From: an uncultured Bdellovibrionales bacterium
GTDB lineage: Bacteria > Bdellovibrionota > Bdellovibrionia > Bdellovibrionales > UBA1609
Assembly (NCBI GenBank): GCA_903833275.1
Contig: CAILEP010000020.1
Coordinates: 1-64,000 of the forward strand
Direction of reading: 5' to 3'
DNA: 64,000 nucleotides
Part shown: positions 1 through 64,000 of the stretch, piece by piece
Numbering within the stretch: position 1 is the first letter of the stretch
How the letters are laid out: every line of letters begins with the position of its first letter
The notes under the pieces: generated by a model
Seen by the model: the letters and a program-made list of their open reading frames with translations, nothing else
Databases searched by the model: none
What the model was told of the DNA's origin: nothing
Program-made: the position numbers and the translations under genes

Positions 1-1530
1 CAGCGATTAGTTCTAGAGGGGCAAAGGTGTGTAGGGGTTGTATCGATCGAGGGCACTGAGATTCGCGAAAGGTCTGTGGTTGTAACCACAGGCACTTTTA
101 TGAATGCAGTTATGCATTTTGGCCTTAAAAAAATTTCTGGCGGCCGGATCGGTGATAAAGCTACTTACGGAATATCTGATCAATTGAGAGATTTTGGTTT
201 TTCGGTGCGTCGGCTGAAGACGGGAACTCCGGCGAGAGCCGCGCGGTCTAGTATAAATTGGGCGGCGACCAAGCCGCAATCGGGTGACGAGCGGTTTATT
301 CCGTTTAGTGTGAGAAGTCCTAAAACCCCACCATTGCGCCAGATTGATTGTTATATCACCTACACCAATGAAAAAACTCACGAGATTATTCGACGTAACT
401 TAGACAAGTCGCCGATGTATTGTGGGGTTATAGAGGGCGTAGGCCCGCGATATTGCCCAAGCATCGAAGATAAAATTACGAGGTTTGCTGATAAGGGAAG
501 ACATCAGAGTTTTCTCGAGCCCGAGGGGCTTGAGAATGAGCTTGTCTATATTCAAGGGATGTCGACGAGTTTGCCCGAAGATGTACAGCTCGAGTTTTTG
601 CAGACAATGCCTGGTCTCGAAAATGTTAAGTTGGTTCGGCCGGGCTATGCGGTTGAATATGATTTCGTAGAACCCACCCAGCTATGGGCGACGCTTGAGA
701 CTAAGGCTATTTCGGGTCTTTTTTTGGCGGGCCAGGTTAATGGCACGAGTGGTTACGAAGAGGCAGCAGCCCAAGGCTTGATGGCCGGTACAAATGCAGC
801 GCTTTCAGCAGCGGGCTCCGAGCCTTTTATTTTACGGCGTGACCAAGCTTATATTGGCGTTCTTATTGATGACTTGGTTACAAAGGGCACTCGCGAGCCT
901 TACCGAATGATGACCTCTCGGGCGGAGCATCGTCTGGTTTTGCGCGAGGATAATGTGCTTGAGCGACTTGCCGAATTGACCATTGGTCGAGGCCTTGTGG
1001 GTACCGATATTTCAAGGATTTACAGGAGAATTTTGGACGCAAGAGAAAGAGTTCGCGGTTTACTGCGAGGCAATCAAGTTGTGCCGAACGCTGAGACTCA
1101 ATCTAGGTTGGCCGAATTGGGCACTCCAGTATTGCAAAAGCCGCAGACTCTCGAAGAGTTACTGCGTCGCAATGAAATTGCTAGTCGTGATCTTTTTCAG
1201 TTTTGCGCCGAATTGGAATCTGATTTTGACGAGATTTTGGAGCCGGTTGAAATCGATATTAAATACGCGGGTTATATTGAGCGGCAGCTTGAATATATTC
1301 GGCAGGCCAAAGATATGGATGGAGTTGCGCTTGCGAGAGATTTTGATTATTCGTCGGTGAGTGGTCTTTCGAACGAAGAAAAAGAAAAATTATCGAAGAT
1401 TCAACCGCTCAACTTGGGTCAGGCTCAACGGATTAGTGGTATCAATCCAAGTGCCTTACAAGCTATAATGGTTTCTTTGAGGTCAAATGACAGACAGCGG
1501 AAATCATCGACGCAAGCCATCCGAAATTAA
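1..1530 (+). CDS. mnmG: tRNA uridine-5-carboxymethylaminomethyl modification enzyme MnmG (GidA), 5' end missing
   Basis: The reading frame is open from base 1, so the N-terminal FAD-binding part lies outside the window. MnmG works with MnmE to modify the wobble uridine (U34) of certain tRNAs, using FAD and methylene-tetrahydrofolate. Visible family features are TTGTFMN near the start of the fragment, [34 protein letters not shown] (FAD-binding end) and the MnmE-binding C-terminal helical domain ending [15 protein letters not shown]. The stop lies inside rsmG, a 44-bp overlap. The mnmG-rsmG-parAB order is the usual origin-proximal arrangement. Confidence 0.96.
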
Positions 1531-2176
1531 AGCAAAAGCTGAGGCCAGCCATTTCTGGCGCATCCCTGAGTGGTTTCCTGAAATAAACGAAGCGAATCTG
1601 GCGAAATTGAAAATTTATCAGGATGATCTGATTTTATTTAATGCGCGCATGAGTTTAATTTCGCCGCGCACGGAACAAGTGAGTGACTTTGTTCATATAG
1701 CAGATGGAATTTTGGGCTCTCACCTAGTGGCCTCGAATTTTAAAAGCAAAGAAATTTATGACTTTGGATCTGGCAACGGGGTTCCGGGCGTGATTTTTGC
1801 CCTGCTCTACCCGGCTCATACCGTTAGACTTGTTGAGGCAGACGGCCGTAAAATCGAATACTTAAAGCACTGCGTCGCAAAAATGGGATTAAAAAATTGC
1901 ATTGCTGTTCACGCGAGAATTGAGGATCTTGGCGAAGGCGTTGTATCGGGTATCGTTACTAGGGGCCTCGCATCGATTTCTAAGTCTTTGTTGCTAGCAA
2001 GAAGATGTTCGGCTATGGGTTGCCAATTTTTTCATTTCAAGGGTCAGGCGTGGTCGAAGGAGATTGCTGAAATCCCCTCTCAAATTTTGAGTTCTTGGGA
2101 CCTGAAGCATGTTGGGGATTATCGACTTCCTGACCATGGGCCACTCATGTCGATTATTCTTACCACTCGAAAATAG
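1487..2176 (+). CDS. rsmG: 16S rRNA (guanine-527-N7)-methyltransferase RsmG (GidB)
   Basis: A SAM-dependent methyltransferase of 229 residues that modifies G527 of 16S rRNA; loss gives low-level streptomycin resistance in many bacteria. The SAM-binding loop reads [10 protein letters not shown], followed by [14 protein letters not shown], both typical of RsmG. The ATG has a GAGG four bases upstream, inside the end of mnmG, so the two are translationally overlapping. The N-terminal ~20 residues are basic and extend beyond the usual family start; a later start is possible but none has a clearly better ribosome site. Confidence 0.93.
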
Positions 2177-2181
2177 TAGAG

Positions 2182-2203
2182 AATTGTTCTACGTAGAACA
2201 ATT
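2182..2203. promoter_or_regulatory. parS: parS-like centromere palindrome, site 1
   Basis: A perfect 22-bp palindrome whose 16-bp core is TGTTCTACGTAGAACA (2185-2200). The widespread parS consensus is TGTTTCACGTGAAACA or TGTTCCACGTGGAACA. This core keeps GTT, ACGT and AAC and differs symmetrically from the second form by C-to-T and G-to-A beside the centre. It begins 5 bp after the rsmG stop and about 700 bp before parA. ParB binding is inferred from similarity and position. Confidence 0.72.
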
Positions 2204-2216
2204 GAGGAGTTGCCCA

Positions 2217-2792
2217 TTAATTGTGGTGGATGCCTTCTTTTGTCCCGCCATGAGTGGCGGACGGCGGCGCGGCCGGCCCCTCGGCGCCCTCGCCAGCTTT
2301 TTCGGCAGGTTTGCTTTCGGGCCCCTCTGGAACTGCCGCCTTCGAGAATTTCGGCACGCGGTCTGACCAGTTTTTAGAGGCTTGAGACATTTTTTTATTT
2401 AATTGATATGCTGAAGCCTCTTTCGGATCCGGCCACGGCTGATCGGCCGCAAAGGCTATTTTATAGGCGCGTCGAGTTTCAACCTTTCTGCGTTCAGTGC
2501 GTATTTCAAAAAATTCGACAGCTTGATTCAATCTCGTGAGCTTATCCTCTTCTTTTTGGATATTTTCTTCGGCATTGCGGCGTTCAATTGTTCGCGTTTG
2601 GGTTTTCACCAATGTCTTTCGAAAACCGTCGAGGGCCTTCTCCGATTCTTCTTTGGCAACCTTTGCCGCGACAAGGTCTTTAGCCAAATCAAGATAGACG
2701 GGGTCCATAATCTCCGGGTTGGGCTCCTCTTTACGGCAGCCCAAAACCAGAAAAGACATAAGTATGACTAAGCAGACTATTCGAATATTCAT
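2217..2792 (-). CDS. Small coiled-coil lipoprotein of unknown function
   Basis: A protein of 191 residues when started at the ATG giving MNIRIVCLVILMSF. The signal peptide ends in the lipobox LVLGC, so it should be a lipoprotein. The middle (about residues 45-120) is charged and heptad-like, rich in K/E/R, probably coiled coil; the end is rich in P, A, E and G. I do not recognise a family. A longer reading from 2840 would run through the parS-like site and put charged residues before the signal peptide, so I reject it. The gene is oriented against rsmG and parA, between them, and parS-like site 2 lies 2 bp upstream of its start codon. Confidence 0.72.
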   Translation of the reverse strand: MNIRIVCLVILMSFLVLGCRKEEPNPEIMDPVYLDLAKDLVAAKVAKEESEKALDGFRKTLVKTQTRTIERRNAEENIQKEEDKLTRLNQAVEFFEIRTERRKVETRRAYKIAFAADQPWPDPKEASAYQLNKKMSQASKNWSDRVPKFSKAAVPEGPESKPAEKAGEGAEGPAAPPSATHGGTKEGIHHN

Positions 2793-2794
2793 AA

Positions 2795-2810
2795 TGTTCC
2801 ACGTAGAACA
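2795..2810. promoter_or_regulatory. parS: parS-like centromere site 2
   Basis: TGTTCCACGTAGAACA. The half-sites match the known forms TGTTCCACGT and ACGTAGAACA, with one asymmetric position. It differs from site 1 at a single base and from TGTTCCACGTGGAACA also at a single base. It lies between the start codon of the reverse-strand lipoprotein gene and parA, so ParB loaded here could also affect that gene. Confidence 0.74.
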
Positions 2811-2911
2811 ATCGACAAAACTTGATGACAATATGAGCACTCTGAAAAAAATTCTTCTATTGAGACGAAAAATTAGCTAGAGTCATCCGATTGCCTCAAA
2901 AAGGAGTACTC

Positions 2912-3754
2912 GTGGCCAGAACAATCTGTGTTGCAAATCAAAAAGGTGGCGTCGGCAAGACGACGACGACGGTAAATCTTTCTGCGGCTCTTGCCCAATT
3001 GGGTAAGCGAGTTTTGATAGTGGATTTGGATCCACAGGGTAACGCTTCAAGCGGCCTCGGAATCAAAAAATATGAAAGCCAGGATGCAAATATTTACCAC
3101 GTGCTTGTTGGGCAAAAAACGATTAGTCAGGTTATCCAGAATACTCAAGTGCCTAATCTTCGAATTGCGACGGCAAACCCTGACCTAGTAGGGGCGGAAA
3201 TCGAACTTGTCGACATGCCGCGTCGTGAATATAGACTAAAGTCTGCCATCGACGAAGTCGCCGACCAATATGACTATATATTAATAGATTGCCCACCATC
3301 GCTAGGTCTTCTTACGGTCAATGCACTTTCAGCCGCAACGAGTTTTTTGGTGCCGCTTCAGTGCGAATACTATGCGCTTGAGGGACTTAGCCAATTGCTA
3401 AATACCGCAGGCATTATAAAGAAAAACCTTAACCCAACGCTCAAAATCGAGGGCATTGTGCTAACGATGTTCGATGCCAGAAATAACCTAAGCCACCAGG
3501 TTGTAAATGAAATCCAAAGCCACTTTGGCGACAAAGTTTTTTCAGCGATAATCCCGAGAAATGTTCGACTTAGCGAGGCTCCCAGTCACGGACAATCGAT
3601 TTTTTCGTATGATTCAAAATCAGTAGGCGCCAAAAAATATCAAGAACTGGCCGATGAATTAAATAAGCGGGTCACATTGGCGGCAAATGCGCCGGCCGCC
3701 TCAAGAGTAGAAGTCGGTAACGATGCCCAAGAACTTGGGGGCGCTCATGTCTGA
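2912..3754 (+). CDS. parA: Chromosome-partitioning ATPase ParA (Soj)
   Basis: A ParA/MinD-superfamily ATPase that moves ParB-parS complexes over the nucleoid. The deviant Walker A motif KGGVGKTT is at about residues 11-18, Walker A' reads VDLDPQGN, and Walker B reads YILIDCPPSLG. I chose the GTG at 2912 because AAGGAG (2901-2906) stands five bases before it; the upstream TTG at 2891 has no ribosome site. The product is 280 residues, the usual chromosomal ParA length, without an N-terminal HTH. It overlaps parB. Confidence 0.97.
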   Translation: MARTICVANQKGGVGKTTTTVNLSAALAQLGKRVLIVDLDPQGNASSGLGIKKYESQDANIYHVLVGQKTISQVIQNTQVPNLRIATANPDLVGAEIELVDMPRREYRLKSAIDEVADQYDYILIDCPPSLGLLTVNALSAATSFLVPLQCEYYALEGLSQLLNTAGIIKKNLNPTLKIEGIVLTMFDARNNLSHQVVNEIQSHFGDKVFSAIIPRNVRLSEAPSHGQSIFSYDSKSVGAKKYQELADELNKRVTLAANAPAASRVEVGNDAQELGGAHV

Positions 3755-4721
3755 AGAGATTTCTCCACTCAGAAAAATGCCGAAAAAAGGGCTTGGGCGC
3801 GGGCTTGGCAGTCTTCTCGGTGAGGCAAACTCGCTTGAGTCTGCCGAAAGAGCAACAACCATCAGCAGCGCGCCTGTTGTCTCGAAGGCGCCGGCCGTGG
3901 ATGCAAAGCCAACGGCGGATAAAAATAGAATTTGGAATATCGCAATCGAAAAAATTGCGCCGAATCGCGAGCAGCCGCGCCGTACTTTCGATCAGGGCCA
4001 CTTGATTGACCTGGCGAACTCAATTAAAGAAAAAGGCATTATGCTGCCAATCGTTGTGCGATTGGTGGGCGAAAGTAAATATGAAATAGTCGCGGGTGAA
4101 AGGCGGTGGCGGGCGGCCCAGATCGCCGGTCTGCACGATGTGCCAGTGATTATTAGAACAGCTGAAAATCAAGAGGCCCTTGAGCTCGCCTTGATAGAAA
4201 ATATACAAAGACAAAACCTAAACCCAATTGAAGAAGCAGAGGCCTATCAGCGGCTTGCAGAAAAGTACAGTCTCACTCAGCAAGCGATCGCCGACAAGGT
4301 TGGTAAAGACCGGGCAACGATCGCAAATCTTATGCGCCTTGTGGGGTTGCCTAACGAAGTGAAGCTTTTCTTAAAGTCGGGTGAATTGCAGCTTGGCCAG
4401 GCCAAACTTCTTCTGTCAGTGCCGGACAAAGAAAAGCAAATTCAGCTGGCTAAAAAAGTCGTGCAACTAAGGCTCAGCGTAAGGGCAACTGAAAAGCTAA
4501 TCGCGAATGCAACGGCGGAGAGGTCGTCAGACCTATTAGAAATTGAAACTAACGATAGCCACGCGCGCGAGGCAAGAATGCTAGCGGCAGAACTGCAAAA
4601 AATTGTCGGGACCAAAGTTGAAATTGATATTCATAATGAGAAAAGCAAAGTTTCATTTCAATTCTATTCAGTCCGAGAGCTAAATCAGTTTGTAGACAAG
4701 CTAAGGAAATCAACAAGATGA
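3747..4721 (+). CDS. parB: Chromosome-partitioning protein ParB (Spo0J)
   Basis: A CTP-dependent DNA clamp that loads at parS and spreads. Seen in order: the N-terminal ParA-contact peptide with LGRGLGSLLG, the CTP-binding motif GERRWRAAQIAG, ENIQRQNLNPIEEAEAY, a helix-turn-helix (LTQQAIADKVGKDRATI), and a C-terminal dimerisation domain. The ATG at 3747 follows GGGGGCG at suitable distance and overlaps parA by 8 bp; an ATG at 3723 (8 residues longer) and one at 3777 are alternatives. The stop overlaps the bactofilin start by 4 bp. Confidence 0.96.
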   Translation: MSEEISPLRKMPKKGLGRGLGSLLGEANSLESAERATTISSAPVVSKAPAVDAKPTADKNRIWNIAIEKIAPNREQPRRTFDQGHLIDLANSIKEKGIMLPIVVRLVGESKYEIVAGERRWRAAQIAGLHDVPVIIRTAENQEALELALIENIQRQNLNPIEEAEAYQRLAEKYSLTQQAIADKVGKDRATIANLMRLVGLPNEVKLFLKSGELQLGQAKLLLSVPDKEKQIQLAKKVVQLRLSVRATEKLIANATAERSSDLLEIETNDSHAREARMLAAELQKIVGTKVEIDIHNEKSKVSFQFYSVRELNQFVDKLRKSTR

Positions 4722-5092
4722 GCCAAGTCGAGTCATATAAGGGTCAAGCCGCCGAAATCGATGTCGCGCCGGGCCAGGTTACGGCACTGCTCGATCAAGG
4801 CTGCGCGTTTGACGGGCGCCTGACATTTGAAGGTACGGTTCGCATCGGCGGGCAATTTCGTGGTGAAATATTCACCAACGACACGCTGGTCGTGAACCCC
4901 GGAGCCAGAGTAGAGGCACAAATAGAGGCCGAAACTGTTATTATAAGTGGCGCCGTGCGCGGCAATATTTTTGCTAGACGCAAAGTTATAATGCATCCGC
5001 CAGCAACATTCACTGGAACGGTGACCACGCCAAGCTTACGGATCGACGAGGGTGTTGTTTTCGAGGGTGCCTCATACATGCCAAAAAGCTAA
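4718..5092 (+). CDS. Bactofilin (polymer-forming cytoskeletal protein)
   Basis: A bactofilin-domain protein of 124 residues that should assemble into nucleotide-independent filaments. The body shows the repeating short beta-helix pattern with Gly and hydrophobics (FEGTVRIGGQFRGEI, VNPGARVEAQI, VIISGAVRGNIFAR, LRIDEGVVFEG). It starts within the parB stop (ATGA), so it is translationally coupled to parAB. In Myxococcus, bactofilins position ParABS at the poles; a similar role here is inference. Short flanks are proline-poor and no membrane segment is present. Confidence 0.92.
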   Translation: MSQVESYKGQAAEIDVAPGQVTALLDQGCAFDGRLTFEGTVRIGGQFRGEIFTNDTLVVNPGARVEAQIEAETVIISGAVRGNIFARRKVIMHPPATFTGTVTTPSLRIDEGVVFEGASYMPKS

Positions 5093-5116
5093 CGCCACCG
5101 CGTAAACTGTTATTGC

Positions 5117-5144
5117 TTGACCACCGCTGAACTCTAGCGGTAAT
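5117..5144 (+). promoter_or_regulatory. Candidate promoter of the ATP synthase operon with an inverted repeat in the spacer
   Basis: TTGACC (5117-5122), 16 bases, then GGTAAT (5139-5144), 30 bp before the first atp start. The spacer holds the inverted repeat ACCGCT (5123-5128) / AGCGGT (5136-5141) with a 7-base gap. The hairpin has no T-run, so it is better read as a possible operator or mRNA-free palindrome than as a terminator for the bactofilin gene. Assignment is by consensus match only. Confidence 0.35.
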
Positions 5145-5174
5145 TCAAACTCAAAATCTGAAAGCTAGAGGAAG

Positions 5175-5630
5175 ATGGAAGCAGTTACAAACATCATTAA
5201 GTCCCTTGGTGTAAACGACACCATATGGATTCAACTTGCGCTCTTTGTTTTTGTATTCGTCATTTTGAGGACGTTTGTCTTCAAGCCATTTTTTAAGGCT
5301 CACGAGGGTCGTCATAATGCCACTCAAGGCAATGAAGAAGCGGCCGAAAAAATGCACGCCCAAACGCGCGAGCTCGAATCACTCTACCAAAGAAAAGCGC
5401 GTTCTCTCAATGCCGACGTTAAAGCGATTTATGACAAGGCCAGGCTCGAAGCAAATCTCGAACATGAAAAAATAATGGGTGAAGCAAAAGAAAAAGCCCG
5501 ACTTGCGCTCGACAAATATCGCAATCACATTCAAGAAGAATTTAATAAAGCTCGTGAAGATCTGATTAAAGAAGGCCCAGTTTTGGGTGCGGCAATAGCG
5601 GATAAATTACTCGCCGAAGAGGTGCGCTAA
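5175..5630 (+). CDS. F1Fo ATP synthase subunit b' (first b-type stator subunit)
   Basis: Peripheral-stalk subunit of 151 residues. One N-terminal membrane helix (about residues 18-38, IQLALFVFVFVILRTF VFKP region) is followed by a long charged amphipathic helix, as in all b subunits. GAGG lies just upstream of the ATG. It is followed directly by a second b-type gene, the b/b' pair common in organisms with heterodimeric stalks. Which of the two is formally b or b' cannot be decided by eye. Confidence 0.88.
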   Translation: MEAVTNIIKSLGVNDTIWIQLALFVFVFVILRTFVFKPFFKAHEGRHNATQGNEEAAEKMHAQTRELESLYQRKARSLNADVKAIYDKARLEANLEHEKIMGEAKEKARLALDKYRNHIQEEFNKAREDLIKEGPVLGAAIADKLLAEEVR

Positions 5631-6130
5631 TGCATGAACATGTAGAGATCCCTTGGTCGCAGTTATTAATCCCACAATTTTTTAATTTCGCACTATTTTT
5701 GGTGGCGCTGATCTATATTTTAAGAAAGCCCCTTAAAGAGCATTTTTCAGGTCGTTTGGCTCAATTCGAGTCTCATAGAAAAAAAGCAGAGCAAACAAAG
5801 GCTGAGGCCGAACGAAAACACTACGATGTTGAAGTTCAACTGCGCCAACTTGATCAAAATGCCCAAAAATCTGTTACAGAAGCCGAAGCAGAGGCTGAAG
5901 TTTTGCGAACTAAAATAGTTCGAGAAGCGCACGATGCGGCAAAAAGAGCGGGCGAAGATGTAGAGGCATTGGCTGCGTTTGAATTTCAACGCGCACTTGC
6001 GACGTTGCGAACTCAAATCGTGAACACTTCAGTGATTGAGGCCGAAGGCTCGCTTATGAAAAAAATGGATACCCCGATTAAAAGCCGACTTAATGACGAA
6101 TTTACTCGCAAACTTCAGGCGGCCAAATGA
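5630..6130 (+). CDS. atpF: F1Fo ATP synthase subunit b
   Basis: Second stator subunit, 166 residues: a short N-terminus, one membrane helix (about residues 13-31, ending YILRKPLKEHF), then a long Ala/Glu/Lys-rich coiled coil. The start overlaps the stop of the preceding b-type gene (TAATG arrangement), and the stop overlaps the atpH start (ATGA), so all three are coupled. Together with b' it would form a heterodimeric peripheral stalk connecting subunit a to delta. Confidence 0.9.
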   Translation: MHEHVEIPWSQLLIPQFFNFALFLVALIYILRKPLKEHFSGRLAQFESHRKKAEQTKAEAERKHYDVEVQLRQLDQNAQKSVTEAEAEAEVLRTKIVREAHDAAKRAGEDVEALAAFEFQRALATLRTQIVNTSVIEAEGSLMKKMDTPIKSRLNDEFTRKLQAAK

Positions 6131-6672
6131 TTTCTTCGGAAGTTGCAAATCGCTACGCCGCTGCATTATTTTCTCTCGCGAGCACCGCTGAAGAGCATTC
6201 GATTTTTTTACAAAGTCTCAAGCAATTGTCGGAGGCCTTTCACCAAGACAAGGCCGTGCTCGAATTTCTTAACTCTCCGCTGGTGCGTGCAGAAAAAAAA
6301 GAAGAAGCCCTGCAGGCCGCCCTCAAAAATCAAAACATTAACGTGAATGTATTAAATCTCGTTTTACTTTTGGCCAAAAAAGATCGTCTTTCAATTCTCT
6401 CACAAATTTCGACGGCTTATGAGCAAAAAGCCGATCAGGCCGCGCACATTAAGCGAGGCACCGTACGTTCTGCATCGATTCTAAACGACAAGCAGAAAAC
6501 TGATATTCAGAAAATTATTGAAACCTACACGAAAAATAAAGTTGTGTTGGCCTATCAAGAAGACGTCTCTTTACTTGGTGGTTTAACCGCCCAAGTAGGC
6601 AGCTTAACTTTCGACGACAGCCTTTTTGCCCATCTTAAAAGAATTAAAGAAGACTTAAACAGGAGCCACTAA
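6127..6672 (+). CDS. atpH: F1Fo ATP synthase subunit delta
   Basis: A 181-residue delta/OSCP subunit that joins the stalk to the alpha3beta3 head. Family signals are VANRYAAALFSLA at the N-terminus and the C-terminal VSLLGGLTAQVGSLTFDDSL, matching the usual GG-hhhhhG-hhhD-S pattern. It overlaps atpF by four bases and is followed within three bases by atpA. Confidence 0.95.
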   Translation: MISSEVANRYAAALFSLASTAEEHSIFLQSLKQLSEAFHQDKAVLEFLNSPLVRAEKKEEALQAALKNQNINVNVLNLVLLLAKKDRLSILSQISTAYEQKADQAAHIKRGTVRSASILNDKQKTDIQKIIETYTKNKVVLAYQEDVSLLGGLTAQVGSLTFDDSLFAHLKRIKEDLNRSH

Positions 6673-6675
6673 AAT

Positions 6676-8202
6676 ATGAATATCTCGATTCGGGCTGATG
6701 AAATCAGTCGTGTACTGAAAGATCAGATCAAGAATTACGCTAAGTCACTCGAAGTAACTGAGTCAGGCACCGTTCTTTCGGTGGGCGATGGTGTTGCTAG
6801 GGTTTACGGCCTCGACAATGCAATGGCGGGCGAGCTTGTTGAATTCCCTGGTCAAGTTTACGGCATGGTCCTTAACCTTGAGCAAGATTCTGTCGGTGTG
6901 GTTATTTTGGGCGAAGATCGCGATATTAAAGAAGGCGATCTTGTTAAGCGCACCCAAAAAATTGTTCAAGTGCCAGCCGGCGAAGCGGTTATTGGCCGCG
7001 TACTTGATGCTCTTGGAAATCCGATTGATGGCAAAGGTCCGATAGCAGCAAAAGAATATAGAACTGTTGATGTAAAGGCGCCCGGGATTATCAAAAGATT
7101 TCCGGTTCATGAGCCTCTTCAAACCGGCATAAAAGCAATCGATTCGATGATCCCGATTGGCCGTGGCCAACGAGAATTGATCATCGGCGATCGTCAGACG
7201 GGTAAGACAGCAATTGCAATCGACACGATAATTAATCAGGGCGATCAAAACGTACACTGTTTCTACGTCGCTATTGGACAAAAGAAATCAACTGTTGCGC
7301 TCGTGGTAGAGAAGCTTCGTCAAGCTGGCGCCATGAAATACACGACGGTTATTTCAGCATCGGCATCTGATCCAGCGCCTTTGCAGTTTTTGGCTCCATT
7401 CACTGGCTGCGCAATGGCTGAATATTTTCGCGACAATGGCAAGCATGCGCTCATTATATATGATGATTTAACTAAACAGGCCCAGGCCTATCGACAATTA
7501 TCGCTTTTGCTTCGCCGACCGCCAGGTCGAGAAGCCTTTCCGGGCGATGTGTTCTATCTACACTCGCGATTACTTGAGCGCGCGGCGAAAATGTCTCCTG
7601 AGATGGGCGGCGGGTCGTTGACAGCACTCCCGATTATCGAAACACAGGCTGGAGATATCGCGGCTTACATTCCGACAAATGTGATTTCGATCACGGATGG
7701 TCAAATTTTCTTGGTTGCGGATCTCTTCTATAAAGGTATTCGTCCAGCGGTTGATGTGGGTAAATCAGTTTCTCGAGTGGGTGGTGCGGCCCAGATTAAA
7801 GCCATGAAACAAGTGGCTGGTACGTTGAAACTTGAGCTTGCGCAGTTCAGAGAGCTTGAGGCTTTTTCTGCGTTTGCTTCAGATCTTGATGCCGCTACAA
7901 AGGCACAGCTTGCGAGAGGGCGTCGACTTGTTGAGATTCTTAAACAACCGCAATACACACCGGTTAAGGTTGAGAACCAAGTTGTAATGATTTTTGCTGC
8001 AACAAATGGCTACCTGGATTCAATCCCGGAGACAGATGTTCTTCGTTATGAAAAAGAATTGATGGAATACATGCCGCAGAAATACAAAGCAGTTGTGGCC
8101 CGTATTGTTGATGACAAAGCGATCAAAGACGACACGAAGGCCTCACTAAAAGCGGCCCTCGAAGATTTCAAAACTGTATTTAAGGCTTCAAACGAAGCTT
8201 AA
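6676..8202 (+). CDS. atpA: F1Fo ATP synthase subunit alpha
   Basis: Non-catalytic nucleotide-binding subunit, 508 residues, normal length. The P-loop GDRQTGKT is at residues 171-178. Other marks are the family signature near [20 protein letters not shown] and the C-terminal helical bundle. GGAG stands eight bases before the ATG. Expressed with the other F1 genes on either side. Confidence 0.98.
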
Positions 8203-8240
8203 TTGCCTCACGACGCACAGGCGGTCGAAAAGGTTAAGGT

Positions 8241-9125
8241 ATGGCAAGTTTACGAGACATGCGTTCGCGAATAGCGAGCGTCAAAAATACGCAGCAGATT
8301 ACGCGAGCCATGAAAATGGTCTCGGCCGCGAAGCTGCGTCGAGCGCAAGAACAAATTGTGAATATGCGCCCGTATGCCAACCGAATTATGAAAATCATTG
8401 CAAATGTCGCAACGACACAGCGAGTGGAACATGCTCTTTTGCAAACGCCAGCGACGAACAAGCGGTTGTTGCTCGTCGTGCTTACATCGGACCGCGGACT
8501 TTGCGGCGGCTTCAACAATTCAGTCTGTCGATTTCTTGAAAAATATTTGAAGACTGAGCGTGAGAAATTCGAAAAAGTCGACTGCATATTTATCGGCAAA
8601 AAAGGCGCAGATTATTTTCGCAGACGTGGCATTGCGCCTCGCCAAGTCATTTTGAATCTAGCTCGGGAGATTTCTTATACGATGGCGGCGGATCTCGCAA
8701 AAACATGTATGCAAGAGTTTATGTCCGGCGATTACGACGAGGTTCGGTTTGTTTATAACGAATTTAAGTCGGCAATTTCGCAAAAACTTGTTGCCGAGAC
8801 AATTTTGCCTGTCGATGTGACGAAGTCGGAATTTCAATCGGGCGACAACCATGCTTTTCCATTCGCACAAGATCTGATTTTTGAACCGGCGCCGGAGCAA
8901 ATGATTGATCAACTTTTGGCGCAGCATTTTTCGGTACAGGTGTACCGTTGCATGGCAGAAAGCGTAGCGGCGGAACACGCGGCACGAATGTCATCAATGG
9001 AAAATGCGACAAAGAATGCGAAAGACATGATTTCAAAACTAACATTAACTTATAACAATTTGCGACAGGCTTCGATCACCCGAGAGCTAATAGAAATTTG
9101 CTCGGGCGCCGAAGCTATTCAATAG
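8241..9125 (+). CDS. atpG: F1Fo ATP synthase subunit gamma
   Basis: Central rotor shaft, 294 residues. The N-terminal coil MRSRIASVKNTQQITRAMKMV and the C-terminal coil MENATKNAKDMI...YNNLRQASITREL are the classic gamma signatures. TSDRGLCGGFNNS marks the start of the globular Rossmann-like domain. The spacing to atpA is 38 bp and to atpD 46 bp. Confidence 0.97.
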   Translation: MASLRDMRSRIASVKNTQQITRAMKMVSAAKLRRAQEQIVNMRPYANRIMKIIANVATTQRVEHALLQTPATNKRLLLVVLTSDRGLCGGFNNSVCRFLEKYLKTEREKFEKVDCIFIGKKGADYFRRRGIAPRQVILNLAREISYTMAADLAKTCMQEFMSGDYDEVRFVYNEFKSAISQKLVAETILPVDVTKSEFQSGDNHAFPFAQDLIFEPAPEQMIDQLLAQHFSVQVYRCMAESVAAEHAARMSSMENATKNAKDMISKLTLTYNNLRQASITRELIEICSGAEAIQ

Positions 9126-9144
9126 ATTTTAGAATTAACAGTGA

Positions 9145-10587
<1,443 letters not shown>

Positions 10588-10589
10588 TA

Positions 10590-10991
10590 ATGTTTAAGCT
10601 CACGCTGGTTACTCCGCAGAAGAGATTGCTGTCAGAGGTAGAGGTCGAAGAAATAATCGTCCCGGCAGACCGTGGTGAGCTTAATATTTTGCCAGGCCAT
10701 GCCCCACTGATGACGACCCTTCGAGCTGGTATCTTTCGCGCCCGCTTAAAAGGTGAAACAGAATTTAAGTCGGCTGCAATTAGCTGGGGTTATTGCGAAG
10801 TAAGCCCAACGGGCGTCAGTGTACTAGCTGACACGGCGGAGTGGCCTGATGAAATCAGCAAAGAGCGAGCCACTCAGCAGTATCAACTCGCGCAATCGAG
10901 ACTTCAGGACGCGGGGCTCACGCCAGATGAGTATGTCATGGCTCAAAACAAATCGCTAAAAGAACTAGCTCGACTTTCGGTTGTAAAATAA
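10590..10991 (+). CDS. atpC: F1Fo ATP synthase subunit epsilon
   Basis: 133-residue epsilon subunit of the rotor. The beta-sandwich motif VEEIIVPADRGELNILPGHAPLMTTL is clear, followed by the helical hairpin RATQQYQLAQSRL. It closes the operon. The genes for subunits a (atpB) and c (atpE) are not in the window, so the Fo rotor and channel must be encoded elsewhere. Confidence 0.95.
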   Translation: MFKLTLVTPQKRLLSEVEVEEIIVPADRGELNILPGHAPLMTTLRAGIFRARLKGETEFKSAAISWGYCEVSPTGVSVLADTAEWPDEISKERATQQYQLAQSRLQDAGLTPDEYVMAQNKSLKELARLSVVK

Positions 10992-11081
10992 CCAGCCCAC
11001 GTCTTTTGACCGCGACAATAGTCGCAAATTCGACGGCCAATATAATCTTAAGACCAATGATGCCTATATACTTAAAGCAGT

Positions 11082-11999
11082 ATGGCAGCAGGGTTTTGTT
11101 CACGAAATATTCAAACGCTTATTGTCGCCATTTTCTTTTTGGCCATTGCGCAAATTTGTTCTCAAGCCCTTGCGAGCCCCGAGCAGCAATTTGAAGAAGA
11201 AAAAATCAAGGATCAAGAGGCGCGCGATAAGGTTCGAGTCTTAATTGAGAAACGCAAGGCTGAAGAGCAAAGCCTCAAAGACCATCCGATTACAGCTCAA
11301 GAAATTAAAGATCGGCAGCTAGTCGAAGTTGAACCCGTTAATGTGTTGTCAGGAGATTTGTCGTCGGTCTACAAGCTTTTGCCGTACAAGATTCGACGGC
11401 CGAAGTGGGGCCAACAGTTTGGCGTCTCTTATTCGGGATACACCCCGAATAACTATAAAAGCGACTATATAGGCGCAGGTTCTGGAATTGTTTTTTCAGA
11501 CCTCTACGGTAAGGCAGAAACGCCATTGATCGAGCTGGCCTACGGCTACAAATACAATTTTGACCAAGGGAGCCTCACGGCAGAATTCGGCGCAGGCTAT
11601 TATGGCAATACGGCCAATGCCGGTACGGTTATCGGTGACTCGGTTCTGACGATAGAGCCGATTCGTCTTGGGTTGAGATTTACGGCTGATAATCTATTTT
11701 TTGAGCCCTATATTGCGCCCTATATTGAAGGCGGCATTTATTCTGTTCTTTATTCGGAAAAAGTGGGCAATGTAAATTTCAGCGGCAACACCCAGTTAGC
11801 GCCATTTTACTCGGCAGGGATCCTTTTTCAGCTCAATTGGTTAGACCCGATAAGTGCAGTCACTTCTTACACCGAGTCGGGCCTTGAGAACTCGTATGTA
11901 TTTCTAGAGGTACGACAGTTTATGAAGTCTTCAGCCGGTAAAGACCCTGACTTCTCGAATGACCCGGCTCTTGGCGGCGGCATTAATTTTGAATTTTAG
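11082..11999 (+). CDS. Outer-membrane beta-barrel protein of unknown function
   Basis: A 305-residue protein with a signal peptide (hydrophobic stretch about residues 11-31, likely cut after SQALA), a highly charged helical segment (EEEKIKDQEARDK... KRKAEEQ, about 36-65), then a region of alternating aromatic and small residues typical of an outer-membrane barrel. It ends in F after GGGINFE, the usual BAM-recognition ending. I recognise no named family. The start has no clear ribosome site, but no other start preserves the signal peptide. Its 3' end overlaps the convergent mfd by 17 bp. Confidence 0.72.
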   Translation: MAAGFCSRNIQTLIVAIFFLAIAQICSQALASPEQQFEEEKIKDQEARDKVRVLIEKRKAEEQSLKDHPITAQEIKDRQLVEVEPVNVLSGDLSSVYKLLPYKIRRPKWGQQFGVSYSGYTPNNYKSDYIGAGSGIVFSDLYGKAETPLIELAYGYKYNFDQGSLTAEFGAGYYGNTANAGTVIGDSVLTIEPIRLGLRFTADNLFFEPYIAPYIEGGIYSVLYSEKVGNVNFSGNTQLAPFYSAGILFQLNWLDPISAVTSYTESGLENSYVFLEVRQFMKSSAGKDPDFSNDPALGGGINFEF

Positions 12000-14900
12000 G
12001 TCGGCTGTCTCCGAGAATGCTTTGCCGAAATGACGGCGGGCAAAGATTAATCAAAAATCGAAGCTCGTCGACGACTCGAAGCCATGAAAGTTCGCTCATG
12101 CGAATTTTCAACTTCTGATCAGGGGCGATTTGGTACTTTTTATTCTCTCGAGCGGTTAGCCGAATAATTTCATCGGTGGGCAATGGCGTTCTATCGGTAA
12201 ACGCCACCGAAAGTGCTAATTTGCCGGCGCTGATGTCGCGCACCCCGAGGCCGCGACAAAGATGTCGAATGTACATAAGCCCCAGAAGATTGAGCACCTG
12301 TTCGGGTGGCGCACCAAATTGATCGCGCAGCTCGTCTTCAATTTTATTGACGTCTTCTTCTGAGCGAATTTGCGAAAGGATTTTATAGTAGTAAAGGCGC
12401 ATTCTGATGTCAGGAATATATTTGTCGGGCAACAACGCTGAAACTTTCAAATTAATTTCGGGTTCAACTTCGCTTTCAATCAGGGCTTCGCCTTTTTGTG
12501 TGCGCACGGCCTCTTCAAGAAGCTCTAAGTAGAGCTCGTAGCCGACGGCATTAATATGGCCAGACTGGTCTTCGCCTAAAATATCTCCGGCGCCCCGCAA
12601 TTCTAGGTCATACTGTGCAACGCGAAGGCCGCTGCCGAGGGCCGTGTTCTCTTGAATAATGCGAAGTCGTTCGTGGGCGACTGGGTCGATTCGGCGCTCT
12701 GGCGGAAGTAGTAAATAGCAATATGCGCGCTCTTTGCTGCGGCCGACCCGGCCCCGAAGTTGGTAGAGCTGGCTCACTCCAAAAGTGTGAGCGTTGTCGA
12801 TGAAAATAGTGTTCGCCCGCGGGATGTCTATGCCAGATTCAATGATGGCGGTGCAAACCAGAATATCAATTTCATGATTGAAAACCTTAAACATGGTTTT
12901 CTCAAGCTGCTCTTCGTCCATTTGGCCATGGGCAATGGCAAGACGGGCCGTCGGAACAAATTCGCGAATACGGGCGGCGGACTCTTCGATTGTTTGCACG
13001 CGATTGTGCAGAAAAAAGACCTGGCCGCCGCGCTGGATCTCGCTCTCGATAGCCTTGCGAATGGTATCGCCGTCGTATTTACATACAAACGTTCGAGTGG
13101 GCAGCCGATCTTCGGGCGGAGTATTAATTAAACTCAAATCGCGAATCCCGACGAGACTCATGTTGAGCGTTCGCGGGATTGGCGTCGCCGACATCGCAAT
13201 TGTATCGACACTCTCTCGCATGTGTCGCAGACGCTCTTTGTGAGTCACGCCGAACTTCTGTTCTTCGTCGACGATGAGAAGCCCAAGATCTTTAAACGCG
13301 ATATCTTTACTAAGAAGTCGATGTGTGCCGATAACGATATCTACCCGCCCGGCCTTTAGATCACTCACCGTCTTTTTGACGTCGGCAGCCGAAACAAAAC
13401 GGTTGAGCTCGCGAATTTCAATCGGCCAGTCCTTAAAGCGCTTCTTAAAATTCTCAAAATGTTGAAAGGTCAAAATTGTGGTCGGTGCGATAATTGCGAC
13501 CTGCTTTTTTTCTTGAACAACTTTAAATGTGGCCCGCATGGCAATTTCTGTTTTACCAAAGCCGACATCGCCGCAAATGAGACGATCCATTGGTTTGTCA
13601 CTGGCGAGATCGTGAAGAACGTCATGGACTGCGCGAAGTTGATCGTCGGTCTCTTCATACGGAAAGCCATCTTCGAATCGTGCGAAATCGTCATCAATCG
13701 GCTGAAAGGCCGGGCGATGAAGCTGAGAGCGGCGTGCATAAAGCTGCAACAAGCGCGCGGCAACATCGCGCAGCTGGCCGCGAACCTTGGTTTTTGTTTT
13801 AGCCCAACCGGTGCCGCCGAGCTTGTCGATAAGATGAGTAGAGCTGGGCCCGGCATACTTGTGAAGCTGCCCAATTCGGTAGACCGGCAAATAAAGCCGA
13901 TCTTTGTCTTTGTAGTGCAACTCGATAAATTCTGACTGTGCACCATCGACGTCAATAATCTTAAGACCCTGGTAGAGGCCGATCCCATGAATTCGGTGTA
14001 CAACAAAATCGCCGGGCTGAAGATCGCCAAAACTTAAGGCTTCCGACCGACCGAGCCCCTCATCCTCTTGAGAAAGTTGTCGGCGAACTTTTCGACGGCC
14101 CCAAAAGTTTTCGTCACGCAAAAAAACTAACGGTTCATCGGGTAGCCGAAAGCTCTCTGGCAAAGGGCGAATTATGAGCGCAATCAAATTCAAGTTACGC
14201 TTAAGAGACTCTTGAATTTCGGTCCAACTAAAATTTTCTTCTTCGACAAATAAAGACTCGTAGCCAGCCCGTTCAAAAATCACGCGAAGACGATCCGCAC
14301 CACTTCGAGTTTGACTTGATACATAGACCAAGTATCCGCGGGCTCGCCACTCCGCAAATTTCTTTTTAACATAGTCAGATAATTGATTCTGGTCGTGTGA
14401 CAAGGCTTGCGCTTGGTTCGAAAATTCTTGCAAAGAACTCGATGAAAATTCAATAGCCTGATCGGCGGCTTCAGCTGAGGTAACAAGGCTTGCTTTATTA
14501 ACCCGAATAATGTGGCTTTCTTCAGGCAGATCAAGTTTATCTAGCGGGCTATATACCGATTCGTGTGGCACCAACAGAACCTGATGTTCGGCGGCGGAGT
14601 AGCCAGATTTTAAACCACTAAATAGCTCGTCAGCGACGCGGGTGATATCAAGATGATCGTAATACCAAAAATCAACGGGGCGTGAAAAATAAGATACCGG
14701 GCTCTCGAGTTTCTCGTAGAAATAAGGCAGCAAATAGTCGACGCCGTAAAAAGGTCGGCCCTGCGAAACAGAACGCAGAATTTCTTGTAGCTCATCTTTT
14801 GAAACCGGGCGGTTGGCCGCGGATTTCTGGAGAAAGCTGGCGACGCGGGTGCGGTTATCATCGGTATAAAGAACTTCGCGCGCCGGCAGAATGGTGATTT

Positions 14901-15567
14901 GTTCAACGTCGCCAATACTGAGTTGGGTAAGGGGGTCAAAGAACCGCATGGATTCTATGGTTTCACCGAAAAGTTCAAGGCGAACCGGTCGGTCGTGGGC
15001 CGAGGAGAAAAGGTCAAATACGCCCCCGCGGGCGGAAAAGCTGCCAACGTCTTCAACCGTGGGGGCTGACGCGTAGCCAAGCTTAAGAAGCAAGTCTGTG
15101 AAATTATCTGGCAATTGGCCGCGTTTTGAAATTTTCAGAATATGCGAAGAGAAGAAATTAAACGGTAGCGTCTTTTGCATGAGGGCTTCGGCCGTTGCGA
15201 CAAAGATTTCGCCGCCTTGAGCCGACTGAGCCTCGTTTAACCAGCGCAAGCGAGCGGCAATAGTTTTGGGGCTGGGGTATAGATTCGAATATAAGCCGAC
15301 ATCAAAGGGTGGCAGGATCAGGGCCCGGGCCTGCGGGTCAAAAAACTGCAGAGCGGCGACAAAGTTTTCGGCGGTTTCAAGATCGCTGGTAACGACCAAG
15401 TGTGGGTTTTTTTGCAACCGAGGGGAAGAATGGGTCTGTGAAAGCAGCATCCCCAGCGGGGTACACGAGTGCATTCCCACCAAATCATGTGGTGGGGGGG
15501 CAAATTCAAGAGCCCGAACTACTCGTGAAAGAAGCTCGAGCCGAAAGGGCTCGACAGAAAAACCCAT
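11983..15567 (-). CDS. mfd: Transcription-repair coupling factor Mfd
   Basis: A DNA translocase that removes RNA polymerase stalled at lesions and recruits UvrA. In order: a UvrB-like N-terminal half (AENFVAALQFF, GVFDLFS, VRLELFGETIESMRFFD), the RNA-polymerase-interaction domain (LQPGDFVVHRIHGIGLYQGL), a RecG-like helicase core with Walker A CGDVGFGKTE and motif II DEEQKFGV, the TRG motif, and a C-terminal UvrA-binding module. From the ATG it has 1194 residues, about the usual length. A TTG six codons upstream, with GAGGGG before it, is an alternative start (15585). Confidence 0.97.
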   Translation of the reverse strand: MGFSVEPFRLELLSRVVRALEFAPPPHDLVGMHSCTPLGMLLSQTHSSPRLQKNPHLVVTSDLETAENFVAALQFFDPQARALILPPFDVGLYSNLYPSPKTIAARLRWLNEAQSAQGGEIFVATAEALMQKTLPFNFFSSHILKISKRGQLPDNFTDLLLKLGYASAPTVEDVGSFSARGGVFDLFSSAHDRPVRLELFGETIESMRFFDPLTQLSIGDVEQITILPAREVLYTDDNRTRVASFLQKSAANRPVSKDELQEILRSVSQGRPFYGVDYLLPYFYEKLESPVSYFSRPVDFWYYDHLDITRVADELFSGLKSGYSAAEHQVLLVPHESVYSPLDKLDLPEESHIIRVNKASLVTSAEAADQAIEFSSSSLQEFSNQAQALSHDQNQLSDYVKKKFAEWRARGYLVYVSSQTRSGADRLRVIFERAGYESLFVEEENFSWTEIQESLKRNLNLIALIIRPLPESFRLPDEPLVFLRDENFWGRRKVRRQLSQEDEGLGRSEALSFGDLQPGDFVVHRIHGIGLYQGLKIIDVDGAQSEFIELHYKDKDRLYLPVYRIGQLHKYAGPSSTHLIDKLGGTGWAKTKTKVRGQLRDVAARLLQLYARRSQLHRPAFQPIDDDFARFEDGFPYEETDDQLRAVHDVLHDLASDKPMDRLICGDVGFGKTEIAMRATFKVVQEKKQVAIIAPTTILTFQHFENFKKRFKDWPIEIRELNRFVSAADVKKTVSDLKAGRVDIVIGTHRLLSKDIAFKDLGLLIVDEEQKFGVTHKERLRHMRESVDTIAMSATPIPRTLNMSLVGIRDLSLINTPPEDRLPTRTFVCKYDGDTIRKAIESEIQRGGQVFFLHNRVQTIEESAARIREFVPTARLAIAHGQMDEEQLEKTMFKVFNHEIDILVCTAIIESGIDIPRANTIFIDNAHTFGVSQLYQLRGRVGRSKERAYCYLLLPPERRIDPVAHERLRIIQENTALGSGLRVAQYDLELRGAGDILGEDQSGHINAVGYELYLELLEEAVRTQKGEALIESEVEPEINLKVSALLPDKYIPDIRMRLYYYKILSQIRSEEDVNKIEDELRDQFGAPPEQVLNLLGLMYIRHLCRGLGVRDISAGKLALSVAFTDRTPLPTDEIIRLTARENKKYQIAPDQKLKIRMSELSWLRVVDELRFLINLCPPSFRQSILGDSRPKIQN

Positions 15568-15644
15568 GGTCGGCCACACTACCAAAAATCCCCTCAGTGT
15601 GCAGACTTAGCTCGCTGCACAAACGACATCGACCGCGAATTTAG

Positions 15645-15673
15645 TTGGAGATCGAACTTTGCCTTTGTATAAC
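15645..15673 (+). promoter_or_regulatory. Candidate sigma-70-type promoter of the nuo operon
   Basis: TTGGAG (15645-15650), 17 bases, TATAAC (15668-15673), in the divergent gap between mfd and nuoA. It points toward nuoA and would leave a leader of roughly 43 bases. It is the best match in this gap. The call rests only on consensus and spacing. Confidence 0.45.
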
Positions 15674-15722
15674 TGTTGGGTAACGAAACCTTATCAACAT
15701 GATTTAACAACGGATTGACCGT

Positions 15723-16094
15723 ATGACGCCGCTTTTTGCTGCCCTCATTTTGTTCTTCTTTGTTCTGTTTTTTGGGCTATTTTTAGTTTGGGTATCTGGG
15801 CTATTGGGCCCAAAAACTAAATTTAACAAAGTAAAGAGCGAGGCTTATGAGTGCGGGCTGCCTTCGCAAGAAACTCACAACACGAAAATCCCAGTCAAAT
15901 TCTACCTAACCGCCATTTTATTTATTCTTTTCGATATTGAAATCATTTTCATGTACCCCTGGGCCGTTTCTTTTATTGAATTCGTTCAATCAGGTGCTGG
16001 CCCGTATATTCTCGGGGTAATGGGCGTTTTCTTGGCAATATTTATTTACGGGTTATTTTGGGAGATCAAGTCCAACGCTCTCGAGTGGGAATAA
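15723..16094 (+). CDS. nuoA: NADH-quinone oxidoreductase subunit A
   Basis: A 123-residue membrane subunit of complex I with three predicted membrane helices. The family motif KVKSEAYECGLP (about residues 38-50) and the second-helix sequence FYLTAILFILFDIEIIFMYPWA are distinctive. It is followed by nuoH six bases after the stop, not by nuoB as in full nuo operons. Confidence 0.96.
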   Translation: MTPLFAALILFFFVLFFGLFLVWVSGLLGPKTKFNKVKSEAYECGLPSQETHNTKIPVKFYLTAILFILFDIEIIFMYPWAVSFIEFVQSGAGPYILGVMGVFLAIFIYGLFWEIKSNALEWE

Positions 16095-16100
16095 ATCATC

Positions 16101-17246
16101 ATGGGTTCAGACGTTTTTGAAATAACAGTTAATTTAGTTAAAATGCTTTTTATTTTCTTGTTGATGGTTCAACTTGTGCCTGTTTTGGTGTGGGTCGAGC
16201 GTCGGGGCTCAGCGTTTATTCAAAGTCGTTTTGGACCAAACCGCGTCGGCCCCCTCGGCCTAACTCAACTTTTGGCTGATGCAGTTAAGTTTTTGATGAA
16301 AGAAGAGTTTGTGCCGGCTCAAGGCAAAAAACTTTTATTCTATTTGGCTCCAGCGATCGCGCTGGTGCCCGGCGCCGTGGCGTTTGGTTCGATACCACTT
16401 TCGTGCCCGGTTCACATCCAGAGATTTCTTATGCTTCAACACTGGTGGGGGCCCTATGATTTTGAATTTCAAAGTTTTCATTTCGGGGTCGGGATTGTTT
16501 TTGTATTGGGCATTTCTTCTCTGGGCGCATACGCCTTGCTTTTGGCCGGCTGGGGTTCGGCAAATAAATTCTCCTTAATGGGGGCTCTTCGCGCGAGCGC
16601 ACAAATGATCAGCTATGAACTAGCTCTCGGCCTATCGTTGGTTGGGGCCATATTAATTTATGGGACGTTTGATTTTACAGAAATGATTGCGCAACAAGCA
16701 CAGGTCTTTAATTTTGAACTTCTCGGGCACGCGTTTCACCTCAGAAAATATGGGATATTGATGCAGCCCATAGGGGCGATTCTTTATTTCTCGTCAATAT
16801 TTGCAGAAACCAATCGCCTGCCCTTCGATCTGCCCGAAGCCGAAGGCGAACTCGTAGTCGGTTATCACACTGAGTATGGCGGCTTAAAAATGCTGATGTT
16901 TTATATCGGCGAATACGGGCACATGATGGTGGGCTCTGCACTTTTTGTGACGTTCTATCTCGGCGGCTACACCATCCCGCTCTTGACGACGACGCAAATC
17001 AATAATCTGTTTTTAAGTATGGGCGCAGGGCCAAACGTTATTTCAATTTTAACGGCCTTGGTGTTTCACGTCGCATTTTTCGCTAAAGTTTTGTTTCTTC
17101 TCTGGGTCTTCGTTTGGGTGCGTTGGACGTTGCCGCGCTTTCGATACGATCAGCTAATGGATTTGGGTTGGAAGACAATGTTGCCCTGGTCACTTGCAAA
17201 CGTGATCGTTACGGCCGTCGTTGTTGCCTACGTGAGGAGCAAGTAA
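16101..17246 (+). CDS. nuoH: NADH-quinone oxidoreductase subunit H
   Basis: Quinone-site membrane subunit, 381 residues, somewhat longer than the common 325-350. Signatures: VWVERRGSAFIQSRFGPNRVGP near the N-terminus, ADAVKFLMKEE, and the loop ETNRLPFDLPEAEGELVVGYHTEYGG, which lines the quinone channel. It ends TAATG, sharing a base with the nuoJ start. Confidence 0.97.
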   Translation: MGSDVFEITVNLVKMLFIFLLMVQLVPVLVWVERRGSAFIQSRFGPNRVGPLGLTQLLADAVKFLMKEEFVPAQGKKLLFYLAPAIALVPGAVAFGSIPLSCPVHIQRFLMLQHWWGPYDFEFQSFHFGVGIVFVLGISSLGAYALLLAGWGSANKFSLMGALRASAQMISYELALGLSLVGAILIYGTFDFTEMIAQQAQVFNFELLGHAFHLRKYGILMQPIGAILYFSSIFAETNRLPFDLPEAEGELVVGYHTEYGGLKMLMFYIGEYGHMMVGSALFVTFYLGGYTIPLLTTTQINNLFLSMGAGPNVISILTALVFHVAFFAKVLFLLWVFVWVRWTLPRFRYDQLMDLGWKTMLPWSLANVIVTAVVVAYVRSK

Positions 17247-17779
17247 TGGACATAAGTACGATTATCTTTATTATTTTAGCCACAATTATTGTGGTTTCGT
17301 CTGTTTCAGTACTTATGACACCGAACCCAATCTATGCGGCCTTTTCGCTCGCCATCACAATGGTGACAATGGGTTTTCTTTACTTTTCGCTCGACGCTGA
17401 TTTTATCGCCGGTGTTCAGCTTATAGTCTATGCGGGCGCCGTTATGGTGCTTTTCGTAATGGTTCTAATGTTGTTTGATCTTGAAAAAGAGACGGAGGCC
17501 TACTCAAAAGGTACGTTCAGTGTATTTCTTAAACTTATGTGCGGTCTATTTTTGACGGGCGCCGTGGCGTTGTCGGTGCGGCAGTCGATCAAGGGCCTTT
17601 CTGACGTCGCGAAAGTGGCGACCCCAGCTGAGCAAGTTGAAACAATTAAATTATTGGCCGGTCGTTTGTTTACTCAATATGTTTTTGCCTTCGAGGCGCT
17701 GGGCGTATTGTTGCTGGTAATCGCGATTGGCGTTGTGGCGGTCGCAAGATCGCGCGGAGGTACGCATGCCCGACATTAG
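17246..17779 (+). CDS. nuoJ: NADH-quinone oxidoreductase subunit J
   Basis: Membrane subunit of 177 residues with five predicted helices. The pattern [14 protein letters not shown]...[33 protein letters not shown] contains the Tyr-rich third helix with its pi-bulge typical of NuoJ. I used the ATG overlapping the nuoH stop (MDISTIIF); the frame is open further upstream but that part is non-membrane shadow sequence. GGAG precedes the start. It overlaps nuoK. Confidence 0.94.
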
Positions 17780-18092
17780 TCAGACGGCAGCTGTTACGCT
17801 TAATCATTATTTGGCGCTTTCAGCGATCGTTTTTACCATCGGTATGTTGTGCGTGCTATTACGTCGAAATCTCATCGTCATGCTTATGGGCATTGAGCTT
17901 ATGTTGAACGCAGTGAATTTAACATTCGTGGCCTTTGCGCATTACAGTTCAGATATCTCTGGGCAAATAATGGTATTTTTTGTGATGACAGTTGCGGCTG
18001 CCGAGGCCGGCGTTGGCCTTGCTTTGGCCGTATCGATATTTAAAAGATTTAAAGAAGTTAATATTAAGTTTCTCGAGCATCTAAAGGGCTAA
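17766..18092 (+). CDS. nuoK: NADH-quinone oxidoreductase subunit K
   Basis: A 108-residue subunit with three helices. [26 protein letters not shown] includes the conserved membrane Glu of helix 2, and [17 protein letters not shown] the second conserved Glu. GGAGG (17756-17760) sets the ATG at 17766; the same frame is open to 17727, but with no ribosome site. It overlaps the nuoJ end by 14 bp. Confidence 0.95.
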
Positions 18093-18094
18093 CA

Positions 18095-20026
18095 ATGTCA
18101 GACACTACACTTCTTTTAGTTCTTCTACTTGCGCCTCTCGCCGGGGCTATGTTTAACGGAGCCAGATATAAAAGCCATAACGGCGTGCTAGCCGGCGTAA
18201 TCGCCAGCGCGGCTATGGCGATTTCATTTGCTTCGGCTGTTCTATTGGTTTTGAAACTAGGCGGCCTGGGCGAAGAGCACCGCCGAATTAAAGTTGATCT
18301 TTTTAACTGGATTAGTTCTGGCGAATTTGAAGCGCGCGCGGCCTTTGTTGTCGATCAAATTAGCGCAGTTATGATTTTGATCGTAACTGGAGTGGGCACC
18401 TTAATTCATATTTTTAGCATTGGGTATATGTCGCATGACGAGCGCCCGGCCAAGTATTTTGCCTATTTAAATTTTTTCATTTTCAATATGCTGCTTTTGG
18501 TGCTCGGTGAAAATCTACTTGTGATGTTTGCGGGCTGGGAAGGCGTTGGGCTGTGTTCATACCTACTCATCGGCTTTTGGTTTAAAGATTCAGAAAAATC
18601 CGCGGCGGGCATGAAGGCATTTATCACCAATCGAATCGGTGACGCCGGTTTTTTGCTGGGGATATTTCTGCTTTACGTTACATTTGGCACCGTAAGTTTT
18701 TCTGAGCTCGCGCAACTAATGCCAGCCGCACCGGAGTCTGCATGGTGGGGCCCAATAACGCTTTCATGTTTATTTTTGTTTATCGGCGCAACAGGTAAGT
18801 CTGCGCAGATCCCACTTTATGTATGGTTGCCAGATGCAATGGCCGGCCCTACTCCAGTTTCGGCGCTCATCCATGCGGCAACAATGGTGACCGCCGGCGT
18901 CTATATGATTGTGCGTTTAAGCCCCGTGTTTATAATGGCACCGAATGCGATGTTGGTTGTTGCTTGTGTTGGTGCGGCGACTGCGCTTTTTGCGGCCACA
19001 ATTGGCCTTACTCAATGGGATATTAAGAAAGTCCTCGCCTATTCTACGGTTTCGCAGTTGGGCTATATGTTTTTGGCCTGCGGCGTGGGCGCATTCACTC
19101 CAGCGCTCTTTCACGTCATGACACACGCTTTTTTTAAGGCCCTAATGTTCTTGGGTTCGGGCTCCGTTATTCACGCGATGTCTGGCGAACAAGATATTAG
19201 AAAAATGGGCGGGCTTAAGAAGAAGCTGCCGATAACTTATTTAACGTTTCTAGTTGGCTGGCTCGCTATTATTGGCGTGCCCCCGTTTGCTGGTTTCTTT
19301 AGTAAAGACGAAATTCTTTGGCAGGCCTACGCGAGCCCTCAAGGCGGGTTTACCTTTTGGCTGATGGGAGTTATCGGCGCGGCGTGCACCGCTTTTTATA
19401 TGACAAGGCTTATGGCACTGGTTTTTTGGGGCAAGTCACGCGTGCCTGACTCAGTACACCCACACGAATCTCCGGCAAGCATGACGGTGCCGTTGATTGT
19501 TTTGGCCGTACTTTCGGCCGTTGGCGGCTGGCTGGGTATACCCGAGCTGATTTCGGAAATTCTGCCGTGGCACCCACACAATATTTTGCACGAGTGGATG
19601 CATCACGCCGTTGCGAGCGTTAAATTAAATCATTACTCAATGGTCATAGAATGGTCATTGATGGGGATTTCAGTCGGCATCGCCGGCGTTTCAGCATGGC
19701 TGGCTTATGACTTTTATGTTCGTCGCCCCGAAGTGCCCAAAGAGCTTGCCGAAAAAGCGGGCCCACTCTACACGCTCATTTCGAACAAATATTTTGTCGA
19801 CGAGTTTTATTTCGACAAAATTATTAATCCGATAGTCGATCTCAGTCGCGGCCTTTGGGGTTACATCGATGTTAATTTTATCGACAAAATAACCTACTTG
19901 GCGTCGGACCTTGTTACTAGTGCGGGCGGTGGCTTGAAAGCGATACAAAGCGGAAACGTACAGCAGTATGCGCTCTATATGGCCCTCGGGTTAGTCGGGA
20001 TAATAATCTTTATGGTGGTGATCTAA
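18095..20026 (+). CDS. nuoL: NADH-quinone oxidoreductase subunit L
   Basis: The largest antiporter-like proton-pumping subunit, 643 residues. Marks: NFFIFNMLLLVLGENLLVMFAGWEGVGLCSYLLIGFW, ITNRIGDAGFLLG, YVWLPDAMAGPTPVSALIHAATMVTAGVYMIVRLSP and the C-terminal lateral helix region. The start lies two bases after the nuoK stop, and nuoM begins at the next base after its stop. Confidence 0.97.
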   Translation: MSDTTLLLVLLLAPLAGAMFNGARYKSHNGVLAGVIASAAMAISFASAVLLVLKLGGLGEEHRRIKVDLFNWISSGEFEARAAFVVDQISAVMILIVTGVGTLIHIFSIGYMSHDERPAKYFAYLNFFIFNMLLLVLGENLLVMFAGWEGVGLCSYLLIGFWFKDSEKSAAGMKAFITNRIGDAGFLLGIFLLYVTFGTVSFSELAQLMPAAPESAWWGPITLSCLFLFIGATGKSAQIPLYVWLPDAMAGPTPVSALIHAATMVTAGVYMIVRLSPVFIMAPNAMLVVACVGAATALFAATIGLTQWDIKKVLAYSTVSQLGYMFLACGVGAFTPALFHVMTHAFFKALMFLGSGSVIHAMSGEQDIRKMGGLKKKLPITYLTFLVGWLAIIGVPPFAGFFSKDEILWQAYASPQGGFTFWLMGVIGAACTAFYMTRLMALVFWGKSRVPDSVHPHESPASMTVPLIVLAVLSAVGGWLGIPELISEILPWHPHNILHEWMHHAVASVKLNHYSMVIEWSLMGISVGIAGVSAWLAYDFYVRRPEVPKELAEKAGPLYTLISNKYFVDEFYFDKIINPIVDLSRGLWGYIDVNFIDKITYLASDLVTSAGGGLKAIQSGNVQQYALYMALGLVGIIIFMVVI

Positions 20027-21640
20027 ATGTTATTGACGGCACTTATATTTTTACCGTTAGTATTTGGCCTCGGGCTATCTGTCATTAAAGACGATGCCGT
20101 CGTAAAAAAACTAACACTCGCATTTCTAATCGCAGAATTTTTACTGAGCCTCTTTTTGTTTGCGAAGTTCGACCCCGAATCTGCGAAATTACAACTTGTA
20201 GAGCGTCACGATTGGATTGCCGCGATTGGTGTTCAATATTTTGTTGGTATTGACGGCCTTTCATTTTGGCTAGTTTTGCTCACGACCTTTTTGACCCCAC
20301 TTGCTCTATTGAGTGGCTGGACAAGCGTCGACAAAAAGGTAAAGGCCTTTTGCTTTGCTCTTCTCGCGCTCGAAACGACCATGGTTGGCACATTTGTTTC
20401 AATGAACGCAATTTTGTTCTATTGCTTTTTCGAGGCCTCATTAATCCCAATGTATTTTATGATCGGGATTTGGGGCGGCACACGTCGACTTTATGCCACT
20501 GTGAAGTTCTTTATTTTTACTATGGCCGGCTCAATCTTTATGCTTTTGGGCATTATCACCCTGATGTTTTTGACGGCCAGCCAAAATGGCGGGCAGATTT
20601 CAGCGAGCCTGCTCGATTTTTACAAGTTGCACATCCCGTTTGTTCAGGATGAATTTTTTAGCACGCAGACACTTCTGTTCTTTGCCTTTGCGGTTGCGTT
20701 CGCAATTAAAGTGCCTGTTTTTCCGTTTCACACTTGGCTGCCAGATGCGCACGTTGAGGCGCCGACACCGGGTTCAGTTATTCTGGCCGGCGTACTTTTG
20801 AAAATGGGCACTTACGGGTTTTTGCGTTTTGCCATACCAATATTTCCGCAAGCAGCAGAGCAATGGGCCTGGGCTTTTATGTTGGTCGGTGTTTTCGGCG
20901 TCATATATGGGGCTCTTGTTGCGATGGTGCAACCCGATATGAAGAAGCTCGTCGCGTATTCGTCGGTTTCACATATGGGCTACATTATGCTCGGTATGTT
21001 CGCCATGAACACGCAGGGCGTTTCGGGGGCCCTTTACCAAATGCTTAATCACGGGGTTAGCACGGGCGCGCTCTTTATGCTCGTAGGTTTCGTTTATGAG
21101 CGCACGCACACCCGTGAAATTAAGAATTACGGCGGCTTGGCTTCGGCGGCGCCCCTATTTACAATTCTCTTCGTCATCGTCACAATGTCGAGTATTGCGG
21201 TGCCACTGACAAATGGCTTCGTTGGCGAATTCTTAATTCTTCTTGGCACTTTTTCAGCCAATAAAATTATCGCAGGCTTCGCCGTTACAGGGGTGGTTCT
21301 CGGTGCCACTTACATGCTCTGGATGGTGAAGAAGGTATTTTACGGAGAGGAAGCTGGCGTTGTTCTTGAGCACAAAGCTCATGGCCTCGAACTTAATACG
21401 CGCGAAATTTTGGCCATCGTGCCCTTGATAATATTGATTTTTTGGATGGGACTTTCTTCAAATACATTTATGCATTGGTCAAAAGCCAGTGTCGAAAATC
21501 TTGTGCAAAACCACGGCCAATATCAACTGACGATCAAAGAAGACGAAGTTGAAAAATCTTTAGAAAAGGCAGTAGCCGCGAATAGCGCAAAGAAAGTTTT
21601 GAAGGCGACTATTTCTCACGAGGCAAAGAATGAACTTTAG
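20027..21640 (+). CDS. nuoM: NADH-quinone oxidoreductase subunit M
   Basis: Antiporter-like subunit of 537 residues. Marks: YFFVGIDGLSFWL-type sequence, FFEASLIPMYFMIGIWGG with its conserved Glu, FHTWLPDAHVEAPTPGSVILAGVLLKMGTYGF, and KKLVAYSSVSHMGY. The last ~40 residues form a charged soluble tail (EDEVEKSLEKAVAAN...) not usual in NuoM. It overlaps nuoN by 11 bp. Confidence 0.97.
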   Translation: MLLTALIFLPLVFGLGLSVIKDDAVVKKLTLAFLIAEFLLSLFLFAKFDPESAKLQLVERHDWIAAIGVQYFVGIDGLSFWLVLLTTFLTPLALLSGWTSVDKKVKAFCFALLALETTMVGTFVSMNAILFYCFFEASLIPMYFMIGIWGGTRRLYATVKFFIFTMAGSIFMLLGIITLMFLTASQNGGQISASLLDFYKLHIPFVQDEFFSTQTLLFFAFAVAFAIKVPVFPFHTWLPDAHVEAPTPGSVILAGVLLKMGTYGFLRFAIPIFPQAAEQWAWAFMLVGVFGVIYGALVAMVQPDMKKLVAYSSVSHMGYIMLGMFAMNTQGVSGALYQMLNHGVSTGALFMLVGFVYERTHTREIKNYGGLASAAPLFTILFVIVTMSSIAVPLTNGFVGEFLILLGTFSANKIIAGFAVTGVVLGATYMLWMVKKVFYGEEAGVVLEHKAHGLELNTREILAIVPLIILIFWMGLSSNTFMHWSKASVENLVQNHGQYQLTIKEDEVEKSLEKAVAANSAKKVLKATISHEAKNEL

Positions 21641-23111
21641 TATTCCGTTAGTCGATTTCGTCTGCATTTCGCCCGCAATTATATTGTTTTTAGCGAGCTT
21701 GATCCCGTTAACTGTAAAGGTTCTTCGGGGCAATAAAGAGCAAAATTCTTTTGCCTCTCTTTCGTGGGTTGTACTCGGTGCGGTTGCTGCCGCTTTCGCA
21801 GCGATTAGCTTTTTGCCGAAGCACTCGACCACTTACCATTTTTCGAATGCACTTGTTTTCGACGGGGTTTCGATTTTTGTAACCGTCGTCGTTTGCCTTA
21901 TTACGGTGGTGGCCGCTGTGATGGCGCGCGAAAATAACGCCACGAATGGGCGACAGTACTCTGAGTTTCTTTTTCTACTTATGAACTCAGCCGTTGGGAT
22001 GCTGTTGATGGCGTGGTCAAATGACTTGATCGTCACATTTATCGCGATAGAGATAATGTCACTTTGCCTCTACCTACTGGTGGCTTTAAGCCACGAAGAA
22101 AAATTGTCGAAAGAGGCGGCTTTTAAATACTTTATTCTAGGTGGTTTTGCATCGGCGGTATTTCTATATGGTGTTGCTTTTATTTACGGTATGTCGGGCA
22201 CCACCTACCTCAACATGATTGCGGTGCGCGCCGCCGAATTATCTACCGGCGGCTATTTATTTAAGCTTGGCCTAATTATGGCTATCGTCGGTCTTTGTTT
22301 TAAAATCGCGATTGTGCCATTTCACGCCTGGGCGCCCGATGTCTATGAGGGCTCGCCAACCCCAGTTACCGCATTTATGGCCACCGGAGTAAAGGTTGTA
22401 ACCTTCGTTGCATTTTTGAGAGTCATGAAGCTCGACTTTCTTGGTCACGACCCCAATGCGCCACTCGTCGTTATTTTGCAATGGCTAGCGGTGTTTACGA
22501 TGATTGCCGGCAATATAGCGGCAATTATGCAGCAAAGCTTAAAGCGGATGTTGGCCTATTCTAGTATCGCACACTCGGGATACGTTCTTGTTGGGCTAAT
22601 AGCCGCTACTGTGGCTGGTGAAGCTTGGCGCGGCGATCTCAGCGTTATTTTTTACGTAACGGCCTATACCATCATGACCCTCGGCGGGTTCTGCGTCGTG
22701 TGCCTACTTGAGAGTAGAGAGAATGATATTATTTTAATTGATGATATAAAGGGGTTAGCAAAACGCAACCCACTGATCGCCGGCGTGTTCGCGTTATTTC
22801 TTTTAAGCTTGGCAGGCATTCCGCCAACGGTTGGGTTTTTTGCCAAATTTTTTGTATTTTCGGCGGCGATTAAACAAGGGTTTGTTTGGCTCGCGGTTTG
22901 GGGTGCGATCGGGTCGATTATCGGCGCGTACTACTATCTAAGACCAATTGTTTATATGTACATGAAAGACGAGGACGGAGTGTCGGCGAGTGAGCATTAT
23001 CAGCTGACCTTTGGGGTAACAACACTGTTGGCCATTCTCACTCTGCTTCTTGGTTTAATGACTCAGCCATTTTATCTACAAGTGAAAGCAGCAATATCGT
23101 CATTTTTATAA
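21630..23111 (+). CDS. nuoN: NADH-quinone oxidoreductase subunit N
   Basis: The third antiporter-like subunit, 493 residues, ending the operon. Marks: FIAIEIMSLCLYLLVALSH (conserved Glu), KYFILGGFASAVFLYG, FKIAIVPFHAWAPDVYEGSPTPVTAFMATGVKV and KRMLAYSSIAHSGYVLVG. No further nuo gene follows; the next gene is convergent. Confidence 0.97.
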   Translation: MNFSIPLVDFVCISPAIILFLASLIPLTVKVLRGNKEQNSFASLSWVVLGAVAAAFAAISFLPKHSTTYHFSNALVFDGVSIFVTVVVCLITVVAAVMARENNATNGRQYSEFLFLLMNSAVGMLLMAWSNDLIVTFIAIEIMSLCLYLLVALSHEEKLSKEAAFKYFILGGFASAVFLYGVAFIYGMSGTTYLNMIAVRAAELSTGGYLFKLGLIMAIVGLCFKIAIVPFHAWAPDVYEGSPTPVTAFMATGVKVVTFVAFLRVMKLDFLGHDPNAPLVVILQWLAVFTMIAGNIAAIMQQSLKRMLAYSSIAHSGYVLVGLIAATVAGEAWRGDLSVIFYVTAYTIMTLGGFCVVCLLESRENDIILIDDIKGLAKRNPLIAGVFALFLLSLAGIPPTVGFFAKFFVFSAAIKQGFVWLAVWGAIGSIIGAYYYLRPIVYMYMKDEDGVSASEHYQLTFGVTTLLAILTLLLGLMTQPFYLQVKAAISSFL

Positions 23112-23118
23112 GCTAAGT

Positions 23119-24342
23119 TTAGATCGTATATTTTCGCAAAGATTGCATTGCGGCCTTAAAGCCGGTTTTGACAATTTTCGATAAAATTTCAGGGTTAAGG
23201 CTGAAGTGATCGGCGAAAAACATTTCGTAGTCGTCTGGGTTTGGATGAATATAAATATATTCAGTGTTCGGCTTAAAATTAGTTCGTGAAACCAAAATTT
23301 CAATAAGCTTTTCGCGATGCTCTGCTGAGATGTCTGTCTGCTTCAAATAACCATCCACCGCGGATATCAGCTGCTTCACCATTTTTTGAGTCTTGAGGTG
23401 ATTGGCAATCTTCTGTTGAACGACCTGGTAGAGCGCTTGGTTAAAAATAACTGGGGCGCCAAACTCATGTAGAGAGCCGATTGCCTTATTGTAGTGGTAG
23501 GGTTGAATTGAATATGAAGCCACCACTAAATCGGCACCCTGGTCGGTTGCAACGTGAGTTGAAAGCGTGTCGCGAATCTCGCCGTCGAAATAAAATATCT
23601 CACGCCCACGATCATCATGAATGGCGTACGGGGCAAAAAACGGAGGGAGCGCTGCTGACGCCGCGACGGCCTGGCTCACGGTAGCAAAATTAGCATGCAT
23701 CATTTCTTCGGTCTTTGTCGTCTCCGGAAAATTTCCGAAAATAACTTTTCGCGAATGATTGAGCTGGGTGGCAACCACGTAGAGCTGTACTCCAAGAGAT
23801 TTAAAAGTGTTTTCGGGGTGAGCGTGCTCGCGTAAAAATTTTTCGAGGTTCTCTGTCGAAAATACTCCGCTGACTTTAAATCCGCGCTTTAAAAGCACCT
23901 CGAGGCCGCCACTAATAACGGGGGTTTTCTTAAAGAAACTTGAGAAGATTCGCGAGGGGTGGCCGGCCTTTACATTAAGAGCAAAAATATCCCGGTAAGA
24001 AAGTGACCGAAGATAGGCCGGCGCTGGATGTTGTCTTTTTGTTTTTTCAGATTTACCAGCGGTGGAGTGGCCAGTGCCGCGCATAAAGGCTTCCACAATC
24101 GAGTCGATATCGTATCCGGCAGCAAGAAAGGTTGCGATGACTGAGCCTGCGCTAGAGCCGACATAGGTTTTAAAGGTCATCTCGTTAGATGGGAAAACAT
24201 TGGTAACGTGCTCGGGGCTGCCACCAGCGAATTTAAAGCCCTTTTCGCGTAAGGCGATACAGACACCAATGTGAAAGGCGGCGGCTTTAACTCCACCGCC
24301 GCTTAGTACTAGAGCCAGATTTTGTTTCTCGCTAAGGCGCAT
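23119..24342 (-). CDS. Patatin-like phospholipase
   Basis: A 407-residue serine lipid acyl hydrolase. The oxyanion loop GGGVKAAAFHIG is at about residues 15-26, the nucleophile elbow GSSAG places Ser64, SAALPPFF follows at about 229-236, and the dyad Asp is in DGE (about 253). No signal peptide or membrane segment is visible, so a cytoplasmic or non-classically exported protein. There is no ribosome site before the ATG; a TATAAT sits 8 bases upstream, suggesting a leaderless mRNA. Divergent from the HTH gene across palindromic sites. Substrate unknown. Confidence 0.88.
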   Translation of the reverse strand: MRLSEKQNLALVLSGGGVKAAAFHIGVCIALREKGFKFAGGSPEHVTNVFPSNEMTFKTYVGSSAGSVIATFLAAGYDIDSIVEAFMRGTGHSTAGKSEKTKRQHPAPAYLRSLSYRDIFALNVKAGHPSRIFSSFFKKTPVISGGLEVLLKRGFKVSGVFSTENLEKFLREHAHPENTFKSLGVQLYVVATQLNHSRKVIFGNFPETTKTEEMMHANFATVSQAVAASAALPPFFAPYAIHDDRGREIFYFDGEIRDTLSTHVATDQGADLVVASYSIQPYHYNKAIGSLHEFGAPVIFNQALYQVVQQKIANHLKTQKMVKQLISAVDGYLKQTDISAEHREKLIEILVSRTNFKPNTEYIYIHPNPDDYEMFFADHFSLNPEILSKIVKTGFKAAMQSLRKYTI

Positions 24343-24350
24343 AACTGAGA

Positions 24351-24356
24351 ATTATA
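24351..24356 (-). promoter_or_regulatory. -10 box of the patatin gene
   Basis: A perfect TATAAT on the minus strand, ending 8 bases before the ATG. Transcription would begin at or within two bases of the start codon. The -35 position has no consensus hexamer; instead it falls inside palindrome copy A (24373-24382), which fits a promoter that depends on an activator. Confidence 0.5.
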
Positions 24357-24372
24357 GACAAAACCCGGCCAA

Positions 24373-24382
24373 TGACTAGCCA
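24373..24382. promoter_or_regulatory. Palindromic operator copy A
   Basis: TGACTAGCCA, nine of ten bases identical to the perfect palindrome TGACTAGTCA seen twice nearby. It covers the expected -35 region of the patatin promoter. Likely bound by a dimeric regulator, perhaps the product of the adjacent HTH gene; binding is inference. Confidence 0.5.
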
Positions 24383-24385
24383 CTT

Positions 24386-24395
24386 TGACTAGTCA
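24386..24395. promoter_or_regulatory. Palindromic operator copy B
   Basis: Perfect 10-bp palindrome TGACTAGTCA, starting 13 bp after copy A, so slightly more than one helical turn apart. The pair could hold two dimers side by side. Confidence 0.55.
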
Positions 24396-24452
24396 TATCA
24401 ATCCAAGGAGGCTTTACTTAGCGGCGACGGCTGTGTAGTGTGATTTGATCAA

Positions 24453-24462
24453 TGACTAGTCA
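24453..24462. promoter_or_regulatory. Palindromic operator copy C
   Basis: Perfect TGACTAGTCA, 67 bp from copy B and immediately upstream of the ribosome site (GAGGAG) of the HTH gene. A weak promoter TTTACT (24413-24418), 17 bases, TAGTGT (24436-24441) lies just before it, so copy C would be near +1, a position suited to repression. Confidence 0.55.
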
Positions 24463-24476
24463 CGTGAGGAGAAGTC

Positions 24477-25013
24477 TTGCTGAATAAGGGTTGGCTGCCA
24501 TTAAATGAATACTCGACAAAGTATCGAGTGAGCCTGTCGACGCTGCGCAGAAGAATTCGTTCTTCTGAAGTCGCATTTCAATTTGAAGAAGGCAAGTACT
24601 GGCTCGAAGACCGCGCTATGGCCAAACCGGCCCATTCAGCAAAGTCCATTTCAAATGTGGCGGCAGAGCACCCGATTGAAGCGCAAAGTAGTTATGCCCC
24701 GCAGGCGAACTTTGTCGCGTCACCAGCCGAGGCCCATCGACCTGTGGCCGCGAGTTCTGAGGCTACAGCGGTCAATGCGGAGGGTCTTTTGCATTCAGCC
24801 CAGGGCCTCTTGCAAGAGCTCAAAAACGCTTATGTAAAAGTTCTCCATGAAAAAGAAGAGCAGATAACCCAGCTCAAAGAAGAAGTGATTGATCTAAAAA
24901 CTCTCGTGAAAATTCTTGAATCTGAAAACGACCGGCTGCAATTCAACATGCGCGAATCGGCGCCGATAGACGGTTGGCTCGACGATAATATCGACCGAAA
25001 TACAGAAAGGTAG
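24477..25013 (+). CDS. HTH and coiled-coil protein, possible autoregulator
   Basis: 178 residues. The N-terminal ~45 residues (WLPLNEYSTKYRVSLSTLRRRIRSS...YWLED) resemble the winged helix-turn-helix of MerR/excisionase-type proteins. A flexible Ala/Pro/Ser-rich linker follows (about 50-105), then a strong coiled coil (about 108-160, with LHEKEEQITQLKEEVIDLKTLVKILESEN). The start is TTG, set by GAGGAG six bases upstream. It stands alone between the patatin gene and lon, with its own terminator. DNA binding is suggested by the fold and by the palindromes upstream; the target is unknown. Confidence 0.75.
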   Translation: MLNKGWLPLNEYSTKYRVSLSTLRRRIRSSEVAFQFEEGKYWLEDRAMAKPAHSAKSISNVAAEHPIEAQSSYAPQANFVASPAEAHRPVAASSEATAVNAEGLLHSAQGLLQELKNAYVKVLHEKEEQITQLKEEVIDLKTLVKILESENDRLQFNMRESAPIDGWLDDNIDRNTER

Positions 25014-25032
25014 TTTTTTAAACTACCTTTCT
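25004..25032 (+). terminator. Strong hairpin terminator after the HTH gene
   Basis: A perfect 13-bp stem (25004-25016 with 25020-25032) and a three-base loop, starting within the last codons and including the stop codon. Downstream is AT-rich with T-runs. The stem is symmetrical enough to act for the convergent lon transcript too. Confidence 0.8.
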
Positions 25033-25063
25033 TTGAGCTCAATTTAATATTTTTTAAATTTTA

Positions 25064-27475
25064 CTATGCGGCCGAAGCGGCACGCGGCACTTTCGGTTTC
25101 TTGCTAAGTTTCGGCCCAACTGTTTTGCGTTCGCTTTTTCGATCAAACGCTACAGCTAAAACCTCATCAACATTTTCGACGAAAATGAACTTCAATTTTT
25201 CCTTAAACTGGTCTGGGATATCAGAAAGATCCTTCTGATTTGCCAAGGGCATAATAATGTTCGTGATGCCGTGATTGAGCGCGGCCAAAGCCTTTTCGCG
25301 CAATCCACCGATTGGCAATACTCTTCCAGCCAAAGTCACTTCACCGGTCATCGCCACATCGCTTCGAACCGGGGTATCGGTCAGTAAGCTGATGATACCG
25401 ACGGCCATCGTGATCCCGGCTGAGGGGCCATCTTTGGGTATGCCGCCCGCTGGGATGTGCAGATGAATTTCAGTGTTTTCAAAAATATTCTCATCGATAC
25501 CAAGCTCTTCAGAGTGGGCGCGTGCATACGAAAGGGCTGCTTTTGCAGATTCTTTCATTACATCGCCAAGCTGACCCGTTAATACGAGACCGCCTTTGCC
25601 TTTCATCTTGAGTGCTTCGATATACAAGATCTCGCCGCCAACTTGGGTCCAAGCTAGGCCGGTTACGATACCAACTTGGCTTTCAGTCAGCCGCTCGTCA
25701 CGTAGAAATCGTGGTGCTCCAAGGTAGTCATGGGCAACATCTGCAGTTACCGTCACTTTATCAGTTTTACCCGAAACAACGCGTTTTGCGATTTTTCGGC
25801 AAACTGAACCAACTTCGCGCTCTAGGTTTCGAACGCCAGCTTCACGAGTATAGCCTGCGATTACGGCCCGAATACCGTCGTCTGTGAATTCGACGTTTTC
25901 AGCCGTAACACCATTTTGCTTCATTTGCTTTTCAACAATATGTTGCTTGGCGATAACTAACTTGTCGTTTTCGGTATAGCCCGAGATGCTGATTAACTCC
26001 ATACGATCGCGAAGTGCGCTCGGGATATTATCAACAACGTTAGCCGTTGCGATAAACAGAACGTTACTTAAATCAAAATCGACATTCAAATAGTTATCTC
26101 TGAATGTTGAGTTCTGTTCTGGGTCAAGAACCTCGAGCATCGCGGCACTCGGGTCGCCACGAAAGTCTGAGCCCAATTTATCTATCTCATCAAGAACGAT
26201 AACCGGGTTGTTTGTTTTAACAGTTTTTAATGCCTGAATAATTTTGCCGGGCATCGCGCCAACATAGGTGCGGCGATGACCACGAATTTCTGCCTCATCT
26301 TTTACTCCGCCAAGTGAAAGGCGAAAGTATTCGCGGCCCATTGCTCTTGCAATGCTTTTGCCGAGCGAAGTTTTGCCAACGCCAGGGGGGCCAGCGAAAC
26401 AAAGGATGGGGCCACGCATGCCCTTTTCTTTCAGCTTTCTTACAGCAAGAAATTCAAGGATGCGGTCTTTTACCTTATGTAGATCGTAATGGTCTTCGTC
26501 TAAAACTTTTTTGGCGTTGTCGATGTCGAGAAGATCGACTGAGCTATTGCCCCAGGGGAGGTCGATAAACCAGTCCAAATAGGTTCGCAACATTGAAGCT
26601 TCGCTTGCATCTGGATGCATGCGCTCAAGGCGGCTTAATTGTTTAAGAGCCTCTGCCTCAACAGTGCTCGGCATCTTTCGACCCTTGATCTTTTCGCGCA
26701 ACTCATCGACCTCTTCAGATTTAGAGTCGCCATCACCAAGTTCATTTTTAATTGCGCGCATTTGCTCGCGCAAAAAGTATTCGCGCTGGCTTTTCGACAT
26801 TTCGTCTTTTGCCTGACTGCGAATTTTTGCTTGCATCTGCAAAACTTCAAGTTCGCTAGCAAGAATATCATTTACAAGCTGTAAGCGCTTCTTCGGATCT
26901 TGTGTTTCGAGAACACGTTGTCCGTCGCTTACCTTCAGGCCAAGATTAGACGCAATAAGATCCGCCATGCGACCTGGGTCGGTGACGTCGTCTAATACTA
27001 ATAATAAGTCGGGCGAAAGCATGCGGCCCAAAGCAATGATCTTCTCGAGATGCTCTTTGGCATTTCGAACCATTGCTTCAAACTCAATAGGTGTACCCTG
27101 CGCAGCATTTTCGGCAATCTTCTCGCAGTTCACTTCATAAAAGGGTTCAGTTTTTGAATACTTTTTAATCTCACCCTTTGAGATGCCTTGGATGAGAATT
27201 TTAACGCGTCCGTCGGGTAGTTTGCGCATTCGCATAATCATTGCGATTGTGCCGACGCGATAAATCGACCCTTCTTTTGGGTTCTCTTCAGAAATTTCTT
27301 TCTGCGAAGCCAAAAAAATCAGACGATTTTTTGCTAATGCTTCTTCTACAGCGCGTATTGAGCTTTCTCGGCCCACATAGAGCGGTAGAATCATGTAAGG
27401 GAATACCACGATATCTCTGACCGGTAGCATGGGTAAGTTGTCAGGTATATCGATCACTTTGTCGTCGAATTTCAT
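25064..27475 (-). CDS. lon: ATP-dependent protease Lon
   Basis: An 803-residue AAA+ serine protease for misfolded and regulatory proteins. Order: N-terminal substrate domain (PVRDIVVFPYMILPLYVGR), coiled coil, ATPase with GPPGVGKT (about residues 362-369) and VIVLDEIDKLG, and a protease domain with the catalytic Ser in PKDGPSAG and Lys in GGLREKALAA. The ATG at 27475 follows GGAGG by five bases; an upstream TTG in frame is not needed. The tail is basic (RKSERKTVGPKLSKKPK). Confidence 0.97.
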   Translation of the reverse strand: MKFDDKVIDIPDNLPMLPVRDIVVFPYMILPLYVGRESSIRAVEEALAKNRLIFLASQKEISEENPKEGSIYRVGTIAMIMRMRKLPDGRVKILIQGISKGEIKKYSKTEPFYEVNCEKIAENAAQGTPIEFEAMVRNAKEHLEKIIALGRMLSPDLLLVLDDVTDPGRMADLIASNLGLKVSDGQRVLETQDPKKRLQLVNDILASELEVLQMQAKIRSQAKDEMSKSQREYFLREQMRAIKNELGDGDSKSEEVDELREKIKGRKMPSTVEAEALKQLSRLERMHPDASEASMLRTYLDWFIDLPWGNSSVDLLDIDNAKKVLDEDHYDLHKVKDRILEFLAVRKLKEKGMRGPILCFAGPPGVGKTSLGKSIARAMGREYFRLSLGGVKDEAEIRGHRRTYVGAMPGKIIQALKTVKTNNPVIVLDEIDKLGSDFRGDPSAAMLEVLDPEQNSTFRDNYLNVDFDLSNVLFIATANVVDNIPSALRDRMELISISGYTENDKLVIAKQHIVEKQMKQNGVTAENVEFTDDGIRAVIAGYTREAGVRNLEREVGSVCRKIAKRVVSGKTDKVTVTADVAHDYLGAPRFLRDERLTESQVGIVTGLAWTQVGGEILYIEALKMKGKGGLVLTGQLGDVMKESAKAALSYARAHSEELGIDENIFENTEIHLHIPAGGIPKDGPSAGITMAVGIISLLTDTPVRSDVAMTGEVTLAGRVLPIGGLREKALAALNHGITNIIMPLANQKDLSDIPDQFKEKLKFIFVENVDEVLAVAFDRKSERKTVGPKLSKKPKVPRAASAA

Positions 27476-27662
27476 GTTGCCTCCGCGTACCTTTCTAACA
27501 ACCTCTTCGGTCTCGAGTGCGGAGGCCTTAAGCAATTTTATTTTTTATTTAGTCTGGAATTTCTTGAAATGACTCAATTATTCCTTGAGAAAACGTGTCA
27601 AATTTCCGTGCCGCGACCCAGACATAATCGGTAAGTCTTAGGACGATCGCCGAAAAAAGGTC
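27476..27662. other. Gap between the DksA-like gene and lon
   Basis: 187 bp that must hold the lon promoter. On the minus strand a TTGACA (27594-27599 region) is present but has no good -10 at the normal distance, and no clear heat-shock consensus was found. No tRNA or small gene was seen. Confidence 0.4.
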
Positions 27663-28034
27663 CTACTTTGCATAACGTTTAGACAGATCTTCGCGAATTT
27701 CTGCGCCTTCGACACTTAACCTGGTCCAAGGTATAGCCAAAAGTCGTTCGGGCTCGATAGCCTCATCAGTTTCTTCGCAGATACCGTAAACACCGCGTTC
27801 AATTTTCGCCAAAGCGATTTCGATTTCTAGTAATTGGGTGCGCGATCGTTCTTGGGCAGACATATATTGACCCTCTGCCAGCGTATCAACAGCCTGATCT
27901 GTTTCGTCGCCCCCACGGTCTCGTGAGTGAAACTCGCGGTGGTTCTCGCGAATGCGGTTGAGCAAATCAGCCTTCAGATTGAGCAACGTCTCTTTGCAGA
28001 GATTGATTACTTTTGTAGATAGTTGCCGCGCCAT
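27663..28034 (-). CDS. DksA/TraR-family protein lacking the zinc-finger cysteines
   Basis: A 123-residue protein with the DksA layout: an N-terminal coiled coil with an acidic tip (DRGGDETDQAVD), then a globular end reading YGICEETDEAIEPERLLAIPWTRL. DksA enters the RNA polymerase secondary channel and, with ppGpp, adjusts transcription. The usual C4 zinc site is nearly gone: Cys86 remains, while Thr89, Ser107 and Gly110 stand where cysteines are expected. This resembles zinc-independent DksA paralogues. A very strong ribosome site (GAGGAGGAG) precedes the ATG. Confidence 0.88.
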   Translation of the reverse strand: MARQLSTKVINLCKETLLNLKADLLNRIRENHREFHSRDRGGDETDQAVDTLAEGQYMSAQERSRTQLLEIEIALAKIERGVYGICEETDEAIEPERLLAIPWTRLSVEGAEIREDLSKRYAK

Positions 28035-28112
28035 AAACTCCTCCTCATGTGTGAGTCGCGTTCTTGCGACTCGAACTGAAAATTAGACAGAGGTGGGTAG
28101 AGGTCGGGTTAG

Positions 28113-30083
28113 TTACTGTATTTTTTGCGACTCAGGTCCAGTGGCGGCCTGAATTTTGCCAGACTTTACGGTCAGAACTGTCAGGGCGCGGGTGAACTCA
28201 CGCTCATCCGTTACATTTATATCACCAACGATACCCTGAAATTGACGTAATTTAGATAACGAGTCGCGTACGGCCACTCGCGAACGCGCCCCACGCGAGA
28301 CCAGATCTTTAAGAATAAGCGCCGTATCGTAAGCTTGTGCCTCAAAAACGGACGGTTCTTCGTTATAAATATTTTTAAAATCTTGGTAAAACCTGGTCTT
28401 TTGAATCGAGTTATCGACGATTGTTTTTGCGTCGACAAAAAGTGAATCTTCAATCAGGCTCGTGCCGCGTTCGACGATCGCAGGGTTGTTCCATAAGTTT
28501 GTCCCGAGAAGATGGATCTTGTCGACATCGTGAAACTTAAGCATAGAGGCAATTTGGCCAAGGGCCTTGACCCCGTCGGGTATAAAGACAGCATCGAAAT
28601 CTACAATGGGTGGTAATAGATCATTGGGCGGCGTCACCCGTGACGTAATGACCTTTTGCTGGCCGTACCAATCTTTAAGGCGATTGGTGTATTCGTCGAC
28701 CCGGTCTTCAAGATAATAGGTGCCGACAAGCCTCGATATTGGTCCGCTAAAATCTTTTTCTTCGCTTGAATAAATTTGTGCTGCGGTTATTTGCGCGCCG
28801 TGAGCAAGCACTTCGTCCCAAAATAAATTTGCGTATTCAATACCGTAGGGGTCGTTTGGATAGAGGATTGCAAATTTGGTCATGCCGTATTTTTCAATGG
28901 CCGTTTGGACAAGCTCACTAACGATCGCTTGGCTGGTGAGAGCATTTCGAAAAACATTGTCGCCGAGGGCTGTAAGACGAGACTTTTGAGAAAGCCCAAT
29001 CACCGGCACGCCAAGCTCGTTGGCCTTTTGGGCGACAGGCTCGGCTGTCTTTGAAATTAAATCACCGACAATCGCCACAACACTATCTTCAATAACGAGT
29101 CGTTCGACAGCCCGTCTAGCTACGTCAGGGTTGCCCTCACTGTCGATAACCGCGAGTTTAAAATCAGAATTATTGCCACCAACGATACCAAGGCCGAGCT
29201 CAAGACCACGTAAAGTTTTTTGCCCCAGCCCAGAATATTTACCCGACAATGGCAGTACTGCGCCAACTGTAAACGGGGCCACACGTTGCCTGGCGGTGAT
29301 TTGGTCAAGGTAGTTTTTTGAGGTAATTGCAAGGTCAGAGCCAGGGGCCACAGTTTGAATTTCTCGAAAATAATTTTCTGCTCGAGCATATTCATGTTGC
29401 TCAAAGCTCGCTAGACCAACTCGGTAGAGGACGGGTGCGCGCACAAAACCGTACTCGCTGCTCTGGGCAACAGTCGAAAGTTCAGACTCTTTTAAGCTTG
29501 ATTCGACAAAATCGGCGGCTCGAATGCGAAATTTTTCTCGTTGAGCGGGTTCTTCAGCGCTTTCTGCCAATAGCACTAACGACTTCAGCGCATCAAGACG
29601 ATCGCCCATCTGCCACTGGATATTATACCGCAAAGAATGGACCTCGATCTTTGTTGCCGCGGCTAGCCCAGTATAATGAAGGGCTTTCTGAGAAAGATTT
29701 AGCGCTTCGTCGTAACGGCCTAACTTATATAATGAGCGCGAAGCCCCGATGACGGCCTCAAGCTCGCGAGCCGAATTGTATTCTGAGTTCACGACAGACA
29801 AATAATGCTTGTACGACTCATTATAGTTCGCCTGTTGATAATAGATTTGGCCTAGAGAGACTTCGGCATCAACGGAAACGTCAGTGCCAGGGTGTTGTGC
29901 GATCAGTTTGTTTAAGCGGACGATGGCCTTCTTCGGGGCCCCGGCCGCAATTTCGATTTCAATTTTAGCAAGCTCAGACTTTACGTTCGGCGAGGCGCGC
30001 TGCGGTTCTTTTTTGCTTACGATAGCGCAGCTAAGAACAAGCAGCGAAGAGGCGAATAAAGCTGTGCGAAAAAATAATTTCAC
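28113..30083 (-). CDS. LpoA-like lipoprotein: TPR plus periplasmic ligand-binding domain
   Basis: 656 residues. A signal peptide with lipobox LVLSC predicts an outer- or inner-membrane lipoprotein. Residues about 35-250 form TPR-like helical pairs; about 265-640 form a type I periplasmic-binding fold (AVLPLSGKYSGLGQKTLRGLELG, VAIVGDLISKTAEPVA, FAILYPNDPYG, VFEAQAYDTALILKDL). Size and architecture match LpoA, which activates penicillin-binding protein 1A, but a ligand sensor is also possible. The start is GTG overlapping the DnaJ stop (GTGA), with GGAAG upstream, so it is coupled to the chaperone genes. Confidence 0.82.
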   Translation of the reverse strand: MKLFFRTALFASSLLVLSCAIVSKKEPQRASPNVKSELAKIEIEIAAGAPKKAIVRLNKLIAQHPGTDVSVDAEVSLGQIYYQQANYNESYKHYLSVVNSEYNSARELEAVIGASRSLYKLGRYDEALNLSQKALHYTGLAAATKIEVHSLRYNIQWQMGDRLDALKSLVLLAESAEEPAQREKFRIRAADFVESSLKESELSTVAQSSEYGFVRAPVLYRVGLASFEQHEYARAENYFREIQTVAPGSDLAITSKNYLDQITARQRVAPFTVGAVLPLSGKYSGLGQKTLRGLELGLGIVGGNNSDFKLAVIDSEGNPDVARRAVERLVIEDSVVAIVGDLISKTAEPVAQKANELGVPVIGLSQKSRLTALGDNVFRNALTSQAIVSELVQTAIEKYGMTKFAILYPNDPYGIEYANLFWDEVLAHGAQITAAQIYSSEEKDFSGPISRLVGTYYLEDRVDEYTNRLKDWYGQQKVITSRVTPPNDLLPPIVDFDAVFIPDGVKALGQIASMLKFHDVDKIHLLGTNLWNNPAIVERGTSLIEDSLFVDAKTIVDNSIQKTRFYQDFKNIYNEEPSVFEAQAYDTALILKDLVSRGARSRVAVRDSLSKLRQFQGIVGDINVTDEREFTRALTVLTVKSGKIQAATGPESQKIQ

Positions 30084-31063
30084 TTTCTTCCTTCAAAAAT
30101 CTTTTTAACCTTGTCTTGAAAATCTTTTACGAGCGGAGTCGAGTCGGCGCCACTGGTAAATTTTCGCAACGTTTCGATTTGCTCAGGAGTAAGGTGAGCT
30201 GGGATATCGATAACCACTCGTAAAAGCATATCGCCAACGCGCGCGCTGTTCAATTCAGTAAAACCTTTGCCTCTAAGGCGAAAGACCTGGCCGGGGTGGG
30301 TGTTCTGCGGCACTCGAACGCTCGCGCGCCCAGTCAATGTTGGGACTTCAACTTCTGTCCCGGCGATTGCATCGACAAAGGACAAGGGCAGATCAACGAC
30401 AACATCGAGCCCCTGTCGGCGAAAAAGAGGGTGCTCGAGTAAATTAACAATTACGTAAAGATCCCCACTCTCGCCGCCGTTTCGCCCAGAGTCGCCTTCG
30501 CCTTTAAGCTTGAGGCGTTGCCCAGTATTGACCCCGGCGGGCACAGTCACCGATAAATTAGCGGTATCTTCGCGACCGCTTCGTTCACGAACAAAACGAA
30601 CTTTTTTCTCGCATCCGCGGGCCGCCTCTTCAAATGAAACCGCAAGATTGTAGCGCAGGTCGGCGCCACGAGACTTAAGTGGGCCGCGGCGAGCCTTTGG
30701 ATTTTGGGCAAAAGCATCGCCAAAAATATCGTTAAATAAATCGTAGGCTGACTCTGTTGAATAATTTCGACCGCCGCGAAAAGAATCAAAATCAAAGTCT
30801 TCATAGTTTGGGCCGGTATAATATCCCTGCGGGCCGCCGGGCGTACCGACGTGGCCAAAATTATCATAAGCCTGACGCTGTTTGGGGTCCTGCAGCACCT
30901 CATAGGCTTCGCTTACTTCGCGAAATTTATCTTCAGCGACTTTATCGCCCGGGTTTTTGTCAGGGTGAAATTGCATTGCAAGCTTGCGGTAAGCTTTTTT
31001 GATTTCTTCAGCAGTTGAATTTCTCGGCACCCCGAGGGTTGCGTAAAAATCCTTCTTTGGCAT
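30080..31063 (-). CDS. Type II DnaJ-like co-chaperone (CbpA class)
   Basis: 327 residues. A J domain with HPD at residues 33-35, a Gly/Phe/Tyr-rich linker (about 72-110), then two substrate-binding beta domains (VPAGVNTGQRLKLKGEGD..., VPQNTHPGQVFRLRGKGF). The four CxxCxGxG zinc repeats of true DnaJ are absent, so it belongs to the CbpA/type II class. It would stimulate DnaK, which is not encoded here. It lies three bases after grpE and overlaps the next lipoprotein gene. Confidence 0.93.
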   Translation of the reverse strand: MPKKDFYATLGVPRNSTAEEIKKAYRKLAMQFHPDKNPGDKVAEDKFREVSEAYEVLQDPKQRQAYDNFGHVGTPGGPQGYYTGPNYEDFDFDSFRGGRNYSTESAYDLFNDIFGDAFAQNPKARRGPLKSRGADLRYNLAVSFEEAARGCEKKVRFVRERSGREDTANLSVTVPAGVNTGQRLKLKGEGDSGRNGGESGDLYVIVNLLEHPLFRRQGLDVVVDLPLSFVDAIAGTEVEVPTLTGRASVRVPQNTHPGQVFRLRGKGFTELNSARVGDMLLRVVIDIPAHLTPEQIETLRKFTSGADSTPLVKDFQDKVKKIFEGRK

Positions 31064-31066
31064 AAA

Positions 31067-31705
31067 TCAACTCTTGTCGTCAGATGTTTGATCACTCGCG
31101 GGGGCGGGCTTGGTGGGCTCTTTAGCCACCACAACCTGCGCGGGGCGAATGACGCGATCATGAAGCTTGTACGCTTTCTTATAAACTCGACTCACATGCC
31201 CGGCCGGTACCGCAGTGGTTTCTTCGCTGCTTAAAGCCTCGTGAAAAGCGGGGTTAAACGCTTCACCAGCGCTTAAAATTTCTCGCACGCCGTGCTTCTG
31301 CAAAATCTTTCGCAACTCAGCCGCAGTCAGCTGAATGCCATCTTTAAACTGAATCAATGTATTTGAGTTCACGTCAAGCTCAAGGGCGCGTTCAAAATTA
31401 TCGAACACCTCAAGTAGATCGACCAGAAAGCGCTCGGTGCCGTACTTAACTAAATCGGAGCGCTCCTTAACGACAGACTTTCGATAATTATCAAAATCGG
31501 CGCGCAGGTAGAGGTAATCTTTCTTCCATTTTTCAGCGTCTTCGCGCGCGCGTTCAAGCTCTGCGACTTTTGCAGAGGATAGGCTAATGACATCCCCGTC
31601 GTCGGGCTGGGGGCGTTCACTTTCGGGGTTTGAATCGTTGACGGACTCGATTTCAACTCCGTCGGTATCAAATTCATCGTCTTTTCGATTTTTTTTATCG
31701 CTCAC
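31067..31705 (-). CDS. grpE: Nucleotide exchange factor GrpE
   Basis: A DnaK nucleotide-exchange factor of 212 residues. An acidic disordered N-terminus is followed by a long coiled coil (ELERAREDAEKWKKDYLYLRADFDNYRKS) and the beta domain ending GHVSRVYKKAYKLHDRVIRPAQVVVAK, the GrpE signature. The GTG at 31705 is chosen because AAGGAG stands five bases before it; the longer reading from 31735 lacks a site. First gene of a grpE-dnaJ-lipoprotein run. Confidence 0.95.
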   Translation of the reverse strand: MSDKKNRKDDEFDTDGVEIESVNDSNPESERPQPDDGDVISLSSAKVAELERAREDAEKWKKDYLYLRADFDNYRKSVVKERSDLVKYGTERFLVDLLEVFDNFERALELDVNSNTLIQFKDGIQLTAAELRKILQKHGVREILSAGEAFNPAFHEALSSEETTAVPAGHVSRVYKKAYKLHDRVIRPAQVVVAKEPTKPAPASDQTSDDKS

Positions 31706-31792
31706 AAGTGCTCCTTGACGGCAAAACACTACCAATTTGAGGTCGAACGGGCGAGTGTCAACGCGTCGAAATAGGCCTAATTTTTAGCAAAT

Positions 31793-32977
31793 TTAGGGCA
31801 ATTCTTCTGCCAAGAAGGTTAATTCAAGAAAAATGGCATTGGCTCGTGGGCGCTCAGTCGGCGTCATAGAAAAGCCAGTTGTTGTTTTCAATAGCGCCCC
31901 CCCGGAACAGAGCTTTAAAAGGCGTTGAAGTGTAAGATTCGCCGTCGCGGGCCCATACTTTTTTGTCAGTAATTCAACACTTAGGCCCTCGGTCTTTCTA
32001 AGGGCCGTATGACAGTAATCCGTGAGCGATTCGTGCAGCTTCAGAGGCTCGACCTGTCTTTGCGGAATTACTTTGTAAAAAGCCACGTCAGGCGCGGAGG
32101 CGCCGCTCGTCGCGTAGAGTTGTTTAGCCCAAACATCAACGGAGGCAGGGTTCCAAAAGCGTGTCCCAAAATCGCCAACGGCGGGCAAATAAGAGTGGGC
32201 GCCGATCCCAACGCCCCAATATCCCTGGTCAGTCCAATACAAATAATTGTGTTTTGACTCAAAACCAGGTCGAGCGAAATTCGAGATTTCATAGCGCTTA
32301 AGCCCATTGGCCGCAAGAGCACTTTCAATTTGGTCAAACATGTCAGCCTGAACGTCATCTGGGGCCCGATTTTTGTTCATTTCGTGTTGTTTGGGCACCG
32401 TTAAATTATAAAGACTAACGTGTGGTGGGTTGTATTGATTCAACTCGGTCAAGTCGCGCTCAAGGTCAGCCGGGCTTTGATTCGGTAAGCCAAACAGCAA
32501 ATCAAAAGAGTAATTTACCTTTGCATCTCGAAGCATCGCTAAAAGCGAGCGACTGTCTTCAACAGAATGTAGGCGCCCTGTGCGCTTCAGTTGTTCGGAG
32601 TGAAAAGTCTGAACGCCAACACTAAAGCGATTCACTCCGGCAGCTAGATATTGGTCAAGTTTATGTTTCGTAACTGTGCCCGGGTTTATTTCAACAGTCA
32701 CTTCGGCGTCATTTTCGAATTCGAAGCCATTATTGGCAATTTCTTGGCGAATCGCTAGAATGGCATCAACCCCGAGTACGCTGGGCGTGCCGCCTCCGAA
32801 GTAAAGCGAAGAAAGGCGGCGCTCTTTAATTGCTGACGATCGATTGCGAATTTCTTCGATCAATAGCGAGGTGTATTGGGCGGGTGAAACAGCGTGGTCC
32901 ATATCGAGAGTGATGAAATCACAATAGTGGCACTTCTGTAGACAGTAGGGGATATGAACGTAAACGCCAAAAGCCAT
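31793..32977 (-). CDS. hemW: HemW-type radical SAM heme chaperone
   Basis: 394 residues. The radical SAM cluster motif is C12-x3-C16-x2-C19 (CLQKCHYC), followed by LYFGGGTPSVL. The HNYLYW sequence matches the HNxxYW motif that separates HemW from oxygen-independent coproporphyrinogen oxidase HemN, so insertion of heme into respiratory proteins is the better assignment. No ribosome site precedes the ATG; a TATTAT lies 11 bases upstream. Divergent from the M16 peptidase with only a 16-bp gap. Confidence 0.9.
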   Translation of the reverse strand: MAFGVYVHIPYCLQKCHYCDFITLDMDHAVSPAQYTSLLIEEIRNRSSAIKERRLSSLYFGGGTPSVLGVDAILAIRQEIANNGFEFENDAEVTVEINPGTVTKHKLDQYLAAGVNRFSVGVQTFHSEQLKRTGRLHSVEDSRSLLAMLRDAKVNYSFDLLFGLPNQSPADLERDLTELNQYNPPHVSLYNLTVPKQHEMNKNRAPDDVQADMFDQIESALAANGLKRYEISNFARPGFESKHNYLYWTDQGYWGVGIGAHSYLPAVGDFGTRFWNPASVDVWAKQLYATSGASAPDVAFYKVIPQRQVEPLKLHESLTDYCHTALRKTEGLSVELLTKKYGPATANLTLQRLLKLCSGGALLKTTTGFSMTPTERPRANAIFLELTFLAEELP

Positions 32978-32993
32978 GCGAGGGTTCTATAAT

Positions 32994-35603
32994 ATGCCGA
33001 CTAAATATCAATTGAAAAATGGTATGAATGTCTTGCTCATCGAAAGCAAAAAATCACCAGTCGTCTCAATTCAAATGTGGGTGAAGACGGGCTCGGCCGA
33101 CGAGAAAAAGGGTGTAGAGGGCATAAGTCACTTCATCGAACATCTTGTGTTTAAGGGCTCCGACAAGTTCAAGGCCGGCGAAATGGCTCAAGCCATCGAG
33201 GGCTCAGGCGGAGTGCTCAATGCCTACACGACCTTTGATCAAACGGTCTTTTACGTAACGCTCTCAAAGAACTTTGTTGATTCGGGTCTCGAAGTCATTA
33301 GTGAAATGATGGGTCGGCCCAAATTTGACAGTCAAGAAATCGACAACGAGCGCGAAGTTGTTATCGAAGAAATCAAGAGGTCACTCGATAACCCCTATCA
33401 ACAAGCCAGCCGACTTCTGTTTTCAACAATGTACGAAAAACACCCCTATGGAGTACCCGTTATTGGCTACGACGACAATATTCGCCGCGTGAAGCGCGAA
33501 GAGATCGTTGATTACTACAAAAAAAGATATGTGCCGCAAAACATGAACCTGGTTGTGGTCGGCGATTTTGAAACCGCAGAGATGAAGAAAAAAGTAAAAG
33601 AGTACTACGAGATTTTTGAAAAAAATCATCTTCTAAAGGTAAAAAGAACTCCTGAAAAATTATCAGTTAAGCCGAAGGTTCGTCTTCAAAAGGGCGCGTT
33701 TAACGAAAGCATGCTCTATTTTTCATGGTCGTGCCCGCCGGCCGATCACAAAGATGCCGAAGCGCTTTTGGCGCTATCGGTTATTTTGGGGCAAGGTGAC
33801 AGCTCGCGACTTGTGCATAAAATGCGAAACGAACAGCATTTGGTGAATTCGATCGGGGCCAGTGTTTTTACTCCGAAAGACCCAGGGTTTTTTGCCATTT
33901 CAACGTCGCTTAATCACGAAAAAACTGACGCTGTATTGGCCTCACTGCAAGAGCTGCTTTGCGACTTTATCAAGACGGGGCCGAGCGAGGGCGAGTTAAG
34001 AAAAGCGGTCAGACAAATTGAAAGCGAGAAACTCTATTCAATTGAGACGGTCGACGGTTTGGCCGGTTTATACGGCCATTTCGAATTCTTACATAGAGAC
34101 TTTCGCTATTTTGATAAAATTCTGAAAAAGATGAATATGCTGACCTGTGCTGATATCCAAGTGGTCGCAAGAAAGTATCTCGACCCAAGAAAATTGAGAG
34201 TTTGCTTATTGGCCCCGGTCGAGCCGTCATCAATGCAGTCTAAAATAGAAAAATGGCAGGGTGAGTTGGCTACGAATTTTGCTAAAAGCGCAAAAACGCG
34301 AGGCACCCCGAAGAAGCGACTTAAAAATCTTGGCATAAAATGGCAACCCAAAGCCAAAAATCGCGCGGCAGCCCCCGAGCGAGAAGTTTTGAAGTCGGGC
34401 TTAAGATTGGTTACCAAGAAAATATCGGGCTCCTCAGTTGTTAGTTTGCGCGTTGGGTTTCTTGGCGGCCTAAGATATGAAGACGCTGCGAGCGCCGGGG
34501 CAAACGAGCTGGCGTCGCGAGTTTGGCCGGCCGGCACAAAGGCTCTTTCTGAGCATGACCTCAACGTTAAAATTGAAAACCTGGCGGCCCAGATTGGCGC
34601 ATTTGGCGGGCGCAATTCAATTGGTCTATCGGCCGCGTCTCTAGTGCCAGACGCTAAAGAAGTCTTGGGGCTCGTATCGGATTTAATTTCTGAGCCACGC
34701 CTTGAAGACTCAGCAATCGAACGAGAAAAAGAGCAAATGGTTGAGCATCTTAAGAGCCGAAACGACAAGCCGGCCCAGCAATGCATTTTGAATTTGACCG
34801 AAATGATGTTCGAAAACCACCCGTATGCCCGCGACCCCTACGGCACAATTGCCTCGATTTCAAAATTGGGCAGAGAGTCCGTTACCAATCACCTCAAAAA
34901 AGTTCAGCATGCGGAAAACTGTGTTGTTATAGCGGTCGGTGACTTCAGCTCGGCAACGTTAAGTGGGCACCTAAAGGCTATCGAAAAAAGTTTGAATCCG
35001 AAGCCGCTGGCGAAGGCCAGACACGTTTTGAGCCCGCTCAAAGAAAATAGACATAGGTTTGTTCGCTTAGATAAAGAACAAAGTCATATTGCGCTGGCCT
35101 ATCGGGGCATCACAATTGGTTCGCCCGAGAGGCACTCGCTTGAGATTATGCAGTCAGTTCTTTCGGGCCAGGGCGGCCGGCTCTTTATCGAACTTCGCGA
35201 CAAGGCCTCGCTAGCCTATACTGTTTCACCAATGAGAATGGATGGTTTAGAGGGCGGCTATTTTGGCGCCTACATCGGGTGTTCTCCTGAAAAAACAGTT
35301 AAGGCAGTTGAAATGATGAAGGCGGAGTTTAGCAAGCTCGTCGACGAAAATATTTCAGCGGTTGAGCTCGATCGAGCAAAACGTTATCTGTTGGGTCGCT
35401 ACGATATTGCTCGCCAGCGCACTTCAAATATTGCGGATGCACTTCTATTCGACGAACTATATGGCTTAAAGTTCGATGAGTCTGAGTTCTATAAGCAGCA
35501 TCTTGAAAGCGTAAGCGCCCAAGACATTCGCAAATTGGCGCAGAAGATATTTTCTCAAAAAGAGGTATTGTCGATAGTCGGGCGGGTGGATGTCTCAGAA
35601 TGA
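32994..35603 (+). CDS. Two-module M16 zinc peptidase (pitrilysin family)
   Basis: 869 residues: two consecutive M16 modules in one chain. The first has the inverted zinc motif HFIEH (H46, E49, H50) with the distal Glu in REVVIEEI, and should be catalytic; the second (from about residue 460, REVLKSGLRLVTKK...) lacks HxxEH and is the inactive partner. Such pairs are usually separate genes. No signal peptide is visible. The ATG at 32994 matches the homologous start (MPTKYQLKNGM) and has GAGGG ten bases before; an ATG at 32976 would overlap hemW. Confidence 0.9.
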   Translation: MPTKYQLKNGMNVLLIESKKSPVVSIQMWVKTGSADEKKGVEGISHFIEHLVFKGSDKFKAGEMAQAIEGSGGVLNAYTTFDQTVFYVTLSKNFVDSGLEVISEMMGRPKFDSQEIDNEREVVIEEIKRSLDNPYQQASRLLFSTMYEKHPYGVPVIGYDDNIRRVKREEIVDYYKKRYVPQNMNLVVVGDFETAEMKKKVKEYYEIFEKNHLLKVKRTPEKLSVKPKVRLQKGAFNESMLYFSWSCPPADHKDAEALLALSVILGQGDSSRLVHKMRNEQHLVNSIGASVFTPKDPGFFAISTSLNHEKTDAVLASLQELLCDFIKTGPSEGELRKAVRQIESEKLYSIETVDGLAGLYGHFEFLHRDFRYFDKILKKMNMLTCADIQVVARKYLDPRKLRVCLLAPVEPSSMQSKIEKWQGELATNFAKSAKTRGTPKKRLKNLGIKWQPKAKNRAAAPEREVLKSGLRLVTKKISGSSVVSLRVGFLGGLRYEDAASAGANELASRVWPAGTKALSEHDLNVKIENLAAQIGAFGGRNSIGLSAASLVPDAKEVLGLVSDLISEPRLEDSAIEREKEQMVEHLKSRNDKPAQQCILNLTEMMFENHPYARDPYGTIASISKLGRESVTNHLKKVQHAENCVVIAVGDFSSATLSGHLKAIEKSLNPKPLAKARHVLSPLKENRHRFVRLDKEQSHIALAYRGITIGSPERHSLEIMQSVLSGQGGRLFIELRDKASLAYTVSPMRMDGLEGGYFGAYIGCSPEKTVKAVEMMKAEFSKLVDENISAVELDRAKRYLLGRYDIARQRTSNIADALLFDELYGLKFDESEFYKQHLESVSAQDIRKLAQKIFSQKEVLSIVGRVDVSE

Positions 35604-35729
35604 GACGTCTACCGAGACTTAGGTCGTAACGCCGAGCGAAGCCCCCCAAAATAGTTAAAAATGTACTAAAATATAAGAAGCATCGCGCCGTTAGACTAGG
35701 TAGGTAGTTGAAGCGGGGAGCATCTCGAA

Positions 35730-36326
35730 ATGAGTGTCACTTCCAAAATTCCAAAAGTGAGCGTGCTTGCATCATCGAGCGCGTACTTCTCTGAGCTTGT
35801 AAACCAAGCGTTAGAGAAACGTAAAATCGAGGTAGCGCCGGGCGTGTCACAATACCTAGTGCAATTACTTGATTCGTATCTTTTGGCGTCAAATCTTCAA
35901 ACCAATACGAGTATGGCTGAAACACTATTAAAGGCGAGCCAGGCTGAGCGTAAGACGCGAATTGAAATGTTGAGAAGGCTCGGCGATACGAGCCTTTATA
36001 TTAGCGGTTTTTTTGGAGACTCGCTCAATCGTAAAATCATCGACATTGATTATTATGCCGGCATCGGCGGGGTCGCCTATGGCCAGCTGGCTTCGGAGCT
36101 TGAGCCTGATTTGTCGGCCACTGTTTACAGTCAATTTTCACAACGATTTCTAGAATTTGTTGATCTTCTAACTTATATAAGTCAGAACTCACAAGTGCAG
36201 TCGAATCAGAATTTACTTCGGCTGTATGAGCGCTATATAAAAACAGGCTCAGAGCTTGCGAAAGAGCAGCTTCTTGAAAGCGGGCTACTGCCCCCAGAGC
36301 AACTTAAAAAGGTTAGCAGCCAGTAA
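35730..36326 (+). CDS. Conserved-looking protein of unknown function
   Basis: 198 residues, soluble, mainly helical, with no signal peptide, membrane segment or metal motif. The middle contains YISGFFGDSLNRKIIDIDYYAGIGGVAYGQLA. I do not recognise the family. GGGGAG about 11 bases upstream supports the ATG. Its stop is followed directly by tatB, so it is probably co-transcribed with tatBC, but nothing in it indicates a role in export. Confidence 0.75.
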   Translation: MSVTSKIPKVSVLASSSAYFSELVNQALEKRKIEVAPGVSQYLVQLLDSYLLASNLQTNTSMAETLLKASQAERKTRIEMLRRLGDTSLYISGFFGDSLNRKIIDIDYYAGIGGVAYGQLASELEPDLSATVYSQFSQRFLEFVDLLTYISQNSQVQSNQNLLRLYERYIKTGSELAKEQLLESGLLPPEQLKKVSSQ

Positions 36327-36719
36327 ATGTTTAATTTAGGGTTCACACATATTATTTTGCTGGGGGTCATTGCCCTCATTGTGGTTGGCCCAGAGCAATT
36401 GCCAGATCTCGCTAAAAAATTAGCCCACATGTTAAATGATTTACGGCGCGCCAAAGACGAAATACTCGGGCCGGTAACTCAAATGCACAACGACACACAA
36501 AAAATGATCGATGAGGCTAAATCAAAAGCCACTCAAGATATTCAGCAGCTACTTGATTTACGGCATAAGCTTGATGAGCAAATTCGAGCGCAACAAACGG
36601 CGACTCCGCCGGGCAATGTGTCCTCTGGGGGCACGGTGCCGGCGGCAAGCCCAGCGACCACTGGTTCACCAGAAGTTGCGACCAATATAAAGAAAGATCC
36701 AGATGGCCAGCCAGGGTGA
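36327..36719 (+). CDS. tatB: Twin-arginine translocase subunit TatB
   Basis: 130 residues: one N-terminal membrane helix, the hinge GPEQLPDLAKK characteristic of TatB rather than TatA (which has FGxxxLP/G), an amphipathic helix, then a disordered Thr/Pro/Gly-rich tail. TatB with TatC forms the receptor for folded proteins with RR signal peptides. It overlaps tatC by 17 bp. No tatA is adjacent. Confidence 0.9.
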   Translation: MFNLGFTHIILLGVIALIVVGPEQLPDLAKKLAHMLNDLRRAKDEILGPVTQMHNDTQKMIDEAKSKATQDIQQLLDLRHKLDEQIRAQQTATPPGNVSSGGTVPAASPATTGSPEVATNIKKDPDGQPG

Positions 36720-37443
36720 ACAATCTTTTATCGAGCACCTCGTCGACTTGCGAACATGTATTATTCGTACGCTTTGGATTATCATTATCGGCTTCGGCGT
36801 TTGTTTTTCGTTCAAAGATAAAATATTTGATGTAATTCGGGCGCCGATCGTGCCCTATCTTGGGCCCAACGGGTACCTCGTGTTCACGGCCCCAATAGAT
36901 AAGTTCACTTCGTATATAAAAGTCAGTTTTTTAGCTGGGATTATTCTGACCTGCCCACTTTGGCTTTATCAAATTTGGCTTTTTGTGGCCCCAGGGCTCT
37001 ACAAAAAAGAAAAAAAGATGGCCGCCTATTTTATTATTTCGGGCTCACTGTTGTTCGCTGTTGGGGTCTCATTCGTCTACGAAATTGTTTACCCAATGGC
37101 CTTTAAATACCTTCTAACTTTCGGTGGCGAAACCGACAAACCAATGATCACGATTACCGAATATCTCTCTTTTTTTATTACAACAACTTTGATTTTTGGG
37201 GCGGCCTTTGAGATGCCATTAATTTTGGCAGTACTTGCAGTCATGGGCGTAATCGATGACAAATTTTTAAGAACGAAAAGGCGATATGCCGTTATGATTA
37301 TTGCTATAATCTCGGCGATAATTACGCCGCCAGACGCCATTAGTATGCTCGCAATGCTGGCGCCGATGCTTTTACTTTATGAGATATCCATCTTGATCGT
37401 AAGCCAGATTACAAAGAATAATCTGGCCAAAAATAAAATTTAG
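36703..37443 (+). CDS. tatC: Twin-arginine translocase subunit TatC
   Basis: 246 residues with six membrane helices. The N-terminal FIEHLVDLRTCIIRT matches the conserved (L/F)xEHLxxLR motif that contacts the signal peptide, and the first periplasmic loop and FxxxPxxxxxL region are present (FEMPLILAVLAVMG). Its 3' end overlaps the convergent small secreted protein gene by four bases. Confidence 0.95.
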   Translation: MASQGEQSFIEHLVDLRTCIIRTLWIIIIGFGVCFSFKDKIFDVIRAPIVPYLGPNGYLVFTAPIDKFTSYIKVSFLAGIILTCPLWLYQIWLFVAPGLYKKEKKMAAYFIISGSLLFAVGVSFVYEIVYPMAFKYLLTFGGETDKPMITITEYLSFFITTTLIFGAAFEMPLILAVLAVMGVIDDKFLRTKRRYAVMIIAIISAIITPPDAISMLAMLAPMLLLYEISILIVSQITKNNLAKNKI

Positions 37444-37928
37444 TTTTTACGAAGGTTTGAAAAGCAATACCCGTATGAGTACGGGGTGGTCGCTTGCTGG
37501 TTCGATCGAGAAAATATTAAAAGATTACCCTTGCGATGAACACGAATATCGTCCCCGCCTAGATATTGAACGCTTTGGACCTCTCGCTTGCTAAACGTTG
37601 TGTGTGTACTTTCGGCGGCCCCTCTTGGGTCGGGCTCGCTGTTGTCAGCCATGAGAACCAGGACGATTTGCTTTCCGGGCAGAAGCGGGCCGTGGGCATC
37701 TTTTGTTATCGTAAATTTTCTCAAGTGAGCCGGGTTCTCTTGGTCTTGGCTGCCAAAAAACACTTGTGTACACACCCGTGCTGACTTCGACCCGATCTCA
37801 TCAAAATCACTTGCCGTGATCGTATCGCGAGCGCCGGTAAAGTTTTTCTTAAGCGTTTCAAAATAGGTTTCTGCAGATGCGGTTAGAGAGAACAGGCTGA
37901 TAAAAACGAAATAATGTGCGCGCGTCAT
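37440..37928 (-). CDS. Small secreted protein of unknown function
   Basis: 162 residues with a cleavable signal peptide (MTRAHYFVFISLFSLTASA, cut before ET). Two cysteines in the mature part (VCTQ and YGYC) could form one disulfide. The ATG at 37928 has AAGGGGG five bases before it; a longer frame from 37952 lacks support. No family recognised. Next to the FN3 lipoproteins but separated by about 65 bp. Confidence 0.68.
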   Translation of the reverse strand: MTRAHYFVFISLFSLTASAETYFETLKKNFTGARDTITASDFDEIGSKSARVCTQVFFGSQDQENPAHLRKFTITKDAHGPLLPGKQIVLVLMADNSEPDPRGAAESTHTTFSKREVQSVQYLGGDDIRVHRKGNLLIFSRSNQQATTPYSYGYCFSNLRKN

Positions 37929-37994
37929 GAGGCCCCCTTTTTGGATATCCAATCTCTAGGCAAGAGGCTGGCATACAAAACAAGAGGCCGCAAG

Positions 37995-38561
37995 CTATTG
38001 GGGCTTTGCGCCCTCGGGCAGAACAGCGCTTGGCGCAGGCTGATTCTCTGCGGCATCCGCGTTTTCTTCGGCATCTGTCGGTACATACTGCAGCGCGCCC
38101 GTCGTCGCATTAAGTACAGCCTTTAAACAGGGCAGCAATTGAACGTTTACTTCGTTTGTATAAGCACTTTCCAAAACTGACCCAGCATTTATCTTATAAG
38201 CAGTAGCAACAACATAGTAAGTTGCGGCAGTAAGGCCCGTTATAGTTTTCGTAGTTATTGTTGGGCCAACAATGTCATCCATTTGGCCATAGGCGCCAGA
38301 AGCTGTGCCGTAATAGATTCGATAACCCGCGAGATCAGTGCACGGAGTGCCATCAACATTTGTTGTCGGCTGCGTCCAACGAACGGTAAATTGTGTTTTG
38401 CAAACAGGGGGCAGCGTGGGTGTTGGCGAAGGTGTCGGTGCCGGAGTCACGCCTGACAAAGAATTGTCAATTGTACTGCTTCCGCCGTGAAAGCCTTGGC
38501 AGGCACTTAGCGTAATTTAAAAGCTGAAAAAAAGAAAAACGTAAGTTACCAAGGGTTTCAT
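37995..38561 (-). pseudogene. Fibronectin-III-type lipoprotein with an in-frame stop in its signal peptide
   Basis: Reading from the ATG at 38561 (AAGGA four bases upstream) gives MKPLVTYVFLFFSF, then TAA (38517-38519), then in the same frame ITLSACQGF, the lipobox and the mature protein. The tandem paralogue has GGC TTT TTA ATT ACG at the same place, so one T-to-A change in a Leu codon explains the stop. The downstream frame (154 residues from a TTG at 38459) is intact: a Thr/Pro linker, then an FN3-like domain with DLAGYRIYYGT and TYYVVATAY, and a Pro/Ala/Glu tail. Either a recent pseudogene or a sequencing error. Confidence 0.78.
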
Positions 38562-38606
38562 AAAATCCTTATTGGCCCAAGGGGCCGTGTTCTTTGTTCG
38601 AAAAAT

Positions 38607-39140
38607 CTAGCGCGAAAGTTCTGTATTCAAAGCGCTTGTTGCAACTGAGCCATCGTCAACGGCAGGCACAGCGGGTAGAACGGCAACAATCTTACCAGTC
38701 ATTGCATCAAAAACATTATTAGTGCAGGCAACGAGCTGTATGGCAGCCTCATTTGAGTAATCGCTTTCAACGACGGCGCCGCCGCGAATGGCATAGGCAG
38801 TGCCAGAAATATAGTAAGTGCTGGCGGCCATGTTGGTAATTAATTTCGACTTTATGGCAGGGTCGGCGATGTCGATCATTTGCGGGTAAGTGTGCGTAGC
38901 TGTCCCGTAATAGATGCGAAAGCCCGCAAGGTCTGTAAGCGGCGTATTGTCGGTGTTAGATGTCGGAGGCGTCCACGACACAGTCACTTGTGTATCGCAT
39001 TTAGCTGGAGGCGTGCCTCCACCAGGGTTGTTATTCAGACTGCTGTTCAAAGAGCTGTCGCCAGCGCGAAAGGCTTGGCAGGCAGAGAGCGTAATTAAAA
39101 AGCCCAAAGAGACAATGGTTCGAATTGCTGAATTTTTCAC
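38607..39140 (-). CDS. Fibronectin-III-type lipoprotein, intact paralogue
   Basis: 177 residues from GTG (39140), which has GGAGG five bases upstream; the frame continues upstream without a better start. The signal peptide ends ITLSAC, a lipobox. After a Ser/Asn/Gly linker comes one FN3-like domain (VTVSWTPPTSN, DLAGFRIYYGTAT, STYYISGTAYA, SDYSNEA). It is clearly related to its downstream neighbour over the whole length, so the pair arose by tandem duplication. A surface-exposed binding role is plausible for this fold, but the ligand is unknown. Confidence 0.8.
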   Translation of the reverse strand: MKNSAIRTIVSLGFLITLSACQAFRAGDSSLNSSLNNNPGGGTPPAKCDTQVTVSWTPPTSNTDNTPLTDLAGFRIYYGTATHTYPQMIDIADPAIKSKLITNMAASTYYISGTAYAIRGGAVVESDYSNEAAIQLVACTNNVFDAMTGKIVAVLPAVPAVDDGSVATSALNTELSR

Positions 39141-39305
39141 GAAAACCTCCACAGCGCTCACCATAGGGCTGAACTTCCAAGTTCACAAAGCGATGGGGCG
39201 GCTGGAGGCGTGATTAAATAATTTTCATCACAAACAAGAGAGCGTGTAGATAATAAAGAAAAACTTAGAGCTAAATATCGCTAGGCAGCAGAGGGGCTGG
39301 CGTAA
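39141..39305. other. Gap between the FN3 lipoprotein and mutase genes
   Basis: 165 bp holding the promoter region of the FN3 lipoprotein gene and the end of the mutase operon. No convincing promoter pair, hairpin with T-run, or small gene was found. Confidence 0.35.
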
Positions 39306-40877
39306 TTAGAGTGTAACGCTTTCTCGATAGCGTCCAAAAACGCCCCGTAGGGTATCGCAAATTTCGCCAAGGGTGACCTTGTTTTCGACCGCGGTCACAA
39401 AAAGTGGCATAAGATTTTCGCGACCCTCAGCCGCGCGCTGAATTTGCGAGAGGCATTCGGCAACAATTTTTGGTCGGCGATTTTTTTTAAATTTTTTAAG
39501 ACGCTGCACTTGTTCTTTAGCCACCGACTCACTGATTCTGAGGGTTTCGATATCACTCGGCGCGGCCTCGGCGAAATCATTAACTCCGACAATAATCTCG
39601 CGTTTAGCATCAACGTCTTTTTGGTATTGATAGGCCGAGTTTTGAATCTCGCCCTGAAGCCAACCGCTTTCAATACACGCGACAACTCCGCCTAAAGATT
39701 CAATGCGTGTAATATACTCTTGAGCGCGTTTTTCGAGTTCATCGGTTAAAGATTCGACGTAAAAAGAGCCACCCATCGGGTCGATAACATCAGCCACCCC
39801 CGATTCGTTGGCGACGATTTGTTGAGTGCGAACGGCAATCGTCGCGGCCTTTTCAGTTGGGAGCCCAAGGGCCTCATCCATTGAATTGGTATGGAGGCTC
39901 TGTGTGCCGCCTAAAACGGCTGCGAGCGCCTGCAGGGTTACACGGGCAATGTTATTCTCGGGCTGTTGAGCGGTGAGAGTGACCCCGGCAGTTTGGGTGT
40001 GAAAGCGTAATTTCTGCGAGCGGGGGTCTTGGGCGTTGAATCGATCTTTCATAATTCGGGCCCACATGCGGCGAGCCGCCCTAAACTTCGCGACTTCTTC
40101 GAAAAAATTATTGTGAACGTTAAAAAAGAAACTCAAGCGACGCCCAAACTCGTCGATGTTGAGGCCCGTGGCTAGCGCCGCCTCAACATAGGTGATCGCA
40201 TTTGCTAAAGTAAAGGCAAGTTCTTGAGTGGCCGTCGCGCCGGCTTCTCGAATATGATAGCCCGAAATACTGATGGTGTTCCATTGCGGGGCTTCTCGAG
40301 AGCAATAATCAAAAATATCGGTAATAATGCGAAGGCTCGGTTTCGGAGGGTAAATGTAAGTGCCGCGGGCGATGTACTCTTTGAGCAAATCGTTTTGTAT
40401 GGTGCCGCGCAAGTCGGCGGTTTTTACTCCACGCTTTTTTGCAACAGCTATGTAAAGGGCCAATAAAACCCCGGCCGTCGAGTTGATTGTCATCGAGGTC
40501 GAGATGTCTTTGAGTGGCAATTTATCGAGTAGAATCTCCATGTCTTCGAGCGAAGAAATCGCAACGCCGACTTTGCCCACTTCTCCTGACGACATTACGT
40601 GATCAGAGTCGTAACCCATTTGCGTTGGCAAATCGAAGGCCACGCTGAGGCCGGTCGTGCCTTTTTTTAAGAGCATGCGATAGCGAAGATTACTCTCTTT
40701 GGCCGAACCAAAGCCAGCATACTGGCGCATCGTCCAAAATTGGCCGCGGTACATCGACTCTTGCACGCCGCGAGTAAAGGGGTACTGGCCGGGCTTGGGT
40801 AATTCTCCAGTGGCACCGGCTTCGTAAAAGGGCTGAAGCTCAATGCGACTCGAATTAAAGAACTTCTCTTTTCTCAC
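39306..40877 (-). CDS. Methylmalonyl-CoA mutase, large (catalytic) subunit
   Basis: 523 residues covering only the substrate-binding TIM-barrel domain: [52 protein letters not shown] and [22 protein letters not shown] are strongly conserved. The cobalamin-binding domain (DxHxxG) that completes full-length mutases is missing, so this is the split form and needs a separate small subunit not present in the window. It converts methylmalonyl-CoA to succinyl-CoA; a related acyl-CoA mutase substrate is possible. Last gene of the carboxylase operon, six bases after the biotin carrier gene. Confidence 0.9.
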
Positions 40878-40883
40878 GGCCGA

Positions 40884-41408
40884 TTACTTTTCAAAGGTCA
40901 CAAGAAGCGCGCCAGTTTCAATTGTGTCGCCATCTTTAACATGAATAGATTTAATTTTTGCGTCGGTGCTCGCCCGCATTTCGTTTTCCATTTTCATGGC
41001 TTCCATAATTAACATGGGGTCGCCCGCCTTCACGGTCTGCCCAGGAGTGATAAAAACTTTCACAATTTTACCAGGCATTTCTGAAATGAGATTATCAGTT
41101 GAGCCAAGTGGCGAGCCGCCCTTCAGGCTCTCGTGCAAAATCTTTTCTTCGTTGTAAAGCTTTACAGTTCTGAACGCGCCGCGGGTGTAGACTGTTTGGT
41201 CGATACCGCTCGAAGTGACATCGAGAAGGTAAGAGCTGTTTTGAAACAAAAAACTAATGGTGTCGTCCATGTACTGATAATCAGTTTTTGAGAAAGCGTA
41301 ATGAGTCCAGTTTTCGCCATCGGGTTTAAGCGAAACCTGCCAGCCCTCGCGCGTTTCGCGCACATTCATCTCATACTTCATGTTGTTCGATTCGGCTTTG
41401 AAATACAT
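40884..41408 (-). CDS. Biotin carboxyl carrier subunit of an acyl-CoA carboxylase
   Basis: 174 residues. The C-terminal biotinyl domain carries EAMKMENEM, whose Lys is biotinylated. The N-terminal ~90 residues form a linker-like beta domain similar to the BT region of propionyl-CoA carboxylase alpha chains, here a separate protein. It sits between biotin carboxylase (seven bases) and the mutase (six bases). Confidence 0.9.
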   Translation of the reverse strand: MYFKAESNNMKYEMNVRETREGWQVSLKPDGENWTHYAFSKTDYQYMDDTISFLFQNSSYLLDVTSSGIDQTVYTRGAFRTVKLYNEEKILHESLKGGSPLGSTDNLISEMPGKIVKVFITPGQTVKAGDPMLIMEAMKMENEMRASTDAKIKSIHVKDGDTIETGALLVTFEK

Positions 41409-41415
41409 TACAACC

Positions 41416-42915
41416 TCACCTGTCTCTCATCTGTCGGCTGCGACCCATGGTCTTCCAGCGGCTGGCCATATTGATTTGCGAAACATCGCGGCCCTTGGCG
41501 CGCTGATAGGCTTCGATGGCGGCGGTAATTAGAAATACATGCTCGTCGACAAACATAAAGAGCTTTTGCTTTTTGCCGACGATATCCTTTTCGATAAACT
41601 GCGTCGTGTACGAGCCATCAAGAAATGTCGGGTGCGCTAGAATATTTTTATGCAAAACAATATTGCTCTTAATGCCAGTCAGCATAAATTCAGCGAGCGC
41701 TCGCTGTAATCGGCGAATTGCCTCATCGCGGGTATGCCCCCAGGCAATAAGTTTTGCGATCATTGGGTCGTAATGAATTGGGATTTCGTAACCGGGGTAG
41801 GCGTAGCCGTCAACGCGAACAAAAGGACCTTGTGGAGTGCGACAGCGGCGGATTTTGCCTGGCGCCGGGGCAAAGGTCACTGGGTCTTCAGCGCAGATGC
41901 GAAGTTCGATAGCATGGCCACGCTGCTTTACATCTTCTTGTTTGAATGAAAGCGGGTGGCCATGGGCAACACGAATTTGTTCTTGAACGAGATCAATGCC
42001 AGTTACGAATTCAGTAACTGGGTGTTCAACCTGCAGGCGGGTATTCATCTCCATAAAGAAAAATTCTTTAGTGCTGTTGTCAAAAATAAATTCGATGGTG
42101 CCGGCGCCAAGGTAATTTAAACTTTTGGCTGCTTTTACGGCGATGCGACCCATCTCTTCGCGCACGCTTTGGGGCACCGAAATAGACGGTGATTCTTCAA
42201 TCAACTTTTGGTGTCGGCGCTGCACCGAGCATTCGCGCTCAAACAAATGACAAACATTGCCATGCTTGTCGCCAAAAACCTGAAGCTCAATATGTTTCGG
42301 GCTCTGCACATAACGCTCGATAAAAACGCGATCATCACCAAATGAGTTTTTGCCCTCAGATTGGCAGGCCCGAAAGGCCGAAGCCAAATCTTCTTTGGCA
42401 TGAACAACGCGAATGCCCTTGCCGCCGCCGCCAGCCGAAGCTTTGATAATAACGGGGTAGCCAATTTCATGCGCCCACTTGCTTGCATCTTCAACAGACG
42501 TCACGGCGCCAGGGGTGCCGGGCACGATCGGAACGCCAGCTTTTTTCATCAATTCTCGAGAGGCGATTTTGTCGCCCATGTCGCGAATATTTTTCGGGGT
42601 CGGGCCAATAAAAGTAATCTCCGCCTTTTCGAGAGCTTCGGCGAAGTCGGCCGATTCGCTTAAAAACCCATAGCCTGGGTGAACGGCGTCGGCTCTTGAG
42701 CGTTTTGCGACCTCGATTATTTTTTCAATATTGAGATAAGACTCACGGCTCGGCGCGGGCCCAATGTTGTAGGCTTCATCGGCGAGCATAACATGAAGAC
42801 TGTTGCGATCGGCGTCACTGAACACGGCGACCGATTGAATTCCAAGCGTGCGGCAGGCGCGAATTACGCGAATTGCGATCTCGCCTCGATTAGCTATAAG
42901 AATTTTCTTAAACAT
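41416..42915 (-). CDS. Biotin carboxylase subunit of an acyl-CoA carboxylase
   Basis: 499 residues, ATP-grasp fold. KILIANRGEIAIRVIRACR at the N-terminus, the glycine-rich loop KASAGGGGKGIRVV, EMNTRLQVEHPVTE and the ERECSVQRRHQK motif are canonical. It carboxylates biotin on the neighbouring carrier using bicarbonate and ATP. The C-terminus is about 40 residues longer than AccC. Context with a mutase suggests propionyl-CoA carboxylase rather than acetyl-CoA carboxylase. Confidence 0.92.
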   Translation of the reverse strand: MFKKILIANRGEIAIRVIRACRTLGIQSVAVFSDADRNSLHVMLADEAYNIGPAPSRESYLNIEKIIEVAKRSRADAVHPGYGFLSESADFAEALEKAEITFIGPTPKNIRDMGDKIASRELMKKAGVPIVPGTPGAVTSVEDASKWAHEIGYPVIIKASAGGGGKGIRVVHAKEDLASAFRACQSEGKNSFGDDRVFIERYVQSPKHIELQVFGDKHGNVCHLFERECSVQRRHQKLIEESPSISVPQSVREEMGRIAVKAAKSLNYLGAGTIEFIFDNSTKEFFFMEMNTRLQVEHPVTEFVTGIDLVQEQIRVAHGHPLSFKQEDVKQRGHAIELRICAEDPVTFAPAPGKIRRCRTPQGPFVRVDGYAYPGYEIPIHYDPMIAKLIAWGHTRDEAIRRLQRALAEFMLTGIKSNIVLHKNILAHPTFLDGSYTTQFIEKDIVGKKQKLFMFVDEHVFLITAAIEAYQRAKGRDVSQINMASRWKTMGRSRQMRDR

Positions 42916-42930
42916 AAAACCTCTTTATTA

Positions 42931-44502
42931 TCAGAGCGGGATGTTGCCGTGTTTTTTGGGCGGGTTGCTCGTGCGCTTGTTTCTCAGCATTTCAAGCGAA
43001 TCAATGATTCGCTTACGAGTAAAGGCCGGCTCAATCACTTCGTCGATGTAGCCCATTTCAGCGGCCACATACGGGTTATTAAACTGTTTCTCATACTCTT
43101 TGATTAGGCGCTGGCGCTCTTCTTCTGGAAACTTTGCATTTTTAATTTCATTTCTGAAAATAATATTGACCGCGCCTTCGGCCCCCATAACGGCAATTTC
43201 AGCTGTTGGGTAAGCAAGGTTCACATCGCCCCGAATATGTTTCGAAGACATAACGCAATAAGCGCCACCATAAGCTTTGCGAGTCACGATTGTAATTTTC
43301 GGCACCGTCGCTTCGGCATAGGCGTAAAGTAATTTTGCGCCGTGAGTGATAATGCCACTCCATTCTTGATCGGTGCCAGGCAAAAACCCGGGGACGTCTT
43401 CAAAGGTCACAATTGGTATATTAAAGGCGTCACAAAAACGAATAAATCGCGCGGCCTTTACGGAGGCTGAAATATTCAAACAGCCGGCAAGCACGGCCGG
43501 TTGATTGGCAACGATGCCGACCGAACGGCCGTTAAATCTTGCAAAGCCCACAATAATATTTTTCGCATAATGTTTGTGAACTTCGAGAAAATAGCCCTCA
43601 TCTACGACTTTGCCAATAAGCTGAAGCATGTCGTAGGGTTTTTTCGGGTTATCTGGGATAAAAGTATTCAAAGATTCTTCGATGCGATCAGGGCGATCGC
43701 GGGTCGGTATGACTGGCGAGTCGTCAACATTGTTGCTTGGCAAGAAATTAAGCAGCTCGCGAATCATAAGCAGGCAGTGGCGATCGTCGTCGGTGGCGAA
43801 GTGGGCAACCCCCGACTTCTGATTGTGAGTAAGTGCTCCGCCGAGGTCTTCTTTGCTCACGTCTTCATGGGTGACAGTCTTAATTACGTCAGGGCCAGTT
43901 ACAAACATGTAGCTGGTGTTCTTCACCATAAAAATAAAATCAGTGATGCTGGGGCTATAGACCGCGCCACCAGCGCACGGGCCCATAACGGCGCTAATCT
44001 GCGGCACGACGCCCGAGGTTGTAACGTTTCGAAGAAAAATATCAGCGTAGCCGCCGAGTGACTCGACGCCCTCTTGAATTCGAGCGCCGCCCGAATCGTT
44101 GAGGCCAATAATGGGTGCGCCATTCTTGGTGGCGAGGTCCATGATTTTACAAATTTTGTTGGCCTGGGTGCGCGACATGCTGCCGCCGAACACGGTGAAA
44201 TCTTGGCTGTAAACATAGACTAATTTGCCGTTAATTCGACCATAGCCGGTGATGACGCCATCGCCGGGTATATGTTTATCGGCCATGCCGAAATTTTGGC
44301 TTCGATGGGTTACAAAGCGATCGACTTCGACAAAACTACCTGGGTCGAGCAAAACGTCTAAGCGCTCTCGAGCGGTGAGGCGGCCGCCCGCCTTTTGCTT
44401 TTCGACGCGATCTTCGCCGCCGCCGTCGAACGCAGCTTGATTGCGCGCTTCAAGTTCTTTTAATTTCAGTTGGCTTATCGACTGAGCGTCAAGTTCTGCC
44501 AT
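42931..44502 (-). CDS. Acyl-CoA carboxylase carboxyltransferase subunit (propionyl-CoA carboxylase beta type)
   Basis: 523 residues with two crotonase-like halves. [58 protein letters not shown] and [26 protein letters not shown] are the family signatures. It transfers CO2 from biotin to the acyl-CoA. First of four tightly spaced genes that together turn propionyl-CoA into methylmalonyl-CoA and succinyl-CoA; an epimerase is needed and is not seen. Confidence 0.92.
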
Positions 44503-44535
44503 AAAAACACCTCATCCAAATATTTTAAATTAATT

Positions 44536-45825
44536 TTATGGATAGTTGCGGCCGTATAGACGCGGAAAGGGGATTGTCTCTCTCACGTGCTGAACGCCAC
44601 AAATCCACGCTACTGTTCTTTCAACCCCGAGCCCAAACCCGGCATGCGGAAACGATCCAAATCTTCGCAAATCTAAAAACCACTCGAAGTCGGCGCGATT
44701 TAATTTGTGCTCTTCGATTTTTTTCAACAGCAACTCAAGATTGTCTTCACGTTGCCCGCCGCCAATAATTTCGCCATACCCTTCGGGCGCGAGTAAATCG
44801 CAGCTCATAGAGTGCTCGGGGCTTTTCTCATCTTGCTTCATATAGAAAGCCTTAACGGCGGTCGGAAAGTGGTGCACAAAAACAGGCTTATCGAATTTGG
44901 CGCAAACAATGGCTTCATCCGGGGCGCCAAAGTCGTCACCAATTACAAACTCAGGGTTTTCTTTTTTAATCATCGCAGCGGCTTCGTCGTAATGAACGCG
45001 CGGAAAGGGCCCCTTCACTTTTAACAAAGGCTCAAGATTTCTCTCGAGTGCCTTCAGCTCTTCAGGGCGATTTTTGATCGTTCGTTGTACGATGTATTCG
45101 ACAAACTGTTCGGCGAGCTCCATGTTGTCATAGAGATCATTGAAGGCAACCTCGGGCTCGACCATCCAGAATTCGATTAGGTGGCGGCGGGTTTTTGATT
45201 TCTCGGCGCGAAACGTGGGCCCGAAACAATAAACTTTGCCGAGCGCGGCACAGGTCGCCTCAGCATAAAGCTGACCGCTTTGCGAGAGATAGGCCATCTC
45301 ATCAAAGTATTTAGTTTGAAAAAGTGTTGAGGTGCCTTCACAGGCGCTTGGCGTAAATATGGGCGAATCGGCAAGAGTAAAGCCGCGGCCATTGAAAAAA
45401 TCACGAATCGCACTGATCACTTCGGCGCGAACGCGCAAAACAGCGTGCTGTAGTTTTGACCGAATCCAAAGGTGCCGGTTGTTCATTAAAAAATCGGGGC
45501 CGTGCTCTTTTGGGGTTATCGGATAATTTTCGGCGCGTTGAATAATTTTAAACGACTGCGCGGTCATTTCAAAGCCACCCGGGCTGCGCGGTTCGGCCTT
45601 GATTGTGCCGGTCACAGTAACGGTCGACTCTTGGGTGAGCTGTTCGAAGTTAGTGAAACTATCTTCTTCACAGTGACCCTTCGCAAACACGCACTGGCAG
45701 TAGCCCGTGCCGTCGCGAACGACTAAAAATTTAACTTTGCCCGAAGAACGATGGTGATAAGCCCACCCTTTGAGTTCGATGGACTGCCCCACGTGATTCT
45801 TTAAGTCTTCAATCCAAATTTTCAT
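44536..45825 (-). CDS. asnS: Asparaginyl-tRNA synthetase
   Basis: 429 residues, class IIb. An N-terminal OB-fold anticodon domain ([26 protein letters not shown]) precedes the catalytic domain with motif 2 [21 protein letters not shown] and motif 3 [15 protein letters not shown]. AsnRS is separated from AspRS by this motif 2 form. It has no visible ribosome site; TATAAT on the minus strand (45838-45843) ends 12 bases before the ATG, so its leader should be only about five bases. Confidence 0.95.
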
Positions 45826-45837
45826 AAGACTTAAAGG

Positions 45838-45843
45838 ATTATA
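45838..45843 (-). promoter_or_regulatory. -10 box of asnS
   Basis: Perfect TATAAT on the minus strand, 12 bases before the start codon, without a good -35. No Shine-Dalgarno sequence lies between. Confidence 0.42.
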
Positions 45844-45875
45844 ATCTGTTGATTTTTAAGGCAAAAAGAAACGAC

Positions 45876-45901
45876 ACGCGTCGGAGGTCGTCTCGACGCG
45901 T
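45876..45901 (-). terminator. Probable terminator of the serine-peptidase gene
   Basis: 8-bp stem ACGCGTCG / CGACGCGT with a 10-base loop, downstream of the peptidase stop on the minus strand. It is followed on that strand by GTCG and then a T-rich run (TTTCTTTTT). Confidence 0.6.
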
Positions 45902-45917
45902 TATGGGTGATTTGTGC

Positions 45918-47192
45918 TTACTTCAGCGAGCTTAAGTTGAGCCGACCGCCCGTAGCGTTCATATAGGTGCTGTCTGTGGTCACAGAACCCAAAATGCTGT
46001 TGCGAATAAGCGACATGCTAGAGCTCGGGTTGGCCGAGATCCATACGGCTGCTGCGCCCGATACAAACGGCGTCGCCATGCTCGTGCCACTATAAGCGGC
46101 GTAACTGCCCATGGCCACTGGCACGGTGCTGATGATGTTTGAGCCGGGCGAAAAGAGTTGGACGAGTTTTCGGCTGTAATTCGAATAGTCGGCTTGCAGG
46201 AGTGTCGGCGTAAGGGCCCCAACAGTAATTTGCAGCGGCAGATCGTAAGCCGCCGGATATTCTGGAGCAAGTTCGATATTCGCGGCGCTGTTGCCTGCAG
46301 CCGAAACGAACAAAACATTCTTTGCGCTAAGATCGGCGATTTTTTGTTTCAAGGCATTAGAGCAACCGTTGCCGCCCCAGCTTGCGTTGATAATTTTGGC
46401 GCCGCGAAGAACGGCGTAATCGATGCCCTGAAGCGCTGAGCTCAGCGTGCCGCCATCAACTCCGAGAAATTTAACAGGCAAAATCTTGGCAGACGGGGCG
46501 ACCCCTTCTACGTGACCAGTCATAATTTGGGTGTCTGCGTGTTCGGCCGCGATAATTCCAGATACATGGGTGCCGTGGCCGACGTCATCGAGCATTTGGC
46601 CACTATTGCTTTCGAAATTGTAGCCGGCGTAATCGTCGACGAACCCGTTATTGTCATCGTCTACGCCATTGCTGCGTTTGTCGCGACCGACAGAGTCGGC
46701 ACCAGCCTCTCCGGTGTTGTAAAAAATTTGGTTAACAAGTTGGGGGTGTGTCACGTCGACGCCCGAGTCGACGACGGCCACAATAACATTTTGACCGCGA
46801 TAGCCAGCTTGCCATGCAGTCGGAGCACTAATTGAGCCCGGGCCCCAATTGTCTATGTCGGCACCCGACAGTGCGGGGGCCACTGCCGACGCCGTTACCT
46901 TAACAGTATTTTCTACATTAATTTTTTGATCGTATTCGACGAAATCAATAGCATCGATGTTGGGCCGCACAAATTTTTCAACAAAATCAGCGCGCCCCTT
47001 TGCCGTCGGATAGGCCCATTGTCCGTTCAAATAATGCACAATATATTTTGTTTGAACAGCTGCGCCGTTGCAGGTGGTGTTCAGAGAGCTGTCGACTTTG
47101 TCGAATTTATTTACCGGGGCGCAGGCTGAAAGCCCCCCGAGAACAGCTAATAAAAGAACCAAGGCGTATATGTTTTTCTCTAAAGGTTGCAT
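45918..47192 (-). CDS. Subtilisin-like (S8) serine peptidase, lipoprotein
   Basis: 424 residues. The lipobox LSAC (Cys24) anchors it. A short propeptide region follows, then the catalytic triad: D142 in VVDSGVDVTHP, H206 in GHGTHVSG, S371 in GTSMATP; the oxyanion Asn is in AAGNSAAN. Probably acts at the outer membrane or outside, degrading proteins. The ribosome site AAGGGGG is complementary to CCCCCTT 20 bases upstream in the leader. A terminator-like hairpin lies downstream. Confidence 0.93.
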   Translation of the reverse strand: MQPLEKNIYALVLLLAVLGGLSACAPVNKFDKVDSSLNTTCNGAAVQTKYIVHYLNGQWAYPTAKGRADFVEKFVRPNIDAIDFVEYDQKINVENTVKVTASAVAPALSGADIDNWGPGSISAPTAWQAGYRGQNVIVAVVDSGVDVTHPQLVNQIFYNTGEAGADSVGRDKRSNGVDDDNNGFVDDYAGYNFESNSGQMLDDVGHGTHVSGIIAAEHADTQIMTGHVEGVAPSAKILPVKFLGVDGGTLSSALQGIDYAVLRGAKIINASWGGNGCSNALKQKIADLSAKNVLFVSAAGNSAANIELAPEYPAAYDLPLQITVGALTPTLLQADYSNYSRKLVQLFSPGSNIISTVPVAMGSYAAYSGTSMATPFVSGAAAVWISANPSSSMSLIRNSILGSVTTDSTYMNATGGRLNLSSLK

Positions 47193-47198
47193 CCATGC

Positions 47199-47233
47199 AC
47201 CCCCTTCAAGTAGTTGTCGGTTTAAAAGGGGGT
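47199..47233 (-). promoter_or_regulatory. Leader hairpin covering the ribosome site of the S8 peptidase
   Basis: On the minus strand ACCCCCTT (47233-47226) can pair with AAGGGGGT (47206-47199), which contains the ribosome site; the loop is 19 bases. Eight base pairs, five of them G-C, would hide the ribosome site and could regulate translation. Pairing is seen; regulation is inferred. Confidence 0.45.
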
Positions 47234-47337
47234 TTCGGTTAGTCGAGGTTCAACTAAAGCACAGCAGGCTCGACCTATTGTCGGGCGAGACGATTATAAA
47301 AAAATAGAATTAAAAATTAACCGATTGTGCGGGCAGA

Positions 47338-48069
47338 CTAAAGGGCAGCAGCGGCGGTCAGTTTTAAAATAACTAACTGCTCGTGGTTTTGAAAAGAAAA
47401 GTGCACGTCGAGCCCATCGACCATCACGACATGAGAATCGCGGTAATGAGACTCGCCGCCTGTTGGGCCTTGATACACCAAGGGGCGCGGGTCGAGAGCG
47501 ACAGTGTCTTCGATCATGTCTTTTAAATCAGAAATATCGGTTTGGGTTGGGCGCGCCTCTTGAAGTGCGAGTTGCGCTTGGGGGCTCCACTCAATCGCCA
47601 CTTGGCGCGCCGAAAGCTCTTCGCTCCAGCCGCTGCGAGCGTCGGGCCGTGATTCAATTTCGCGAAGGTAAGGCTTGATATCAAGAATGGGCGTTTCGTC
47701 GAGTAAATCGGCGCCGCGAACCCAAATGCCATTTGCTTCAACGCTTTCGATTTCGAGAAGCGAAAGCCCGATTGGGTTCGGGCGATGTGGTGATCTGGTA
47801 GCAAAAATCCCAACAGTTTTGCCGCGCAATCTCGGCGGGCGAACCTTCGCGTGAAAGCGCGCATTGTCATTTCTATGAAAATAAAAAATGGCCCAGATGT
47901 GCGAAAACTCTTTTAGGCCATCAAGAGAAAGTTCGGGCTGAACGCGGGGTAAAATTTCGAGAAATGCGCGCGCGCCACGAACCAAACCCGGTTGTCGGGG
48001 CACGCCAAATTTTTGTTTGTAGGCTGAGCGTACGTGGCCGATGGGTTCAATTGGCGGCAATGATTTCAT
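47338..48069 (-). CDS. trmO: tRNA (t6A37) N6-methyltransferase TrmO
   Basis: 243 residues of the TsaA/TrmO family, a beta-barrel SAM enzyme that methylates t6A37 of tRNA-Thr. The conserved IGHVRSAYKQKFGVPRQPG and RSPHRPNPIGLSLLEIE motifs and the C-terminal extension are present. It starts two bases after the phosphorylase stop, so it is in the same transcript. Confidence 0.92.
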   Translation of the reverse strand: MKSLPPIEPIGHVRSAYKQKFGVPRQPGLVRGARAFLEILPRVQPELSLDGLKEFSHIWAIFYFHRNDNARFHAKVRPPRLRGKTVGIFATRSPHRPNPIGLSLLEIESVEANGIWVRGADLLDETPILDIKPYLREIESRPDARSGWSEELSARQVAIEWSPQAQLALQEARPTQTDISDLKDMIEDTVALDPRPLVYQGPTGGESHYRDSHVVMVDGLDVHFSFQNHEQLVILKLTAAAAL

Positions 48070-48071
48070 TT

Positions 48072-48890
48072 CTAAAGGCCCGAAATAAATTCGACGAGAA
48101 ATTCAGAGAACTGCTTTTCGACCATTTTTCCGGTCGCTTTCACATCTTCGTGAGTGATTTCTTGGTCGGTCAGCCCGCAGGCAAGATTTGAAATGCAGCT
48201 AATGCCGCAAACGCGAAGGCCCATGTGCTTAGCGGCAATTGTCTCGGGTACAGTGCTCATGCCGACAGCGTTGCCACCAATAATTTGTAAATAGCGAACT
48301 TCGGCTGAAGTTTCATAAGTGGGGCCGCTGACGCCGCAATAAACGCCTACTGAATGGCGCACTCCGCGACGAGTTAAAACACCTTGAAGTTTTTCAAGCA
48401 TTTCTCGATCGTAAGCCTCAGTCATATCCGGAAAGCGCAGACCGAGGGCCGTAATGTTTGGCCCAATCAACGGGTTGTTGCCGGTCAAATTAATATGATC
48501 TTTCAAAACCATAAAGTCGCCAGCGCGCATGCTCGTATCGAGGCCGCCCGCTGCATTGGTCAGAATTAATTTCTGGGTGCCTAATTGAGCGACGACTCGA
48601 GTGGGGTAAACCACGCGTTCCATCGTGTGGCCCTCGTAATAATGTATGCGACCCTGCAAGACGACCACAGGGACTTCGCCAACGTGACCTAAAATTAAAT
48701 TACCCGGGTGCCCCTCAACGGTTGAAGGCGCGAAGTGTGGAATGTCTTGGTATGGGATCGTCGTTTCAACTTTTACCGCGCTTACAAAATTTGAAAGACC
48801 TGAGCCAAGAGTAATCGCAACCCGCGGGCGTATTCGACTGAAATCTCGAATGTACTGAATTGATTCTTTTAATTGTTCGATTAATTCCAT
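48072..48890 (-). CDS. punA: Purine-nucleoside phosphorylase (trimeric type)
   Basis: 272 residues, the low-molecular-weight class that cleaves guanosine and inosine to base and ribose-1-phosphate. Motifs: ITLGSGLSNF, GRIHYYEGHTMERVVYPTRV, LTNAAGGL and VGMSTVPETIAAKHMGLRVCGISCISNLACG (catalytic Glu/Asn regions). It lies between the pyrimidine phosphorylase and trmO in one unit, indicating nucleoside salvage. Confidence 0.95.
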   Translation of the reverse strand: MELIEQLKESIQYIRDFSRIRPRVAITLGSGLSNFVSAVKVETTIPYQDIPHFAPSTVEGHPGNLILGHVGEVPVVVLQGRIHYYEGHTMERVVYPTRVVAQLGTQKLILTNAAGGLDTSMRAGDFMVLKDHINLTGNNPLIGPNITALGLRFPDMTEAYDREMLEKLQGVLTRRGVRHSVGVYCGVSGPTYETSAEVRYLQIIGGNAVGMSTVPETIAAKHMGLRVCGISCISNLACGLTDQEITHEDVKATGKMVEKQFSEFLVEFISGL

Positions 48891-48907
48891 GCCTTGCCCC
48901 CGTACGA

Positions 48908-50230
48908 TTACGTTAAAACTTTTGCAATTAGCGGCAGAAGTTCATCGGGCGGCTTGGGCCCGATCTCAATTGCCGAAAGTATCTTTGCCGAAACTTCGGA
49001 GAATGTTGAGTTAGAATTTGCAAAGATTTTAATAAGAAGTTGCCCAGTCGTAACCTGGTCGCCAAGGCGGCAGCACATTTCAAGACCGGCGGTGGGGTCG
49101 ATGCTCTCACCGGCGGTTCGCCGTCCAGCACCAAGCCCAATCAGCGCAAGGCCGAGAGCTCGAGTATCAATTTTTCGAACGTAACCGCTGCGATTTGAAA
49201 CGACATCAGCTTGCTCTTTAGCTGTGGGTAAAAGGTCTAAGTTCGCCGGCCCTTGGTATTTCAAAAGACTCTCAAAGGCCGTCAGTGCCGCTCCGCTTGA
49301 AAGTAGCAAGGTCGCAAGCTCGATGCCCTTTTCGAGACTCGTCGCCTTGCCGACAAGAAAGAGCATGTGCCCGGCCAAAGCTAAGCTTAACTCTCGAGTC
49401 GGAGCATAATAATCGCGCTCGCCAACAACGTGGGTGCGCCCACACAAAATGTCGTAGCACTCGCGCACTTCGAGAGCATTGCCAGCATAGCGCCCAAGAG
49501 GCTCATTCATATTAGTAATAAGGGCATTCACCCGAATGCCATTTCGTTCGCCAGTCGTTTTCAAAAGTGTTGCGAGTTGAAGCGCTTCGGTCATCGTGCT
49601 CATAAAGGCGCCCGAGCCAAACTTGACGTCGAGTACGAGGTGGGTGAGATCTTCGGTTAATTTTTTCGACATAATGCTGCCACAAATGAGCGGCAACGAA
49701 TCAACCGTCGAGGTGACATCGCGCAGAGCATACAACTTACGATCGGCGGGGCAAACGCGCGCTGATTGGCTGGTCATGCCGAGATAGTTTTTTTCAACAA
49801 TAGCTTCGAATTCTTTTGGCTCGAGATCGATTCGAAAGCCGGGGATGCTCATCAGCTTGTCGAGTGTTCCGCCGGTGTGGCCGAGCGCGCGCCCAGCGAT
49901 CATGGGCACAAATACTTTTGCCGCGGCCATAATGGGGCCAACGATCAGTGAGGTTTTGTCGCCCACTCCGCCAGTGCTGTGTTTGTCGACGCGGGGGGCG
50001 CGCAAATGTGCGAAGCTGAATTTGTCGCCCGAGTCGCGCATGGCTTCGGTAAAAACAGAGATTTCTTCGTCGTTCATGCCGCGAAACCAAACGGCCATAG
50101 ACCAGGCGGCCATCTGGTAATCGGGTAATTTGCCAGACGTATAAGAGTTGACGATCCAACGGATTTCGTCGGCGGAGTGCGCTTCGCCCAACTTCTTCTT
50201 TGTGATCAATTCGTATGGCAAATAAGACAT
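48908..50230 (-). CDS. Thymidine/pyrimidine-nucleoside phosphorylase
   Basis: 440 residues from the ATG giving MSYLPYELITKKK. KHSTGGVGDKTSLIVGP (phosphate-binding) and GHTGGTLDKLMSIPGFR are the family signature. It splits thymidine or uridine into base and (deoxy)ribose-1-phosphate. An ATG three codons upstream (50239) has GGAG only two bases away, so I favour the second, 11 bases from it. First gene of the salvage operon. Confidence 0.94.
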   Translation of the reverse strand: MSYLPYELITKKKLGEAHSADEIRWIVNSYTSGKLPDYQMAAWSMAVWFRGMNDEEISVFTEAMRDSGDKFSFAHLRAPRVDKHSTGGVGDKTSLIVGPIMAAAKVFVPMIAGRALGHTGGTLDKLMSIPGFRIDLEPKEFEAIVEKNYLGMTSQSARVCPADRKLYALRDVTSTVDSLPLICGSIMSKKLTEDLTHLVLDVKFGSGAFMSTMTEALQLATLLKTTGERNGIRVNALITNMNEPLGRYAGNALEVRECYDILCGRTHVVGERDYYAPTRELSLALAGHMLFLVGKATSLEKGIELATLLLSSGAALTAFESLLKYQGPANLDLLPTAKEQADVVSNRSGYVRKIDTRALGLALIGLGAGRRTAGESIDPTAGLEMCCRLGDQVTTGQLLIKIFANSNSTFSEVSAKILSAIEIGPKPPDELLPLIAKVLT

Positions 50231-50288
50231 TTCGACCATTACTCCATATTAACGCCACGCGAAAATTAAGGCCTAGCAAGGCCGACAC

Positions 50289-50318
50289 GGTGACGATTTT
50301 AATCGGCCAACCTATCAT
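50289..50318 (+). promoter_or_regulatory. Candidate promoter of the acylphosphatase gene
   Basis: GTGACG, 17 bases, TATCAT (50313-50318), ending 6 bases before the GTG start codon. The expected transcription start is at the start codon itself, and no ribosome site is present. Confidence 0.42.
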
Positions 50319-50324
50319 ATGTAG

Positions 50325-50630
50325 GTGATCGTAACGCAACACTTATTGATAAAAGGGCGTGTCCAGGGTGTTAGTTTTCGTTTTTTTACGAAGACCGAGG
50401 CCGAGAAGTACAATATTTCAGGGTGGGTACGCAATCTAAGCGATGGTAGGGTAGAGGCGGTCGCGCAGGGTGAGAGTAAAAATTTCGATTCTTTTTTGGT
50501 AAAGGTACGGCGCGGCCCGCTGCCGGCAAAAGTGGAGAGCATTGAAATTAATAAAATCGACTTGCAAGAACAGCTGACTGAATTTTCAATAGAAGAAAAT
50601 AGTGAGAAAACATGGCTAGAAAAATCTTAG
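50325..50630 (+). CDS. Acylphosphatase
   Basis: 101 residues. GRVQGVSFRFF carries the catalytic Arg and phosphate loop (usual form GxVQGVGFR, here Ser for Gly), and WVRNLSDGRVEAVAQG the catalytic Asn. It hydrolyses acyl phosphates. The start is GTG; an ATG just upstream is closed by a stop. Overlaps the next gene by 19 bp. Confidence 0.9.
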   Translation: MIVTQHLLIKGRVQGVSFRFFTKTEAEKYNISGWVRNLSDGRVEAVAQGESKNFDSFLVKVRRGPLPAKVESIEINKIDLQEQLTEFSIEENSEKTWLEKS

Positions 50631-51022
50631 TTTTACTTTTAATGACCCTCGCGATCGTAACATCTACAGCAGAGTCCGTGGCTTGGGCGCAAGCAGCAGG
50701 TGGTGCCGCCGCAGGGCCAAGTGAAGGTCGAACAGAACTCACCGGCACGCGACGCCAGGTTGCTACGATTATTTTTGCAGGCCTTGCAGGGGCCATTCTT
50801 GGCTTAAGCACGCTTAGTTTTTATGGCCGCCCACAAGATAAGTTAAATAACGTTGCGATTGGTGGCGCGTTCGGGATTATTGGGGGCACGATCTATACGA
50901 CCTATAAGTCAGCAGTGCGCCCGTATGATAATTTTGACGTAGCGAATGACCTTGATGGCACGCGAGTTTGCGCTCAAACAGCCGTGCTTGCCCCAGCCCT
51001 TCGTTATACCTGGCAATTTTAA
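50612..51022 (+). CDS. Small Gly/Ala-rich membrane protein
   Basis: 136 residues. A signal peptide (likely cut after AWA) is followed by a Gly/Ala-rich stretch and one or two glycine-rich hydrophobic segments (about 50-68 and 80-97, VAIGGAFGIIGGTIY). Ends ALRYTWQF with a terminal Phe, as in outer-membrane proteins, but it is too short for a full barrel. No family recognised. Probably co-transcribed with the acylphosphatase gene. Confidence 0.65.
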   Translation: MARKILVLLLMTLAIVTSTAESVAWAQAAGGAAAGPSEGRTELTGTRRQVATIIFAGLAGAILGLSTLSFYGRPQDKLNNVAIGGAFGIIGGTIYTTYKSAVRPYDNFDVANDLDGTRVCAQTAVLAPALRYTWQF

Positions 51023-51035
51023 GAAACTTCTTTAA

Positions 51036-53657
51036 TCAATCGTCACTACTATCATTTTCGTCGTTTGCGAGTTCGGCATCGACATTTTTATCTGCCGGCG
51101 CTTCGCCCGCGTTCTCGACGGCAGCCCGAAGCTCAAGAATCTGAATTGCCCACCGAGCGGCCCCGCGCGGGCTTTTGACTGTGTCTATTTCATCAGGCTT
51201 ATTTTTTTTGCCAATAACCAACGCGATGGCATCGTCAATGGCGCTGACGACCTCTTGTTTTTCATTCATGCCCCAGTCGCGCCCCTCGGTGCGTCGATCC
51301 TGAAAAACTTTGGCAGCGGCGGCCCGAACGTCGTCGCGATAGTAATATTTTGGTATCGTCGTAGCCCTCTTCGTTTTGTTTTGAAAATAGATAGTTTCAA
51401 CGGGCTGAATTTGTACGGAGGTTTTTAAAATATAATCGAGAGCGCGATCACGCAAAACCTCAGCAAAAGTATCACTTTCTTTCGAATCAGAAAGAGTGTT
51501 TAGGTGGCTTTTGAGCTGCCGGAGGTCAGCTAGGTATAGTTGGTTTTGCAGGCTCGCAAAAAATGAGTGGGCAAGGGCCTTCGCCTGCCGAACATCTTCG
51601 TCAGACAAATCATGTTGTTTGCTGTCGGCCCCGATATAAGAGCGAAACGCCGGGCTTTCGATGAGTTCATTGAATCTTGCCAACCAGTCTTGGGCAAGGC
51701 TTGTCGAAATTGGGGGCAACAGCTTTGTGAGCCCACCGAGGCGCTCGATTTCTGCCGACAAATACTGGCGAGAGCGCAAATGGGCCTCTTCAATATTAAG
51801 GCTACTGATGGGGCCAAGGGCGTTTGCGACCCGAATTTCTAACGAATTTTTTGTCAGAGTTCTGAGCAGAAGCATTCGCGGGGCTAAAATTTTTGCAGCT
51901 TCAACCGCCGAGTCTAACACAATCTCACTTGGCGGTTTATTTTTTGACAGAAGGGGGCTGCTTTTCTCATTTAAAATCAATTCAAGAAGCCGTTCGGGGG
52001 TCTCGGTGAGTGCGCGTTGGCTTTCGAATTTTGAACTTTCAAGGCTCGAGGGCCCTTGATCGAAACTTAAACAGCCAAAAAAATCACCAAGATGTTGATC
52101 CGTGCAAAACGCCAGGAGCGGGCTCGCAGAGGGTTTTTCGTCAAAATAGAGATTGCGTATAGCGGCGCGGTCATAGTGAAAAGCGCCGACACCAAGGTGA
52201 ATTTGTCGGCCGACAAGAAGATCTGTCGGCATGGGGTTATAATCCATAACACTGTCGGTGAAAATTTCTGTCGTTGGCGCGGACAAGGTCTTTACGTATT
52301 CGTCCATGAGTTCATAAATTCTAGCGATAGAAGCAGACGCGCCCAAGCTTGCGGCAAAATTATGCCGAAGGCCGAGGGTGTGCCCGACTTCATGCGCGAC
52401 AGAGGCACGAATGTAATCCCGTGAAACCTCGAGGGCGGCTTCATGATTAAGGCGTGATAAGCCTGAGTGGTCGTTATATATTTCACCGCTTTTCTCGCTG
52501 GGCTTCTCGCAGAGGCGCGAGGGCATAAGGCCGGCTATGGTGAGATCAGTGTGCGGAGTGGTTTTTTTGCGGCCAAGGCTATAAGCCGCATCTCTACCCA
52601 AAAGCGCAAAGGCACTTGTTAAATAAATCTGCGCGTGAAGTATTTCGCCCGTACGCGGGTCGATTTGCGCATCAGCCACAGACGACTCAGCGGTGTCGTC
52701 CGACATCCATTGAATCAAATTGTAATCGGGGTTGGGGGCCGAAACGCCAGTTGGGGCGTCAATGACACTGATTTTTTCGTCGCCAAAAGCACTGTTCCAG
52801 TAAAGCACGCCCTCGCGAATGGCATCTCGATATTCGGCCGGGGTGTTTGCTGATATCGCATAAACAAATTTCTTTTCTGGGCGCGGGTCAATTCGTGTCG
52901 CGTATGCATCCACCCCGCCATGAAGGCGCATGAGGGCATTCGTTTCGAAAAAACCAAACCCAGGGTGGCTATTAGAGGCCGTCTTGTATTCAGGGTTCGC
53001 CTGATAGGGGCTCAAGTAGTAGTGCAACTCGATGGGCAAGTTCTCTTTTCTTGAATCGGTCGAGATCCCGACAGCACGTTGAATGATGACTAAGTTATTT
53101 CGCGTACCAAAATAAGCGTTTTCGATGTGATTAAATTTAAGAGAAAGTTTGGCGGTCGCGGGGCTGTGGGTGCGGGCGCTGTCGTCGACGTCGCCGACCA
53201 CCCAGTCCGTAACAGCCTGAATTTCAGAGAGGCCATGGTTGAAATCGAAAGTGATTTCATCGGCACCTTCACCGAGTATGGCAAATTCGGCTAGAATTCG
53301 TGTCTGAGGGAGGTCGTCAGTTATAATCTGGCCAGTTGAAGCCTCAAGCATATAGAGGTTTTGGCCTCTCTTTCGAAAGGTTACAATTCGACTTTTTAGG
53401 CCTTCAAATTTTGGCGCGGGAGAATCCCAAATAATATCAGTTTGAAAAAGAAATTCTTTTTCAAGGGCCGCCTTTTTAAGAGAGACCGAAAACTGATTTT
53501 CTGAAACTGAAAGGGGGTTGTTGGCTGAGCGAATCGCGAAAGAGTCCTTGGCCTTCGCGGCTTGGGCGGCCGTCGTTGGCCGAGAGCAAGAAGTAGAATA
53601 TAAGCTGGCGGTCGCTAAGAAAGAGATCAGAAAGAATCGAGCCGAATTGTTTTTAAT
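51036..53657 (-). CDS. Large zinc metalloprotease (HExxHxxGxxH), lipoprotein, apparent ATT start
   Basis: The zinc motif HEVGHTLGLRH and a downstream SVMDYNP (Met-turn-like) mark a metzincin-type protease similar to DUF4953/DUF5117 proteins. The first ATG in frame is at 53351 (771 residues), but the frame stays open for 102 more codons. At its far end it encodes a lipoprotein-like leader, KNNSARFFLISFLATASLYSTSC. No ATG, GTG or TTG exists in this frame between 53670 and 53351. An ATT at 53657 stands seven bases after AAAGGGG. A GTG at 53665 would give the same leader after a +1 insertion in the A5 run. I therefore give the ATT start, 873 residues. Confidence 0.7.
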   Translation of the reverse strand: MKNNSARFFLISFLATASLYSTSCSRPTTAAQAAKAKDSFAIRSANNPLSVSENQFSVSLKKAALEKEFLFQTDIIWDSPAPKFEGLKSRIVTFRKRGQNLYMLEASTGQIITDDLPQTRILAEFAILGEGADEITFDFNHGLSEIQAVTDWVVGDVDDSARTHSPATAKLSLKFNHIENAYFGTRNNLVIIQRAVGISTDSRKENLPIELHYYLSPYQANPEYKTASNSHPGFGFFETNALMRLHGGVDAYATRIDPRPEKKFVYAISANTPAEYRDAIREGVLYWNSAFGDEKISVIDAPTGVSAPNPDYNLIQWMSDDTAESSVADAQIDPRTGEILHAQIYLTSAFALLGRDAAYSLGRKKTTPHTDLTIAGLMPSRLCEKPSEKSGEIYNDHSGLSRLNHEAALEVSRDYIRASVAHEVGHTLGLRHNFAASLGASASIARIYELMDEYVKTLSAPTTEIFTDSVMDYNPMPTDLLVGRQIHLGVGAFHYDRAAIRNLYFDEKPSASPLLAFCTDQHLGDFFGCLSFDQGPSSLESSKFESQRALTETPERLLELILNEKSSPLLSKNKPPSEIVLDSAVEAAKILAPRMLLLRTLTKNSLEIRVANALGPISSLNIEEAHLRSRQYLSAEIERLGGLTKLLPPISTSLAQDWLARFNELIESPAFRSYIGADSKQHDLSDEDVRQAKALAHSFFASLQNQLYLADLRQLKSHLNTLSDSKESDTFAEVLRDRALDYILKTSVQIQPVETIYFQNKTKRATTIPKYYYRDDVRAAAAKVFQDRRTEGRDWGMNEKQEVVSAIDDAIALVIGKKNKPDEIDTVKSPRGAARWAIQILELRAAVENAGEAPADKNVDAELANDENDSSDD

Positions 53658-53705
53658 AAGCTCACCCCTTTAAAGTGGGCTCAATATACAGTTTCGGCTC
53701 GCAAA

Positions 53706-53720
53706 GAGCGAGATTCGCTC
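53706..53720 (-). terminator. Weak hairpin downstream of pilT
   Basis: GAGCGA / TCGCTC with a three-base loop, followed on the minus strand by TTTGCGAG. The T-run is only three bases, so termination is doubtful; it lies in the gap before the metalloprotease gene. Confidence 0.25.
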
Positions 53721-53780
53721 CCAATATTAAGTCTTAAATGTAAAATATAACTAGGGTTTTAGAAATTTTGTCAGAACGTG

Positions 53781-54995
53781 CTAACCGCTTTTTTTGCCGC
53801 CTAAAACAAAACCTTTGGGGGCATTGCTGTCAGCTGGCGCGCCCGGCTTTGCCGCGGTCTTGGCGCCCTCTACAGAGTGAATCGTGATGCCACTTGAGGT
53901 TTTTGCGCTGGGGGGGCTCGAGGGCGCCTTGGTCGCACTAGGGGCGGGCGACTCTTTTTCTTTTGAAGCTTTGCCTAAGAAATTGTCAGAGGCCTCTTTG
54001 GTCACCTTGCCAGCGGCCACAAGAATTTTAAGGTGTGATTCAAAGTTCATCATTCCGTCGCCAGCACTTGTCTGCATAACAGAAGGGATTTGAAACGTTT
54101 TTCCTTCACGAATTAGGTTCGCCACTGCAAAAGTATTTAGGAGAATTTCGATGCAGGCGACTCGGCCGGGTTGATCCGCCCGGGGGAAGAGCGTTTGCGC
54201 TACAACTCCACGAAGGGATTCAGACAACATCACCCGAATTTGGGCTTGCTGAGCCTCGGGGAAGGCGTCGATGATTCGATCGACCGTTTTCGCTGCAGAG
54301 TTTGTGTGTAGGGTGCCAAACACTAAGTGGCCTGTCTCAGCGGCAGTGATCGCAAGTGAAATAGTCTCAAGGTCGCGCATCTCGCCCACGAGCATTGTGT
54401 CAGGGTCTTCGCGAAGTGCGGCTTTAAGTGCATTGGCGAAAGATTTAGTATGGCTGCTGACTTCGCGTTGATTAAATAGTGACATGCGATTTTCGTGCAC
54501 AAACTCGATCGGGTCTTCAACCGTCAAAATATGCTGACGTTCAGTCATATTGATGGTGTGAAGCATGGCGGCTAGTGTGGTCGATTTACCCGAGCCAGTT
54601 GGGCCGGTAACGAGGATGAGCCCGCGCGGGATCGAGATTAATTTATTCAAAATTTCTGGCAAACCGAGCTCTTGAATCGTTTTGATTTTCTCAGGGATTA
54701 CGCGAAACACAGCGCCCATCCCGCGCCGCTGCATAAAAACATTGCAACGAAAACGGCCGAGGCCGGCAACAGCGTAAGAGCAATCGAGCTCCCAGTTTTC
54801 AACGAACCCCCGGCGCTGCTTTTCGGTGAGAATTTCAAACACAAGGGCTTGCACTGACTCATTATTTAGCTCGGGGTGATCCAATTTCACCATTTCACCA
54901 TGCAGGCGTAGAAACGGCGGTGCGCCTGAACTCAAATGCAAGTCCGAAGCGTTCTGAGCTACCATGATTTTAAATAAATGATCGATTTGTGCCAT
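53781..54995 (-). CDS. pilT: Type IV pilus retraction ATPase PilT
   Basis: 404 residues. Walker A GPTGSGKST, Asp box LTVEDPIEFVH, Walker B LREDPDTMLVGEMRD, and the His box GHLVFGTLHTNSA are complete. The AIRNLIREGK-like motif reads AVANLIREGKTFQI. PilT powers pilus retraction. After about residue 340 there is a low-complexity Pro/Ser/Ala/Lys tail of ~60 residues absent from typical PilT. The gene is divergent from rng. Confidence 0.94.
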   Translation of the reverse strand: MAQIDHLFKIMVAQNASDLHLSSGAPPFLRLHGEMVKLDHPELNNESVQALVFEILTEKQRRGFVENWELDCSYAVAGLGRFRCNVFMQRRGMGAVFRVIPEKIKTIQELGLPEILNKLISIPRGLILVTGPTGSGKSTTLAAMLHTINMTERQHILTVEDPIEFVHENRMSLFNQREVSSHTKSFANALKAALREDPDTMLVGEMRDLETISLAITAAETGHLVFGTLHTNSAAKTVDRIIDAFPEAQQAQIRVMLSESLRGVVAQTLFPRADQPGRVACIEILLNTFAVANLIREGKTFQIPSVMQTSAGDGMMNFESHLKILVAAGKVTKEASDNFLGKASKEKESPAPSATKAPSSPPSAKTSSGITIHSVEGAKTAAKPGAPADSNAPKGFVLGGKKSG

Positions 54996-55070
54996 ATTAA
55001 CTCTATCGGTTTCTTATTCGGCGAAGTTAGGTCTAGTTTAGTGTCTAAACTGATGATAGAACCCATGAAT

Positions 55071-56603
55071 ATGGCAGCTGAGATCCTCATTAACGTGCAT
55101 CCAACTCAAACTCGCGTCGCATACGTCGAAGACAGGACCTTGGTCGACCTCAAGGTCGAGCGAAAAGTGTCTCCGACCATCGTCGGGTCGGTTTACAAAG
55201 GCAAGGTTGTTCGTGTGCTGCCTGGCATGCAGGCCGCATTTGTCGACATAGGCCTGAACCGCGCTGCCTTTTTGTATGTCGGCGATATTCGAGCCAACGT
55301 TACCAATGAAGATGGTCTCTTCTTTTCAGAAGAAGAGCCCGAGGCTGATGAAAATTCGACATTGGTTGAAACAAAAACTGAAGATGAGACCAGCGAACCG
55401 CGCCCACAAATTCAAGATCTCATTAAGCCGGGGCAATTTCTCTTGGTTCAGGTCGCAAAAGACCCGCTCGGAACAAAGGGCTCGCGAATTACGACCCACA
55501 TCTCATTGCCAGGCCGAAACGTGGTTTATATGCCAACGGTTAATCACCTCGGAATTTCTAGAAAAATTGAAGATGAAGAAGAGCGCAACCGCCTCAAGGG
55601 GATTGTCGAAAAACTAAAGCCACAAGGTGGCGTTATCGTTCGCACTGCGGGCGAGGGCGCAACCGAAGCCGATGTGGTTGCCGATTTAGACTATCTCACG
55701 CGTTTATGGGCTGAGGTGCAGAGCGGCTACGAAAAGCGTAAGGGCCCCGGGGTGATCCATTCAGAAATGGACGTTGAGCTGCGCGCCCTTCGCGACCTTC
55801 TCAATGAAAAAGTCGAGCGCGTTGTTGTTGACGACCCGCGAGTGCACAAAAAAGTCGTCAGTTTCGTCTCTCAATTTATGCCAAAGTTCAAAAATAGAAT
55901 TTTTCTTCATCGCGGCGAGAAGCTATTATTTGACCTCTATGACATCGATCTCGAAATTCAGCGCGCGCTTGGGCGTCGTATTTGGCTAAAGTCAGGTGGA
56001 TATATAGTTGTCGACGAAGCCGAGGCCCTTGTCGTGATTGACGTTAACACGGGTAAATATGTCGGCAAGCGCGATCTTGAAGACACCATCGTAACGACAA
56101 ATATTGAGGCCGCGCGCGAGATTGCCCACCAGCTACGTATTCGAAATTGCGGCGGGATTATCATTATTGACTTTATCGACATGGAAAAAGAAGCCCACCG
56201 TGAAAAGGTGCTGGCCGTTCTCAAAGAAGAGCTTTCAAAAGATCGGGCCCGAACCGTGGTTTCGGCGATCTCGGAGCTCGGGCTTGTTGAGATGACCCGA
56301 AAGCGAATCCGCCCGAGTTTGATCGCAAATCTTTGCGACCCCTGCCCCTATTGTGAAGGCAAAGGCTATATAAAACAGAAGGTTACGGTGGCTCACGAGA
56401 TATTTCGGTTGCTCGAAAGAGACGCGGCGCGACACAGATCGCAAGCATCAACTGTCGTCCATTGTCATGGCGAAGTGGCTGACTGGATATATGGCGAAGA
56501 AGCTGAGTCACTTGAGCAGATAGAAATAGTCTTGGGCCATTCAGCGGCTTTAAAAGTTGAGCCAAATTTTCATATTGAGCAGTTTGAAATCAAGCACTTG
56601 TAG
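55071..56603 (+). CDS. rng: Ribonuclease E/G
   Basis: 510 residues from MAAEILINVHPTQTRVAYVED, the start that matches RNase G. An S1 domain is at the N-terminus (about 35-130) with an acidic insertion (EEEPEADENSTLVETK), then RNase H-like and catalytic DNase I-like domains with VIDVNTGKYVG and IIIDFIDMEKEAHR (metal-binding Asp), and the zinc-link CDPCPYCEGKG. The frame continues upstream to 54978 with ATGs at 55053 and 55065, but no ribosome site decides. RNA processing and decay. Confidence 0.93.
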   Translation: MAAEILINVHPTQTRVAYVEDRTLVDLKVERKVSPTIVGSVYKGKVVRVLPGMQAAFVDIGLNRAAFLYVGDIRANVTNEDGLFFSEEEPEADENSTLVETKTEDETSEPRPQIQDLIKPGQFLLVQVAKDPLGTKGSRITTHISLPGRNVVYMPTVNHLGISRKIEDEEERNRLKGIVEKLKPQGGVIVRTAGEGATEADVVADLDYLTRLWAEVQSGYEKRKGPGVIHSEMDVELRALRDLLNEKVERVVVDDPRVHKKVVSFVSQFMPKFKNRIFLHRGEKLLFDLYDIDLEIQRALGRRIWLKSGGYIVVDEAEALVVIDVNTGKYVGKRDLEDTIVTTNIEAAREIAHQLRIRNCGGIIIIDFIDMEKEAHREKVLAVLKEELSKDRARTVVSAISELGLVEMTRKRIRPSLIANLCDPCPYCEGKGYIKQKVTVAHEIFRLLERDAARHRSQASTVVHCHGEVADWIYGEEAESLEQIEIVLGHSAALKVEPNFHIEQFEIKHL

Positions 56604-56606
56604 TCG

Positions 56607-56637
56607 TTGACACGCCTTGCGCATCATGGCACATACT
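56607..56637 (+). promoter_or_regulatory. Candidate promoter of rplU-rpmA-obgE
   Basis: A perfect TTGACA (56607-56612), then CATACT (56632-56637) with a 19-base spacer, a little longer than ideal. It starts right after the rng stop and 45 bp before rplU. Confidence 0.38.
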
Positions 56638-56681
56638 ACAGGCTTCAAAATCAAGACGTGTCCCCTATTTGGAGGTTAAAA

Positions 56682-57224
56682 ATGTACGCCATCATACGCA
56701 CCGGCGGTAAGCAATATACAGTTCGCCCCGGCGATCTACTTCGCGTTGAAAAACTGCCGCAAGAATTAGGTTCAGAATTTGAACTTGATGAAGTCCTTTT
56801 GGTTAGCGGTGACAAAATTCATGTTGGCGAACCCACAGTGAAGAACGCAAAAGTCACAGTTGTAGTTACTCAACAAGCAAAGTCGCCAAAACTGATCGTT
56901 TTTAAGAAAAAACGTCGCCAAGGCTATCGCCGTTTACACGGTCATCGCCAACTTTATACAGAGCTTTTCGTAAAATCGATTCAAGCTCCTGGTGGTGAAG
57001 TGAGTGAAGCTGAAAAAACAGCTCAGGTCATAGACCCAGCTAAAAAAGTTGCGCGACTTGCGAAGCTTAATCTTGCTGCAAAAACTCCAGAAGCTAAGAA
57101 AGCCAGAGAAGAGAAGTCAGCGTCATCGGCAGCACGAGCTAAGGCACCGAAGAAAAAAGCAGTAGCTAAGAAAAGTTCAGGCGGAGCTAAAAAAGCTCCT
57201 GCAAAGAAAAAGGCTTCTAAATAA
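56682..57224 (+). CDS. rplU: 50S ribosomal protein L21 with a long basic C-terminal tail
   Basis: 180 residues. The first ~103 are normal L21 (MYAIIRTGGKQYTVRPGD ... KKKRRQGYRRLHGHRQLYTELFVKSI). The remaining ~75 form an Ala/Lys-rich, histone-H1-like tail ending in repeated AKK/KKA units. GGAGG eight bases upstream fixes the ATG at 56682; the frame is open earlier but unsupported. Followed by rpmA as usual. Confidence 0.95.
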   Translation: MYAIIRTGGKQYTVRPGDLLRVEKLPQELGSEFELDEVLLVSGDKIHVGEPTVKNAKVTVVVTQQAKSPKLIVFKKKRRQGYRRLHGHRQLYTELFVKSIQAPGGEVSEAEKTAQVIDPAKKVARLAKLNLAAKTPEAKKAREEKSASSAARAKAPKKKAVAKKSSGGAKKAPAKKKASK

Positions 57225-57249
57225 GTCTACTTTAACGTGAGGTTAAGTC

Positions 57250-57516
57250 ATGGCATCGAAAAAAGCAGCGGGTAGTACAAGTAACGGTCGCGACAGTCAA
57301 AGTAAACGCCTTGGCGTAAAGCGCTTCGGTGGTCAAAAAGTTTTGGCGGGCACGATTTTGGTTCGTCAACGCGGCACTAAGTTTTTTGTAGGTCGTAATG
57401 TTCGTATCGGTCGTGATCACACGATTTATTCGGTCATTGCTGGCGAAGTTAAATTTGAACGCCACAATAAACAAAAATTTCGTGTGAGCGTATATCCAGC
57501 AACACGAGCTGCCTAA
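57250..57516 (+). CDS. rpmA: 50S ribosomal protein L27
   Basis: 88 residues: [29 protein letters not shown] is the conserved N-terminal arm that reaches the peptidyl-transferase centre. Ala/Ser follow the initiator Met directly, so the Firmicutes-type cleaved extension is absent. Standard neighbour of rplU and obgE. Confidence 0.97.
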
Positions 57517-57522
57517 CTCCAA

Positions 57523-58755
57523 GTGAAATTCGTAGATGAAGTAACGATCGAAGTGGCTTCGGGTCATGGTGGGCCCGGCTGCGTCAGTTTTCGCCGCGAG
57601 AAATTTGTTCCGCGCGGTGGGCCGGACGGTGGTGACGGCGGCCGTGGTGGCAATGTCACGTTCAAAACGTCAACACGTCTACATTCACTTCTCGATTTAA
57701 AAATCAAAACTAAATATCGCGCCGAAGACGGCGAAAAGGGTGGCACTCAGAAATCCTCTGGGGCCGATGGCAACGATTTAACCCTTTGGGTGCCACCGGG
57801 CACAATTATTAAAAGCACCTCTGGTGAGATCATTCGAGACCTTGGCGCTGACGAAGAATTTGTGTTTCTGACCGGTGGTAAGGGTGGCAAAGGCAACCCA
57901 TTTTATAAAACCAGCGTCAACCAAGCTCCGTCGGTTGCGCAAAAGGGCTTGCCCGGGCAGGCGGCGACAATACACCTCGAACTTAAGCTTCTCGCCGACA
58001 TCGGTATTATTGGTTATCCGAACGCCGGCAAATCGACGCTGATTTCTCATATCTCGGCGGCAAGACCGAAAGTGGCCGACTACCCGTTTACAACGCTTGT
58101 GCCAAACCTCGGCGTTGTCAGATTAAATGAAGATTCGAATTTTATTGTCGCAGATATGCCGGGGCTAATTAAAGGCGCGCATAAGGGCGTCGGCTTGGGG
58201 ACGCGATTTCTAAAACATATTGAGCGTACAAAATGTTTTGTTCATGTCGTTGATGTCAGTGGCATGAGCGGGCGAAATCCCATGCAAGACTTTAGCGACA
58301 TTAATCGCGAATTGAAGATGTACGATTTGGCACATAAAGATGAAGACGATTTTGTTCCGCTTTCTGAGCGCGCCCAGATTGTTGCTCTAAACAAAGTTGA
58401 CGTCTTGGATCCAGCCGCAATTGAAAAAGTTAAAAGAGAATTTTCACGTATAAATTATAAAGTGGTCGAGATTTCAGCTGCCACCGGAAAAAATTTAAAA
58501 GATCTGATCTATTTAATGGGAGAGATGGTATTCAATGAAAAAGACGAAAGCCAAAAAACAAAAGGCAAAGTCGAAGGCCCCGGCAAAAAAATTGCCAAAA
58601 AAGTTGGCAAAAAAATCGGCAAAGAAATTAGCCAAGGCGCCAACAAAAAAATTAGCAAAACGCTTGCCAAAAAAGGCCGTGCGAAGGGCGCTAATAAAAA
58701 ATCGCCCGGTACCAAAAAAGCGACTGGTAACAAAGGCCCCGCAAAGAAAAAGTGA
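57523..58755 (+). CDS. obgE: GTPase Obg (CgtA) with a lysine-rich C-terminal tail
   Basis: 410 residues from GTG. The Gly-rich Obg fold (HGGPGCVSFRREKFVPRGGPDGGDGGRGG) is followed by a GTPase domain: G1 GYPNAGKST, G3 ADMPGLIKGAHKG, G4 NKVD, G5 SAATG. Obg helps 50S assembly. The GTPase core ends near residue 338; the last ~70 residues are K/G/A-rich with tetrapeptides KKIA, KKVG, KKIG. This tail is read in another frame from the same bases as the N-terminus of the next gene. The start lacks a clear ribosome site, so translation may be coupled to rpmA. Confidence 0.94.
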   Translation: MKFVDEVTIEVASGHGGPGCVSFRREKFVPRGGPDGGDGGRGGNVTFKTSTRLHSLLDLKIKTKYRAEDGEKGGTQKSSGADGNDLTLWVPPGTIIKSTSGEIIRDLGADEEFVFLTGGKGGKGNPFYKTSVNQAPSVAQKGLPGQAATIHLELKLLADIGIIGYPNAGKSTLISHISAARPKVADYPFTTLVPNLGVVRLNEDSNFIVADMPGLIKGAHKGVGLGTRFLKHIERTKCFVHVVDVSGMSGRNPMQDFSDINRELKMYDLAHKDEDDFVPLSERAQIVALNKVDVLDPAAIEKVKREFSRINYKVVEISAATGKNLKDLIYLMGEMVFNEKDESQKTKGKVEGPGKKIAKKVGKKIGKEISQGANKKISKTLAKKGRAKGANKKSPGTKKATGNKGPAKKK

Positions 58756-59794
58756 AGCTAACGTCAGCCGATCACTTGTACCGACCAACCCGTCTATTCG
58801 AATTGGTTTATTTGGCGGCACTTTTGACCCGATACACTTTGGTCACCTCAATAGCATCGAGACAGTTCTTGCGACGCTTGATTTAGACAATGTTTGGGTT
58901 GTTCCCGCCAATAAGAGCCCCAATCGTGAAACTGACCCCGGCCCAAATGCGAGTCAGCGACTTGAAATGGTGAAGCTTGGCCTAAGTTCATTGCCTCATA
59001 TTTTGGATAGAATTGAAATTCGCCACGAAGAACTTGATCGCGACGGCATCAGTTACACCATCGACACCTTGGCTCAGTTTCAAAAGCTTGAGCCGCAGGC
59101 CCATTTTTATCTAGTGATCGGCGCTGATCAGTTTGAGGTTTTTGACAAGTGGAAGGACTATAAAAAGATTCTACTAAATACGACGCTTGTCGTAACCTCG
59201 CGACCAGGCATGGCTTTGCCTATTGATAAAGAGGGCTGCCCAGCTTGGTTGGTAAAGGACATCAAGTCTTTTGAAGAGACGAAAATTAGACTCAAATCTA
59301 ATTCTGAAATTATTTTTGTTAAATTGAGGGATGTCGAGGCTTCTAGCACCGAAATTCGGCGTCGACTTCGTCGTCGTGAGAACGTGAGCTACCTGCTTCC
59401 GTCAGTAGTCGCCGAGTACGCTATTGCCAATCGTCTTTATGATTCAGAAACGAACATTCGCGATTTTTCAGAATTTGCAAAATTTTGCATCTCTGTCTTG
59501 AATGACAAGGGCGGGCTCGCCGTTGCGGGCTATGACTTGCGGCCACTTGTGCAGCCAGCAGAATTTTCTGTTGCGGCCTCAGGCACAAGCACGCGACATG
59601 CCCGGGCACTCTGCGAACATGTAATTAAAGAAGCTAAGGATCGATTCGGAATTCGGCCCCAAAGCACAGAGGGCATTCAAGAGGGTCGTTGGATAATTGT
59701 CGATTACGGATCTCTTATGATTCATGTTTTTTATGATTTTGTACGTAATGAATATAAAATTGAAGACCTTTGGGCAAAAGCCTCGCGAATATGA
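58535..59794 (+). CDS. nadD: Fusion of nicotinate-nucleotide adenylyltransferase (NadD) and ribosomal silencing factor (RsfS)
   Basis: 419 residues from the ATG at 58535, which has GGGAGAG about ten bases upstream. Residues ~88-300 are NadD: GLFGGTFDPIHFGHL nucleotide-binding motif and SSTEIRRRL; it makes NaAD in NAD synthesis. Residues ~308-419 are RsfS (Iojap/DUF143), ending EGRWIIVDYGSLMIHVFYDFVRNEYKIEDLWAKA, which binds L14 and blocks subunit joining. Elsewhere these are adjacent separate genes. Residues 1-75 are basic and overlap obgE by 221 bp. Other in-frame starts are TTG at 58592, 58604, 58664 and GTG at 58679; none lies after 58682, so some overlap is unavoidable. Confidence 0.9.
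   Translation: MKKTKAKKQKAKSKAPAKKLPKKLAKKSAKKLAKAPTKKLAKRLPKKAVRRALIKNRPVPKKRLVTKAPQRKSEANVSRSLVPTNPSIRIGLFGGTFDPIHFGHLNSIETVLATLDLDNVWVVPANKSPNRETDPGPNASQRLEMVKLGLSSLPHILDRIEIRHEELDRDGISYTIDTLAQFQKLEPQAHFYLVIGADQFEVFDKWKDYKKILLNTTLVVTSRPGMALPIDKEGCPAWLVKDIKSFEETKIRLKSNSEIIFVKLRDVEASSTEIRRRLRRRENVSYLLPSVVAEYAIANRLYDSETNIRDFSEFAKFCISVLNDKGGLAVAGYDLRPLVQPAEFSVAASGTSTRHARALCEHVIKEAKDRFGIRPQSTEGIQEGRWIIVDYGSLMIHVFYDFVRNEYKIEDLWAKASRI
58585..58680 (+). repeat. Degenerate 12-bp tandem repeat in the obgE/nadD overlap
   Basis: Eight consecutive 12-bp units, the clearest being AAAAAAATTGCC, AAAAAAGTTGGC, AAAAAAATCGGC and AAAGAAATTAGC. As 12 is a multiple of 3, the repeat gives periodic lysine tetrapeptides in both used frames: KKIA/KKVG/KKIG in Obg and KKLP/KKLA/KKSA-like in NadD. 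Confidence 0.85.
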
Positions 59795-60264
59795 AGATTC
59801 AACTCGCCAGGCTTCAAAATAAGTCGTGCGAGTGGGCCGAATTGGGCGCTAGAGATTATTCAAAAAAAATATCGGCGATCGTACAATTCGAAGAAGTTCA
59901 AATTAAATCAAAATCGGCTGACCGCGAGAGCGCGGAGGCAAAAAAACAAGCCGAGGGCGAATCGCTTTTGCGCTATGTTGAAGTGAGCGATCACCTTGTC
60001 TTGTTTGATGAAAAGGGTCGAAATTTCAAAAGTTCGCGAGAATTCTCGCAATTTTTTTTGAAAGTAATGGGCGCCGGAAAGAAGAGGGCCATCCTCGCGA
60101 TCGGCGGGCCGTATGGTTTTTCGGATGCAGTGCGGGCCCGCGCCAATGATCAGATCAGTTTTTCAGGGCTTACATTTAATCATCATTTGGCGCGCGTAGT
60201 AGCGCTTGAACAAATCTATCGAGCTCTTTCGATCTGGAAGAATCTGCCCTTCCACAACGATTAG
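59791..60264 (+). CDS. rlmH: 23S rRNA pseudouridine-1915 N3-methyltransferase RlmH
   Basis: 157 residues from the ATG that overlaps the nadD-rsfS stop (ATGA). SPOUT-class knot motifs are visible: LAIGGPYGFSDAVRARA (SAM loop) and FNHHLARVVALEQIYRALSI. The enzyme acts on assembled 70S ribosomes at the subunit interface. RlmH next to RsfS is a common pairing. Confidence 0.95.
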   Translation: MKIQLARLQNKSCEWAELGARDYSKKISAIVQFEEVQIKSKSADRESAEAKKQAEGESLLRYVEVSDHLVLFDEKGRNFKSSREFSQFFLKVMGAGKKRAILAIGGPYGFSDAVRARANDQISFSGLTFNHHLARVVALEQIYRALSIWKNLPFHND

Positions 60265-60292
60265 CGGCACGTGTTTTGCTAAAATTGAGTGA

Positions 60293-60991
60293 ATGAATTC
60301 AATCTCGAGACTATTGCAGAATGTGTCCGCAAGTTTACGACTTTGTCTGTATTGTGTCCGGCCGGCCAAGGCGAACACGCTGTTGTGTGAAGTTTGCGAT
60401 TTGAGATTCGAGGCGGGCCGGCGAAGAAACTGGGTTCGATTTCAGAGTGGGGTACCGATTTTATCGCTCTACAATTGGCATGATTCGGAGCACCCCGTGT
60501 ATCAACGGTTTGCCCAATCACTAAAGGGCGGTGGGGTGCCAGATATTTTTGCCAATATAGCCGCGGATATTAGTGAAATGCGGCTCAATTTCTACCCACA
60601 GATTTTAGAAAAAAATATTCTAAATTCCACCCACGGAAGATCGACTGCACCAATCCAGTTTGTGCCAGCGCCGGGCCGCTCACAGCGATTTCGAGATCAT
60701 GCAGAAGAGTTAGCATTTCAATTGGCGAAATTGTGGGGTGGCCAATACTGTGCTGCTCTAGCCAGAAAAGACGATTCTGGGCAGAAAAAAGCGACGGCCG
60801 AGATGCGGTGGCGACGACAGCGAGTAGTAGCGAATGAGATAAGCATTGATCGGGCGAGGCCTGTTGTTTTCATTGATGATGTCCTCACCACCGGCAGTAC
60901 CGCGACAATGGCTTATCGAGCGCTCGGTCGACCCGAGAAATTTGAAATTTGGACTGTGTTTTACCGCCCGCGCTTGCGCGCATTCAGCTGA
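60293..60991 (+). CDS. comF: ComF-family phosphoribosyltransferase-like protein
   Basis: 232 residues. An N-terminal pair CLYC...CEVC looks like a zinc ribbon, and the C-terminus has the PRPP-binding loop VVFIDDVLTTGSTATMA. ComF proteins support natural transformation in several bacteria, but the family is broad and the substrate is not known. Confidence 0.85.
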   Translation: MNSISRLLQNVSASLRLCLYCVRPAKANTLLCEVCDLRFEAGRRRNWVRFQSGVPILSLYNWHDSEHPVYQRFAQSLKGGGVPDIFANIAADISEMRLNFYPQILEKNILNSTHGRSTAPIQFVPAPGRSQRFRDHAEELAFQLAKLWGGQYCAALARKDDSGQKKATAEMRWRRQRVVANEISIDRARPVVFIDDVLTTGSTATMAYRALGRPEKFEIWTVFYRPRLRAFS

Positions 60992-61002
60992 TTGTGTATA
61001 AC
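60974..61002 (+). promoter_or_regulatory. Candidate promoter of lolA-rimO inside the end of comF
   Basis: TTGCGC (60974-60979), 17 bases, TATAAC (60997-61002), ending five bases before the first ATG of lolA. Transcription is expected to begin at about that ATG. Confidence 0.4.
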
Positions 61003-61007
61003 GCGCC

Positions 61008-61700
61008 ATGCTGATGAGATCGATGATTGTAAAAATTACAGCCATAGGGGCTATAGGCCTTTTTGGTATCGCCTCAAGTGCGGACAAAGCCAGGGGCTCA
61101 GTCGAGATTGGTCTTATTAAAGCGGCGTTAAAAAAATATCAGAATGCTGATGCAGTAAAAATCGATCTCAAGAAAACCATAAAGCTGGCGTTGCTCGACG
61201 AAGTTAAAAAATCTGAAGGTGTGCTCACGATATCTAAGGGGCAGCTACGGCTTGAAATTTTAAAGCCCGAGCTAACGACGCTGATCGTGACCAACAAATT
61301 GATATGGCTGATTACTCCGGCGCCAAAAGAGCTTGGTGGTAAAACACAAGTTTTGAAAATCACATCTCAAAGTTTTAAAAAGCAGGCGAAAGCGCCACTA
61401 GGCCTTCTGTTGGGTCGGCCAGCGGCGTGGGACCAGTTTGAAGTCATTAAGAAGCATGAATCTGAGAGCACCATCGAATACACGCTGAAGCCGAAGGGTG
61501 CCGATGTGGTGGGGGAAATTGTTGGGCTCAAAGTTGTGCTTGATAAAAAATCGAATGATCTTAAGGCGCTGACCTATTCGGATGATCTTGAAAATGAAAC
61601 GCACTTCGATTTTGCGATTGCAGACTTTAAGGCCAAAATAAATGGCGAGAGTTTCAAATATTCTCCGGCAGTGGATGCCGAAGTTACGGAGTACAAATGA
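61008..61700 (+). CDS. lolA: LolA-like outer-membrane lipoprotein carrier protein
   Basis: 230 residues with an N-terminal signal peptide (hydrophobic about 7-24) and the LolA/LolB half-barrel pattern (LKKTIKLALLDEVKKSEGVLTISKGQLRLEILKPELTTLIV). It would carry lipoproteins across the periplasm, in keeping with the many lipoproteins nearby. ATGs at 61014 and 61023 are alternative starts. Its stop overlaps rimO by four bases. Confidence 0.82.
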   Translation: MLMRSMIVKITAIGAIGLFGIASSADKARGSVEIGLIKAALKKYQNADAVKIDLKKTIKLALLDEVKKSEGVLTISKGQLRLEILKPELTTLIVTNKLIWLITPAPKELGGKTQVLKITSQSFKKQAKAPLGLLLGRPAAWDQFEVIKKHESESTIEYTLKPKGADVVGEIVGLKVVLDKKSNDLKALTYSDDLENETHFDFAIADFKAKINGESFKYSPAVDAEVTEYK

Positions 61701-63079
61701 AAACCGTGCACTTTGTTTCGTTGGGTTGCCCCAAAAATTTAGTTGATACAGAAATGATGTTGGGTGCACTAGGCCGCGACGGATATAAAATTGTCGAAAA
61801 CGCAGAAGAAGCCGATACCGTTATCGTCAACACCTGTGGGTTTATTGATGAGGCCAAGAAAGAGTCGGTCGAGAAGATTTTAGAAATGTCAGAGTTGAAG
61901 AAGACCGGCAAACTTAAAAACCTTGTGGTGGCCGGCTGCTTAACCCAGCGCTATAAAGACGAACTTGTTGAGGGCTTGCCTGAGGCTGATCTTTTCTTGG
62001 GCTCGGGGTCATTTCAAAATATTGATAAAATTCTACGCGACCGCGAACAGGGCTCAAAAGAGAAAAAATTTTTTAATTTGCCGACGTACCTTCAAGAAGA
62101 GTCGACCCCACGAATCAACTCGCAGCCAAAGCACCGCGCGTACTTAAAAATTTCAGAAGGTTGCAAAAAGCGTTGTGCCTTTTGTGCCATCCCGCTGATT
62201 AGGGGCAATCTTCAGTCGAGAAAAATCACCGGTATTTTAGGCGAGGCAAAGTTGCTCGTCGCCGGCGGGGTCAAGGAGCTGTTGATTATTTCGCACGACT
62301 TTACTGATTTCGGATGGGATTTGAAAAAAGCAGACGCGGGCGCAAAAGAGTCGCCGGTTGAGCTTTTAAGGGTGCTCTCGGAAGAGTCTGGGGCGCAGTG
62401 GATTCGAGTTTTGTATTTGTATCCAGATGGGATCACCCCAGAAATGATTGAGCTAATTAAAACTCGCCAAAATTTGGTGAAATACTTCGATATGCCGCTT
62501 CAGCACATTAACAATGAAATGCTGAAAAGCATGAACCGCCGAATGACTCACGAAGAAATATCGGTTGTACTGACGAACATTCGTCGCGAGATACCTGAAG
62601 CCGTTATCCGAACGCAGTTTATCGTAGGCTTTCCGGGTGAAACAGAAGAGCAATTTCAAGAGCTTTTGGCCTTTGTAAAAGAGCAAGAATTTGATCGCGT
62701 TGGTTGTTTTAAATACTCAATAGAAGAAGGCACGAAGGCGGGTTCGATGGCGGGTCAAATTTCGGAAGAAATCAAAGAGAGGCGCTTTCAGGCTTTGATG
62801 GCGGCTCAACGAAAAATCAGTCGACGAAAACAGAAAGAATTAATTGGTCGCGTGTTGCCAGTTGTGGTTGAGGGTTTCAGCGATGAAACAGAACTTCTTT
62901 TGCAGGGTCGAACTTCGCAACAGGCGCCTGAGATTGATGGAATGGTCTATATAAATGACGGTGTCGCAAAAACAGGTGAGATCGTTATGGTCGAAATTAC
63001 CGATGCGCACGATTACGATTTAGTGGGCAGAATATTGCCAACCCGAGCAAAAGAAATTACTCTTGAGGCAAGGGTTTAG
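61697..63079 (+). CDS. rimO: Ribosomal protein S12 methylthiotransferase RimO
   Basis: 460 residues, radical SAM methylthiotransferase that modifies Asp88 of S12. N-terminal cluster cysteines C11, C47, C81; radical SAM cysteines C156, C160, C163 (CKKRCAFC); C-terminal TRAM domain. SLGCPKNLVDTEMML is the form typical of RimO rather than MiaB. Coupled to lolA by ATGA. Confidence 0.96.
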   Translation: MKTVHFVSLGCPKNLVDTEMMLGALGRDGYKIVENAEEADTVIVNTCGFIDEAKKESVEKILEMSELKKTGKLKNLVVAGCLTQRYKDELVEGLPEADLFLGSGSFQNIDKILRDREQGSKEKKFFNLPTYLQEESTPRINSQPKHRAYLKISEGCKKRCAFCAIPLIRGNLQSRKITGILGEAKLLVAGGVKELLIISHDFTDFGWDLKKADAGAKESPVELLRVLSEESGAQWIRVLYLYPDGITPEMIELIKTRQNLVKYFDMPLQHINNEMLKSMNRRMTHEEISVVLTNIRREIPEAVIRTQFIVGFPGETEEQFQELLAFVKEQEFDRVGCFKYSIEEGTKAGSMAGQISEEIKERRFQALMAAQRKISRRKQKELIGRVLPVVVEGFSDETELLLQGRTSQQAPEIDGMVYINDGVAKTGEIVMVEITDAHDYDLVGRILPTRAKEITLEARV

Positions 63080-63097
63080 CAGCATCGGGAGGTCATC

Positions 63098-63175
63098 GTG
63101 AAGGTCAGCCCACTTTTGGCGGCGTTTGTTTTTTCGGCAGTTATTTTTTTTGTAATCAACGTAATATCTAGTTAA
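63098..63175 (+). CDS. 25-residue single-helix membrane peptide
   Basis: A GTG with GGGAGG (63087-63092) five bases upstream opens a 25-codon frame encoding MKVSPLLAAFVFSAVIFFVINVISS: a Lys near the start, then one hydrophobic helix of about 19 residues and a short polar end. It follows rimO by 18 bp. The good ribosome site and uniform hydrophobicity support translation; no family is known to me. Confidence 0.6.
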   Translation: MKVSPLLAAFVFSAVIFFVINVISS

Positions 63176-63193
63176 AAAAATAAAATTAACTAA

Positions 63194-63709
63194 TTAATTC
63201 GCGTAGTTATAAATATCTTTATAGTTGCGGCCGATTTCTTCTGAGTCGAGCCCATAACCAATTACGAAGCGGTCATCGATTGTTTTGCCAACATAATCCG
63301 GTTTTATCGGCAACTCTCGTCGCGCCGGCTTATCAAGTAGGGCAACGATTTTCAGACTTTTCGGGCCTCCGGCAAGTAAGCGACTTCGCAAAAAACTCAA
63401 CGTTCGTCCAGCATCGATAATTTCTTCGGCAATAATAATGTGCTTGTTGGTGATGTCGACGCTGATATCTTTCAGAATTCGAACGCCTTCACCTTTAGGT
63501 GATGTGAGGTGCACGAAATCAACAACGACCGGAAGGTGGATCTTGCGGACCAAGTCAGCCACGAAGAGGCAAGAGCCCTTTAATGGGCAAATTACTACGA
63601 TCTCTTGATTTGCATAATCTTTTTCAATTTTCTTCGCCAGAGATTGAACCATTTCTGCAATCTCATCAGCGGTAATGAACGGGACCATTTTGTCTTTCAT
63701 TTGTGCCAT
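63194..63709 (-). CDS. hpt: Hypoxanthine phosphoribosyltransferase
   Basis: 171 residues. The PRPP loop is IIIAEEIIDAGRTL (usual VxxVEDIIDTGxTL), the N-terminal phosphate loop CPLKGSCLF and the base-contact region KPDYVGKTIDDRFVIGYGLD are present. It makes IMP (and probably GMP) from hypoxanthine or guanine and fits with the phosphorylases upstream in salvage. GGAG six bases before the ATG. Confidence 0.95.
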   Translation of the reverse strand: MAQMKDKMVPFITADEIAEMVQSLAKKIEKDYANQEIVVICPLKGSCLFVADLVRKIHLPVVVDFVHLTSPKGEGVRILKDISVDITNKHIIIAEEIIDAGRTLSFLRSRLLAGGPKSLKIVALLDKPARRELPIKPDYVGKTIDDRFVIGYGLDSEEIGRNYKDIYNYAN

Positions 63710-63720
63710 AAGAAACTCCG

Positions 63721-64000
63721 TTAGAGATCGAGTTGGGGGTTGTTTAGTGAAGTGACTTGAATAGATTGGGCGAGGCGCAAATAGTCGCGAGCCGCTTGAT
63801 TCTGTGGTTCGTAACGAAGGGCGGCTTCCCAGTTCTCAATCGCCTCAGGGATTTGCTGCGAATCGAAGTAGCATTTGCCGAGCTTCAGTCGAGCTGGGAC
63901 GAAGTGTGGATGCTCGCGAACAATAAGGCGAAGTTCTCTTATTGCGAGATTTAAGTTTTGAAGAACAATATAACATTCGGCAATGCTGACCGATATTTCA
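63721..64000 (-). CDS. TPR-repeat protein, only the C-terminal end in the window
   Basis: The minus-strand frame is open from base 64000 down to the stop at 63721-63723, about 92 residues. Two TPR-like units are visible: ISIAECYIVLQNLNLAIREL and HFVPARLKLGKCYFDSQQIPEAIENWEAALRYEPQN, followed by a short tail ending NPQLDL. The gene starts outside the window. It lies 11 bp upstream of hpt and is probably co-transcribed with it. Confidence 0.82.
   Translation of the reverse strand, partial: EISVSIAECYIVLQNLNLAIRELRLIVREHPHFVPARLKLGKCYFDSQQIPEAIENWEAALRYEPQNQAARDYLRLAQSIQVTSLNNPQLDL

Follow-up and report, generated by a model that had tools for sequence, protein, structure and literature searches.

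Few AUU-initiated genes have been described in bacteria, and a reconstruction of start codon evolution recovered one AUG-to-AUU switch among 61,358 ancestral AUG starts (PMC5622118), consistent with the premise of a first-pass annotation of the present locus that ATT starts are very rare. Among Escherichia coli genes, infC and pcnB start at AUU (PMC4245954). Control of IF3 via the rare codon of E. coli infC is established, Streptomyces infC starts at ATC (PMC5472188), and pcnB expression is, according to the title of Binns and Masters 2002 (cited in PMC13009471), translationally limited by an inefficient start codon. The start codon of Staphylococcus aureus cvfC1 is also AUU, and in poor medium the rare starts tested in that work supported expression at about 10% of the AUG level (PMC13009471). 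Outside the ATN codons, Streptomyces sigR has an IF3-repressed GTC start, and its rare start lowers output (PMC5472188).

Here we describe a putative AUU-initiated metalloprotease gene in the first 64,000 nucleotides (the window) of contig CAILEP010000020.1 from an uncultured Bdellovibrionales bacterium (assembly GCA_903833275.1). Like E. coli infC, the gene appears to place an AUU, a codon discriminated against by IF3, behind a good Shine-Dalgarno sequence; however, the product of E. coli infC is IF3 and rare infC starts recur across bacteria, whereas this product is a protease and its rare start appears confined to a single genome. E. coli pcnB likewise represents AUU outside infC, in an unrelated protein. 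ATN starts are similarly found in S. aureus cvfC1 (AUU) and ccpN (AUA), but the rare start and strong Shine-Dalgarno sequence of cvfC1 are conserved among staphylococci and were mapped by experiment, neither of which applies to the metalloprotease start. The sigR start also lies outside infC, but differs in its GTC codon, in belonging to a regulator gene, and in having a shown function. The AUU start proposed here is probably another instance of a known phenomenon.

From its first ATG (53351-53349), the metalloprotease ORF occupies 51036-53351 on the minus strand, with the frame open further upstream to an in-frame TAA at 53672-53670. Between this stop and the internal ATG there is no in-frame ATG, GTG or TTG; the codons following TAA read AGG GGT GAG CTT ATT (53657-53655) AAA AAC, and exactly 102 codons separate the ATT, included, from the internal ATG. 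Re-reading the sequence reproduced the ATG, TAA, ATT, A5-run, GTG and AAAGGGG positions of the first-pass annotation, and its claim of 102 further coding residues without a standard start was confirmed by frame reading and by alignment with homologues. This 102-codon region (53352-53657, minus strand), which would be lost if the gene were annotated from 53351, carries a block, ALEKEFL...LKSRIV...LYMLEA, that is conserved in a nine-member alignment and extends across the internal ATG, itself the M of LYMLEA. Because homologues continue through the 102 upstream residues, and in addition possess a signal peptide, the internal ATG was ruled out as the start; the possibility of homologues beginning there without an export signal, which could have overturned the first reading, is contradicted by the starts of the homologues. 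The full-length gene therefore would comprise 873 codons from the ATT (51036-53657, minus strand), as indicated by the open frame, a family match, and whole-length alignment with eight homologues.

The encoded protein matches the DUF4953 Met-zincin family (PF16313) at 45.5 bits, above the curated cut-off of 24.2, over only about 90 of the 316 profile positions; all nine aligned members match the family. It shares with this family the HEVGHTLGLRHNF motif and a Met-turn, and the corresponding residues (HExxHxxGxxH with H422, E423, H426, G429 and H432, followed by M471) are invariant in the nine-member alignment; it departs from the family in the limited stretch of the profile matched, and identity among the nearest homologues is 30-40%. 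A search of solved structures gave only weak hits, to ADAMTS-5 in the zinc-site region (E 0.04). Translation from the ATT would begin with a signal peptide, (M)KNNSARFFLISFLATASLYSTS (53586-53657, minus strand), with a candidate lipidated cysteine at position 24. The description of this segment as a convincing lipoprotein signal peptide holds for the signal peptide and for Cys24, which is invariant in nine homologues, but less so for the lipobox, where Y-S-T-S-C does not fit the strict L-[AS]-[GA]-C pattern and is permissive rather than textbook. We consider the metalloprotease to be probably a lipoprotein, with Cys24 a candidate site of lipidation. As had been predicted, annotation from 53351 drops the export signal, which lies within the 102 upstream codons; since pipelines restricted to ATG, GTG and TTG would remove these residues, the protein would be called cytoplasmic. 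Elsewhere in the genome, a diverged metalloprotease paralogue (L032, G000:C8:199837-202398; 30% identity) was identified that starts at an ordinary ATG and whose signal peptide lacks a lipobox cysteine.

Comparison with syntenic orthologues placed the start more precisely. The gene order deoA-acyP-orf-metalloprotease-pilT-rng is common to the window and two genomes of the same genus (G001 and G002), where we take the neighbours to be deoA, acyP, pilT and rng from recognition of their sequences; the pilT-like gene lies upstream at 53781-54995 on the minus strand, its position conserved in synteny with loci L057 and L058. In these two closest syntenic relatives an ATG located 6-8 nt past a G-run opens the signal peptide, the start reading AAAGGGGTGGTTT-ATG-AAG in G001 and GGGGGGTTTTAATA-ATG-CGC in G002, as compared with AAAGGGGTGAGCTT-ATT-AAA in the window. 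The ATT (53655-53657, minus strand) is thus aligned with the orthologue start codon at a similar distance from the G-run, and the comparison of starts in related genomes proposed at the outset favours the ATT reading. Upstream of it lies a Shine-Dalgarno-like AAAGGGG (53665-53671, minus strand), and orthologue L004 of the same genus carries the same AAAGGGGTG. The GGGG-to-ATT spacing of 7 nt falls inside the 4-8 nt range common in sampled genes of the genome, bearing out the earlier remark that the ATT is well placed.

A search of 99 related genomes found metalloprotease homologues in 45. Their starts appear conventional: 29 read by eye comprise 25 ATG, three GTG and one TTG, and a candidate standard codon is present in every locus of a further set of 80, some of which are among the 29 and which include two that are truncated and uninformative, as well as three for which the script picked a codon too far downstream while an upstream ATG is visible. 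With no clear case of a missing standard start among about 100 homologues, the ATT appears private to the window genome. Conservation of the rare start, not observed across these two sets, would be supporting rather than strictly defining, as a private AUU is possible. The evidence for ATT comes from one genome and one assembly: no other genome of the species was matched in a protein scan of genome contigs, the relatives recovered by an alignment scan with the same target were all at or below about 42% identity, and the exact start region was absent from the viral contigs searched.

Whether the single base that makes this codon ATT is right is the main uncertainty, and the main rival is a single-base assembly or sequencing error masking a true ATG in an ordinary gene. 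The ATG carried by orthologues at the ATT position and the division of the assembly into 35 contigs would fit such an error, and because true AUG-to-AUU switches are so rare (PMC5622118), even a low error rate competes with a genuine switch. However, an error would need to strike one base of a start codon, this position lies outside any homopolymer, and the remainder of the 873-codon frame is clean. Consensus base errors are also generally rare in well-covered assemblies, and we regard this explanation as unlikely.

A different explanation, raised in the first-pass annotation, invokes one A missing from the A5 run (53654-53650), either by error or as a real frameshift, such that translation would begin at GTG 53665 (MSLLKNNSARF...) or be rescued by slippage. 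One added A would indeed join the GTG frame to that of the metalloprotease, and GTG starts are common in the genome (43 of 252 sampled). Yet AAAGGG directly adjoins the GTG, leaving it without a spaced Shine-Dalgarno sequence; in the assembled sequence the run holds five A, the sixth that would have counted against an ATT start being absent, and the GTG ORF (53665-53663, in a different frame) stops after 12 codons (GTG AGC TTA TTA AAA ACA ATT CGG CTC GAT TCT TTC TGA). Furthermore, a run of five A is short for slippage, and orthologues set the start at the ATT, not 8 nt upstream. Taken together, these features disfavour the GTG with an extra A, which we consider very unlikely, and the ATT start appears much better supported from sequence comparison.

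Initiation at AUU in this lineage is also consistent with infC of the family. In three genomes of the genus, infC has no standard start preceded by a Shine-Dalgarno sequence, and instead presents ATC, ATT/ATC or ATA after AGGAG. Across the family, with the window genome included, the first candidate with a Shine-Dalgarno sequence is ATT (12), ATC (7) or ATA (2) in 21 of 21 parsed loci, ten loci not being parsed. Family infC itself thus appears to start at ATT, ATC or ATA, which makes the infC analogy drawn earlier an apt one; infC being essential, ATN initiation is likely to be functional in the lineage. An infC-like autoregulation of the metalloprotease gene is not implied. Because infC, too, appears confined to these start codons, several N-termini in the family are likely misannotated, and automatic annotation likely truncates infC at the loci concerned (L041, L040, L042 and L077-L104; G000:C8:32121-32870).

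In the reading we prefer, the ancestral start was probably ATG, and the lineage of the window genome now carries ATT. The AUU at 53657-53655 would be read by initiator tRNA, positioned by AAAGGGG 7 nt upstream, to yield the full-length metalloprotease as an exported Met-zincin-type protein and probably as a lipoprotein. AUU is a weak start against which IF3 discriminates, so the protein would probably be produced at a low level and its expression may be sensitive to IF3. Overall, we consider it likely that the gene is translated from AUU into an exported metalloprotease at low level.

The start is further associated with a predicted 64-nt imperfect hairpin (53638-53701, minus strand; arms CGAGCCGAA and TTCGGCTCG) enclosing both the ribosome-binding site and the ATT. 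The fold has a predicted energy of -26.6 kcal/mol and a z of about -4.6 (-5.5 with 500 shuffles), values flattered by a fold window chosen to fit the hairpin, given that a longer 181-nt fold gave a z of only -1.6. A z of -4.59 was reached by two of 252 sampled gene starts and one of 600 random 71-mers, and one of the two other extreme starts resembles a terminator from a reading of its sequence. The arm pair occurs only once in the genome, and the hairpin is not conserved in homologues, where predicted energies for 20 starts range from -2.7 to -18.7 kcal/mol. No Rfam match was found in the window, nor any match in a promoter and terminator scan of 53300-53900. If the mRNA starts upstream of 53701, the hairpin would further reduce translation; it might act as a translation repressor or as a pilT terminator or attenuator, or might be unformed if transcription starts inside it. 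A small hairpin, GAGCGA-ATC-TCGCTC (53706-53720, minus strand), is also predicted upstream. Together, 53638-53720 on the minus strand presents four segments (GAGCGA, TCGCTC, GCGAGCCGAA and TTCGGCTCG) that may pair as 1:2 with 3:4 or as 2:3 (CTCGC/GCGAG); this layout could be attenuator-like, with a 2:3 pairing that looks far weaker. That the AUU and hairpin form a translational switch controlling an exported protease, driven by temperature, by IF3 level or by refolding with the small upstream hairpin during transcription, seems quite unlikely.

As both start codon and hairpin predict poor translation, the gene could be effectively silent. A related explanation is that the gene is decaying, its start codon having been lost by mutation and its translation negligible. 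The inhibitory predicted hairpin would fit this scenario, as would a divergence faster than that of the gene's neighbours: the metalloprotease is 38.3% identical to its G001 and 38.7% to its G002 orthologue, with 55.2% between G001 and G002, whereas neighbouring genes show no gap so wide (60, 62 and 69% for deoA and 79, 69 and 65% for pilT in the same three comparisons). Similarly, 11 of 99 otherwise invariant columns are changed, one being the start Met itself, compared with 2-7 in other members, and relative-rate tests indicated an excess with several, but not all, outgroups, four of the six giving p below 0.05. Against decay, all 873 codons are intact, the ribosome-binding site, the HExxHxxGxxH zinc site and the Met-turn are kept, and the paralogue that exists is only 30% identical. 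We therefore view decay as very unlikely; low expression or relaxed constraint could account for the moderate acceleration suggested by these comparisons.

Finally, genes were ranked by dicodon coding signal upstream of their first standard start. In a survey of 452 kb, the metalloprotease ranked first of 393 genes and infC third; in an enlarged survey of 677 kb, representing about 22% of the genome, the metalloprotease was second of 559, behind a low-complexity repeat ORF. Its DNA is present once in the genome, on contig C20. A long ORF built of low-complexity (SSAAL/SSAAQ)n repeats (L069, G000:C11, 8808-9857, minus strand) has no standard start within its first 170 codons. A cytochrome c assembly (PF01578) gene (L045, G000:C8, 2493-4349, minus strand) has a weak coding signal just 5' of its ATG. 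A GNAT-like ORF (L054, G000:C2, 12454-13080, minus strand) shows coding signal about 47 codons above its first standard start (VIRELRTTDFESV...), and may likewise have a rare start or a frameshift.
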